Shown one piece after another: positions 1 to 64,000 of a stretch of DNA of 64,000 bases; positions within the stretch are counted from its first letter, which is position 1, and each line of letters opens with the position of its first letter. The notes beneath the pieces were generated by a model. The model made no database searches. It worked only from the letters and a program-made list of their open reading frames with translations, and was not told where the DNA came from. The DNA is from Antennarius striatus (Eukaryota; Chordata; Actinopteri; Lophiiformes; Antennariidae), in NCBI RefSeq assembly GCF_040054535.1, contig NC_090785.1, forward strand, positions 17,857,001 to 17,921,000, given 5' to 3'. Made by a program: the position numbers and the translations under genes.

Positions 1-2533
1 ATGAGATTTTTTTAAAATGATACCGAGGAGGCGAGACGGGAGACACACACCGATGATATATTCTGTTTGTCTCGGTGAGTTTGAAAGTGTTTGCTGAGGG
101 TGAGCGGGTGGGCAGGCCACTAGGAAAATTGATGTGCACGCTCCTGCAAATGTGAGTGTGTGCGCTCCTGTTCCAACATCACTGCTGTCGTCACTGCAGC
201 CACCTCTCAGTGACTCCCCTGTGGCCCGACAACCTCCCACGCTCTTCACATCAACTCCCCTGCTCCTTTACCCTTGCTTTACCTATAGCCTTGCCCCACT
301 CACCCCCCAACCCCCACTAACCACACTATGGATTCCATCTCCTGCTCAACTGTATTTTCTCATCTATCCATCTCTGTCCACTATCTTTCCCCTCTGATTT
401 CACCCACCTCTCCTTTTTCTCTCTCTGTGCTTGTTTTCATCTCTCGCCCCCTCATTTGCTGTGTGGGTCTTCCCTATCTTTCGTCATGCTCGATGCCTCC
501 ACCGTGGCTGCCTGTCTCTGTCTCTATGGAAACCCCGAGTGGACAAGAGTGGCTCAGAGGTCTGTGAGAAGCTGATACAGACCCTATTAGATCACACACA
601 CTCTCTCTCTCTTTCCCAGAGAGCCACATACTTCCATCCTTGCACACACAGGTGCAAGCCAACACTGTGTGTAAATTGGTGGTGTGTGACAGTGCCATTA
701 CCTGCCATCACATGGGCACCCACTGTGGAAAGAGATGCCTCATCTCCCTTGTGCTCACCACTTATCAATGTGTGAAGAGGGGGGGGGAGGGATGGAGCAC
801 TATTGTTTCATTACACTGTAGGTCTGTTCAATTACTAGATGGAGAAAGGGACCACCTGATGCTGCCTCTGTAAATTTATTCCCATCTGAACACACACAAA
901 CGCACGCATACACAGACTTGTGACTGGCCCCTTCCTCGCTTTTCTCCCCCCTTTCAGTCTCACACCTCATGAACCGTATTTTCATCACATTTACACATTG
1001 TTGAGAGCGCTGTGTTGCGTAGACTGTGCGTCACACGGGTCCTAGCACGTTTAAAGGATTGGTGATTTGCAATAAGCAGCATCACACGGAGAGAAATTTC
1101 ATAGGTTTGCATTGCACCTCTGGATGTCATCGTGATTTGATGGTCACGCCTAAGTGGATCATAGCAGAGCGCAATCGAGGGATGGATAAGTAAGGGGCAC
1201 ACCTTGTCATTCAGGGTAAATATGGAATGGAAAAGAATAAGAATGGGGGCCAAAACACAAGAAATAGTGGGGCTTCAATTTGTTCAAGTTCAAGGTATTT
1301 GCTTTTCGAAGGAATTACATTTCTCGCATCTTTGTTGAGCACGAGCCGCAACAGCGGTAGAAGAGGGTGATGACGAGAAATGAATGAATAAATGAACAGC
1401 TTTGTTGGGTTTCCTCTTTATTTTATCAAAATGTACATGAATAAAATACAACAAAGGACTACATTAAAGAAGTGATTAAAACGGGCAGCAATAACAGGGG
1501 TCAACAACTGAACACACACCCAAACAAGCCCCAGGCCCACCCCATTAACACCCACAGTGCAGTGAGATAAAGACATGCCAATGATGTCCCACATTTAGGC
1601 ACTTGATTTTCCCTACCGAACCATCTTTGGTCATAGTTGCTGTCGCACGGCTTTGAACTTAGAATCAAAAAGGTTTCACGTGGATTTGAACTTGTTTCAT
1701 GTCGTTTGTGATGCTGTGAATTTAAGGATGCTGACCCATGCTGAGGGGAGTCACGAGTTTAAATGTAAAGCCTTTGCTTGAAGCAGATCTACACTTGCTG
1801 TAGTTGTAGGTGACCCAAAGATGGTTGTAACCTGACCACCTCCATAGAGTGAACTTTAGCATAATAAAAATCAACACTAGATGATACAGTACGTCACATG
1901 ATTACAGAAAAGACTCCACGAGGGAAAGGAATCAAGCACTACATTTTAACACAATTTACCTGAAAACAATGCTGTGTATCTGCACACGATATATTGTGAG
2001 GTCACAATATACTTAATACGCTGTACAGTCATTGTAAAGGCATTGTTGATATTTTTTGTATTTGTACTATCCAGTATGTTTACCACTGAGTATTATCTTG
2101 GAAAGTCTTGCAAAAATAGATGATTTGAGTAGATTAAAAGCCTTTGTTTTGACTTTGACGTGATATATATTTAGCTCATGCATGTCTATCTTTGTGTGTT
2201 TACAGTATACTTCATGTTTGCATGTATGTATGAATGTTGTGCATGCATGTGTGTTCTAATGAAACTATTGTACACACCGTTAGACTTTGCCCATCAGTAT
2301 TTTTTTTTTTTGGAACACACTCCCTTCAGTAAAAGATTAACAAAGTTACATTGAACTGTTTAAGAAGCAGAGAGGTCACACAGTATTTGGCAGTGAGAGA
2401 ACAGTCCTAATTTATCCATGCACAATATCCACCACAGGTAAGTTCCACATTCCCAACAAACCCATTAAGAACAACACAGTAATAACATGAACATAATGTA
2501 CAAGAATTCAAAAACATGGAAGTGTATTTTGCA

Positions 2534-2618
<85 letters not shown>

Positions 2619-2951
2619 CCGTGCATTTGTGTGAATGTCAACAGCACAGCTGGTTTCCTAGGGAGACCAAGAGGCTATGACTCATGCAGTGCATACAGAA
2701 GATTCTGGAATTTAACAAGATCGGAAGAATTGTTATTTTCACACAAAGTCTGTGTAATTAAATATAATCGTGTTAGAACCTTGCAGAGTAAACTGAGAGT
2801 TTAATGGAAAAACCTGCTTAATCCCACCCCCATAGGTCTATTATAGACCAAACAGTTTATCCCTGGATTATAGTATCCATTCTACAGCTCTTTCTTCATG
2901 GTGAGCAACTGTTGCTCAACTGCTTTGAACAATTATGTGTGTTTGCTTTTC
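1..2951. other. Noncoding 3' flank of tent5d
   Basis: I see no convincing gene here. Positions 180-500 are a pyrimidine-rich, low-complexity tract whose short open frames have no recognisable protein content. Because tent5d runs on the minus strand and stops at 2952, the right-hand part must include its 3' UTR. Possible minus-strand polyadenylation signals are an ATTAAA at 2800-2805 and an AATAAA at 1417-1422; I cannot choose between them. A short palindrome lies at 1990-2011 and a (TG)n array at about 2540-2617. Confidence 0.5.
2540..2617. repeat. (TG)n microsatellite
   Basis: A nearly pure TG dinucleotide run of about 75 bp, directly visible. It lies in the 3' flank of tent5d. Confidence 0.95.
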
Positions 2952-5900
2952 TTAGACTATTCCAGTCTGTGTGTGCAGGTGTAAGGGGTATGGTTGATAA
3001 AGCAGAGTGGATCCCCCTTGGGGTATGTAATAGCTGCAGTAGCTAGGTTCTGCTAAGTAGGGGGCGCTGTGCTCAGCAAGATATGGGGCGGGCTGGTAGA
3101 AGCACGTCACATGGTCTGTGTTGGGGATAATATTCTGCTCTCCCAGAACCTTCAGTGCCAGCACCGTGATCATATTCAGTGTCTGACGCCTCTCATGTCC
3201 CATCAGACACACTGTGCTGTCGTCTACGACCCGACGTAGAGTCATCAAGTACTGATACTTGCTTCTCTCTTCACCAATAAAGTGGTTCTTCAAGTAGGAC
3301 AGGATCTTCCTCTGCTGCTCCTGCACGTCTGGGAAATCGATGAAAAAGCGTGAGCACATGTAGCGCTCCAACGTCTTTATCTGAGTCTCGCTGGCTGGTC
3401 GGTAGTCCCTGACCAACAGGTTGCTGTATTTTAATAAGCCACCACCTCGGATCTCCTCAGGGTTTCTCGTGGCAATTAGGCGGTAGCGCAGGTGATTCAT
3501 GGCTGCTTCAAAATCACCGTACATGCTCTCTGCCAGTACCTCTACTGCAGGGACTGAGTCACATGCGTGAGGACTGCTGCTCTGCTCAGGCATGTCTGTG
3601 GTTACCGTAGGGACCTCTTTGTTCTCAATCATGCAGCTGGATGCTTCATCCGCCTTTGGAGGGTCAGATTCCACTGGGCCTCCACACTGAGACTGGGGTA
3701 ACGCGGTCGAGGCGGAGTCCGGAATTGTGATCGGAAAAGAAACCGGCTCTGAAACTGGGGGCAATGATAAGATATAATCTTGTTCCTTTTCATCCTCCAA
3801 TTGAAAATCAGGAACTCCTGGCTGAAGAGATGGCTCTTTAATCTGTTCTCCACTGTCTGTGCTCAGTATCAAAGGCTCCATGTCTGAAGATACCTGAAGA
3901 ACAAGGTCCTTTTTCTCAACGGGTGGAGTAAGGCAGAGGAGGGGAGGACTTAGACAGACGGGGGGAGGGCTGAGGCTAAGCATCGGAGGGGTCAGGTAAG
4001 GAGGTGAGCTGAGGCAGGAGGAGGTAGGGCTGAAACTCAGGGGTGGGGAGTTTAAGCTGGTGGCAGGGCTGACGACGCTCAGCTCAGGAGATGAGAGGCA
4101 GTGAGACTGAGGGGTCAGACATTTGGGAGGGCTGAGGCTCGGTGGTGAGAAAGTGAAATCAGGAGGGGAGAGATTTGGTCCTGAAGGGCTGAGATAGGAA
4201 ACAGGAGGGGTGGTGCATTGGGAAGTGGAGGGTGAACTAAGTGTGGTCTCTTGTGGGTTGTCGTTTTGTTGATTCAAGTCCATCTTTTTGGTCTGTAGGT
4301 CTTCGGTTTCTTCATCACTGAGCTGAACTTCTGAGGTTTGAATAGGTTCCTGGGGGTTTGAGCTGAATTTGTCTGGATTTACTGATTCAAGAGGCTCTGA
4401 TTGTTTGGATTCTAGAGGTGTTTCTGTTGGGGAGGACTGGATCTTGTCATCTAAAGTTAGATGTGCAGACAGCGTCTCTTGGACCTTGTGATTAATTGTT
4501 TCACATAAATCCTCTGTGATTAGCTGAGAGGATGCCGTCTCATGAGGTAAAACAGATTTTGGATCCTCAGCAGAGGTGGAAATTATATCAGGGACTGGCT
4601 CAGGGGTTGAGGTAAGGTCTAAGCTTGAACTTAAATTAGTGGAAATGTTGGGTTCAGAACCTGGCTTTGTCTGAGTAGAGACACTGTCTGTTGGGGTATT
4701 AGTAAGGTGTGAACTGGGAGTTGTCGGCTTTGGGTCAAATGCCATCTGCTGTTCGGTGCTAGGACACGAGTTTGAATCAACAGACGACGCTGTGACAGTT
4801 TCTCTTTCAAATACTGGACCTGTGTAATGATTGGCGGTAACCTTCCTACACATTCTCCTGGGGGGTTTTGGAGAAGAGTGTTTTAACACCACCATGTGAG
4901 CTAGTCTTTCTGAGGTCTTACACGAGGGGGGAGAGGAAGTCTTTTTGTCAGAAATGAGGCTGGGTTGTGCAGGTAAAATATCCTGAGTGTCTGGAGGGCT
5001 GACAGTATCGAGTGTGTTGGGTGTTTTATCTGTGTTGTCACTGTGTAGTGTGCTGTGAATCCCCTGTGTCTCCTGTATGCTAGTGGGCTCCGTGTTAATA
5101 GATATGGAAGAGACGGAGCAGGAGCAATCAATACCCTGCAAGTCCTCTCTGTTTTTTGCTTCTGAAGCTAAAATATCTTCTGTCACTTCACTTATTTCCA
5201 TATAATTTCCCCCCTCTTCTTGCTCCCCTGTCCCTGTTTCTACTTCGCTTTCATCTGCTAACCGTGCCTCTACCTTAGTTTGTGAAGATGTGCTGGAGTC
5301 TAGAGCATACTCGTGTTGTGTGTCATCTTCTTCATTGCCTCTCTGATCCTCGTTCAAACTCTTTGAGAGTTCTGTGCTGAGATGATCTGTCAAGTTCTGA
5401 GACTCCATCTGGCTGTCGTCTGAGACTTGTTGTACCTCAGACTGTCCCGTGTGGTCCGCGAGTCCTTCCTCTTCAGAGGATTTTGTTTGGTCAGGTTGTT
5501 CGTTAAGGGGGTAGTGTTCTTCCTGGTTTGAATGTGCTGGTTTTTGGCCATCACAGGGCTGGGTTTGCTCTGACTGTTCTACCTCTGTTGAATAATTGGT
5601 TTTGACAGAGGGCTCTGGCTCATGTCTGAGTTCAAGCTGCGCTGGCGGTTCAGCTTTCTCAGATTTTTGTGTCTTTTCCGTCAAAAGGTTTAGAGGTGTC
5701 TGGTCAGACAAGTCAGTCTTATCTAAGTTTTCAGTGTGTTCAGTCACTTCTTTCAGCTCTTCTGGTATTTTTTGCTCAACGATTTTTTCAGCTTTGGACT
5801 GTTTGTTCTCAATTGAAGGTTTGGTTTGCTGTGCAAGTTCCTTTTGGGACTCCTTTTCATGTACCTTGTCCTTCTGTTTCAGCTGACTCATCTGAGCCCC

Positions 5901-6972
5901 CTCTTTCCTAGATAAGTCTCTAGCAGTATTCTTCTGTGTTTCTGCACCGGTGGCCTGCTTTAGCGAGGAGGGAGAGTCTTTTCTCTGATTTTCTGTACAC
6001 TCATCCTGAAGATCAACAGTGTTATTTTTGTGTTGTGAATCCTGTTGCATGTAGGACTCCAGGAGTCGATCCAGAATGATCTGGAAGGAATCAACACTGA
6101 ACTCAAACTGCCGCCTCAGCACACTAACAAATTTTAGCTCTAGGTTTTTGCCGCTGTTGTTGGAGAGAGAGATGAGGCTCCAACGGTCATACTCATTGAA
6201 AACCTTCACCATTTTCTGGACATAGGCCTCCTTCATCGTTGCGCTGCTGATCCGCTCCCTATTGACTCCCGCAGGTAGGCACTCAAGCAGGCAGCCCAGC
6301 ACTGACTCCTTGATCACCTGAAAGGAGAAGAGGTCAGCAACATGACAGCTGCTACTAATGACTGCAATCTGAGAGTAATTTTGTTTGTGTCACTGATCTG
6401 AATAATATAATGCTCTTGGTTTAGTTTTCTGTATAATTCAATTAAATATATTAAAACCACCACTATTGATTCAGCCTCATGGCAAAATGGTCTGTAATGA
6501 AATTATGGTTAGGATTTTAATGTTATTATCAGTATATCCTCTCATGAATAAATTCTGCAACACCTTGTAGATACAGGATATTCAGTGTCTCACTGAAGGA
6601 CAATGGAAAGAGAAAATTAAGGATTCAGATGCAGGAAATTGAAACCGAATTCTTCACGCTTATTACCTGAAACTCCTCTTGACTGGGCAACTCCACTCCG
6701 AAGATGATGTCCAGGTCCTTGTAGCTTGTTCCGTTGTCTCGGACGAGGACGTGACTGGCCGTGGAGCCATTCAGACGGACATCCCTGACCGTGATTCCCT
6801 GCTTCTGCAGCCTGGTCCGCACGGCGATGATGATGTCTCTGGGACGCAGCTCCAATGTAGGAAAGTTCCCGCGACCGTGGATCGGAACCACCTCTGACAA
6901 AACCTGATGAAGAACCTCCACTTGCTCAGTGTTCAGGCTGTGGAAACGTTGATTGGATCTGGTTTCAGGCAT
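2952..6972 (-). CDS. tent5d: Terminal nucleotidyltransferase 5D (FAM46D-like) with giant internal insert
   Basis: This encodes a FAM46/TENT5 non-canonical poly(A) polymerase, which adds adenosines to cytoplasmic mRNAs. There are two coding exons: 6667-6972 (102 codons, ATG at 6970-6972, donor right after the codons for EEFQ) and 2952-6317 (acceptor CAG, first codon GTG). Together they give about 1223 residues, against roughly 390-430 for the family. Catalytic features are the NGS turn (residues 68-70), the DLD pair (D86, D88) and, by alignment from memory with human TENT5C D90/D92/E166, E162 in the ELKF segment. The core resumes near residue 1032 with ESMYGDFE, then the [20 protein letters not shown] block and the [12 protein letters not shown] helix, ending about residue 1223. 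Between residues 191 and 1031 a disordered-looking insert replaces a loop of about 20 residues. Linkage to tbx22 favours paralog D over A-C. A 5' UTR acceptor (AATTCCAG) lies at 6982-6984, so transcription starts further upstream. Confidence 0.93.
3530..6050 (-). other. tent5d: Lineage-specific insert of about 840 residues within the Tent5d core
   Basis: This part of tent5d exon 2 has no counterpart in the mammalian TENT5 proteins I know. The reading frame stays open for about 2.5 kb. The first half is rich in Glu, Lys, Gln, Ser and Thr, with many EQ/KE runs. The middle is Ser/Thr/Pro rich. The last third contains degenerate repeats around SPP (see 3915-4215), followed by acidic sequence that joins the conserved core. 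I see no globular domain, zinc finger or membrane segment, so it is probably intrinsically disordered. A retained intron is unlikely, since 2.5 kb of random sequence would contain many stops. Confidence 0.8.
3915..4215 (-). repeat. Degenerate SPP-type coding repeat inside the Tent5d insert
   Basis: The translated sequence repeats short units such as LSPP, LTPP, FSPP and LSSPP at irregular spacing for about 100 residues. On DNA the coding strand is pyrimidine rich and the plus strand purine rich, with repeated GGAGGGGT/GAGGGCTGAGG-like words. This looks like expansion of a short unit followed by divergence, with the frame maintained. Confidence 0.8.
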
Positions 6973-7539
6973 GCTGTTGCTCTGGAATTAAAAAAAAAAA
7001 AGGGGGGGGGGTTGACAATCATATTTAATTATAACATCCCAACAAAACGTGATGTGTGTTTAACCCTCACTCTGTCCCAGAAGCACACTTAGCACTCACT
7101 CACACTTGTATGCGCACTCCCTGCCAGTCTGCTGTCTGCAACTCACAGCTTGGCTGACAGCTTTTCCACAATGTTAATGTAACTGCTGTGTTGATAAGCT
7201 GACACATGGAGCAGTCTGCATAGATACAGTGTGCATAAATATTGTTTAACTGTTCAACCAGATCACCACAAATGAAGACAATGTTTTTAATGAAAGTCAA
7301 AAAACCTGAAAGTCATCATGGCATTTACCTCCACTAGAGACTTACCACATCAATTAGTCCCTTCATTTACACACATAGATACAACATCTGATTCAGTTCT
7401 TTAAAAAAACACAACAATTAATAACATCAAAATCTACTCATGCTAAATTACGCGATAAGAATAAAAACAACAATAATAATGATTATTACTTTCATCATCA
7501 TCATTTTTATAATACTAATACTAATAGTAATACTACTAC

Positions 7540-7551
7540 TAATACTAATAC

Positions 7552-7640
<89 letters not shown>
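7540..7640. repeat. (TAA)n trinucleotide microsatellite
   Basis: About 100 bp of TAA/AAT repeats, preceded by imperfect ACTAAT units from about 7505. Directly visible. Confidence 0.95.
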
Positions 7641-9372
7641 TATATTACACAAAAGGTGGATTTTATCTTTGTTTATTGATTGTTTCCACTAGTGGAGTAA
7701 GGGTTAAGCTGAATGAGTCATCACCAGCAGACTGCATTAATCACACCAACGTCACTAATTAAAGACACACATCTGTTTTTGTGTCCGTGTGTGCAGCACG
7801 TGATGAGTATACATGGCAAACAATGCCTCCCACACACATTTGTGTGAGAGCGCACAGGCTCTCACTGAACACCTTTGTAAATTGTAATACAAATTGGAAC
7901 AAAGTGGGATTTAATATCAGCCAATTTAGTTTGACTTTCCCATCCTCCTGGCAGTGACGCTTGTAGCCTCTGCATCCAGACTGCATCAATCAATCTGTAT
8001 AAACTAGACAGATTTTTCAATAAACCAAACAACATTTGCCTGTTTAAGTCAGAAGAGTCTCAGCTATGTGATTGAGTGTGTGATTGTGAGTGCATATGAA
8101 AGTGTTTCCGGGAGAGAGTGCTCGTGTTTGAATGCACTACTGTGGTTCATAGCAGCCCATTATGATCTATTGTTTGCATTCATCAATGGATGTCACTCAG
8201 TGCTTCAGCTGAATGCTGCTGATTGCTAGTATTTGTCAGAACTAGCAGGATAAATATTGGGGTAGTAATGAGAAATAATGGGATGCTCTCTGGTGTTTGT
8301 CAAACATCTAAGAGCTGTAGTTCCCAACGGCCACAAACAAACTATTAGAAGGAGTGTTTGAAAAAATCTTCCAATCAATTGTGCTCATTTCATTTCAGTG
8401 TAAAGCTAAAAAGACACACAAAAAAAAGAAAGAAAAAAAAGCAAGCATGTATTTTCATTCAAAAGTAAATGAACATTCTTACCGGATGACCAACAAGTTG
8501 ACTCCAAGAACACAAAGCTCCTAAAAATCTTCTGTAGATGAAGCATTTGTCTGACCCCAACTTCAACAAGGTGAACTTCAAGATACTAATAATGACACTC
8601 ATGCACACGACGGCGATCGATGCAGTTCCAGGTGGCTGGTATACAATGAAACAGTGAGCCGAGGCACTGCAGGACTGTTCTCCATCGAGTCCCTGTATCT
8701 CCCCCTCCCTTTTCGCACTCTTCTGCAAACTTGCAGCCTGAGTGACTCATCCAGGCGTATCGGCTGAGCTCACACATAATCTACGGTCATTGAAAACCCA
8801 ACAAATCCGAGGGACTCATGCATGGTGGACTAAAACAAACACAAACAACAATCCTCTGTGAACTTGTCATTACCAGTAAAATAGATTAAGTAGACGACAA
8901 ACCCCGTCCTGTGGACATAAAGCCTCCTAAAACCAGTCTATTCACTTTAACAATGATGTTTATCTACAAGGCATTTGTTGTGCTAGCTGGCAAAATGTAA
9001 TTCCAGTGTTTACTGACCACAGATTCTAAGTAGAATATAATGATATATGCTTTTGTGATCTATTAAAGAAATTTTGCAGCTAAACTTGTCCTTAAAATAG
9101 TTCTTTTCTCTTCATAAACCTGTTAGAAAACCACCCCCTGTGGATTAAAGTTTCCCTTATAGTCAGTCACTACCAGTCCCATTGACTGGAACTGAACCAG
9201 AGCCCTGCCGGCTTCTTTTAATGTCATGCTGGTCTCCACTCCTATCATCTGATCACGGACTTGTTAGTACCTGATATGAAAGGTGAGGGGAAATTAAATG
9301 CAATTAAGTGCCAGGAGAGACAGGATTAAAAACACATTAACCTGGATAACGGTTTGTCTGCTCCACGCAGCC

Positions 9373-9399
9373 TCAAAAAAAAAAAAAAAAAAAAAAAAG
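9373..9399. repeat. Poly(A) tract
   Basis: A run of more than 20 adenines just outside the donor edge of the candidate tent5d 5' exon. It could be the tail of a retroposed fragment or simple slippage. Confidence 0.8.
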
Positions 9400-9429
9400 T
9401 GAATGATCCAACTCGTTAAAGGTCCATAC

Positions 9430-9726
9430 CTGTTGCTGTGGCATTTTATGGAGCGACGGGCTCCTGACGTGGATGTTGGATTAAAACCCCGTGAGTCCGG
9501 AGCGTCTGTTCCAGGTGGGGTGGTGTTTATTTCCCTGCCCACTCCAGTGCTCAGTGCTGATGCTGCTCTGTCCCTTATGAGGCATGTGAAGCCAGCATCT
9601 GTGCGCGGGTTCATCCGGGCGCTGTCCACCAGCTGGCGCGGTGCTGAAATGAAGACTGAAACGAGTCCTCCCGCTCTTGTTTTCTCCTCCGGCCGCCCGG
9701 AGCGTAACGCAGTTTCCATAGCGACC
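9430..9726 (-). promoter_or_regulatory. tent5d: Candidate tent5d promoter and noncoding first exon
   Basis: This GC- and CpG-rich stretch stands out from its AT-rich flanks. Read on the minus strand it ends in an excellent splice donor, ACAG|GTATGG, with the boundary at 9430. That could join the 5' UTR acceptor of tent5d at 6981. At its upstream edge lies GTTTCCATAGCGAC (9712-9725), which matches the RFX X-box consensus GTTRCCATRGYRAC at all but one base. RFX sites are typical of ciliary and testis promoters, and mammalian TENT5D is testis-expressed. The exon and its link to tent5d are inference. Confidence 0.4.
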
Positions 9727-9750
9727 TGCCGTCATTCAGTTATGACTGGG

Positions 9751-9790
9751 GTGTGTGTGTGTGTATGTGTGTGTGTGTGTGTTTTGTGTA
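9751..9790. repeat. (TG)n microsatellite
   Basis: Interrupted TG run just beyond the candidate tent5d promoter. A second clean TG run lies at 9983-10012. Confidence 0.9.
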
Positions 9791-9981
9791 TATACATCAC
9801 AGGTGAGACGTAATAATAGTATGTACTTTTATATGTCCTCGTCTTAAAATAAACCTTCACCATCTAAATGCAGAGATGAACCCTCAGCAAAAAAAAGTTT
9901 CTCGCATATATTAATAATATTTGGACGAATTACTGAACTCATCCAGATGACTTTTGGTGACATTTATTGTTTGCCTCTTCT

Positions 9982-10015
<34 letters not shown>

Positions 10016-10345
10016 TAAAGCAGTCCACGCGTCAGCACCGTGATGGTGACAGCTGAAGGCCAGGAGTGGGTTCACACTTTCTTTTTCAGATGCGTGTAGA
10101 TTTTGTCTGGGAACACACTTAGGACACTTCTCATTCACTTGTCCGTACAATGTGATGTCCATAGACTACACACAGTATGAGTCATCCATGATGCTCCCTC
10201 CCCCTGACCCAGCCGCTAATACCCCACCCCCCCACCCCCACCCCCTTTATCCCAAACCGACCGACTCTTTCCTTCTTTCCATGATGTGTATTTTCTTTCC
10301 ATCATTCCAGCACCACCTAAAATTAAACGCATTAATAATTCTAGT

Positions 10346-10390
10346 TAAAAAAATAAAATAAAATAAAATAAAAAATAAAATAAAATAAAA
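10346..10390. repeat. (AAAAT)n pentanucleotide repeat
   Basis: Tandem AAAAT/AATAA units of about 45 bp, directly visible, next to the CpG-rich promoter-like tract. Confidence 0.9.
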
Positions 10391-10475
10391 GAAACCCGCT
10401 CCAAAGCGTGAAGGCAAACATTTGAGTATCTAAGTAGAAAAGGTCATTCCACTCCCCCCACTGAAAAAGCACAAG

Positions 10476-10483
10476 TGACGTCA
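10476..10483. promoter_or_regulatory. Perfect CRE (TGACGTCA)
   Basis: Exact palindromic CREB/CREM/ATF site, 39 bp left of the TATA/MEF2-like box at 10522-10531. Confidence 0.6.
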
Positions 10484-10521
10484 CTAGACGTGTACCACAT
10501 CCAACCGATACCGCGTCCGGA

Positions 10522-10531
10522 CTATTTATAG
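10522..10531 (+). promoter_or_regulatory. TATA/MEF2-like box CTATTTATAG
   Basis: The decamer fits the MEF2 consensus exactly and also contains TATTTATA, a plausible TATA element. It is flanked by GC-rich sequence and sits between the two CREs. Confidence 0.45.
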
Positions 10532-10588
10532 CCCGGATGGGACATGTCTGCTTTGGACACGCGTGCCCGTCCACTTCCCGAACAGTCG

Positions 10589-10596
10589 TGACGTCA
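10589..10596. promoter_or_regulatory. Second perfect CRE (TGACGTCA)
   Basis: Exact CRE, 113 bp from the first one. Two full-length sites so close together are unlikely by chance in vertebrate DNA, where CpG is depleted. Confidence 0.6.
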
Positions 10597-10828
10597 GAGG
10601 CGCGAGCACGCCCCGCAAAATCGTGACCGTGTGACGACGATGAGAGGAGGTTTCTGCTCATTAATATGGGCCAGCCACCGTTTCTGTGTATTATTGTATT
10701 TATCCAGTAGACACAGTAAACACACAGTAAAGAAATACCACTGTGGAATAAAGTAATTCACTAAATACATTTTAAAAATATATCAGTTTTATAATGAATA
10801 ATTCATGAAGTCAGAAGCGTGACGGTAA

Positions 10829-10840
10829 TGCGCATGCGCA
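10829..10840. promoter_or_regulatory. NRF1 palindrome TGCGCATGCGCA
   Basis: Matches the NRF1 consensus YGCGCAYGCGCR on both strands. It lies about 300 bp upstream of the relic chmp1b start codon, a normal place in a housekeeping promoter. Confidence 0.55.
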
Positions 10841-11361
10841 GCATAAACGTGCTTTATTTCCAGCATTTGTAAGGTGTTTACACATTTTTAGTTGCCGAAT
10901 TAAATCACCAAATTTTTTTTTTTATGAAAGAAGAAATATTTTATAACAGTTTTAAGGTTGTCGTTTTGACCTCAAGATGTAAGTGGAGAAAACCCACATT
11001 TAAGACAAAAGCGATGGCGGAAGCAGGCAGAGGGACGCGGCTCGGTTTTTACAGGGATGGATGTGCGCTGGTGTGAATAAAATCCTAATTAAACCGCGGA
11101 TTAGGTTGAAACGTTAAACCGAGGAGAACAACAAACATGTCGAACATGGAGGGCATCCTTTTCTGTGTCATCGAGCAGTACATCGGTACCGAGCAGTAGC
11201 AGGAGCTGATCAGCTTCTCCTGACAACAGATGGATTCGTTTAGTCATTCACCGATGATGGAGAGTGACTGTAGATAATTTAAGACAGCTCACCTAATTTG
11301 ATTATGGTGGAAATTATTTTTCTTACTCACACTGTGGAATTAGTCATTGTTCTCTGAAATG

Positions 11362-11406
11362 AAATGTGATGAAGAGGAAAAGGCAGAAAAGACCAAAGTG
11401 ATGGAG
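11362..11406 (+). pseudogene. chmp1b: chmp1b relic exon 2 (KCDxEEKAEK segment)
   Basis: Fifteen codons remain in frame and match the acidic/basic helix of CHMP1B, followed by a GTTGGC donor-like sequence at the expected exon boundary. Confidence 0.75.
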
Positions 11407-11508
11407 GTTGGCTTGTTAAATTGTGAATTCACCATAAAGCAGGATCCAGGATTAGTCTGGGCTATAATCTGGATTAAGTATCTACTCCCCATTTGATTTA
11501 TTTCTCAG

Positions 11509-11650
11509 GCTATCCAGAAGGGCCACATGGAGGCAGTGAGGATCCATCCAGAGTATGCAATCTGTCAGAAGCATCTATCCATTGATGTCTTGAGGATGAG
11601 AACAGGTGTGGATGGTGAAGGTTCAAAGGTCAGGCCAGCAGGCCAGTGCA
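11509..11650 (+). pseudogene. chmp1b: chmp1b relic exon 3 (AIQKGxMExxRIH segment)
   Basis: After the TTTCTCAG acceptor, 44 codons stay open and align colinearly with CHMP1B through the LRM and RVDAVAARVQTA region. Several invariant residues are changed (for example HAENAIR has become HPEYAIC). No clear donor follows. Confidence 0.8.
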
Positions 11651-12109
11651 GAAAACGAATCTAATCTGTAATCATAAACCCATGTGTCAGAAAACATGGT
11701 ACAGTGAATTTGAAATTATTTTTGTCAATATTCACTTCAATATGAATGTACAAAGACAAAATATTAAATCATCAAACCGTTGAGCTTTATCTACTTTTGG
11801 TTCATTCACCTGCAGCATAGTCTAGAAAAGTTTGCAGAGCATCATATTTGTCATAAGTACTGCTGTGTCACCTTTTGTTTTAACACCTGTCAGCCAACAT
11901 TTGGGAAGAGAGGAGACAAACTGTCAAATTTTTGAAAGTGAAACTGTCCCATTTTTTGTGTGGCATGAGTTCGTTTACACGCGTCTGTGCTTTGAGAAAT
12001 GCAGCCATATTTGAACATAATTTTTATGTCTTCACAGTAAGACAATAGTCATACCTGGAGACATTATGTTCTTAAGGTTGTCTACCTCTGTATGCATGTT
12101 CAACTTCTC

Positions 12110-12475
12110 TTATGTCCATCTGTCCCAGTCCTGTTGACTCAGGACAGCCTTGATGGACGTCCTTCAGATTTGGTACAAACACTCAACTGATCTCATGATA
12201 AACGTAGAATTTGATGTTCAAAAGTCATTGTGACCTTCCAAAACATGTTTTCCGCCATAATCCAGGAATTCATACACTAATGATGACAGATGACTAATGG
12301 GATAAAATGATAATGGTTTATATTTAAAAGTCAAAGGTCAATTTACCTTTGACATGAAAATGTTCTGCAAAACACTTTCCTGGCGTTACTCACTATGTCA
12401 AGGGAACACACAAGGAGAATGTTCTCATATTTCAGTCAAATGCAGATGCAGTCTGAATTACAGAGATTCGCTTTG
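12110..12475. repeat. Probable old interspersed repeat
   Basis: The stretch has the feel of a high-copy teleost repeat (CATTGTGACCTTCCAAAACATG, ATAATCCAGGAATTCATACAC, GTCAAAGGTCAATT), but I cannot assign a family without a library search. It lies in a chmp1b relic intron. Confidence 0.35.
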
Positions 12476-13049
12476 GTTGTTCACCTTGAAACTGTGGTGA
12501 CTGTATAATTTTAATATTTGGTGCTTCTTTACAGCGTTTATTTGAAGAATTCTAGTCAACCATAAGCTCACTGATTTTAGTAGTAATGAGCTTCAGGCGG
12601 TTGTTGCTGCAGCAGGTAGAGATGGTGTTTATCAGGCACTACATACAGTATGTCATGAACCCGTCACACATGGATGCAGTGGTCATACATCCATGGAAAT
12701 AATTCTGTTTGATCACACGGTGAACCTCTCCTCATTGCTTTTAGATGGCAGAGCTTTTTGAGCCTAAACCTTTTACTCAGTGATGATAGAATCACCTGGT
12801 ACGATTGTTGTCCCCATTCCTAATTGTTTGAAATGTTACCGGCATTATATTTAAATTTAACATATACTTCCAGTGTATATTTCATATATTTTTGCAGATT
12901 ATACTTGAATATTGTGTATTTAAACTGTTTCAGTTTGAGTTATGTCGAAAGGTGCACAGATCTGATGTTCCGTTCATTTAATTTTTAAACAGCGTTTTAC
13001 ACTTTTTAAGTACTCCTTTGAAATCATATACAGTATGTGTGTGCCCCCC

Positions 13050-13057
13050 TCTCTCTC

Positions 13058-13133
<76 letters not shown>

Positions 13134-13161
13134 TATATATTTAGATATAGATACAGATATA

Positions 13162-13217
<56 letters not shown>

Positions 13218-13218
13218 C
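13050..13218. repeat. Compound microsatellite (CT)n-(TA)n-(TG)n
   Basis: A short CT run, about 70 bp of TA, a spacer, then about 50 bp of TG. Directly visible. Confidence 0.95.
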
Positions 13219-14289
13219 ACACATACATACTGTCGTCATCATCCAGAATAATGGCTTCTTTTTTTATTGTTTTTATTTTAGGAATTATTCAAGTTAGACC
13301 AAACTTCCAAAGATCATATTTCATTGTGTCTGCAAGTTTATGACTATTACTTATTTCCCTACCTCTGATCATTATTATGCCCAGTACTTTCTATGTATTA
13401 TTGCATTATTATTGCAGCATAGTAAACAAGTCCAGTTTATTATCCCTACCACTTCCTGTCTTACTTGTATACACCTGTCTTTAAAATGGCCCCTCTGTTC
13501 ACTGACAAAAATGTTAGAAATAAAAAAACTTTTATCTCATAGTAATAATTCTGATATGAGGACATGTTTAGTAGATGTTGGTTCGCATATTTAGAAAATA
13601 TTTTACTGAACATGTACTTTGTACCAGATGTTTTTGAAATATTTTTTAAATGTCTTATTTTGGATGGTGAAGAGCTGCAGAGACCAACTGTTGGAGGGCC
13701 ATAAATCCACAGATAACCTTCTTTAAGATGACTGCCATCAAAGGTCCCACGCAAGGTAAAGCAAGGTGATGAGAGAGAAAAGGCATCCAAACAAAAAGCC
13801 ACCAATTACATGATGTCATTAGATATGCTTTAAAGTTTAGGCTTTTACCTCTTTTCTTTTTTTACGAAAGTGACAAAAATTGCTATAATTCAAATTCACT
13901 CAGGGATTGATGTAATTTCATAATTTCATAATGGTGTCTGCAGAAATGGAATCCAGAGACGAGATGGCATACTTGAAAACAAGTCTTTGACTCTCTGTAT
14001 GTTCTTTTAATGATGCTCTCTGTCTCAGGAACCATTACACTACAGCAAAAAAATGTATTCCACTACTGGGAGGTTGGGTTGATGAGATTAGTCGTCAGTC
14101 AGCATCAGTCTTAAAATATCAGGGATGCGTTAGGAGATTACACAGGACAGTGAGTGGTTGATAGGGTAGAAGTGACACCTAGTGGGAGCATTTGGGTACT
14201 GCACTTTGGACAATGACTGACAGGATTCATTTAACCTCCAGCTGAATATTTTTTGGAATTTTGTTTCCTCTCTTATATTTTTGCTGTGG

Positions 14290-14397
14290 ATCTCTGTCCA
14301 ACATGACACGTTTGACAGTCGGTTTGAAACTCTTGACATACAGACAGCCCCGATGGCAGACACAATGGGTAACACCACCGCTCTGACAGCAGCTCAG
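14290..14397 (+). pseudogene. chmp1b: chmp1b relic exon (DKFEHQFETLDVQT to TTPQ segment)
   Basis: Thirty-six in-frame codons match ISALMDKFEHQFETLDVQ and the following MEDTMSSTTTLTTPQ block of CHMP1B with scattered changes. The donor CAG|GTAAGC is intact. The upstream acceptor is not recognisable. Confidence 0.85.
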
Positions 14398-14805
14398 GTA
14401 AGCACCGTCCTTTAGCAATGGGGGAATCTTATAAAGATGACTTATGAAAGAGGTCTTAACATCACACATAACTCTGAATCATTCAAACATGAAATAACTG
14501 ATTGTTGGTTGGTCTGTTGCGTGAAGTGGGTTTGCTGTTGCAAAAACAGCCAAACATTAAAAAGTCACACAGACTAATGCATTAAGGGCTTTATTTCAGT
14601 GACTCTCAGATTAAAGGCTCAGAATAAATCTCTTTTGTTGTTTTCATGGTTCCCTTTTAAATACGAAATGAAAAAACAGCTAGCAAAATACTGTTGTGTG
14701 GTCGGAATGAGTTCTATGATTTTTATTCTCTTTAAGAGTGCAGAAAACAAGTAGATTTAATGGTGTAACTGTTCCTGTGGGGGTTTTTTTTTTTCTTCTT
14801 TAAAG

Positions 14806-14878
14806 TTTGGATCTCAACCTGGAGCTCCCTTCAGGCCAAACTTCCTCACCGACTTTATCCACGGCTTCAGCAGAGTAG
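14806..14878 (+). pseudogene. chmp1b: chmp1b relic exon (GLDLNxELPxGQT to ASAE segment)
   Basis: The frame starting at 14807 reads LDLNLELPSGQT and ends ASAE followed by TAG. In CHMP1B the next residue is Gln, so a C-to-T change created the stop. The donor GTAGTA follows at once. Confidence 0.82.
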
Positions 14879-15339
14879 GTAGTACATCCACTGTACAGAC
14901 ACATGACCTAGCTGATAAGTAAAAGTAAGATTCCATCATCACCTCTCTTCAGAGGCAGAGAGAGCTCCTGAATCACGCATAAGTTCTGACATTCATGATG
15001 TTTCGCAATGAACACAAATATATAATAATACAAATTCAGAAAAGCAAGCAGCTCAGTGTATTTCTCCCTTGTCAATCTGTCCTCTCACAATGTTCACTAC
15101 AATATCTGTTTCACTGAAAACAGTTTGTAGTTTCTGATGGAGAGTAGTGGATAAACACAAAGGAAAGCTATTTATTTTGCTCTTAGCACCTTTCTCTGCC
15201 AACAATGAGTGTGGAGAACAGTGTGATCACTCAGATCTGAGTGGATAAGGTGATATCTTGATACTTTCTCTCTTTTTTTTTTTTTTTACAAACCACAAGT
15301 AGCATTTATTTAAGAATCTTAATTTAACCTTGAAGGAGA

Positions 15340-15665
15340 TCACCATTGTACTACTTCTTTGCCCAGTCCTCCCCAGACCTCCCTGTTCACATATGACCAC
15401 ATGTCCACACACATCTCCATCAATACCATCAATAATTTTGAAGTTTGCTGATGACACAACTATTATTGTGGTGATGAGACATGTGGTCAGGTCAAAACCC
15501 TGGCATCTTAGTGCCAGGACAATAACCTCATTCTGAATGTCAGCAAAATCAAGGAACTGAGTTTGGATTACAGGAAGACACAGGCTGAAGACCAGAGCAA
15601 CTGCTCTGTGTGAATGTTGTGCACATGACAATAAAGTACTGTATTGATTGATTGATTGATTAACA
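15340..15665 (+). mobile_element. L2/CR1-like LINE fragment (RT remnant and 3' tail)
   Basis: A short open piece contains LKFADDTTII, the YADD-type reverse transcriptase motif of L2/CR1/Rex1 LINEs. Broken RT sequence follows, then the tail CACATGACAATAAAG and four TTGA units. The piece is 5'-truncated, inactive, and lies in the last intron of the chmp1b relic. Confidence 0.7.
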
Positions 15666-15874
15666 CGGTCAATGTTGGGAAAGAAACAGCAAATGCTTTA
15701 CATCCAGTGAAGTCTGTACAGGGGTAATTTACTTCTACTTGTACCTGAAGAGGCTTTTACTTTATGCAGAGCTACAGCTGCTGATGTTAGAAGAGAGGTA
15801 AGACATTTGAATTTTTTTTCAAATTTTATATACTGGGATGATCCCCTAGGGGAAATTAATAGTACACTGTAATT

Positions 15875-16040
15875 AATAAATAAGTAAATAAATAAATAAA
15901 TAAATACATACATACATACATACATACATACATACATACATACATACATACATACATACATACATACATACATACATACATACATACATACATACATACA
16001 TACATACATACATACATACATACATAAATAAATAAATGTT
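15875..16040. repeat. (AAAT)n and (CATA)n tetranucleotide array
   Basis: About 30 bp of AAAT units, then about 120 bp of perfect CATA units, then AAAT again. The mirror-like arrangement is directly visible. Confidence 0.95.
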
Positions 16041-16082
16041 ACAGTTCCCTGTAACACACCCACACACGCCTGTAAGCACGCA

Positions 16083-16308
16083 ATGGGAGGTAGAGTGGCG
16101 GGAAGTTCCTTCTTGATGAGGATTGAGCAGCTAGTAAGGGGGTCGACGCCTTGCTCAAGGGTGCCTCGGCAGTGCTCTGGAGGTGAGCTGACACCTCCCA
16201 GTGTCAGCTCACGCTCTGGGGGGGCTGGACGAGAGCAGGAATCGAACCGCCGATCTTGGGGACGTTGGACGACCCGCTCTACCGCTGAGCCACTGCCGCC
16301 CCAACATT
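16083..16308 (-). mobile_element. tRNA-derived SINE
   Basis: On the minus strand it starts GGGGCGGCAGTGGCTCAG, contains a good A box (TGGCTCAGCGGTAGAG) and a B box (GGTTCGATTCC), followed by a non-tRNA body with GAGCAAGGCGTCGACCCC. This is the layout of fish tRNA-derived SINEs. A perfect 12-bp hairpin (16183-16212) lies in the body. It is inserted in the last intron of the chmp1b relic. Confidence 0.85.
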
Positions 16309-16386
16309 GTGGTTTTTAAAAACGGACTCATTTTGAGGAGGAAATATTTTTTCTTTTTGGTGTTTTTCATGTGTTTATGTCACCAG

Positions 16387-16458
16387 GATGAGCTCTTCAG
16401 ACTACTGGGCATCAGAACAACACGTTACACGACCACGCCAGAAGGAGAGAAAAAATAA
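16387..16458 (+). pseudogene. chmp1b: chmp1b relic last exon (DELSQRL segment)
   Basis: After the acceptor CACCAG the sequence starts GATGAGCTC (DEL). A one-base loss then shifts the frame relative to SQRLARLRDQ. This segment normally forms the C-terminal MIT-interacting motif, so the relic could not bind MIT-domain partners. Confidence 0.75.
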
Positions 16459-17664
16459 AAGGAAGACAAGCCAAAAAATAGCTGCCACATTCTTTAAACT
16501 TCTGATACGATAATGGTAAGCTGTAGCGCTGTAGCTCTTAATTATAAGGTTTCACGCCCATATTCCTGACTGACATTTATGACACAGTTACTCAAAAGAA
16601 ATGTTTAATAACTAATACCTGTTCTTCATTATAACGGAGAGCTTGTTTGTGTTCTGTTTGTTCTCATTTCATTTTACTAAAACATGTTATTTCTCATAAT
16701 TTCCCCATAAATGGGGGCTCATACTAACTGTTTATTTCCAGTTTGGTTTAGCAAAAACATTTTGGTTTTTGCTGCACGTTGCAGTAAGCACTGCAGCGGT
16801 ACACATGTTGTCATCTCATTAAAAGACTTGAATACGTTTAATTTGCTTTTGCTGTGTTTATTTCTGTTTTGGAACAGGTTTGCATCCCTGCCTTCTCTCT
16901 GCCCCCCCCTTTTTTTCCCCCATCTCACCCCTCCTCTCTCTCCTCCAACAGGGAACAGATGAGAGGTCAAAGGTGTCACCTGTAGAGGAAGCACCTTCTG
17001 CCGCTCGCATGCCAGCGTCTCATTACAAATGCACACATACTGAATTCACCATCTCCCATGGGGGGTGGAGGGTGGGGGGAGGCCAGGCTCAGCTGGGAGC
17101 CATTACAGGTGCTGTCCAAGCACACTCAAATATCTGTGCTTGAAGACACCGGCAGCCCCGTGGCTGGTGGAAGTCTTTCAGAGTGACGTGCTGCCACCTC
17201 TGACCTCTTTTGTGTCCTCCCTAATCATCATCAGCGCAAACTTAACTACGTTCACAATCATCATCATTGGCCCCAGACTGCACATCCCATGCACATATGT
17301 CTTAGAGTTACAAAAAAAAAATCAAAAAAATCTGTGATCCAGCAGCTGTCAGTCATTTCTTCCAGGAATCAGATCACCTGACATTTAAATTCCATTTCCC
17401 TGTGTTGCCATCTTTTTCCAGACTTAAGTGTCTGACTGTTAATTATGATTAAATGGAGTTAGTCTTTCACATCTGATGGGATGCTCCTTCTAGATGTTCT
17501 GGAGATGGCTCTTCTATGAGCGCTGCGGTGGCGTTGATACCGACTGGCTTCTTCCCGCTCCTTGAAGAGTGGTTCTCGCTGACAGGCGTGGATCCGGCGG
17601 GCTGGTGGTCCCGTCCCCCTGGCCCGAACTGTCTGCCGCTGCACGTGTGGAGAGCTGCTCAGAA

Positions 17665-17668
<4 letters not shown>

Positions 17669-17744
<76 letters not shown>
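17669..17744. repeat. (CA)n microsatellite
   Basis: About 75 bp of perfect CA units. Confidence 0.95.
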
Positions 17745-17747
<3 letters not shown>

Positions 17748-19298
17748 TTAATGCAAACTTATTCTCTGGTTCAGATTCTCGAAGATGATTTTGCTTCTCT
17801 GTTTTGTTAAAGTGAGTCGTCTTCAGACCAGCAGGCTAGTTGGAATATTTTATTTTTTTCTTTCTTTAATTTTTAGCAAATACTTCAATTAATAAAACAT
17901 ACTAACAAACAAATTAATGATAAAAAAAAAGAATTGTCCCTTGTTTTTTAATTTCTTTGATTTTAAAATTCCCATGTTCTCTATGATTAGTACAATAACT
18001 GCAGTGCGTTCTAATCAATGAATTAGAGGCTCTTCATTGCAGAAAGACATTTTGAAAGTTTTCCCCACTGTTGCAAAACCAAGAAAAATCACATTTTTCA
18101 AAATAAAATAAAAATTCCAGAAACAATGAAACATACCTGTACACGGGGGATGTGTACATAAAGTTCTATGACAAAATATTCACTAAACTTTTAGATAATG
18201 ACAAATCAAATCTTTCATCTCAGACAGATGAACCTAATTTTTATGTAAATTTAGACATAAAAAACAATAAAGTATAAAACTAGCCAAAACTTCAATGTCT
18301 GGTTTATGGGTAGAAATGATTTTTTAAAATTACATAAATATGATATATATTACAGGACGGTTTCCATTCATTCATTCATTCATTACAGTCTGTCAACATA
18401 GAGATAATATTATTGAATGTGTAGTTTTTATTTCCAAGCATATGGGTGTTTTTCTTCTTTGGTGTATTACCTGCTGTGTAATAAATTACATTTCTAGTCA
18501 CAATCTTGTCACAAATCAAATGGGAAAGTTTCATAAAATAAGGTTCTGGCTCTTTTTTTTTTTCCCTTACTCCTCTCCTCCGATACAAACGTGAAATATT
18601 CCATTACTATCCGTGAAAGGTCAGGTCAAACACAGGAAACCGAGCTGATTGGTTCTACTCGAATATCGATGGGCATGTGTGACCAATCGCTGCTGTGCGG
18701 AGCCCCCCCCCCCCAAGTTTCCATCTGCTGTCGCTGCTGCTGTTAAGTGTGTGTCTAATCGTTGCAACCTCTGGCTTTCCACAGTTTCCACTCTCCCGGT
18801 GACCGTTGCTTCCTGTCAGATATGTTAACCCTGCCTTTAATCAGTTTTATTGTCTCGTGCGCTCACACACACCCTTGGGCCGACACAGCTGACCCTATCC
18901 ATCCCCTCCCTGCAAGGGCACGCTTCATTTAGATTTCTCCTCACCCCAGCAGCCGCCCTGACATCTCTTCCAGTTAAACAACCTGTGAACAAGGGCGGGT
19001 AGCCACCTGATTCACTCCGTTGATGCTGTCCGTCAGTCTACGAACATACGTGCCAATCTTCATTATAGAATGAAGGATCATCAACTCATATTTGTTAATG
19101 TGATTGAATTAAACAGTCAGGTTTGTATCATGCTCCTCAAAGGTGTTAAAAGAAAGAATCAATGATGGGGGTATGTTCTTGTTTGGCGAAATGTATAGCC
19201 AATGAGCTAAAACAACATGTCTGTTTTGTCATTCAGTGCTATCAGGTCAAAAGTTTAATCATCAAGTACTCCATGTGCCTCAGCACTATATTGATTTA

Positions 19299-19535
19299 CA
19301 GTATTTTCCCCACTATAAGGCACACCTAAAAGCCTTTAATTTTCTCAATTTCTTATAATCCAATGTGCCTTATATATGAAAAAAGTTTAAAAACAGACCA
19401 TTCATTGAAGGTGAGTTCTCAGATGCATTGTATAATCCAGTGCACTTTATGTACGAAACTTTTTTTTTTTGGGATAGGCCATTCATTGAAGGTGCGTTTT
19501 ATAATCCAGTGCGCCTTATAGTGCGGAAAACACTG
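19299..19535. mobile_element. MITE, TA-flanked, CAGTATTTTCC ends (copy 1)
   Basis: The left end CAGTATTTTCCCCACTATAAGG and the right end, read on the other strand (CAGTGTTTTCCGCACTATAAGG), form terminal inverted repeats. Both ends are flanked by TA. CAG-starting ends with a TA duplication suggest a pogo/Tigger-type Tc1-mariner MITE. The interior has sub-repeats of CATTCATTGAAGGTG. A second copy lies at 39207-39431. Confidence 0.8.
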
Positions 19536-20290
19536 TAGTTCTAATTAATATACTATTTGTTTGCACCGTAACACACTAAACTAGGGGTAAAATTTGGAAT
19601 GTTGGCGGTGTTGCCTTTACACTTATTAGCATGTTGAAGTTACCATGCAGCACAAACCAACTGCATCCCAAAAGAGTTGCTAGAATGGCTTTAGTCTCCA
19701 TGATTGCTGATAGACTGCACGATTCTCAGCATTGTGTGGATATTGTGTGTCAATCAAAAGCCATTATTATTCCAGATCCAGTAAATGACATCTCCTTATT
19801 TGGCTTACTTCTCTCATTAAATCAGCAAAATGTGTTTAAAAGCCATCCATGTTGTTTCCTTTGCACAGGTTGCATGTTGAGATGTGCCTGAACTAAAATC
19901 TAACAATAACTTAATCCGTCTTATTAGTATTTATCCTGAAGCCTAAGTTTCACTTACTTCAGATTCAAATGCTGTAACTATATAACCATGTGTCTCAATC
20001 GGTGAAGTAACTCCAGATTATGATCTGAATTTGAAGGGTTAATAATGCATCACAGCTGACATGAGCTCCGTCTCCTGATAATGGTAGAAACAGGAAATGA
20101 GATCTATTAATAGGATTTATACCACTGGAATTATATTATTATTACTATGGCAGTGGATGTGACTGCTTGGGGCGTGTGTGTGTGTGTAAGTGTGTGTGTG
20201 GTGCATATGGTAAAACACTCTGTGGGTCTGCTGTTAGTCACACTCCTGCGTCTCAAATTGAATTAGCGTTGACAGCGAGCAGCACCAGCC

Positions 20291-20292
<2 letters not shown>

Positions 20293-20382
<90 letters not shown>

Positions 20383-20425
20383 CTGGGACACGAGCTGTTG
20401 GCGAATGTGTGTGTGTGTGTGTGTG
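20293..20425. repeat. (TG)n microsatellite, two blocks
   Basis: About 85 bp of TG at 20293-20379 and a shorter run at 20405-20425. Confidence 0.95.
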
Positions 20426-20949
20426 AAACCGAAAAGAGAGAGGCCCTGCCCTCCCTGAAATCAATTAAGCGAGTATAGGTTTGTAGTTTTGGGGTTGGAG
20501 TGGGGGTAGGGGGGCACATCCTGTAGAAAGCAGACCAGATAGACAGCACCATCTGGGGCAGCGGGCAGGTCGACCCTGGGCTGAGACATGAAAGACGTAG
20601 GGCACGAAGGAGAGGAGTGGAGAGTGCAGGCCAGCGTTAAATCACTCCTCTGTCGCTGCCCCGTGGCCTTTACCCCAGCCCCTCGTCTGCCACCCGATAC
20701 ATCACAACGGAGCATCGCTCGCCCTCAATCACTCCCCATCTCTCTCCTTATTCTCCCCTCTCTCTCTCTCTCTTTGCTGTATTTGTTGCAGGAGTGATAA
20801 CCTGTCATACACAGGAAACGAAAAGACGTAAGAGTGATCCATCCCTCCGTCAGCGATAGGGGCAAAGAGAAAAAGAATATCTCACATCTCTTGTTCCAGA
20901 AAGGGTTGATTTATAGGTCTGGACAAACTAATGCCAGAGAGTGGCCCTC

Positions 20950-20953
20950 ACAC

Positions 20954-21042
<89 letters not shown>
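20950..21042. repeat. Compound (TC)n-(AC)n microsatellite
   Basis: About 24 bp of TC followed directly by about 66 bp of AC. Confidence 0.95.
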
Positions 21043-21044
<2 letters not shown>

Positions 21045-21770
21045 CATGCACCTGTAGAGTCCCCCTCGTTGGCCCCTCAGGGGGAAGGAATGAACACACT
21101 CTCTGTTTTAGGGGGAGAAGTGGCCGAGTGTGATGGACAGCCGGGGTCAGAGTGTGCGTTGTGTTTGTTGGCCATGAGTGGAGTGCTGACAACCACCCCG
21201 CACTCAAGGAGCCACTGATGACAAAAGAGTCAACGGAACGGGTGAAGGTAAGGAAAGGGAATTAGATTAAGAGGCCCCTAGTAAAACATGATAATTCATG
21301 TAAGTTTTAAGTTATACCAATGGTGGTTTTAACATACAGGAATATAGGAGCAGCAGTGATGGGGGAAGGAATCAAATACTTCAGTCATGCAAAAGTATCA
21401 GGACCCTCATAAAAGAAAAAAATCTAAACTTTGCAGCAACGAGTCTCAGTAACTGTTCTATGAACACTGCAATACAAAATAATTGAACACATGTTAACAT
21501 GGAACAGGTTTTCTTTACCTACAACACAAAAAAATGTTACTTTAATGTTGTTATTTTTTTATTTCAGTAAAAGTATTACAAGCAAACACCAAACTGTATG
21601 TACAGTATATACCGCCATAAATGAAACTCCATGCATAGTGTAGGTGCAGTTACACAAGTGTTTGCAGTTGAGCAACGTATGGTACCCAGTGGACGACATT
21701 GTTGGATCAGTCTTATGGATAAAGTAACATCCAAAAGATAATACTGTAGTTTTATCCGTTAAAGTAAATC

Positions 21771-21820
21771 ATGTTCTAACTGTTATTTGCCGTATTTGTG
21801 GCAAAGAACAGTTAGAACAT
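21771..21820. repeat. Inverted repeat, 21-bp stem with 8-nt loop
   Basis: The left arm 21771-21791 and the right arm 21800-21820 are reverse complements except for one mismatch (A at the position pairing with G). The core of the arm is GTTCTAACTGTT. Next to it lie further AAAGTAAAT direct repeats and a long TA array. Confidence 0.9.
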
Positions 21821-21914
21821 ATACTTAATAAAGTAAATATATGCTTTAATTAAGTATATATGTACTTTATATTTACAGTATATATTGCATATATACAGTA
21901 TATATACAGTATAT

Positions 21915-21919
21915 ATACA

Positions 21920-22007
<88 letters not shown>

Positions 22008-22008
22008 G
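21915..22008. repeat. (TA)n microsatellite
   Basis: About 90 bp of TA, preceded by ACAGTATATAT sub-repeats. Confidence 0.95.
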
Positions 22009-22329
22009 CATTTTTAATCTGTATATTTTATTAAAAAGTCATATTCTGAGTGAAAAGGTTCAATCATAAATGTAATTTCAAATCTAAACAGTACTGTAAT
22101 TTAAATCAAGCAAAAATGATGGTCAGGTTCGTCCTGCAGTTTATTTTTGTAATTTTTTTTGTAATTTGTTAATTTCCCTCCTTAAGGGATCAATAAAGTT
22201 GTACTTTACTCTGTCTCTACTCTCTCTGTTGATAATGAACACATAATGCAGAAGTCTTTGCTTCACGAAACCAAAACGTATGAAACTAAATAAGTGATAC
22301 GCGAGAGAAAGAACAAAACAAGCTCTTTG

Positions 22330-22467
<138 letters not shown>

Positions 22468-22883
22468 AGGCTCCTGACTCTGTCAGCACTCCAGTGATCT
22501 AATGACCTCTGACCACAACACCAGGTCTTTACTTTTAGCCAAAGGTAAACCGGTGTGTAGATGCTTCCCTCAGCAGTAGAGATGAGAGGAATTACATCAC
22601 GGAGGTAAACTGTGGCCTGAGTAACATGCATGCTTGATGGGGCAGCACAGTTGTGCTTAATAACTGTTAAACAGTCTTGCTTTTCACATCACTCACTCAG
22701 TGTACTGCAATTTCAGCCACAGCTGGTTTCACTTTCAACTTTACAGCTGAGCTCAGTCACATCCCATAATCTGACCTGATAAATAACCAGCTTTTATTGA
22801 GTTTGCAGAGAAAATAGAGTCCATGTATAAACCTCCACCAGAGACCTACAGAACCAAATACGAGTGAGGGCTGGAGGGCATGA

Positions 22884-23111
<228 letters not shown>

Positions 23112-25712
23112 CATGTATGTTAATCTAATGAAGGCAGAGTATATATACACCCAGCTCTGTGCTGAGCTTTTCTCCTGTTTCAGGATGCCATTTCACTTGA
23201 TTGGAAACAAATGACTTCAGGGTCAAATTTCTCTTTCTTTACTGCCTGTCAATCACTCTGAAATGGCCCAAAGACTTCCCTCCTCGTGTTATTACAGCAT
23301 CGAATCGGCACAGTTTCCCTGTTATTTCAGCCAACACCTTCAAGAGGATTATGTTGACGCATTATCAAGCAAATTAACAAAGTGGATGGATGGACAGCGC
23401 AGTAATCACTGACAGGGTGATCACAGGTTAACTCAACAGTGCTTTTCAACCAGTTTAACAAGCTGATAACTTTGATAAGACAAGAGCACAAGTGTATATT
23501 GAATTTTAAGCTATAGTTTTATGCTTTTTATTTTATAGTCTGAGATATAAAAACTGAAATGAGGAAAAAAGCCAAACTCTGTCTAACAAACCACCCAGCA
23601 CCACCTCCAACACTCACTGGGTCGCCAATCCACAATATCTGTTTGTTTGTCTCTACAAACTAAATATATAGTTCATTAGGACATGTACCAAAGAGAAGAA
23701 CATGCTTTATCCTTACAAGATGTTAATTTCAGAAGACTTTCTAAACTGAGCGGCAGAAGCGCTGCTCTGTCTGACTTTTGGGTTGAACCATGTCGACAAA
23801 TTTACTTCTAAACGCCACACACAGCTGAAAGTCTTCCTTAGAATTATGTTTTCTTCTGTGAAAATATCAGGATAATGGGATTAAAGAATATATCTTTTCA
23901 ATAAAATAGAATAATTTCTCCATAAAAATTCCGAATTGTGACACACCAGACAGTTTTAAACACCTTTGATTTTATGTATGTTTGACATCATTTAGTACAT
24001 AAGTCTGTTATCATCAATGTGATATAGAATCTTGTAATATTCGTAACATTTTTAAATAGAAAATGAACCTTTTAGCTATAAGTGCTTAGCATGTGGACAT
24101 GAGTGTTTTTAGAAGACTTACTTACAACACAGCATATAGTTTGATATTATTCGAATGGGAATTAAATGATGCCTTGAGTCTTATTTCATGTGATGTGTGT
24201 GTGTGTGTGTGTGTGTATGTGTGTGTGTCTTACTTGTAGAGCAGCAGGTGTGGAGTTCAGACATCCTGGTATGAAAGTAATTTGTCTAATTGAAAAATCA
24301 GGAATTAGCTGGGAGTTGAACTGATTGTCCCTCGCAGCCACACATGGAAATGACAGACAGTATCAAATAACCGGCACAGATTGAGTGTGTCTGCAGACAA
24401 AGGCCGGGCTGTTTGATAGCAGAGCACCTGACTGCTCGCTGAAACACGGGGCATCCCCTGCCTGAGCTCCTCAATTAACTCCTTCCTGCTATTTCCACGT
24501 CTAGCACGCATTAGCTCACCACCATGCACGGCTATGACAAGTAAATTGCTGTTTGGTTATGACCGTTTGTCGGGAAACAGGCGATTTCCCTCCCGCTTTG
24601 CCTAAACCGCTGTTCCGAGCTGTGCTGAAACGGAGGGAGGAAGGGATGGTGCAGAGTTGAGTCCGAGCTGAAGGCAGGAATTATCACATCAGTGGCTAAA
24701 CGGGCGTGCCTCCTTTGGTATGGACCAAAAAAACACAATTATATTGGCCCATAGTAGCAAAAAGTTCTCATTCAGGACACAAGAATTCAGTTTTCTGAAA
24801 ATCTACCACATGTTTCTGAAGGTTTTTACACAGCAGTATTGATTTACTGTTGATCCTGGACCAATGTCATGACAATGACGCGACTGCTTCAGCATACTTT
24901 AGAGGGAAGGGGGCCTTAGTGCAATCCCGTTAAAGACTGTGCCTAATAAAAGCCTGCAAAGACTAACCTTTTCACCCCCATGCCTCTCTGATTAGTGCTG
25001 TTATTGGTAATAAAGTACAGGAGTGGAAACTGGCCACCTGAATCCTGGCAGCTGTTACTTTCTCTCAAATAGAGACTTGATGAGTTCAGGTTTTTAGTCG
25101 GGGGGGCGGTCTGACACTGAAGTCTGAGTTTAGAGTTTGAGAGACACAAAGCATGTTTAAACAAACATTTTATCATCACAGCATGTCCATCCATGTCCGT
25201 CCTGTCGCAACAAACACTGGAAGACCTCCAAGGACATTTGTGCATCATTTCTTATTCAAAACAATATCGTGTTGCACAGAAGAACATCAGCGTTTGTGCT
25301 CCGTAGAAATATGTACATTTTACTGTTTATACATCCTTTATGTATGTTAAAATAACATTTTGAATGCTGGTGTATGATATAAACAAAAAATAAGAAAAAA
25401 TGCTTTAATGGGGCGCTTATGGTCATTTTAACATTCTCGTGTTCCTTAATATTCATGTTACATACCTCAGGTCCTATTGCTGATGCTCTTTGGTAACATT
25501 ATATGAAGGTTTTAAGGCAAAGTCCACATTCTGCTCTGCTCTAAAAGAGCTCTGCTCTGTGGCCCACATTGAACATCTACATCCTGTCTACGTTTCTGAT
25601 TGCTCCATGTTGGGCCTGTTGGAGAACACGATGTGATCTGCCTCAGGTTGAATGTCTATGCTAGTAAATCCAACACAATGGACAAAACAGTCTCCACATC
25701 TACAGTTCTGCT

Positions 25713-25718
25713 TTTATT
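25713..25718 (-). terminator. tbx22: Candidate polyadenylation signal of tbx22
   Basis: AATAAA on the minus strand, 78 bp beyond the tbx22 stop codon. It would give a very short 3' UTR; more distal signals may be used. Confidence 0.35.
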
Positions 25719-25795
25719 GCTCCTGAGAGTCTTGCTTGAATAAGATTCTCTGTTTTGTTTTTTTACAGGCCGAGTCTGGATGTTGGGTCCAGCTG

Positions 25796-28700
25796 TCAGA
25801 GGCAGTGGTTGGTGGTGGGATGCCACGGAGACTGCCTCAGCAGACAGCCTGCGGCGTCTTCAGCTAGTTTGCTGTGCCGGGATATAGCTGAGAGTTGGGG
25901 GCTTAGGGGGAGGCTGTAGCGGTAAAGACAGTAGGGCCCTGCGCTGTCAGGGAGGTGAGGGAAGAAAGAAGGTCCCTGAGGGCCGATCGGGCAGTTGAGG
26001 GGGAAGAGACAAGGGGAAGTTCCAGGAGACCTGTGCAGACACGGGTCCCTGCAGTGAGAAGCTTTCTTTGCCTGCAGCGCTGAGAGGAACTGGAGGTCCG
26101 TCAGAGGAGACAGCGATGGCAGGCCTCTCAGTCTGTCCGCCCCCAACGGGGAGAAGGCTCTACCGGGCCGAGGCGAGTCGGGCAAGGTGGTGGAGGTTTT
26201 TCCGTAAAGAGGAAAAGCAATGGCTTCAAGAGCTACATCCTGGCAGGAGAGCGCAGAGACGGAGAATGGGTGGATGGATGAGGAAGAGGAGAGAGGGAGG
26301 AGAGTCTTCACGCTGCTGGTCGGCGAACTTGAGCCGCCTGTTGAAAACGATACCAGATACTTGAATCTTAAAAACAAACTGGCCTGTAGGTGAGAAGCAA
26401 AAACAAGGTTTGGCTCGGCACCTTGGAGCTGGATAGTGAAGGGCTTCAGGTCCAAGCTGAGAGGGCCTCTCCAGGGATACGACTCCAACAAGCCGTCCAG
26501 AACTCCCCTACACACACAAAGACACACACACACATACACACACGTACTGTTAAAGCACTACAAATGTTATTCGAGAGGTGTTAAATTCTGACGAACACAG
26601 TTCAACTTCATCTGGAGGTTTTTATGTGGTGTCACGTGTCAATGCTTGAACCTTAAATGCCTCTTGAGACCTTTAGCAAAGACTTTTCTGACCTGAGACA
26701 AGTGTGTGTGTGTGTGTGTTCCATGAGGTGTTCCATACCTATTCCTTCCCGGGTCTCTAAAGCCCTTGGCGAACGGGTTCCTGTCGATCTTTAGTTTTGT
26801 AATCTTGCCCGGGAGAGAAGGAATAGACATGAGTTAGAATCCACAAGTCAACTGTTGACGTGTTAAGCTAACGATGTTAAGTTAACAATGAGGTCAGTTT
26901 TACAATTGCGTGGAGAGCAGCAGAGCTCTCCCTCGGGGTCCTCATCACCCAGCAGCACCCAGGGCGATCAGCCATGTCAAACAGAGCTCTCCGAGGTCGT
27001 ACGGTTTTATTTGGTGCTTTAATGGGTTGTGGACTCCAACGCTTGGCCCAGTCACAGCTCGTTATTGAGTTTCTATAATAATATGCTCGCTGATCGTAAA
27101 ATGACCCCTGATGAAGAGCTGGCAGTCACCAGCGATGGCTCTGTTACTGGGGGAATGGTAGCCAACGGTGGGGTCAGCTCGTCTGTACAGGAATGCTCAC
27201 ACCAACTCAGAGCAACTGGCCCCACATAGAAAATTGTAATTGTGCTGTTCAGGAGACGAGATGTTGATTTGATCTCTGAGAGACAGTCTGACGAGCAGGT
27301 GAGTCTGAACAACCTGTTTAGAAGGGAATGATTCAGAATGGAGCAACATTTCCATCTTAATTTGGGTGTTAAACATGCTATTCTGTGTGCACAACCACTG
27401 GGAAGATGTAATATTTTCTACCTTAATATTTATGGCACAAAAAAGATTTAGGACTTAATACAGAAATTTAAAAAAAAAAAGTTTAAAAAGCGAATAAATA
27501 TATTGAAAATTTTGTTTTCTTCTGTGTGTCACAGAACCCAGTAGTTTCAAAACTCTTTTTAACTTCTTGTGTTTTGCTGTTGTTAAATACTCTACGTCAG
27601 GGGTGTCAAACTCATTTTCACCAAGGACCACGTCAGCATAATGGTTGTCCTCAAAGGGCCAGATGTATTTTATACATGTAACTAATGTAATGTAAAATAA
27701 ATGTAACTACTTCTTAATGTTAAATAACTCTGAATTTATTACTTATTCAAGTTGAAGTTGCACAGAAAATAAAAAGTTTGTTTCTCTGTTCTAACATAAA
27801 TCCGTTTATGAAACTCACGTAACTCCATCAATCAACGCTCAAACTATCCCACAATTACTGCATTCTGGGAAATGTAGTTTTGCTCAGAGCACACCTATTT
27901 ATTTTTAGACCCTTCATGACCCTTCATGCTCTCGTGGGCCACATAAAATGATGTGGTGGGCCGCATTTGGCCCCCGGGCCTTGAGTTTGACACATGTGCG
28001 CTCTACATGATCTGTTTCAGGTTCTATGGATTCAGTTAAAGGTTTTATAGGATCAGATAAAGGTTCCGAAAAATCACTTAAAGAGTCTTTAGGTTTGGTT
28101 AAATGTTCTTTAGGATCCTTGAAGGCATCACCTGTTGGTTCTGATAGGCTGTGACCGTGGTGAACTCCGTCTCTGGGAAGGAAAAGCTGTGAACTCCTTC
28201 GGCAGGCAGCGACTGTATCTGTGACAAGTCCAGACGAGGGTCGTGCTGGATGATGTGCACTCGTGGCTTGTATTTATGCATTGACTGAAGGATTATCTGC
28301 ATGATGGGATGAAGAGCATGTTTTCAATTTTACTGTACATGTTAGGCCTCCATTAAAACCTAATTATTGTGATAAAATATAGGAAATAAAAAACATCCAG
28401 AGCCAAAGCTTCAGTTAGTTGAATTCATCAGATTATTTTTCTTAATCCACCAATTAATTGTTTTATGTTTGATATGTCAGATGATGGTAAAGAAATAACC
28501 ATGCTAATTCCCTGAAGGTCAGAGTGATATCATCAAATTTATTCTCTTGTCCAAAGATATCTAATTTTCTATCACATAAAGGGAAGCAACAAATCTTCAG
28601 AGATCAGAAAATGGAATCTGACATTTGACCTTTCTACCAGGAAAAAAAGACCTTTATAAAAATGAAATTAGCTTAGTTGTTGTCCTTAATGAACTGATTG

Positions 28701-31700
28701 AATCATCAATTTTTTTATTTCAAGAATGTGTTTGATAATTTCAAGATACACAATTTAACTACAAGAGGTGATAAAGGAATAAAATTGAATTTTGAACAAA
28801 ATACAGTCAAAATCATCAAAACTTAGGAAAACCATTAATAGTATAAAAATGGTTAAATACAGAATAAAATGTAAAATTGCATAGGTTAAAATTGTACTAC
28901 TTTTTTGTTACTACTTTTCAAAAACTCAAGAAATATTGCAATAACAACAACTAGTGTCAAAACTACTAATATTAACTATTTTGTTCCACTATTTTAAATT
29001 GATGTAAACAAAATTATCAGTGAAATTATCAGTTTGTTTTTTTGAAGATAGTTTAGCAAATACAAGAGTATGACAGCTGTGGAGTTTTTACCGATGATGA
29101 TGAGGTAAAATAAGTAATATGCGCATTCATTTAATATGCAGGGATTTGGTGCCAAAACCCTGCATATTATATATCTTTGGCGTTAAGTCACAGCTTCCGT
29201 AACTCAAAACACTACATCAATAAGGCTTAAACTCAACACGAGTTCTGCAGATTTCCAAAGGCGAGTTAAGGTGGTGAACTGACCACAGCTTCAGGGATTA
29301 TGGGTCTGTTTTAGAGAAGCCTCAGCTGTACTGCAAAACTACTTTCCTTCATTAAATGGCCAAATATTGAATCCTCCCAACACGCAAATTTCAGGTTGGT
29401 TTTATAAACACTGGGATCATGTGAAAAGCCTCCCAGCAACCACATCTGTACATCTCTGAACCTTTAGGAAGATCTGCAGCCCAGAAGGGATTTCCACTTC
29501 CTATATCCCTATAGACATACAAACTGTCCTTCTAAATACTAAAAATAGTTTGATGTGTCTATGACAGCGATCTGAGCACTAAAGCAGCCAAAGTTTGACT
29601 AAAAACAAACTCTGACCAATAAATTCCAGCTGATGTGGGCTTTATTAAATTACACTGAGTAATATGTGGAAATAATTTAGGTATTTCTTAATTAGAACTA
29701 CAGACATTAGAAGGCAGCCCACAATAATTAAGAAAAAAAGAGAAAGAAACAATAAGTAACCTCTAATATTTTTCATATTTGCCCCACCTGTTGAACTTTG
29801 TGGTCATTATCAACAGGAAAAAAAAAAGAAAACCAAAGCAGCACATGCTCAGACCTACATGCCCCTTGTCATCCATCTCGTTATTGGTGAGTTTGACCCG
29901 ATCAAAGCTGATGATCTGACGCATCCACGTCTCCCCAGAGCACGGCGAGTCCGTGTGTACGTAGAGCCTGGGAGAGATGCAGGAATGGTCCGTGTTCCCA
30001 GCCACCATCCACTGCGAGCTGTGGTACACGTACCTACAGTGTTCATGGAGTGAAGTAAATATACCAATGTGAAGATCACGAACGTGGTTAATGAAATATA
30101 CACACCTGTAACGCTTGGAGTCCACTGGCATGACGTCCATCGCGATGTAGTACTGTTGGCACGGGTCCAGATTGCGCACTTTTACGCGCACCGAGGGAAA
30201 CATTCTCCTACCGAGGTGAAACAGAAGAAGCTCAATGCATTTTTTAATACATGGAAATGACTCGTGTATTTTTAACCTTTAATAAAGCAGGTAAAGGTGT
30301 TTAGTTAACACGCTTTCACGCGTAAAAACACCCAGAAAAAGACCCGGAACAAGAGTTTAAGGCAGAATAATAAAGTTCAGAGGCGAGTTCAAGGATGCCG
30401 AGGGGGCATGAGGGCAACTTCACTGCTGATATTTACAGCTTCTGTTGTCCATAATTGGATTGAATGAGATTTAGATGTTAGACAACTCGTTTTATGAGGG
30501 GGGAAAAAAAGGAGCAGAAGACTGGCGACCTCTTGACAAATAGAGTCCTTTGAAAGTAAAGATTACTGTAATTGAATCCACCAATAATATCTCTGTCATA
30601 TGATTTCATTGGATAGCCTTATTTTTTGAAAAACATTTTAATTTCGTTCGACAAAATTTCTCAGATTTCGGTCGACCTCACATCATCTCACATGATGCTG
30701 TTAACTTTTTTACATTTCATTTTTATGTTCTAAAAATACCTACAAAACAGAGAAAAGGACTGCAATGATTTTTCTACATGGAATTTCGTTCTAGAAAATA
30801 AATACAAGACTTCTAGGAGGATATGTTTTATAGTCATCGACACATAAATGTTTCCCGAATTCAGCTAAAAAAAAAAAATTGACAGCTCTGCTTTTGATCG
30901 AACTGTTTTACACCGATCGACCCGCACCACGCAGCAGTTATAGACTGTATATTATATCATGATTCATCTCATTTATGGTGGCTTCTGTAGCTTTTATTCT
31001 AAAGAGAAAAAACGAACAATCATGTCAGACAGAACTAATGTCTGATTGTACATTCATTTTCATCCTAAATCAATGATGAGACTGTCGGGTCTGCTTTTAA
31101 ACCGATTTTTTTTTTAATTATACAGTATTTACAGAAAGAAATGAAGAGTTTTAAGATCATATATTAGTATCTCTAATTTGGTTTAAGTCAGTGTGTACAG
31201 TTGTTACTGTTTTGAGGAAACTCCTACAAAATAACCAAATTATTACGACCAATAACTGCCTGTCAAATTCATATTGATCCCCTTGCGTTGATTAAATTCA
31301 ATAAATACCTTTGGAGTTTTAGACAGAACCAGGAATAATCCGGCCTGAATTTGTCCTAAATACAGCAGCTGCTAGTCTTAAAATCCACATTGTGTACCGG
31401 CCAGCCTTGGTGATGATCATCTCGGTGCCTATTTCATAGAATCTCTTCCACAGCTCGGAGCCCTGAAGCTCCACCCGGGCCTCCCTGCCCGGGCGACAGT
31501 CGCTCTCCTTCGACCGGTTCTCCTCTCCGTGGGGGTCAGCCTCCTCAGCTTTGGTTCGCTCCGGGTCAAAGGAGGACTCCTCTGTCCTCATCGGTGTGGA
31601 ACCTCCATTCTCCATCTGACCGACTGGGTGCTCGTTCAGGCCTGTAACGTTGTAAACACTAGAATGTAAGAATGAGCTTGGAAATAAATACAATTATGTG

Positions 31701-32067
31701 ACACTCTGGTCTTTATAATAAGACTTTTATAATCATACATTTGTCATTTCATATTTTCAGCAAAAATCCATCCATAAGAGTTTGATATGATCGTATTGTT
31801 TTTTTTGTTTTTTTTCAACTGTGGAATATGTAATTTAAAAGATGTGTACAGGTAAAATTAATAAAGTTCTACAAGTTTTTTTTTTAAATGTAAAATGCGT
31901 GTGAATAAACGGGGATGTCCTTCCTCACCGGTGATGATGTTGGTGTCGCTGTCGGTGTCAGCAGCTAAACCTGCTTCGTGTCCCTCGGATACTTTCATCC
32001 TCTTGCTCGGTTTCCCGACCAGCGACTCGACCGAAAAGGCGTGAGCCCTGGAACTCAGACCCTGCAT
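25796..32067 (-). CDS. tbx22: T-box transcription factor TBX22
   Basis: TBX22 is a nuclear T-box repressor needed for palate and tongue development in mammals. Seven coding exons join in phase: 31929-32067, 31398-31641, 30106-30207, 29859-30033, 28132-28296, 26739-26803 and 25796-26507. The total is 1602 bp or 533 residues, close to human TBX22 (520). The N-terminus has the FSVESLVG eh1-like motif (residues about 11-18) and the basic KPSKRMK. The T-box spans about residues 104-297: [90 protein letters not shown] and [10 protein letters not shown]. The C-terminus starts [13 protein letters not shown], as in TBX22 rather than TBX18, and ends TTNHCL* (human AINHYL), which fixes the stop. The exon 7 acceptor is TG rich and the exon 6 acceptor (CAAG) is weak. 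Confidence 0.95.
27598..27998. mobile_element. hAT-like nonautonomous element
   Basis: The left end CAGGGGTGTCAAACTCA and the right end, read in reverse (CACATGTGTCAAACTCA), form 17-bp imperfect terminal inverted repeats. Next to them is the internal GGGCCAGATG/GTGGGCC style typical of this abundant family. CTCTAC flanks both sides, two bases from each end, consistent with a decayed 8-bp duplication. It lies in tbx22 intron 5, between exons 5 and 6. No transposase is present. Confidence 0.7.
28297..29858 (-). other. tbx22: tbx22 intron 4
   Basis: AT-rich sequence with no recognisable exon, repeat or RNA gene. Its boundaries are a GTAGGT donor and a CATGCAG acceptor on the minus strand. Confidence 0.7.
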
Positions 32068-32480
32068 CTTCGCGAAAGACGCCGAGACTCCCTTGTATCC
32101 GTTTAAAATTGTGTTTCCTCCACAGGTTCGTTCTTAACTCTCCAGGAAAGGACGGGGGGGGGGGGGGAGTGAAGGCGACCGTAGGAACAGCAGCCCCTCA
32201 GAGAACTCCTCTTCTCACACCGCTCCGTGACGCTGCGTAATTGATCCAGTGAGTCCCCCACGTGTTCGCGCCCTCAATCCAAAATCCTTGATTGCTGGCA
32301 CGCCTCTCCTCGGCTACAGTATTTCCCTTTCTCCCCCTTGGAGCGCTCTGAGTCTCTTCTTTTCCCCCCTCTGTCTCACAAAGTTAGTTCCCCTTTGCGC
32401 GTCACAGAGGGGAGGGAAATGCGCAACGTGTAATCCTCCACATGCGCAAAAAAAAAGCCCAAACAAAACAAAACTCATAT
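32068..32480 (-). promoter_or_regulatory. tbx22: tbx22 5' flank, CpG-enriched
   Basis: GC-rich sequence directly upstream of the tbx22 start, with CpGs (CTTCGCGAAAGACGCCGAG, GCGCGTCACAG), a G-run at 32154-32167 and no clear TATA box. It fits a CpG-type developmental promoter plus 5' UTR. The exact start site cannot be placed. Confidence 0.5.
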
Positions 32481-33769
32481 TCCCTCATTAAGGAGTAGAT
32501 ACAGTATCACCTTTATCATTAGCTATTTAATCAATAGCTACTAGCTACATTATTTTTTTTCTAAAAACTTTTGAAACTTATCAGTAGTCCTTGTGAGCAA
32601 TACAAAAGGGCGCAAAATGAGCTAAATGAGAGGTGGAATTAGATGCTAAAGAGCTCTTGAATTCGGTTTATTTGTAATTTACTAAAGATTTCCACAAACT
32701 GACAAAAACTCATAACTATTTCTCATAATGTTAATTAATAACAGATGATATAGTTACAGGGCTCTATGGTCTCAGGACCGGTGCTACCGGTGAATGAGTG
32801 CTGACTAGGATGAGCATTTATTTCACGCTTGGTCCCATTTTGTAGTTTAATAAAACAGAAACGTTTACAAGTTTAGGTATTAACTCATAAATACAACGAA
32901 ATAACAATAAAGTCCTAAACACATGATTTAAATCTATGTGAAACACCTGATTTTTTTTAAAGCAAAACTCAAATTTTGAGCGCAAACCAAACTTTTAGGT
33001 GACCTGCGTTTTCCATGTTGCTCTCCTTCATTTTGACATCCGACAGATAAATGTAGAAAAGGTTTTAGAACACGTCAGGGAGAGTCCAGAGACACAAATA
33101 TTTAAGTCTTTCAATTGGGACCATCTGGAACATGGAGGTGGTTGTTTTTGCTGGACTCTAATGGTTCTCTAACTCATCGTTTGCATCTTCTCACACGTAG
33201 ACACGCAAAAGAAACGTGCTGGTGACGCACAGCCCTCACATGGATTTTCCACCAGTTGCTCCTGATGGGGAGGTTTTCAGAGGTGGGGCTGGGGGGAGGC
33301 CAGATGGAGGCCTGACAACGCCGCTTACATTTTACTTTGAAAGGTTTTGGTGTTGTGGCTGACAAATGTTCAGCTGTGTTGGTTCTTATTGCACATTTCT
33401 TTATTTCTAACTACATGTCAAACACATGCCATGCTTCCATACATGCTGTACAGTATATTACAGTATTGTGGATATTTAATGTAATATTATAATCTGAAGA
33501 GTAAACTGTGGGATGAATGTAGTGGAATGAAAACATAACGTTACGATCATCAATACTTACAAATAGTAAAGTAAGTGTGTGTGTGTAGATAGATTTGGTG
33601 AGAAACTGCAGTGACCTGTAGATATTCACCTTGTGATGATGGGAAGCTGAACTGTTGAACCGTTGGAGTGATGATTCCTTGGTTTGAAAAATATGAAGCA
33701 TCTTACAAGTCATCATCATATCCTTGCTTTTTGATCGCTCAGCAAATGGAGTCATAATTCATTGAGCAT

Positions 33770-33910
33770 ATCCAATTCAACCAAAGTATTTGGAGGTGGG
33801 AGGAAGCTGACCAACTCAGTCAGAAACTAAACAAACATGGGGCAATCTCCACACAGAAATGCTTCAAGTGAAATCAAACCAGACACCTTTTTGTGATGCA
33901 ACAGTGCTAC
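33770..33910 (-). mobile_element. L2-type LINE 3'-end relic
   Basis: GCAATCTCCACACAGAAATGC and TTGTGATGCAACAGTGCTAC correspond to the fish L2 3' module that normally reads AACTCCACACAGAAAGGC and GTGAGGCAACAGTGCTA. It is diverged, short and in reverse orientation relative to the relic near 61390. Confidence 0.5.
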
Positions 33911-36418
33911 TCGCTGGTGTTCTGATTGTGGTTTCATCAAGTGGTCCATCAGGGTCTAACAGGGCTCTGGTCTCCCAATTACCAGGATTGGCTGGTGTTC
34001 TAGTGAGCACCAGTCCATCAGAGTCACAGCTGGTGATTTACCTATGGGTTCTGCTCCGCCTGCAACTCGCTGCATAATCAGTTTCTCCACTGGGATCACA
34101 TACGTTTCATTATTAATGATCTAGAGGAGAAAATATACATGATAAAACTATTTAAAATAAGCATTTCCAAATGTGGTTTTAGTTCTGTGTGGTTCCAATC
34201 AGCAGCACAGGGCTACTGTTTTACATCCTTAGGATTCAGACATGCTCCACAACTAGCATGAGATATAGCAGGCTCTTAGAAGCCATGTTGCTGAGAAAGT
34301 TCAGGATGACACAGTGACTTAAGCGCTAGTAAAATGTCACGTGATACCGCGTATGCGCGTTCTATTGGCTGACGGCATCCCAAAGTGCGCTCGGTTCCGT
34401 GTGTCTCGGATTCACATGAGACACAAAAGTGCTTTAAACAGTCGATAAGAGTGTAGGAAAAGGTAGTACAGATAGAAGGTGGTTAAATATCAGTCTGAGG
34501 AGGGTTCATAAACGTTTAAATTACTGTAAATAATAAGATAAATAGTTTGTCGCTCTATCGCAGGATTTATTAATCGCGTGTGGTTCCTGAAACGCATTAA
34601 CTGCAAAGAGCATGGGTGCTACTGTAAAACATAAAATGTGCAGTAATCTTTCTACACTCATAACTAGAATATTTAAGTATAGCTATCAGAGGGAAAAGTG
34701 TAGAGAAAAATTAAAGCATTAACAAAAATAAAATAAAATATAATTTAATAAACCAAACACACAGCAGCATCATTAATAAGAAAACAAAAAGTCCTGTTTC
34801 GACCAGACTGCAGTGATGATCTGTTGCACTTATTGTAACAACTTGAAAATGAACACTCAGCCAACAAGTAGACAAAAAAGCAAAACAATAAGTGTTCTAT
34901 AGCTAATGAGGAAAAACATTCCGTTTTATAGTAAAGACAAAGTACTTAACATCCATCCAATTAGACTCACTGCATCCTCTTCCACGGTTCACTATAGAAG
35001 TGGAACATTAAAGTTTAATTATACTGTATGTACCTCCACAGCACAAGTTGCATAGGACACACTATTGACCTGCATGCAATGTGGGCCTTTTAACCCAAGA
35101 TTATAAAGTGGAGTTTGTCAGCGAACGCTTTCACTATCTTACAGTTATTTATTTGCGAAGCAGAGTTGATCTCAGTAAATTAAAGTCTGTGAAGTGGTCT
35201 TTCATTGCGATAGAGTCCTCCCCCCCACCCACAACAACAACAACATGGAATTCTTAAAATGATCCTGTGTGATGAAAACTGGAGCGTGCACTTAGAAACA
35301 TATACTGTAAATCATTTACATTTTTAGATGAATCCTCAAACTCAAGGGAATGTTTATAAGGCCACAGAAGTAGTCGCGTTAAAGACACCAATCCATTATT
35401 CAGTCGTTACTAGTGCCGGTGGGCCCAGAGGGAAGATTCTACCTACAGTCATCAGAACGAGTTGGAGAGGAAGACTGAGATACCATCCCTAAGAGCGACT
35501 GCTAACCGATTCAGATGGACAAACGTGACTGACAAAACAAAGAAATGGAGTCATACGTCAGGTTTAAAGACTGTCTAGTTTCTATTGTTTTATGCTGACA
35601 GGAATCTGACAAAATGCTTGGCAGATCTTGTCTGCAGTCATCAAACATTCAGAATGAGAATGAGTTGAGCACAAAGAGAAAATGGACTAGACAAGTTTAT
35701 GAAAAAGATGGACAATGACTCTTTGGAGTCATGTGGGAGACAAACAATCATACAGTAAAGACAAATCTAAAAATAAAAAGGCATTTTGTGGATATATGAG
35801 ACGAGAAAAACATTCATACACAAGTTACCTTGCGGCAAAGTATAAAGTTGGAAACTGGGCAAATGAGAATACTTGTCATTTCAGCTCTCATTCATTCTCG
35901 ATGTGCTGTTTTGTCTTCAGCTACGTCCAAAACGTTTATATTCAACATAATAAATGGATCTATAAGGGAGTTGTTCTCACAAATTGTAGTTGTTTTACTC
36001 CAAGCACCATCACTTTCTGTGATGAACTGGAATAAGTTTACATTTTATCTTAAGTCAATCAAATTCTTCATTCTTATTTATACAAATACACAAGTGGATC
36101 AATCTGTGTTGCAGTCATGCAACAAACTAAGGAAATCTTAGCAAAATAAATTAAATACAGTATTAAAATATTTCTTTTGCGCCAGATTAAGTCATTATTA
36201 TAATTGTTGGTATTATATCTTTATACCTTTTACTTCATGTCAGTGTAAACCACAAATAAAGATCACTAACAGCATGTATGTGGATCTGAGCAACAGGTAC
36301 TTTTATTCATAGAAACACATTGAGCTATAGCAATATCGATTACGTGCCAATAAAAATGTGCAATACCAATGTACAATAATAGTGTGTGTGTATGTGTATG
36401 TATGTATATATATATAAT

Positions 36419-36538
36419 TTCAACAGCAATGCAGCAAGTTGGAGAGATATACTTTTTTTTTAAGATACATTTTTAACTTAAGGTAAAATATTTACTTTAA
36501 GGTAAAATATTTCTCCAACTTGCTGCATTTCTGTTGAA
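36419..36538. mobile_element. 120-bp MITE-like inverted repeat
   Basis: A 31-base left arm (36419-36449, core GCAGCAAGTTGGAGA) and right arm (36508-36538) are reverse complements with two mismatches. The interior carries two copies of TTAAGGTAAAATATTT. The whole could fold into one long hairpin. Confidence 0.8.
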
Positions 36539-37094
36539 GTTAGCATTTCCTATTTTAATTTGAAGTTTTTCCTCGTCTCCCGTCCCCCCCCCCCCCGTCT
36601 TTGCGGTGCCCGGTGAGGGTGTGCGCCTGTCTGGTTCTCATAAATGCAGAGATCAGATGCAGAACGACGCACAGAGGAAAACTGGGCCGTAATGACAGCT
36701 CGGGATTATTACATTACTGCTCGACATGAAATAGATCCGCTTTACACAAATAAAACTCAGCAAAGGTTCTATTTAAAATGTTTTTTAATCACACGATGTA
36801 ATTGCTGGGAGGAGAAAACAAATGAGGACTGTGTTTACGGCACGGTTGGTTTAGTTAGTGATGGAAATCTCTTGACAACAGCCGGGAAATGGAGAACTAT
36901 GACCAACCGGAATCACATGCTCTCTGTCATCAGAACCGGTTTGAGCGCCGAGGCCTGGATTTATGTTTATTCTTTCCCCAACTCGTCGTTTTCTGTCAAT
37001 ACTGTAACAAAAAAAAAAAAAACACACAAAAAAAAAGGTGATGTCTGTCTTTGCGCAGTGAAATGAAAGACACCCGAGAACGATAGAAATAGCC

Positions 37095-37116
37095 TGCGCG
37101 CTGCGCGCTGCGCGCA
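37095..37116. repeat. Triplicated TGCGCGC heptamer
   Basis: Three perfect tandem copies of TGCGCGC followed by A. This is an alternating purine-pyrimidine CpG cluster in otherwise CpG-poor DNA and resembles overlapping NRF1 half-sites. Confidence 0.7.
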
Positions 37117-37439
37117 ACTCTCCAGTGCCAGAGATTAGTTTTCCATGTTGTCTTCAGCGGTCAGCTCATAAATCTTCATCCCCGGGATTATAAAATGTCA
37201 GCCAAACGATGTCTGGCCCCCGTTGAGCACAACAGGAAGCTGCAGTTTTAGAAATTCTTAATCCGCTGCGAATCTTTTTTGTCGCATTCAAGGATGTTTT
37301 GGCGCATGTGTTTCCTCTTATTTCACAAAGGCGCACGCACGTCGGAAACAGGAGACCCAAATCCAATTTGGTGGGAGCCTCGGGTTTCCATTAATGCGGA
37401 AGTTTTGCAATTAGGTTTTCCGATCATTTTCCGATCAGC

Positions 37440-37460
37440 CCCCCCCCCCCCCCCCCCCGC
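37440..37460. repeat. Poly(C) tract
   Basis: About 18 cytosines in a row. Another C/G homopolymer lies at 40866-40899 (G) and one at 36588-36597 (C). Confidence 0.9.
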
Positions 37461-37683
37461 GCTCCACCGATGATTTGCGCATCCAGGATTTTTTTTTTTT
37501 ATTATTGATACACGGATAATTGGTTCGCAATTGGGAGTTTCGTTGTGTGTGTTCTCACCCATCCCGTGGGTTGTGAACGTTTTAGGGGATTGACAGGGAA
37601 ATAGTGAATGTTTTTGGAATGTTTTTTCTGCTTTTTGTTTATTTAAACATTAATGTTGTCATGACAAACACTCGTGTGAGCGT

Positions 37684-37690
<7 letters not shown>

Positions 37691-37762
<72 letters not shown>
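37691..37762. repeat. (TG)n microsatellite
   Basis: About 70 bp of TG. Further TG runs lie at 37868-37890 and 37988-38077 (about 90 bp). Confidence 0.95.
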
Positions 37763-37763
<1 letters not shown>

Positions 37764-37986
37764 CTAAGGGACTAGTGCCCAAAGAGTAATCATGACCATC
37801 CACAGGCGTCTGTCTGTCCTGTATATGTGTGCATACTTAACTGTGTGTGTGTGCATATGTTATTTGCATGTGTGTGTGTGTGTGTGTGCGTGTGTGTTTA
37901 TAAACAGGCCTGTCTGTCTGTAGCTCAGTGCTGAGTAGATGTGACGGCCCCTGATGGTTTGTTTTAAGTCTGAACCCAATGTAGAG

Positions 37987-37987
<1 letters not shown>

Positions 37988-38077
<90 letters not shown>
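37988..38077. repeat. (TG)n microsatellite
   Basis: About 90 bp of uninterrupted TG. Confidence 0.95.
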
Positions 38078-38080
<3 letters not shown>

Positions 38081-38494
38081 CTGGGCATTGGCTGCTGGAG
38101 CGGATGCCCACTCATTGCCAAATGTCAAACTTTCACCAGCCGATGGCCTTGACATGTGGAGTGTTTGAATACGCTGTGTGTTGAACACACTTAGTGTGTC
38201 GTGGCACTAATGGCTTGTGAGTTCTCAGGCAGGAATGAAGGCTCACCTTGAAAACACACCCTACGCCGAGACAATGACGTGCTAATTGTTTCCAACAGGA
38301 GTCACTCCAGCCTGAGAGCCTCATTTTGGGCGAGGTTTGTTGTTTCCCTGTTGTTCCTGTGTGTTTCTGAAGAAGTCAGTGGAGAAGAGGAGAGCAGAAG
38401 CTGAAAGCGTCCAAACATCTAAAGCTTTCTGCAACATGAACAATTATGGAATGACAAATTCCTTCGACTCTGACATGTTGTGTGTGTCCCTCTC

Positions 38495-38525
<31 letters not shown>

Positions 38526-38908
38526 ATCACATCTGCTCCTCATAACTTCTGTCTTGTCCCTCTCTTGGGGGGGTACAGCTGTCTGAGGTCTCAGACTGTC
38601 GAGCGCCTGCGTGGATCTTCTCATGGCTCCTGCAGCAGCTCCGATGGGACGGTCGTGCCGCTCTGGTCTCATCGCTCTCTGCCTGGGGGAGTGAGCTGAA
38701 GGTGTCGACCAGCACGTCTTCATCCTGCCTCTTCATCCACCACTGAAAGCGATCCAAACTCTGGTCCCAATCACCGCTGAGGGATATGTGTTTTTAATGT
38801 GATTTAGCTGCTGATGACAAAGAGGAAGTCTCACACTGTGAACCACATTAATCTCATCTGGCTGCTGCAGCATTCTTATGCTGTAATCAATCTATCAGCT
38901 GATCAATC

Positions 38909-38953
38909 AATTTATCCAAGGTTAGTGAAACTGACACTAACCTTGGATAAATT
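38909..38953. repeat. Perfect inverted repeat, 19-bp stem with 7-nt loop
   Basis: AATTTATCCAAGGTTAGTG (38909-38927) is matched without error by its reverse complement (38935-38953) around the loop AAACTGA. There is no flanking TIR element, so it is not obviously a MITE. Confidence 0.95.
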
Positions 38954-39206
38954 ACCACGCTTTATAGATGCATTGGTAAAGACAGTAGATGTTAGACCGC
39001 TGACGCAGTGTGAATACATAAACATTAGATCAGGACTAAAATCACATTTGAACAAAAATAAGGTAGACAAGACAAAAATATCAAAATATGATGACAATAG
39101 GAAATGTCTTATTGTCAAACAAATCCAGATACTAAATGGATTTAATGTTTTCTGTCTGTTGAACATCTGATTCTTGTAACGACACAGAGCCATGTTCATT
39201 ATATTA

Positions 39207-39431
39207 CAGTATTTTCCACGCTATAAGGCCTATAAGGCGCACATTTAATGAATGACCTATTTAAAAACTTTTTCGTGTATAAGGCGCATCAGATCTATAA
39301 GGCACACCTTCAATGAACGGCCTATTTGGAAACCTTTTCCATGTATTAGGTGCACCGGATTGTAAGGCGCACTGTTGGTTTTTGAGAAAATTAAAGGCTT
39401 TTAGATGCGCCTTATAGTGCGGAAAGTACTG
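39207..39431. mobile_element. MITE, TA-flanked, CAGTATTTTCC ends (copy 2)
   Basis: Same family as 19299-19535: left end CAGTATTTTCCACGCTATAAGG, right end (reverse) CAGTACTTTCCGCACTATAAGG, TA on both sides, and internal AATGAACGGCCTATTT-type sub-repeats. Confidence 0.82.
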
Positions 39432-40865
39432 TATTATAGAGAATATATAGAGTATTAGAGCTCATTCAGAAATACTAGAGATCAGACCTGTAGTACCTTA
39501 TGAGCAGAGGGTTTATGAGACCCTCAGAGACAAACTAAACCTGTTGCTTCTGGTCTTTTCAGTGAATTTAATCAACTGCACGAAGAAAGAAAAATACTAG
39601 CATCCTTTAAAGATATCATCTCTCAGATCCTCAGGTAGGCTGACCTTTGTGACCCTTTGGTCCTGGTCAGCCCTGAGGAGACACATCAGCCAGTTAACCG
39701 TGATCACTTCATGACCTGCTTCCCAGTCAGCCTTCACAGATGTAAACGCTTTTCTGCGTCGCTATCTTTCTTCCCAGCACCTCTGCTCTTTGGGTCTCAG
39801 CTCTGGCTGCTGTGAGGAGCTGGGCACGAGGCCTGGTACTACCGCCTCCCTCCTGCCCACAGTGTAGGAAGATTTAATGGCTCATGTGGCACGGCATCCA
39901 GCCTTCACTGGCTCCTTCTGCCTCCGCCAAGCCGGGTGGGTAACAAGGGATCAGGGCAGAAGGAGAGGAGAGGAGCGTCGTCTGCCAAGACGTAGCCTCC
40001 TCCTCTCACCACAAGTGTGTTGTGCATTATCTCCTCCATCTCCACCCCTCCTTTCCCTCACCCCCCCCAATCCTTCAGTTATCCCCTGCTACTCACCCTC
40101 TTCCTATTAAACACAGATAGATCTTCATCTATCCACACAGCTTTCAGAAGGCCTGCTAGGAATCTGGCTCCTTGACATATTGTTCTCACTTGTTTGTATG
40201 CCTAATTCTTCTTGATGAAAATTGCCTTGTCTTCTTCTGTCCCCCCACCCCCTCCCCTCCCAGACTGTCAGTAACTGTGTGGTTAATGGCTGTGGTGAAA
40301 AGAAACAAAAACAGCCGTAATTGATAATGAGAGTCAGACCCGGGATGTGAGCGCCTCCTCTCTCCCCACCCCCACGCCCCCTCGCTCTAATCAGCTCCTG
40401 AGACTGACGGCTCAGACGGGCAGCTCTGCCAAGCAGGACTCTTCCCAGAAGGATGTGGAGGGATGGAAAACTAATCCGCAGGGTGTTAGAGTGTAATTTC
40501 ATAATACCCTAATGTGTAACGTACCCATTATGTTGGACTGTTTGGATAAAATAATGTATAAATGTTGGCAAGTCCAGATCTGAGACCCTGCAGAGCAGAT
40601 TTAGCTGACTGTAGCAGGAGTGCGGACGGTGCTGAGGGCTCGTCTTGGTGTTGTTAACATGCATGTTGAGGGGAAGCAATGATTATTCGGGGGGGGGGGG
40701 GGGGCACCGTTATTTTGTGGGTGCACAAAAGTCACACACGTCTTTAGCTGTTTTTGTCCCACAGTCAATCCAAACACAAATATTTTTATCAAAGCCTCAC
40801 CACAGTGGAGGCAAATTATTTTTAGATTGCTTTGATAAATAAGGGGTTTCATATATCTGGATGTG

Positions 40866-40899
40866 GTCGGGGGGCGGGGGGGGGGGGGGGGGGGGGGGG
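40866..40899. repeat. Poly(G) tract
   Basis: A G-run of more than 30 bp broken by one C, followed after a short gap by an A-run at 40940-40954. Long G-runs can form quadruplex structures and are hard to sequence. Confidence 0.9.
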
Positions 40900-43662
40900 A
40901 TGTCTGAAAATGAAGGAGAAATGGGAGAAAGTTGGGGGGAAAAAAAAAAAAAAATCTGGCAGAGCCACAAAAGCTTTTAAAACAACATGTGAAAAATGTG
41001 CCGTTCTTTTAACAGTGAGCTTGTCATTTTTATTTGCCTCTTCAGAGGGTGGCAGCGGTCGTCTTTCAGGCAGTGCCAGCTGGGATTGGCTGCTGGCTGG
41101 AAGGAGCAGGCCTGGCCCCGGGTAGCACTCTTATTATCATCACCACACACTGTAATTCACATGTCAATCACAGCTCAGAGCGGAGGGGATGGTTAGGAGG
41201 GGCCGCTTCACTGGGGTGACGGGCCAGACTGAAGGAGAGTGGGTTGGTGGTGGTGGTGGTGGTGGTGGGGGGGAGAGACGTGCTGAATACTTCCAGCAGG
41301 TCCTAATCGGACCTTTCATTCCCCATCTCTGCAAAACGGTCCTGGATAGGGGTATGATTGGCTGTGTGGGGGCTGAACTGATGATGAAGACTGTGCTGGA
41401 CCGGCCGCTACAAGGAGAGGATTGACAGAGGAAGGTTAACCTGCCAGAGTTCAGCCAGTCTGTCCTGGCTCGAGGTAGACAGGCAGAACTGAGAGAAGAA
41501 GGACGAGAGAGGAAACAGCGCTAATCTAGCAAGAATTCAATGCTTTCATAGCCAGTGGTTAAAAAGAAAAAGAAATGACTGTTTAAGCAGTTGGTCATGC
41601 TTGGTATGAAATACTTGGAAATTAATTTCCTGCTTATTACAATGGAGTTTTTTAGAAGGTGAGTCATCAGCAAAATCGTCCAATATTAGGCCAAAAAAAA
41701 AAAAAAAACAACCAACGGGGCTGACTGATCGGGATGCCAGTAGATCAACAGCTTTATTCAGTTATTCTATCCAATTAAGAAAACAACAACGCCTCACCTA
41801 CAGTTCTAAACACCCCCACCCCCCCCACCCCCCAAAGGTCTGACATGCAAAAGCTGGTTCTCATTTATATGGAATGCTTTTGATTGGACGGCACCATCTT
41901 GTTTCACCAACACACAACCCACTGGAGCAGTGACCCTTCTCATTGGTTTTTTTTTGGGTGAAGTCTGAACATGATGAGAATAAAACAAGTGAAATACGAC
42001 CACCTTCTCGAGACCTCCAGTTCTTGACCACACGATCCAAAGCAGGCTGGTTTTCTGCTTTATACTGTGGCGTTGTCATGTTGACAACATTACACGGCAG
42101 TCAACCAAACATCCAGCTGAAGTCTTACGCCAACTAAGACGATACGCTAGATACACGTCTACCGGGAGATTGTAATTAGCATATCGTTTAACAATAGAGG
42201 TGAAAGGAGACAAGCGTTTTGTGTTTTGAAAGATGTGATTTACTTTGGCAGCGTGAATGAAGCCACATTGGAGTTATCCATTCTGAGGCGGCGCTGGAGT
42301 GCCGGCAGAGGTCAAGCTCATCTGAAGCTATTGAGATGTGCCGGGTAGGCTTTCAGTTCCTGCAGACATTGTGGATGCAAAGAAACCAGGCCAAGTTCAA
42401 CAGTCTCGCTTCGTAGGGTTTTCTCTGGAAACACATCAGAAATGAAATGTCAGACCCTTGAATGACAGACGAGAGGATGTTGAACTTCCTCTTCCTCTTT
42501 ACAGGTTAGCATCGGCTGGCAGCTGCTAGGCTGCCAGCGACTATTACAACTGTTAATCCGGATTTTGTTCTTGGTTGTTCGTCAATGCAAGAGTTAACGT
42601 GAATCAGACAACACACGCTGACTGATAATGCGATAGCTATGACCAACTCTGTCTCTGACGTGCTTTGGTGATGATTTAAGTGCTTATAACCAGGAGGGCA
42701 CTCAGTGGAGCAGATCCCTCCGCCACCGCCCAGCGGACCCCTTAATCAAATTAAACCGTCATCCAAATTCCAACAAGACTTGAACCATCAGCAGGGCTGC
42801 CCTGGGGCTTCTGTGAAAGCAAGTTCTAAAAAAAAAAAAGACAAAAAAACCATACACAAATCATCTGTTTACTCTCAAATCAAGTATTTCCTGCCACGTG
42901 CCTCACTCTTTCATCAAATTTCAAGAAAGTCTGTCAAGCAGTTCACGTCTATCTGACAAAATAAAGAAAAAACAATCTCTTTGCTAAAAGGAGCAACAGG
43001 AATGAACGAATCGGTACTTTCAACTGGATCCTCAGCGACGCCTGATGATTTGGTCCATCACATGACGACGCTTCCAAAATAAACTTTATGTTTAAACTAA
43101 CACGGTGCTTTAGGGACCTGAAAATTTAAACTTTGGATAGCAGTTTTCCAGAGTGTGACGTTTGAAAGGTGCCACCATCTCCATCTAGACTAGAAAAATA
43201 CTGACATACTGAAATTTTGCCTCCTTTTCAGTGAACGAAAGCTTAGTAACTTTACGAAGAGGTGAGTAAATGTCTTCAAACAGTCTAGTTTGGGAAGCTG
43301 AAGGAAAACTATTCACTGATATATTTACACAGCATCAATGTCAGGGCATGAAAAGTCAAACTTTTCAACACAGACCCCTGGAAATGTTACCTTTTTAAAT
43401 CCCCATGTGTTGTATAAAATGGAGTAATCAATTATTAATCCTGTTAACGCCCCCTTGAAGTCATCCAGCGTCTCTCAGATTGTCCTCACATGTGTAGAGA
43501 TGATTTTTTATTTTTTATTTTTTTCTGACTCAACAGCCCAGGAGTCTTTCTGAAGTCGGCAGAGAGACTGTAATTTAAATGCTGCCGAAATGGAGCTCAA
43601 GCGACAACATGCTATTTCAATCAAAAACCAGTTCGAGCTCCATCATCCTGCCAAAGCGTGGT

Positions 43663-43665
<3 letters not shown>

Positions 43666-43708
<43 letters not shown>
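43666..43708. repeat. (CA)n microsatellite
   Basis: About 42 bp of CA. Confidence 0.95.
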
Positions 43709-43710
<2 letters not shown>

Positions 43711-44808
43711 TCTGCCCTGCCAACCAGTGGCTTGAATTCACGATGCTGTGTGGTTAGCATTCTATCAGGGCCATGAGAAATGATTTATTAGTGGCTCCCG
43801 CCTGTATTTATGGATAATGAGCCTCCGTCAGTGTTAATAAAGAGATCCATTCTCAGTGTGGAAACACAGCAGCTCTGTAAGGGATTACTGTCACCAAACA
43901 ATGGCTGCTGCCCCAGAGATAGCCGTGAAGTGTAAAGACTGAACAGAGTTCAAAAGTCAATGTATTTAACAACTAGCTAAATTAACAACTAGTTCCATTC
44001 ATCCTCACTAATTATTAAAAACACACATCTTCACGCACTTATTGTCATCAGACTTTCAAGTCGGCTCATCCCTCTCTCCTCCTGAACCCTTCATCCATGA
44101 AACGACCAGAGATGTCTATCCTCCCATCTGTAATATATATAGTTTTTATACCTAACAGTCACATAGACGACCTTACCTAAACTTTCCAGGTAGAAGAACT
44201 GTGGTAGCCGTTGTGTTTTTTGGATATTTTGAACGGTTCTTTCCATTGAAACATGTTTAAGGTGAGTCTGAGGGGAATTTTTTAATCTTGTCAGGAAAAT
44301 AACTTCACCAAAAATCAACTCTATAATGCAGTTGTGCCTTTTGTTATTTTGATTAGTTTTATTTGTTGTGGTTCCCATGGAAACATGTTGTTTAGGTGTT
44401 TTAGGTTGGTTATTTTTGTCTAGTTTGTCATCTCACCACTAAATTGAACTAACTTTGGTGTGGCTGGCGTCAGGCGACTCTGATAGCTGTCCATTTTGAC
44501 CCTTGCATGTAAAATTAAATCCCCAGTAAAATCTCCACAGGAATGGGGGTTCTGATGCATTGATTGTTCAGGTTTTTGTTTTTTTTTTGTGGGGGGGGGT
44601 GATGTCTGGGGATTTACCATCTCCAGACGACTCTTGTTATAACCGTTCCTCCTTTACTGTGGCTCAGATGTTGGAGAAGACTAAAGCAGCCTGTTTCCCT
44701 CGTAGCGCCACTTTTACACTTTTATCTGTCTATATGTCAGTCACATGTGAGTGTGTGATGGGGATGATGAAAGGAAAGACACGGAGACGCACAAGCCCAC
44801 TGGTTGTG

Positions 44809-44811
<3 letters not shown>

Positions 44812-44876
<65 letters not shown>

Positions 44877-44959
44877 CATCATTCTGTCTCCCTCTGGTTC
44901 CAATCAGCCCATCCTCCTCCGTTAATGACACCTGATAGATTAATGACTGATAGAGAAAG

Positions 44960-45052
<93 letters not shown>
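44812..45052. repeat. (TG)n array pair with (GA)n extension
   Basis: TG at 44812-44875, unique sequence, TG at 44963-45022, then GA at 45023-45050. Confidence 0.95.
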
Positions 45053-45053
<1 letters not shown>

Positions 45054-45172
45054 TGTGTGTATGTGTTTTGTAGGGGCCCACAGAAAGCCTGCAATCAGAC
45101 AGCTCTCAAATTAGCGCTCCATAACTACATCCTGACCAGGGCTTAGAGTTTTCTAGTCCTTCCAGACAATCA

Positions 45173-45173
<1 letters not shown>

Positions 45174-45269
<96 letters not shown>

Positions 45270-45276
45270 ACACACA
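45174..45276. repeat. (CA)n microsatellite
   Basis: About 100 bp of CA with a few G interruptions at the right end. Confidence 0.95.
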
Positions 45277-45409
45277 GGCTATCACTTTCATCCACAGTAC
45301 ATCACATCACATTTGTCTTCTTTCTACCATGGTGAACTTTGACATGGTGAGAAATGGGGGTGGCGTTGGGGATGTCATCAATTTTAGCAGCTTACTCCAA
45401 TAGCCCCCC

Positions 45410-45411
45410 CC

Positions 45412-45506
<95 letters not shown>

Positions 45507-45545
45507 CCCTCACCAAGCACACACTCAGACACACACACACACATA
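45410..45545. repeat. (CA)n microsatellite
   Basis: About 92 bp of perfect CA at 45411-45502 and a shorter run at 45528-45542. Confidence 0.95.
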
Positions 45546-46737
45546 CAATCCAAATCACGATGATCCCTTGAGGTGTTGTGTGTCCTGTGAAAGCATCCTG
45601 TCTCATGAAGGACCACACACTCCGTCACAGATTTTAACACCAACCAGCAGATATTTGTTTTAGTGACCTTGAGTTTATATTGATAAATTCATTTTTCAGA
45701 GAGAATATGATTCATGAACCACAAGGATGCATGATTTATAGAAAGTAATTTAAAAGAAAACACACATTTTAACCAAAAGTAAAACATGCATTGAAAACAT
45801 GTCAAGATTAGAAACTAAGATGAACAAAATGTGGCAACGAACAATGATATTTATTATTAACGAATGTTAAATGATTTGCTGAGGTTTTTAGAAAACCCCC
45901 CAAAAAAAACAGTTTTTCATTTCACAGGGTGTTAAAATTTTATTCATGTAATGTATATCCTCAAAATATTCCTGCCTCGTATATTTAATGTCTTATTATT
46001 GGTCTGTCAGGCCTTAATAAAGCTTTATTAACCATGAATACATCATGTTCTTATAGGTTTTAGTTAACTCTATAAACCACCTTCCTGGACCAATATTCTC
46101 ATATCCATGATGGAGGCTGTGTGTTCCTCCTGGGGTCCACTCAGTGTTCCATTTGATTGTTTGTCATCAGGCGGATAGAAAAGCTGCTGGGCAGAGGTCC
46201 ATGGAGGTTGGAGACACGGGGCACATCTGTAGGGCCTGATCCAGGATTCGTTCAGAACTTTCTTTGACAATGTGAGATCAGGCAGTTTTCAACATTTCCC
46301 ATAATTACACAGAATCTACCGAGTGATGAAACTTTGTGGAGAGGTGGAGCGAGGGTCTGGAGAGCCGAACAGATGTCTGGATTGTTCATTTGGTGAATGC
46401 ATGAGTGTTTGTCTAGTTTCACTTAAGATCATCCTTTTGGACGCTAACGCTTTAGCTCTCATTTGTTCTCAGTCTCGATTCTGAAGATTTTGATCTTCAG
46501 TCGCTCATCACAGAGGGTCCTGGTGAAGCAGGTAGTGATAACTTGTTCTGCTCACCAGTGCTTCACTAGTAGTTGCTGAATGACAGTGAAACCTATGCAG
46601 GCCTCCTTTTGTTCCTGTGCAGACGAGCAACCTGTTCAGGGGTTTTCAGAGTTCATGCGGGGCTCCGGCCATTAGAGGTTCATCTGTCAGCTCTCTGCTG
46701 CACCAGACGGAGGACGCTGAGCCCCTCTCCGTCAATG

Positions 46738-46750
46738 TGTGTGTGTGCGT

Positions 46751-46787
<37 letters not shown>

Positions 46788-46938
46788 CGTTTGTGTGTGT
46801 GCGCTCTGCTCCTCCTGTGAACCTGACAGAGGTGACATCACTGAATCTGGAAATGATTCGAAGGCTATGATGCTATTGGCCACAATTCAGAGAAGGGTGT
46901 GTGTGTGTGTGTGTGTGTGTGTCTGTGTGTGTGTGTGC
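46738..46938. repeat. (TG)n microsatellites, two blocks
   Basis: Interrupted TG at 46738-46802 and TG at 46897-46938. Confidence 0.92.
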
Positions 46939-47942
46939 ACGCTCCGCTAACACTGAGTCAACATGGATGGAGTGTACATGTAGCGCTCTGGAGCCGTCTC
47001 ATGCTGATGAGGTCATTTCCCCAGAGTTTAACCTTCAGTAACTTTACAGACACGCGTCAACTCTCATCCCTCCATTCTTCTCGGCACACTTTCATCCTTT
47101 TCATCCGGTTTGATTCTTCCACCCTTCCCCTTTCTACCTGTGCCAGTTGCTTACCTTCATCACAAACATGTGTCTTCCGTCTCTTTCCTTTCTTTCAGTA
47201 ATATGCTACGTCCGCCCCTTCATTCTCAATTCATTCTTCAGACTTCTTCTGCACGTTTCAGGACTTCAAACAGACGGGAGTATAAAAACACAGAGAAACA
47301 CTCATTCCTCAGTAGATACAGTCATATGAAACAGATATACTTTGTTACTTCATAAATAATTCTGGCTGGATTAATGACTCCCAACAAGAAAAAAAAAAGA
47401 GTTTTCAGACTCAAATTGTTTGTGTCCAAGTCAAATTTAAATCAGTTTAATTAAGAAATTCATTCAGACCACAAGAATGAATTCTTGATTCTAAGAATTA
47501 ATTCAGAGCTCCACTAAAGTCAGCTTCCAGCATCCATTCATCCATCCATCCATGCATCCATCCATAATGGTGACATAAACAAAAAAGGTTTATTCACACT
47601 AAAAGCACAACATGCCACTAAAATAAAGTAAATCAGCTCTGGTTTAACTTGCTCATATATTTCATTAGTTTCTAACAGGGTTAGGAAAGTTTCCAGTGGT
47701 GCTACTGCAGACTGTCATGTCTCAGAACATTCCAGTGATAGTGACGTTTATTATTCTGGTCTGATGGCAACTTAAAAACTAACCAGTAGAGTCTGAATAC
47801 ATAAATACTTAAAATACCCCACGTGTGTTTATGGAAAAACCCGTCCAAACCCAGTTCTGATATTGATTGTCCCCCAACCAGAAGAAGAGAACTCCTTCAG
47901 CATGAAATGATTAGAAATCCCTGATGAGAGGATGAAGAAAGG

Positions 47943-47981
47943 CTGAGGAGGAGGAGGAGGAGGAGGAGGAGGAGGAGGAGT
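47943..47981. repeat. (GAG)n trinucleotide repeat
   Basis: About 13 units of GAG/GGA. Confidence 0.95.
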
Positions 47982-48411
47982 GCTATGGGAGAGGGAAGGT
48001 AGCTTTACAAGATGATACTTAGAGGAAATACTCATTTGTCACCCCTGTCTCAAAGCCACATGTGATTTCCAAAAGTGTATGTGTGTGTGTGTGGCGGGGT
48101 AAAGATCATGAGACGGGATGCCCCACGCTGCTCTGAGGGGCGGGGTGCGTCTGGAAGGTGCTTTGAAGCAGCATCTCTGGTCTGCGCCACACATCCACTC
48201 CTGAGGCACGGTTTTCTGTTTCACTGCCGTATCCATCTCTGTCTGCTCCCTCTGCGTTTGACCGCTAAACGTTCTCCCACTTCAGGCACATGGTGATTAT
48301 GGTGGGTCCACATGAAGACATGTCAGTGACGTTATGAAGCGGCCGGTGCTGTCTGACTCTTTGGTTCCGTTCAGCTCTGTGGCTCGCTGTTACCAAAGCA
48401 GTTTCAGGGCT

Positions 48412-48460
<49 letters not shown>

Positions 48461-48645
48461 TGGAGGCTGCATTTGGGGACAAGTTTGAGACTTATTAGTG
48501 TGAGATGGATCGTCCAGCAGGGGACAAAAGCAGATTTGTAGGTCAGTGGTTGGGCTTAGGTTTTGTGGTTCAACAAGTGGTTAGAGTGAGTCTCCAAGAA
48601 GGGAATGTATGTCTATGTAATGCCCACTTAAAGTGACATGAATCT

Positions 48646-48781
<136 letters not shown>

Positions 48782-48864
48782 CTCGGGAGCGCTGGAATGG
48801 ACAAAGTCATTTGTCACTGGCTCCATCACATGTCTGCAGTTCAAACCGATGACAAATCTATGAG

Positions 48865-48899
<35 letters not shown>

Positions 48900-50696
48900 G
48901 CTTGTGAGGATGATGATGTCATGTGTAGGAACTTTTTTTTTCTCACACTTCAGGAGGCCGGCTATGCCCCTGCAGACTTTCACAGTTTTTTGCTGACACT
49001 GCAGGCAGAGTGTGTGTTTGTGCTTGCATGTAGATGTATGTATTTTTATTGTTTTTATTGGACTTTTTGCTGCAGACCACAGGAAAACTTGCATGCATGC
49101 CTGCCAGCCACCATTAAGACGCTCGCTGCCTCTCTGTGTCCGTGCACAAAAAACATGGGTGTCCGTTTGTGTATTTTTTGCCCACTTTCAGTCTAAAAGG
49201 CACTAAAATCCTACCTAGGAGGCACGTTAGAAAGCTTGAGATGTAAACTGGATGGACAGCAAGTTTAATCCTCCGTTAATCAGCTCCTCGGAAAACTCAC
49301 TCAAGCATCAGACACTGCAGATTGCTCTGCCTCCTCCCCCGAAACCCGCTGTGTTTTTCCCAGTCATCACTTTCCTATCCCCAGAATTACTCCATTTCAC
49401 CCCCACCTGCCCCCACACCATGACTCCACCACTCATCCCTTGTTTCCTCTAGAACAAGGATGTACTGGCCTCCTCACCACCCCCTCTTCTTTTTTCTTGT
49501 CCTCTGGTGTGTGTGATGCTGAGAAGCCCTCAGGATTAAATCTAAGTCTTTTGTTTATCATCTCAGCTATTACTGCTAATGCTGAGGCCCCTTCTCTCTT
49601 GCTGGTTGTGTGTGTGTGTGTGTATGTGTGTGTCCATGCATGCATGTGTGGGCAAGCTCTCACATCAAACACAGCGTAAGACGAGCCCATAAACAGGCCT
49701 TCAGAACCACTTAGGATTTTCAAGGAAAGTCAGTTTTAGGGGGTGGGGGCTTCGCAGAGGGGCAGTTAGGTACAGAAATCAGCTGCTTTGTTTATGTACC
49801 TTTCAGTGGTGATTACCGGTCCAATCTGTCTGTTTTACAGAGGAAATATCATTGCTTTACAGAGTGCCTGTGTGCTGATGTGTGTGTTTGTGAGGCACAG
49901 GGATGCACATGGTACAGTTGCTGTGCAGAGGGCTGGAGAGATGCCACAGAGTTGCATGGAATTTGAGTGCCGGTGCAGCAGTAAGTGTTTATTTATGCAT
50001 GCATTCAACATTAACTGAGTCAGGAGAGTAAAAGCAGAGGAAGCACAGGACCACCACAGACCAGAGGACCGAGGATGTTGTGTGTCAGACATACAGTATA
50101 GCCTTGGCACTGGCCTATGTTTCCATGTAGTGTGAATTCAAGTGGGCAGACACACTGGCAGGTAGTGCCCAGCTTGAAGGAGGGAATGTAATTACATAGT
50201 GGAATATTCACATAGATGAGTGGGTTAAACACTCAAAATATGGCTTTAATTACATTACAACATTTTTGTGTCATGTACTGTAGAGAACAAAAATAAAGTA
50301 AAATAAATAGTTCAAGTATGATGAATGGATTTTTTTTACAGGATAAGTATGAGCAGTTCCTGTTCACTGCCACAGGGTGGCGCCAAAGCTAAACAAATCA
50401 AGTCTCCTGAGAGACAGTAAAGGCAACAATAAATTGTTTCAGAGATCATTACAAAAACAAAAGTCATATGAATTCGCCATCACATAAACTGCTTACGTAT
50501 AAAAAATATTTTAAATTTAAAATGATGTCTCTTTCTTTTGTGTCGGACGTCGCTTTAATCCCCTCCGGCCACCGGAAGCGCTGCGTAAATCCGAGGCTGT
50601 AAAGTGCGTCACACCGCTGAGCTGCTGCGCATCAACCTGTCCTCCATCGACTGTCTTCTCTCCATCCCTTTGCACAGCTAACGTCCGCAGACCAGC

Positions 50697-54836
<4,140 letters not shown>

Positions 54837-55560
54837 TGGGAAAAGGCCAGAATCCGAGCGAGGGAGCACAATTTCGACGTAGAGTAGGAAGGAGTAGGCG
54901 ACGGAGGGAACAACTTTTAGCAGAAAGTTACTTTTGTACAAACATTTAACTCTTAATTTTTGCGTCCCCTGCTTTAACCTGAGTGAAAAGTGAATTTCCG
55001 TTTAGCGTTAAATAACCTGAAGCTCCTCCTGTGTTGTACGCCCCAGAACCCGCACGCATCAAAGCTCTCCTACTGCAATATTCTCTAGTTAGCCTGAACC
55101 AGCAAGGACGCACCAAGCGTCATTTGTTTAGTTGTTTTTCCTCTGCTCAGTAGCTTCCTGCAGACTTATTGTTGTATTCTAGCATTCAAACGCCTCCAGA
55201 CGAGTCCTTCTGCTGAAGATCCCAGTCATATGGAGACGTCAGCCATATCAGACATACCCGCGTGTCAGCTTAGTGTAACATGGTTGTCAGTGTCTTTATG
55301 GATGTACCAGAGATGTAGGAGCCCTGAGGTCTCCTCCCTCCCGCTGTGATGACTTTATGTAACCCATGAACAGTCCAGCACCAGTATGACCAGTGTATGT
55401 GTTTGTGTAGAGCCTCACACGTGATGATAAAACCTCGACGACGGTCGGAGCACAGAAGAATAAGCTACAAGGAAACGTCTCATTTTGAGTTCCTGTTTAT
55501 AAATTTGTAGTCCCATGAACTTGATTAAGACTGCTGTAATAAAACAGCTCACACCGAGTG
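54837..55560 (+). other. itm2a: itm2a 3' UTR
   Basis: Unique sequence between the itm2a stop and the AATAAA at 55538-55543. It has no competing ORF, so it is best read as the 3' UTR (about 720 nt). Confidence 0.65.
55538..55543 (+). terminator. itm2a: itm2a polyadenylation signal AATAAA
   Basis: Canonical hexamer about 700 nt beyond the stop. The next gene, gpr174, ends tail-to-tail at 56132, leaving little room for a longer transcript. Confidence 0.6.
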
Positions 55561-56131
55561 GCTGCATGTTTTATAGAAAGCTATTTATTTAAAATAGTAA
55601 CAGGAAAAATATGTTTGTAAAAAAGTGTGCAATAACTGCATAAAACACTTTGAATTTGAGAAACCTGAAAAAAAAAAGTTTGAAATTTTGAAAAAAAAAA
55701 AAAAAGTTCAAGTACCTTCAAGTCATTTGGAGTCGTTTGGTATTCAGAGCCTGCACATCAAGACAATCACACAGGAAGTGTGTTCATGAAAATGTTGTCT
55801 GTTCTTGCTTTTTATCGGAGATGATTAAATCAAAACCAATTTTTGTGTGCAGCTACTGAAAAGATCACTGTCAATGAATAAAGTTCATTTCCTTTATCTA
55901 CTGAATGGGCCACCTCTTTATTAAATCCTGTCATCCTCTGAAATGCTGAAAAATACAACTGGTTGAGAACAAATGTCACTATTTTTTGCATAATTCTTAG
56001 CAGAAACTTCCTTAAAAAGGAATAGATACAGTTTTCATTGAAGCATAAATAGAGAAAAGTCACATCCCATTTGTTCACACACAATTCATGTAAATCATAT
56101 GGAGAACTAATCCTTGTGTTTTAATTGTTCC

Positions 56132-59100
56132 TCATTGACACCGATGTAGGTTGTCTTGGTCCTCCGCCACCGGCAGGCAGGTCAGCTGCCTGCTGAGCGG
56201 GATGCCCTCCAGTCTATCCGGCTTGTTCAGTCGCTTCCAAAATTCATATGTTGTGAAATAATACATGAGTGGATCCAGGCTGCAGTTCAGGCTGGCCAGA
56301 CAGAGGGTGACCGGGTGGCTCCTCAGGATCCGGTCCCTGAGGGCGCAGCTGCTCAGGACGTTAGCTTTGACCAGGAAGTCCAAGGGCATGGTGATGTGGT
56401 AAGGCGCAAAGCAGAGCAGGAACAACGCAGCACAGCTCAGCACCATCCTTAATGCCTTCTGCTTCTCCCCCTGGTCGGGAATGGCCCCCGATCTCTGCTG
56501 CCGGAGACTCCCAGCAGTCAGGCAGGCGCAGGATGCAACTAGGATGAAGGGGATGACGAAGCCCAGCAGCTCAGCTACAATCAGGAGGATCCCAGCCGCC
56601 GGGAGGCTGATGGTCCTCATGGACAGCTCTGAGAAACACACCGAGTCTGTCACGGTGAGGGGGGCCCTGACCTCTGAGCTGAGGGACCTGGCACTGGGGC
56701 TCAGGTCATTGCTGGAGTTCCTCAGGAGAGGAAAGGGCAGGCAGCACAGGATGACCAACAACCAGCCCAGGGCGCAGATCAACAGGTCTCTGCGTCTGGA
56801 GGAGTTGAACGTCAGTGGGCGAATGATGAGCTCGCAGCGACGCACGCTGACACACACCAGGAAGTAGATGGAGGCGTACATGTTGACGTATTTGAGATAG
56901 AAGCAGATCATGCAGAGGGGATGACCGAAGGGCCAGGTGTTGTTCAGGTAGTAGTAGATCCTCAGAGGCAGAGAGAGCACCTGAGGGGAGAGGAGAGGAC
57001 GGGTGGGTATAGAGGAACAAAACACAAACAGACCCACATCTCTGGATTTTGTGCTTGACTGCAATGTTTGTTTATCCTAACACCATTAAATGTCTCCGCA
57101 AGACACAATGTCTCACAAAGTTGTTAACTTGGATGAAATATTGTGTTCAGGGTGGATTTGGACCAGAGATTTGTTGAATTTTGAGGTAAATCCAGACAAG
57201 ATTCAGATGTGAATCAAACCTATGACTTCCATACCGGATCGGTCGAAGCCCTGGTTAACAACAACCGCCATCGGCGCTGTTGACCTACAGGACGCCGGTG
57301 GAAATTGGACTACTGTTGGTCGAAGAAGGAGAGGAGGAAAGTGCATTTGCATGAAGAAAGAGAAGAGGAGCGCCAAGAGTATAGGACTGAAAGTAGGGAC
57401 GTTGAATGTTGGAACTTTGACCGGAAAAGGTAGAGAGTTGGTTGACATGATGCAGAGAAGGAAGGTGAACATACTGTGTGTCCAGGAGACCAGGTGGAAA
57501 GGTAGCAAGATTAGAAGTTCAGGAGCAGGGTTCAAGTTGTTCTATCATGGCATGGGAAGAGAAATGGAGTAGGAGTTATCTTGAAGGAGGAGATGGTTAG
57601 GAATGTCCTGGAGGTAAAAAGAGTGTCGGATAGAGTGATGAATCTGAAGCTAGAAATAGAAGGTGTGATGTTCAGTGTTGTTAGTGGGTATGCTCCACAG
57701 GTAGGCTGTGAGCTGTAGGAGGAGAAATTCTGATTGGACTTTGATGAAGTGATACAGAGCATGCCTAGAAGTGAGAGAGTTGTAATTGGTGCAGACTTTA
57801 ATGGACATGTTGGTGCAGGTAACAGAGGTGATGAGGAGGTGATGGGCATGTTTGGTATCCAGGAGAGGAACACAGAGGACAGATGGTAGTTGACTTTCCA
57901 AAAAGGATGGAAATGGCTGTAGTGAATACTTTCTTCCAGAAGAGGCAGGAACATAGGGTGACCTATAAGGGTGGTGGTAGGAGCACACAGGTAGACTACA
58001 TCTTGTGTAGACGGTATAACCTGAAGGAGATCAGTGACTGCAAAGTAGTGGTAGGTTAGAGTGCAGCCAAACAGCATAGGATGATGATGTGTAGAATGAC
58101 TCTGGTGGTGAGGAAGATGAAGAGGACAAAGACAGAGCAGAGGACGAAATGGTGGAAGCTGAAAAAGGAAAAGTTGTTAAGGAAGGTGTTGAGACAGGCT
58201 CTGGGAGGCCAGGAGGTGCTTCCAGATGACTGGACAACTACAGCTAATGTGATCAGGGAGACAGGTAGGAGAGTACTTGGTGTGTCATCTGGAAGGAAAG
58301 TAGATAAAGAGGCTTGGTGGTGGAATGAGGAGGTACAGGAGTGTTTACAGAGAAAGAGGTTAGCTAAGAGGAAGTGGGACACTGAGAGGACTGAGGAGAG
58401 CAGACAGGAGTACAGGGAGATGCAGTGAAGGTGAAGGTAGAGGTAGCAAAGGCCAAACAAGAAGCTTATGATGACTTGTATGCTAGGTTGGACAGTAAGG
58501 AGGGAGAGACTGATCTATACAGTTTGGCAAGACAGAGAGACGGAGATGTGAAGGACGTGCAGCAGGTTAGAGTGATTAAGGATAGGGATGGAAGTCTATT
58601 GACAGGTGCCAGTAGTGTGATGGGAAGATGGAAAGAGTACTTTGAAGAGTTTATGAATGCGGAAAATGAGAGAGAACAAAGACTAGAAGAGGTGGCTGTT
58701 GTGGACCAGGAAGTAGCAAAGATTAGTCAGGATGAAGTGAGGAGGGCACTGAAGAGGATGAAGAGTGGAAAGGCAGTCGGTCCTGATAATATACCTGTAG
58801 AGGTATGGAAGTGTCTAGGAGAGGTGGCAGTAGAGTTTCTGACTGGGTTGTTCAACAGGGTCTTAGATAGTGAGAAGATGCCTGAGGAATGGAGGAGAAG
58901 TGTGTTGGTGCCCATTTTTAAGAACAAGGGAGATGTGCAGAGTTGTGGCAACTACAGAGGAATAAAGCTGATGAGCCATACAATGAAGTTATGGGGAAGA
59001 GTAGTGGAAGCTAGACTAAGGGCAGAAGTGAACATTTGTGAGCAGCAGTATGATTTCATGCCAAAAAAGAGTACTACAGATGCAGTATTTGCTTTGAGGA

Positions 59101-60561
59101 TGTTGATAGAGAAGTACAGAGAAGGCCAGACGGAGCTGCATTGTGTTTTTGTAGATCTGGAGAAAGCTTATGACAGGGTGCCCAGAGAGGAACTGTGGTA
59201 TTGTATGAGGAAGTCTGGAGTGGCAGAGAAGTATGTTAGAGCAGTGCAGGACATGTATGAGGACTGTAAGACAGTGGTGAGGTGTGCTGTAGGTGTGACT
59301 GAGGAGTTAAAGGTGGAGGTGGGACTGCATCAGGGATCAGCTCTGAGCCCCTTCTTGTTCGCTATGGTGATGGACAGGCTGACAGACGAGGTTAGACAGG
59401 AATCTCCATGGACTATGATGTTTGCAGATGACATTGTGATCTGTAGTGAGAGAAGGGAACAGGTGGAGGAGAAGCTAGAGAGGTGGAGGTTTGTCCTGGA
59501 AAGGAGAGGAATGAAGGTTAGCCGCAGTAAGACAGAGTACATGTGTGTGAATGAGAGGGACCCAAGTGGAAGAGTGAGGTTACAGGGAGAAGAGATCAAG
59601 AAGGTGGAGGATTTTAAGTACTTAGGGTCAACAGTCCAGAGCAATGGAGAGTGTGGAAAAGAGGTGAAGAAGCGTGTCCAGGCAGGATGGAACGGGTGGA
59701 GGAAAGTGTCAGGTGTGATGTGTGATAGAAGAGTTTCAGCTAAAATGAAAGGAAAGGTGTACAAAACAGCACATGTTAGAGGTTTTGGAGATAAAGTCAG
59801 AGAGGCCAGAGGTCCAGAGGACATGTCCAGAGGAGAGATAGTGAATATATTGGTAGAAGGATGCTGAGCTTTGAACTGCCAGGTAGGAGGCCAAGAGGAA
59901 GACCAAAGAGGAGGTTTATGGATGTAATGAGGGAGGACATGAAGGTAGTTGGTGTGAGAGAAGAGGATGCAGAAGACAGGGTTAGATGGAGGCAACTGAT
60001 TCACTGTGGCGACCCCTGAAGGGAAAAGCCGAAAGGAAAAGAAGAAGATCTAGGAAAAAAAGATCCAAACTGAAGATCCACAACAATATGAAATCACTGG
60101 AGTTTTTTTTTCTCTGATAACTCAAACTGCTGATTTTAAATGCAGGTAGGAAGTTTTGTTATCAATAGATCAGCTTAGAAAGGAAATTAGAGTAGTTGTA
60201 AGCTCATTATTTACACATATACATAAGACTAAAAAATAAACAACATGGTTTAAACAACAAAACAGTTTATTATAGCCATTAATATGCAACATTATAGATT
60301 TAAAAGTTAATTAAAGAGAGTTTATCTGACCTGCAGCAGGTCGGCCACAGCCAGGTTCATCATGAACACCACGGCCTTCTTGGTTTCTCTGATGTAAATC
60401 CTAAACACCCAGAGTGCGAGCACATTTCCCAGCAGGCCCGGTGCTAAGATGACGCTGTACACCACTGCATACACGTGGTGTTGATACATGCGGAGATCCT
60501 CGCTGCTTCCACAGCTCTGGTTGCCAGAGTCCATCTCAAGCCGAGGGCTGTTCAGCTCCAA
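56132..60561 (-). CDS. gpr174: GPR174-like class A GPCR split by one intron
   Basis: This encodes a seven-transmembrane receptor of the P2Y-like lipid group; mammalian GPR174 senses lysophosphatidylserine on lymphocytes. Exon 1 is 60331-60561 (77 codons; a second Met at codon 10 is an alternative start). It covers the N-terminus, TM1 (YSVILAPGLLGNVLALWVF), loop 1 (IRETKKAV) and the start of TM2 (FMMNLAVADLLQ). Exon 2 is 56132-56980 (282 codons plus stop). The total is 359 residues against 333 in human. Diagnostic segments are SLPLRIYYYLN, FYLKYVNMYASIYFLVC, EKQKALRM, CFAPYHITMPLDFLVKAN and LCLASLNCSLDP. TM3 ends in SVRRC rather than DRY, as in GPR174 and P2RY10. TM7 has DPLMYY. P2RY10 is the alternative, but the loop 1 and TM6 matches and the position next to itm2a favour gpr174. 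The intron holds an antisense LINE. Confidence 0.9.
57218..60050 (+). mobile_element. Near-complete RTE-type LINE, antisense in the gpr174 intron
   Basis: An APE-type endonuclease starts near 57222 (LNVGTLTGKGRELVDMM, VQETRWKGSK). Its frame breaks near 57562 and further stops follow up to about 58080. An open segment at 58081-58428 leads into the reverse transcriptase at 58425-59867, with KAVGPDNIPVEVWK, YRGIKLMSH, LEKAYDRVPRE, HQGSALSPFLFA and the catalytic FADDI. The C-terminal tail (RFMDVMREDMK, then DRVRWRQLIHCGDP*) sits in another frame at about 59913-60018, so there is a late frameshift. The 3' end CTGAAGGGAAAAGCCGAAAG with AAGAAGA repeats is the usual RTE tail of fish. The copy is close to full length but broken in several places, so it is inactive. 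Confidence 0.92.
58425..59867 (+). pseudogene. RTE reverse transcriptase ORF segment
   Basis: A 480-codon open segment with all the usual RT blocks in order, including LEKAYDRVPRE (palm A) and FADDIVIC (palm C). Its reading frame overlaps the end of the preceding segment by 4 bp in a different frame, so a frameshift separates it from the endonuclease. After about residue 440 it leaves the family frame. Confidence 0.9.
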
Positions 60562-61392
60562 GAGAACTAACAGTGTCGAGATCAGCAGACCTGCTTGTGT
60601 TCAGGTGATGGACATGTCTGAGGAGTTCATGGGTCCTTAACGACGTCACAGTGTGAGTCCAGCACCGATAACCCGTTGATGTTTCATACTGCATTCAATC
60701 TCCTGGCTGGTTCATGCTGGCACAGGTCGAAGCAGGTATCTGTAAAAAACAAAACAGGACGTTTGTGGTACAGGAAGCCAGCTCCTGATGCAGCATGATG
60801 TGATTGCTGCATGGAGAGCGGTGAGGTTCAAGAGAGAATCTCCATCTGAGACGTATCATGTTGCACAGCCCTCAGTGTCTCTCACACACACCGACACCTG
60901 CTGTCAGCCATGACCTCAATTTATATGCCATGTGTTTAAAACCTGCAGAATATAAGGCATTGTGTAGGTTGATGGCAGTTTCGCTTTCATTTCAGAGTCA
61001 TTGTTCAAACCCACAGAAGTGGCGACAGTTTCCCACTTAGTGTCTCCACCTGCATCAGGCTGTTGTGTAACATCTCAGAGTGGGGGTGTGTGTAGAGCTC
61101 CTGTGGTTACCGTAGAAGACACGCCGGTGTGATGTGAGAAGAAGAGTCGCTGCTGCGGGGAATACACTGATTTTACATTTCACAAAGCCCAGAATAGAAG
61201 TTTGGAAACTTTCCTTGTTCAAAACTGTCAAAAAACAGAAACCTATAGATGTTAAATTTAATTGAATCAATGTGTAATTAATGGTTTGTGGGTTTTTGAC
61301 CCTCCTACTGCTGCAGATGGTGCTATGTATAATGGTTCATGTTTTACTTTCTTTGATAACATGATTGATGGTGTTATTTAATACTTTTTGCC

Positions 61393-61590
61393 TGTGTGAA
61401 ATTTACATGTTCTCCCCGTGTCCGCGTGGGTTCTCTCCGGGTTCTCTGACTTCCCCCCTCCTCCAAAAACATGCGCTTCAGGTTGATTGGCCGGTCCAAA
61501 TCATCCATAGTTTGTGAGCGTGTGTGTGCATGCTGCAACGGATGAAGCGGTTGATGATGAATGAATGAATGAATGAATGAATGAATGGAA
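61393..61590 (+). mobile_element. L2-type 3' module with (AATG)n end
   Basis: ACATGTTCTCCCCGTGTCCG, CGTGGGTTCTCTCCGGG and CAAAAACATGCGCTTCAGGTTGATTGG match the common fish L2-derived 3' module. It ends in GATGAATGAATGAATG units, as such elements usually do. Confidence 0.75.
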
Positions 61591-61817
61591 TGAATATTAA
61601 ATAATGAATCAGAAATAACTAATCAAAATTATGATGTTCAACAAGTATGCATTGAGTGGAAACTACTCTCTGATCACAGGAAGAGGTTTCTAAGTGCTCC
61701 GCTTGTCTCTCACATGAACAATATTTCGATTGATGATAAATGTCACATCCAAAGCGTATTATAAGCATGATTTACTGAGAATGTCAAGGTAATTATTTTG
61801 CACAATGATTTTGTATC

Positions 61818-61864
61818 ACACACACACACACACACACACGCACGCACGCACACACACACACACA
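61818..61864. repeat. (CA)n microsatellite with CG interruptions
   Basis: CA run interrupted by CGCACGCACG in the middle. Confidence 0.92.
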
Positions 61865-63663
61865 AAGATGAGATGTAATTTTCCTCATAGGTACACTTTA
61901 ACTATGAGGCAGAATGAGAAATGAAATTGCAGAAATCACATGACACACTGTTTTGTGTAGGATTGAATGGTTCTCAATCTAAGGGTCAGCGTCCCTCCAG
62001 GAGGTCACAAGGTGAATTTGAGAAGTCGAGACGACTACAGCACAGGAAAGAAGTTAGGTTACACCGAAATATGCATTTATTTCATTAGACAGTCGACACT
62101 TGGGAACCACTTGTTTAATCTTTAACCAAATAATCTGTGCCAAATTTAAAATGTGACTCATTACTTTAGCTCTCATATGAATGCAGTGGAGTTAAAACAA
62201 CAGGATTTCCATCTGGAGTGTTGAGTTAAATGTGGATGTAGATCTAAAGTATCATTAAAGAAAGTATTTTACCATTTCCCCCAAACACAAGTCCCTTATT
62301 GTACTTTCGCATCACTGTTTCTCATGGACAACAGGAAAGAACGTGGAAGGGGATTTACTTGAAGAAGTCTTCCTCCTGTCCTTCCTGACTGCCTTCAGTT
62401 GGAAAACTCTCCCAGTGGACTCGGGTCCACACTTCCTTTAGGCCCGCTGACCTTCACCCTGTTTTATTGGCTCACTCTCATCACTCTCACTTTTGCACGT
62501 ACTGTATTCCTTTTACAGAGACTGTCTGTGTGACATGAAAGAGTCCCTCTTGTGGCTTATTATAATAGTTTTATTAATACAATGATGACCAAAAGAGTCC
62601 CTATGTGTTGTCCAGTACACTTGGTCAGACTTATATGTAGATAAAAGAAAAAGAACTGCACCCCTACCTCAGGATTCAGCAGATTCAGTCCTCTCCGTCT
62701 TGTGATCTTGCCAAAGGAAACACATTTCCATCGTGTGATTCACGTCTCTGAGTTGTTTGCATGTTACAACTATTCAACTCAGAGACAACATCTGTCCTCA
62801 ATTAGACCATCAGCATCCAAAAAAAAGTTATCAGGGAGCACCCGTGTCCTAATATGTGGCGTTCCAACACACAAAACATGTTACGACTCCCATCTACAGA
62901 CAGGCTGTGGCCCACAGACACGTATTAGCAGCCCTCAACATAACAGACATTCCTCACATGGGGGAGATTCCCCCATGAGACTCGACTCAACACTGAAAGC
63001 AACCAGCTGTCATGACCTCTCACACAAAACACGCCGCGTTTAATTAAAATCTATTGGATTATTATCAGTGCCTCACCTCGGTCACCAGAGCGCATCTAAC
63101 AGCAGATGATGAAGCCGAACACATGTCATCCCCTCCCTCCTGTCAGCCTCATACTATTCTCCGTCCCGCCTTCTTTCAGTTGTTTCTCCCCTTTCAACAT
63201 TTGTTTTGCTTCCAGTTCATTCAGTTTCCTTATTTTTCTCCAAAACTGATTATTTCCTCTCGTGATACCTTCTGTTTCTCTCTCTTGCCTCTTTGTCTCT
63301 TCTATGTTGGGGTGTTAACACACACACTTCCTGTGACTGTGGGGTGTGGTTCACAAGAATTTCTCACACCGTGACTTCTGTTATTTTCAATTAAGGATGA
63401 TATCTAGTTCTTTTGTCTGTGACCGATGAAGACATCATTACTGTATATCAGAACAAAGCATTACTAATATTAGAAACAGAAACGCCTTCTCTGATTTGTT
63501 TCTCTGTTATATTTTACCCTCGAATACTTTTAGTGAGTCACAACCAGACGAAATTTATTTCAACCTGACTTCAACAGAATCGGGCAGATTTTCCTACAGT
63601 GGGCAAGATGCATCTGCATCGGGCGGGAACTGACAAACTTGGTTGAGCAGATGCAGAGGAGAT

Positions 63664-63664
<1 letters not shown>

Positions 63665-63722
<58 letters not shown>
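63665..63722. repeat. (TG)n microsatellite
   Basis: About 56 bp of TG. Confidence 0.95.
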
Positions 63723-63723
<1 letters not shown>

Positions 63724-64000
63724 TGTGAAGCTTTACAGTTATTGGTTTTCAGATGTGCTGCAACTGCTGACAACTGTCTTCACCTCTTTGCATTGTTAGA
63801 GGAAGTGCAAGAAATATACTGGTTCTGCGTGCATACTCTGTCCCTTAGAGGAAACCACACCAGTATCCCATCACACAACCAGCAAAGAAAAAAACACACT
63901 TTATTTACAGTACATTTACACGCATTCTTATCACCCAGGATGAAGCTGATTGGCTACAGCTGTAAGTTATACGCTTTATGCGGCTGTGATAATATCCACA

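Follow-up and report, generated by a model that had tools for sequence, protein, structure and literature searches.

An open 840-residue insert within the catalytic core of a Tent5d gene of Antennarius striatus

The gene and its protein

The window, here meaning the whole 64,000-nucleotide stretch of Antennarius striatus DNA that was analysed, carries a gene of the TENT5 (FAM46) family on its minus strand. Two coding exons, the first ending at a GT donor (CAG/GTAATA), join to encode a protein of 1,223 residues (Table 1). Pfam finds NTP_transf_7 in both exons. In the second exon it finds nothing else, and there the match (E 6.8e-110) is split into two stretches. The core of TENT5 proteins is typically compact, and the loop in this place short. 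Here, the core breaks off after Y191 and picks up at E1032 (ESMYGDFE), leaving a loop of 840 residues versus about 17 in relatives. Five of the six distinct solved TENT5 chains matched (from TENT5C, B, and A, TENT5D being absent among them) align in two parts, one on either side of the insert; a 224-residue N-terminal piece, the remaining chain, matches in a single stretch. An earlier note on this DNA had claimed an open frame with an in-frame insert of some 840 residues, tripling the protein near the junction of the nucleotidyltransferase and helical domains. The insert is exactly that long, triples the protein, looks disordered, and is flanked by core that both Pfam and the solved chains recognize.

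Table 1. Features of the tent5d locus, in positions of the window.
Feature	Position	Strand	Remarks
Coding exon 1	6667..6972	-	Residues 1-102, start of nucleotidyltransferase domain; Pfam NTP_transf_7, E 4.3e-35
GS motif, G69/S70	6763-6768	-	In exon 1; placed by offset to FAM46A
D86 and D88	within 6709-6717	-	In exon 1; placed by offset to FAM46A
GT-AG intron	6318..6666	-	349 bases; absent from the C13 sister, whose frame is uninterrupted here
Coding exon 2	2952..6317	-	Residues 103-1223 and stop
Codon of catalytic base E162	6138..6140	-	Corresponds to FAM46A E215; the C13 sister has Gly
In-frame insert	3531..6050	-	Residues 192-1031 (840 residues); disorder-type composition
Basic block	4842..4940	-	Residues 562-594 (33 residues); sole stretch found common to the C13 insert
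Ser/Pro-rich stretch	3891..4250	-	Residues 792-911; many LSPP/LTPP units; 16 SP/TP sites in two 60-residue windows
Helical domain and C-terminal tail	2955..3530	-	Residues 1032-1223
Diverged CHMP1B-like exon	11509..11598	+	Upstream of the gene; synteny
T-box exon, read as TBX22	29763..30278	-	Pfam for T-box; synteny
Exon read as ITM2A	53004..53339	+	Pfam search negative; a single weak match elsewhere in the genome

The catalytic residues of FAM46A are G122, S123, D139, D141, and E215, according to PMC10075960. All five have counterparts in the window protein (G69, S70, D86, D88, E162), as does the RNA-entrance lysine (K137, the K133 of FAM46D). Thus, the NTP_transf_7 domain and the GS motif with two aspartates and a catalytic glutamate are present, and the short loop of the family is not. 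A long loop is, of course, a size feature outside the Pfam definition; it makes the gene a variant, and its membership stands. The best reading of these residues is that the gene encodes an active TENT5-type poly(A) polymerase.

The sister gene and the neighbourhood

Seven TENT5 genes are found in this genome. In a tree holding these seven only, the window gene (on contig C10) pairs with its nearest relative, on contig C13, with support of 100/99. The C13 gene also carries an insert, of 380 residues, at the same point after residue 191, which bears out the prediction in the earlier note of an open frame at this place in a relative. None of the other five genes has an insert there.

Only three of the five catalytic residues survive in the C13 protein (G69, A70, D86, D88, G162), which therefore looks like a pseudo-polymerase. 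Four-fold sites in the cores of the sisters are close to saturated (p-distance 0.689 across 106 sites).

CHMP1B-like exons adjoin both genes, the C13 copy being nearly identical to CHMP1B. For this reason, the insert is most likely older than the duplication that gave the two genes. This, in turn, fits the identity of the insertion site, since two sisters carrying an insert at the same residue would have received it from a single ancestor, most simply one that lived before the teleost whole-genome duplication. Separate origins in the two genes at an insertion-prone loop would account for sequences that are mostly unalignable and for a more than two-fold gap in length. They would leave as coincidences the identical insertion point, a basic block common to both inserts (below), and the lack of any insert there in the five other genes; we consider them quite unlikely.

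The neighbours also bear on the name of the gene. The T-box exon, whose subtype we take to be TBX22, has its two best other matches on contigs of other TENT5 genes, at approximately 0.2 Mb from the gene on C12 and 2.7 Mb from the one on C19. Further along lies an exon that is presumably ITM2A, and a search found a receptor of the rhodopsin type among the neighbours, as well as a WD40 stretch. The names ITM2A, P2RY10/GPR174, and BRWD3, which belong to the human gene order around TENT5D, come from our reading of the letters. Close copies of the receptor are confined to the C10 cluster; the best match elsewhere (34% identity) is on C13, approximately 0.63 Mb from the sister gene. A search for the BRICHOS family gave no match near the C13 gene, nor on the window's own ITM2A-like exons, and so is uninformative. 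The CHMP1B-like and T-box exons found beside the gene match the human TENT5D neighbourhood. Synteny thus supports the name Tent5d, the tree covering the seven genes of this fish.

Is the insert translated?

An intron left open by chance would look, at first sight, much like a coding insert, and the mature enzyme would then be of ordinary size. Several observations bear on this. The C10 insert contains no in-frame stop, versus 34.9 expected from its own dinucleotides; its other five frames contain 40, 66, 51, 32, and 39. The C13 insert likewise contains none, versus 20.7 expected. An intron would have to remain open by chance across 840 and 380 codons.

Period-3 power along the C10 insert, in five overlapping 840-base windows, is 14.2, 6.0, 6.8, 3.2, and 2.1. 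The 95% level of the background is 2.4, as determined from 61 of 115 windows, the remainder being excluded as repeat-rich. Four of the five windows of the C10 insert exceed this level, as do both windows of the C13 insert; the last, Ser/Pro-rich window of the C10 insert does not. This signal, too, speaks against an intron.

The five insert-free TENT5 genes all read without interruption across the insert point, and the family therefore has no intron there. By scores that rest on consensus splice-site frequencies, the real intron has a donor of 7.4 and an acceptor of 7.9 (sum 15.3), versus a sum of only 1.7 for the best in-frame pair that would excise at least 2,300 bases of the C10 insert. One in-frame pair inside that insert, removing 741 bases, reaches 11.0; partial splicing may therefore occur.

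Codon usage points the other way. Third-position GC is 0.448 and 0.408 in the C10 and C13 inserts, versus 0.659 and 0.636 in the respective cores and 0.402 overall in positions 7001-29000 of the window. Fit to the codon use of the family was as good as that of the C10 insert in 1 of 200 simulations, and as good as that of the C13 insert in 60 of 200. Per codon, the coding frame is outscored by three of the five wrong frames in the C10 insert and by all five in the C13 insert. Synonymous codon choice therefore does not help the case for translation. Nevertheless, a retained intron was rejected on stop counts, splice scan, and family exon layout, and is extremely unlikely; the insert is probably translated.

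What the insert is made of

The C10 insert abounds in S, P, E, T, and Q. It has few aromatics (Y and F at 1.0% each, no W) and little Arg (1.4%) or Gly (2.3%). Net charge is negative in 11 of 14 windows. FoldIndex gives -0.13 and -0.09 for the two inserts, the core parts scoring between +0.12 and +0.17. Of the 14 windows across the C10 insert, two score above zero, and both lie within the Ser/Pro-rich stretch; the C13 insert has two such windows among its seven. Two AlphaFold models show the inserts without helix or strand, except for the first 8 and 12 residues, which extend the preceding helix. Because the overall quality of both models is low (mean pLDDT 39.6 and 41.0), low confidence within the inserts is weak evidence of disorder, and the models do not allow the loop to be placed.

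Where the insert came from was also sought. A DNA search of the genome, which skips simple repeats, matched the insert only to itself, and its origin from a mobile element or another gene was rejected. Tandem Repeats Finder reported no array between 2618 and 7508, which disposes of a tandem array; the Ser/Pro-rich part does contain short direct repeats. Pfam found no domain in the whole insert, and a match of the Ser/Pro part alone to ORC4_C (E 0.71) was taken as chance. The consensus of PAM2, the PABP-binding motif, includes an alanine. Two 10-residue stretches fit a loosened PAM2 pattern without this alanine, the strict pattern gave no match, and the motif was rejected. Patterns for further short motifs (among them eIF4E, 14-3-3, and cyclin) gave no matches in the insert, or only generic ones.

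A basic block is the exception to the divergence between the two inserts, which share the pattern SSPP..K..(14)..SPKxxR[RK]M[CS]RK. In a test chosen after the block was noticed, none of 300 shuffles was as good, and nine of nine control features were negative. Four window sizes gave 0-1 per 1000 shuffles, and shuffling each block internally gave 5 in 5000. When basic windows are not preselected, the two inserts are not significantly similar by blastp (E 0.22-0.24), their local score of 86 is equalled in 10 of 60 shuffles, and their best 34-mer pair scores 47 versus a 95% null of 49. Against solved structures, the block had no match up to E 10. Against the genome, the block found one weak other place (E 1.39) and the insert protein three matches besides itself (best E 0.67). 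Neither search returned the C13 insert, and both are therefore blind to relatives this diverged.

What the insert might do

According to the earlier note, the loop could recruit partners, govern the access of RNA, or drive condensation. The reading we prefer, with a probability of about one half, is that this Tent5d is active and that its disordered loop serves as a fast-evolving tether in which a single docking block is conserved, the insert being ancestral to both sisters. Here, a short loop near the junction of the nucleotidyltransferase and helical domains would have been replaced by a translated, disordered chain of 840 residues. Most of its sequence would be free to vary, while length, disorder, acidity, and the one basic block are kept. 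The block may bind a partner, perhaps RNA, an acidic protein, or a receptor for import, and phosphorylation at the SP/TP sites might modulate this binding. The C13 protein, which keeps insert and block and has lost the catalytic base and the serine of the GS motif, would probably be a non-catalytic partner or competitor.

That such a tether could leave catalysis unaffected is suggested by analogy with TUT1 (TENT1, Star-PAP). PMC5467268 describes a proline-rich segment (residues 235-304), predicted to be disordered, inside the catalytic palm domain of TUT1, and an enzyme minus the inserted region that retains 96% of kcat/Km. The analogy is one of layout only, a disordered proline-rich insert inside the catalytic domain of a terminal nucleotidyltransferase. 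The TUT1 segment has about 70 residues, lies at a different position in the palm, and belongs to a different enzyme family; no sequence relation is claimed.

The same observation, that TUT1 keeps its activity in vitro without its proline-rich insert, can of course be turned around. The insert of Tent5d might be translated and have no specific role, a permissive loop having grown by slippage and local duplication and been tolerated, with its frame kept only for the helical domain downstream. Inserts of very different length with almost nothing alignable, third-position GC near background, and the direct repeats of the Ser/Pro-rich part are all what such a history would leave. It is less easily reconciled with the retention of hundreds of extra residues by both copies, or with a basic block that survives although four-fold sites in the cores are near saturation. 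We regard this as a serious possibility, if a somewhat unlikely one.

A third role, driving condensation of the enzyme with target mRNAs (in germ granules, for example), is suggested by the length of the insert and its abundance of S, P, E, T, and Q. The scarcity of aromatics, Arg, and Gly in the C10 insert and its prevailing negative charge make this improbable.

Comparison with known systems

The window protein is like TENT5D/FAM46D and TENT5A-C in having NTP_transf_7 on both sides of the insert, the full set of catalytic residues, the RNA-entrance lysine, and CHMP1B-like and T-box neighbours. It differs in size, owing to the insert; in PMC13291444, human TENT5D constructs end at residue 389, with the helical domain taken from residue 210. 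The titles and abstract openings of the matches listed, which in two of the literature searches were 20 of 59 and 10 of 546, contain no TENT5 of this form, in keeping with the view that none has been described. To this the present analysis adds the C13 sister gene, the basic block shared with it, and its changed catalytic residues.

A precedent for the C13 protein may exist in the wider family, where inactive nucleotidyltransferase domains are marked in a figure legend (PMC6240794). A nucleotidyltransferase domain without catalysis is also what is proposed for the C13 sister. The inactive domains of the legend are presumably those of TUT4 and TUT7, in which inactive and active domains lie within one protein; here, they would be divided between two genes.

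Significance

TENT5 enzymes extend the tails of mRNAs, and PMC13291444 lists TENT5D with male sterility. A TENT5D that in nature has 840 additional residues inside its core is a measure of what the lobe junction tolerates, and the insert may hold a regulatory site missing from the compact mammalian enzymes. Two sisters, one apparently live and the other apparently dead, make a test pair for the role of a disordered insert in a poly(A) polymerase. Fish Tent5d may, of course, be no simple stand-in for the human protein.

A more speculative extension, which we hold to be unlikely, is that teleosts maintain two Tent5d proteins with giant loops, one of them catalytic and the other a pseudo-polymerase, having in common only a core surface and the basic docking block. 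Through competition for the same partner or mRNA, the inactive protein would then regulate the active one. If so, cytoplasmic polyadenylation in fish would depend on a loop-borne docking site that is unknown in mammalian TENT5.

Gene and protein

The tent5d-type gene of the window has two coding exons, the second a single open frame, which are joined across a 349-base GT-AG intron and encode a protein of 1,223 residues. Its core matches Pfam NTP_transf_7 as far as Y191 and once more from E1032 onward; the intervening 840 residues match no Pfam family. The core also tracks solved chains of TENT5C, TENT5B and TENT5A, five of the six distinct chains aligning in two stretches. An earlier note had described Tent5d as containing an in-frame insert of some 840 residues. 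That observation is correct, and is more than chance.

A pyrimidine tract followed by AG can be read nine bases before the start codon, which makes a non-coding exon upstream likely. In the C-terminal tail, a short stretch is duplicated in tandem ([15 protein letters not shown]); the sister gene described below has it once.

The TENT5 family in the genome

A protein search of the assembly (548 Mb in 42 contigs, the window being C10:17857001-17921000) found seven TENT5 genes: that of the window, one each on contigs C13, C12, C14 and C19, and two on C9. A tree of the part shared by these seven joins the window gene to the C13 gene with support of 100/99. Of the two C9 genes, the tree places one with the C14 gene (100/98) and the other with that on C19 (83/86). 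Three types having two copies each, and a fourth having one, would fit a teleost after whole-genome duplication.

At the insert site, the loop has about 17 residues in five of the seven genes. The exceptions are the window gene and its C13 sister, which carries an insert of 380 residues after residue 191, at the identical point. The two cores share 73.6% identity over 375 codons, and four-fold sites show 0.689 differences per site (106 sites), values that indicate an old duplication. The simplest history, in which the insert was present before that duplication, is probable.

The window gene's intron is not present in its sister. In the a-like and b-like TENT5 genes, introns apparently lie at two further sites, and the coding frame on C12 has none; the family in fish seems to have seen several intron gains or losses.

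Coordinates of the features, in the window unless a contig is named (L014 is the C13 stretch read around the sister gene)
Feature	Position	Strand	Remark
First coding exon	6972-6667	minus	
Intron	6318-6666	minus	
Second coding exon	2952-6317	minus	
Insert	3531-6050	minus	residues 192-1031
Basic block of insert	4842-4940	minus	residues 562-594
PAM2-like peptides	3891-4250	minus	
Tail duplication	3045-3089	minus	residues 1179-1193
CHMP1B-like stretch	11509-11598	+	matches C13 DNA upstream of sister gene
Second stretch	14323-14400	+	matches C13 DNA upstream of sister gene
C13-like stretch	27598-27998		
Receptor exon	56132-57076	minus	rhodopsin-type
Reverse-transcriptase frame	58395-59867	+	
Stretch like DNA near C13 gene	59765-60044		overlaps end of preceding frame
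Receptor exon	60322-60600	minus	rhodopsin-type
Sister tent5d gene	C13:8335524-8337791 (L014:2524-4791)	minus	single open frame, 756 residues
Receptor match	C13:8962882-8963586		

Coding status of the insert

The 840 codons of the window insert contain no in-frame stop, where 34.9 are expected from its own dinucleotides; each of the other five frames has 32 to 66. The sister insert likewise has none, against 20.7 expected. In four of five overlapping windows of the insert, period-3 power exceeds the 95% level of the background (61 windows; 54 of 115 were left out for their repeat content); in the last, Ser/Pro-rich window it does not.

Splice sites were scored with a simple model based on consensus frequencies. 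The real intron scores 7.4 at its donor and 7.9 at its acceptor. Among in-frame pairs whose use would excise 2,300 bases or more, the best has a summed score of 1.7. One in-frame pair that would excise 741 bases totals 11.0, so isoforms of shorter length may exist. At third codon positions, GC amounts to 0.448 for the insert and 0.659 for the core; overall GC in the neighbouring 7001-29000 is 0.402. The insert looks almost certainly translated, but its silent sites seem to be close to neutral.

The choice of synonymous codons is of no use in judging the coding status of the inserts. Simulations of codon use fit as well as the real insert in 1 of 200 cases for the window gene and 60 of 200 for its sister; scored per codon, the coding frame is beaten by three of the five wrong frames in the former, and by all five in the latter.

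Neighbours and the name Tent5d

A CHMP1B-like exon lies upstream of both genes. Since the C13 copy is nearly perfect (E 1.1e-13 to CHMP1B) and that of the window is diverged (E 1.9e-4), the latter may be a pseudogene. The window also has a T-box exon; its two best hits in the rest of the genome fall on contigs of other TENT5 genes (about 0.2 Mb away on C12, about 2.7 Mb on C19). Further along come an exon taken to be ITM2A and a rhodopsin-type receptor taken to be P2RY10/GPR174. On C13, the 50 kb examined hold WD40, RagA-type and CNG-channel genes, the first read from its letters as BRWD3. The name Tent5d stands on synteny with human Xq21.1, which holds P2RY10, GPR174, ITM2A, TBX22, CHMP1B2P, TENT5D and BRWD3. 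Neither the T-box exon nor the ITM2A-like exons found a copy on C13 when used as queries, as expected if one side lost neighbours.

Outside C10, the window's receptor gene is matched best, at 34% identity, by a C13 locus about 0.63 Mb from the sister gene. A LINE-like element (Pfam RVT_1, E 6e-36) sits between two receptor exons; the stretch overlapping the end of its frame matches DNA near the C13 gene at 92.6% identity over 284 bases. Another stretch, perhaps a dispersed repeat, resembles C13 sequence, with 75% identity over 289 bases and 77% over 150.

What the two inserts share

Both inserts are rich in S, P, E and T, and mostly acidic. Plain blastp finds no significant similarity between them (E 0.22-0.24), local alignment scores 86 versus 76.8 +/- 11.1 in shuffles (10 of 60 as high), and the best pair of 34-mers scores 47, the null having a mean of 39.9 and a 95% level of 49.

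The most basic window of each insert was then taken, a choice not made by similarity. These align without gaps at a score of 42 versus 18.5 +/- 4.3 in shuffles (0 of 300). Control windows (most acidic, proline-rich, Ser/Thr-rich, aliphatic/aromatic, Gln/Asn, Cys, His, Leu, Gly/Ala) are equalled by 35 to 275 of 300. The basic-window score is reached by 0 to 1 of 1000 shuffles at four widths, and by 5 of 5000 when each block is shuffled within itself. The best match of each block in the other insert is its partner (47, the next being 24 and 19), and 13 of 33 residues are identical, including P-P, K-T and SPKxxRxMxRK positions. This is good evidence of real similarity; it is not final, because the test was post hoc, the block in each insert having already been noticed in blastp output.

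Two peptides in the window insert ([20 protein letters not shown]) resemble PAM2. Their identity as PABP-binding PAM2 motifs was rejected: they lack the alanine that we take to belong to the consensus.

Catalytic residues

The catalytic residues of FAM46A are G122, S123, D139, D141 and E215 (PMC10075960). With the offset fixed by FAM46A K190 and FAM46D K133, the window gene has G69, S70, D86, D88 and E162, together with the RNA-entrance lysine K137. The sister has G69, A70, D86, D88 and G162. Having lost the GS serine and the catalytic base (two of five), its product is probably a pseudo-polymerase, a reading that is new relative to the earlier finding. Its frame is intact, and its insert kept, despite these changes.

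Position and possible role of the insert

In human TENT5D, residue 210 is treated as the start of the helical domain (constructs D210x and delta-209; PMC13291444). The offset used for the catalytic residues puts the insert after human-equivalent residue 187, so it would emerge where the NTase domain ends, near the junction of the lobes. Binding of BCCIP-alpha is reported to open the FAM46 lobes (PMC10075960).

AlphaFold models of both proteins place no helix or strand in the inserts, except where the helix before each insert continues into it. The two models are of low quality (mean pLDDT 39.6 and 41.0, from eight and seven rows), so they add little beyond composition. The giant disordered loop proposed earlier is well supported, and disorder of the insert is very likely.

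The nearest published layout met with is that of TUT1, where a predicted disordered, proline-rich region lies inside the palm, and its removal is reported to leave 96% of kcat/Km (PMC5467268). Among the papers listed for TENT5/TENT5D/FAM46D, FAM46, disordered NTase insertions and Star-PAP, titles and abstract openings point to none that describes such an insert. A fish gene named fam46d is transcribed in brain, since its RNA differs in stickleback brain with social housing (PMC4569571).

Position, disorder and the TUT1 layout suggest that the insert would act as a tether that leaves catalysis undisturbed and carries the basic block for docking. We give this chain as a whole a probability of about 0.5; docking by the basic block, in itself, is tentative.
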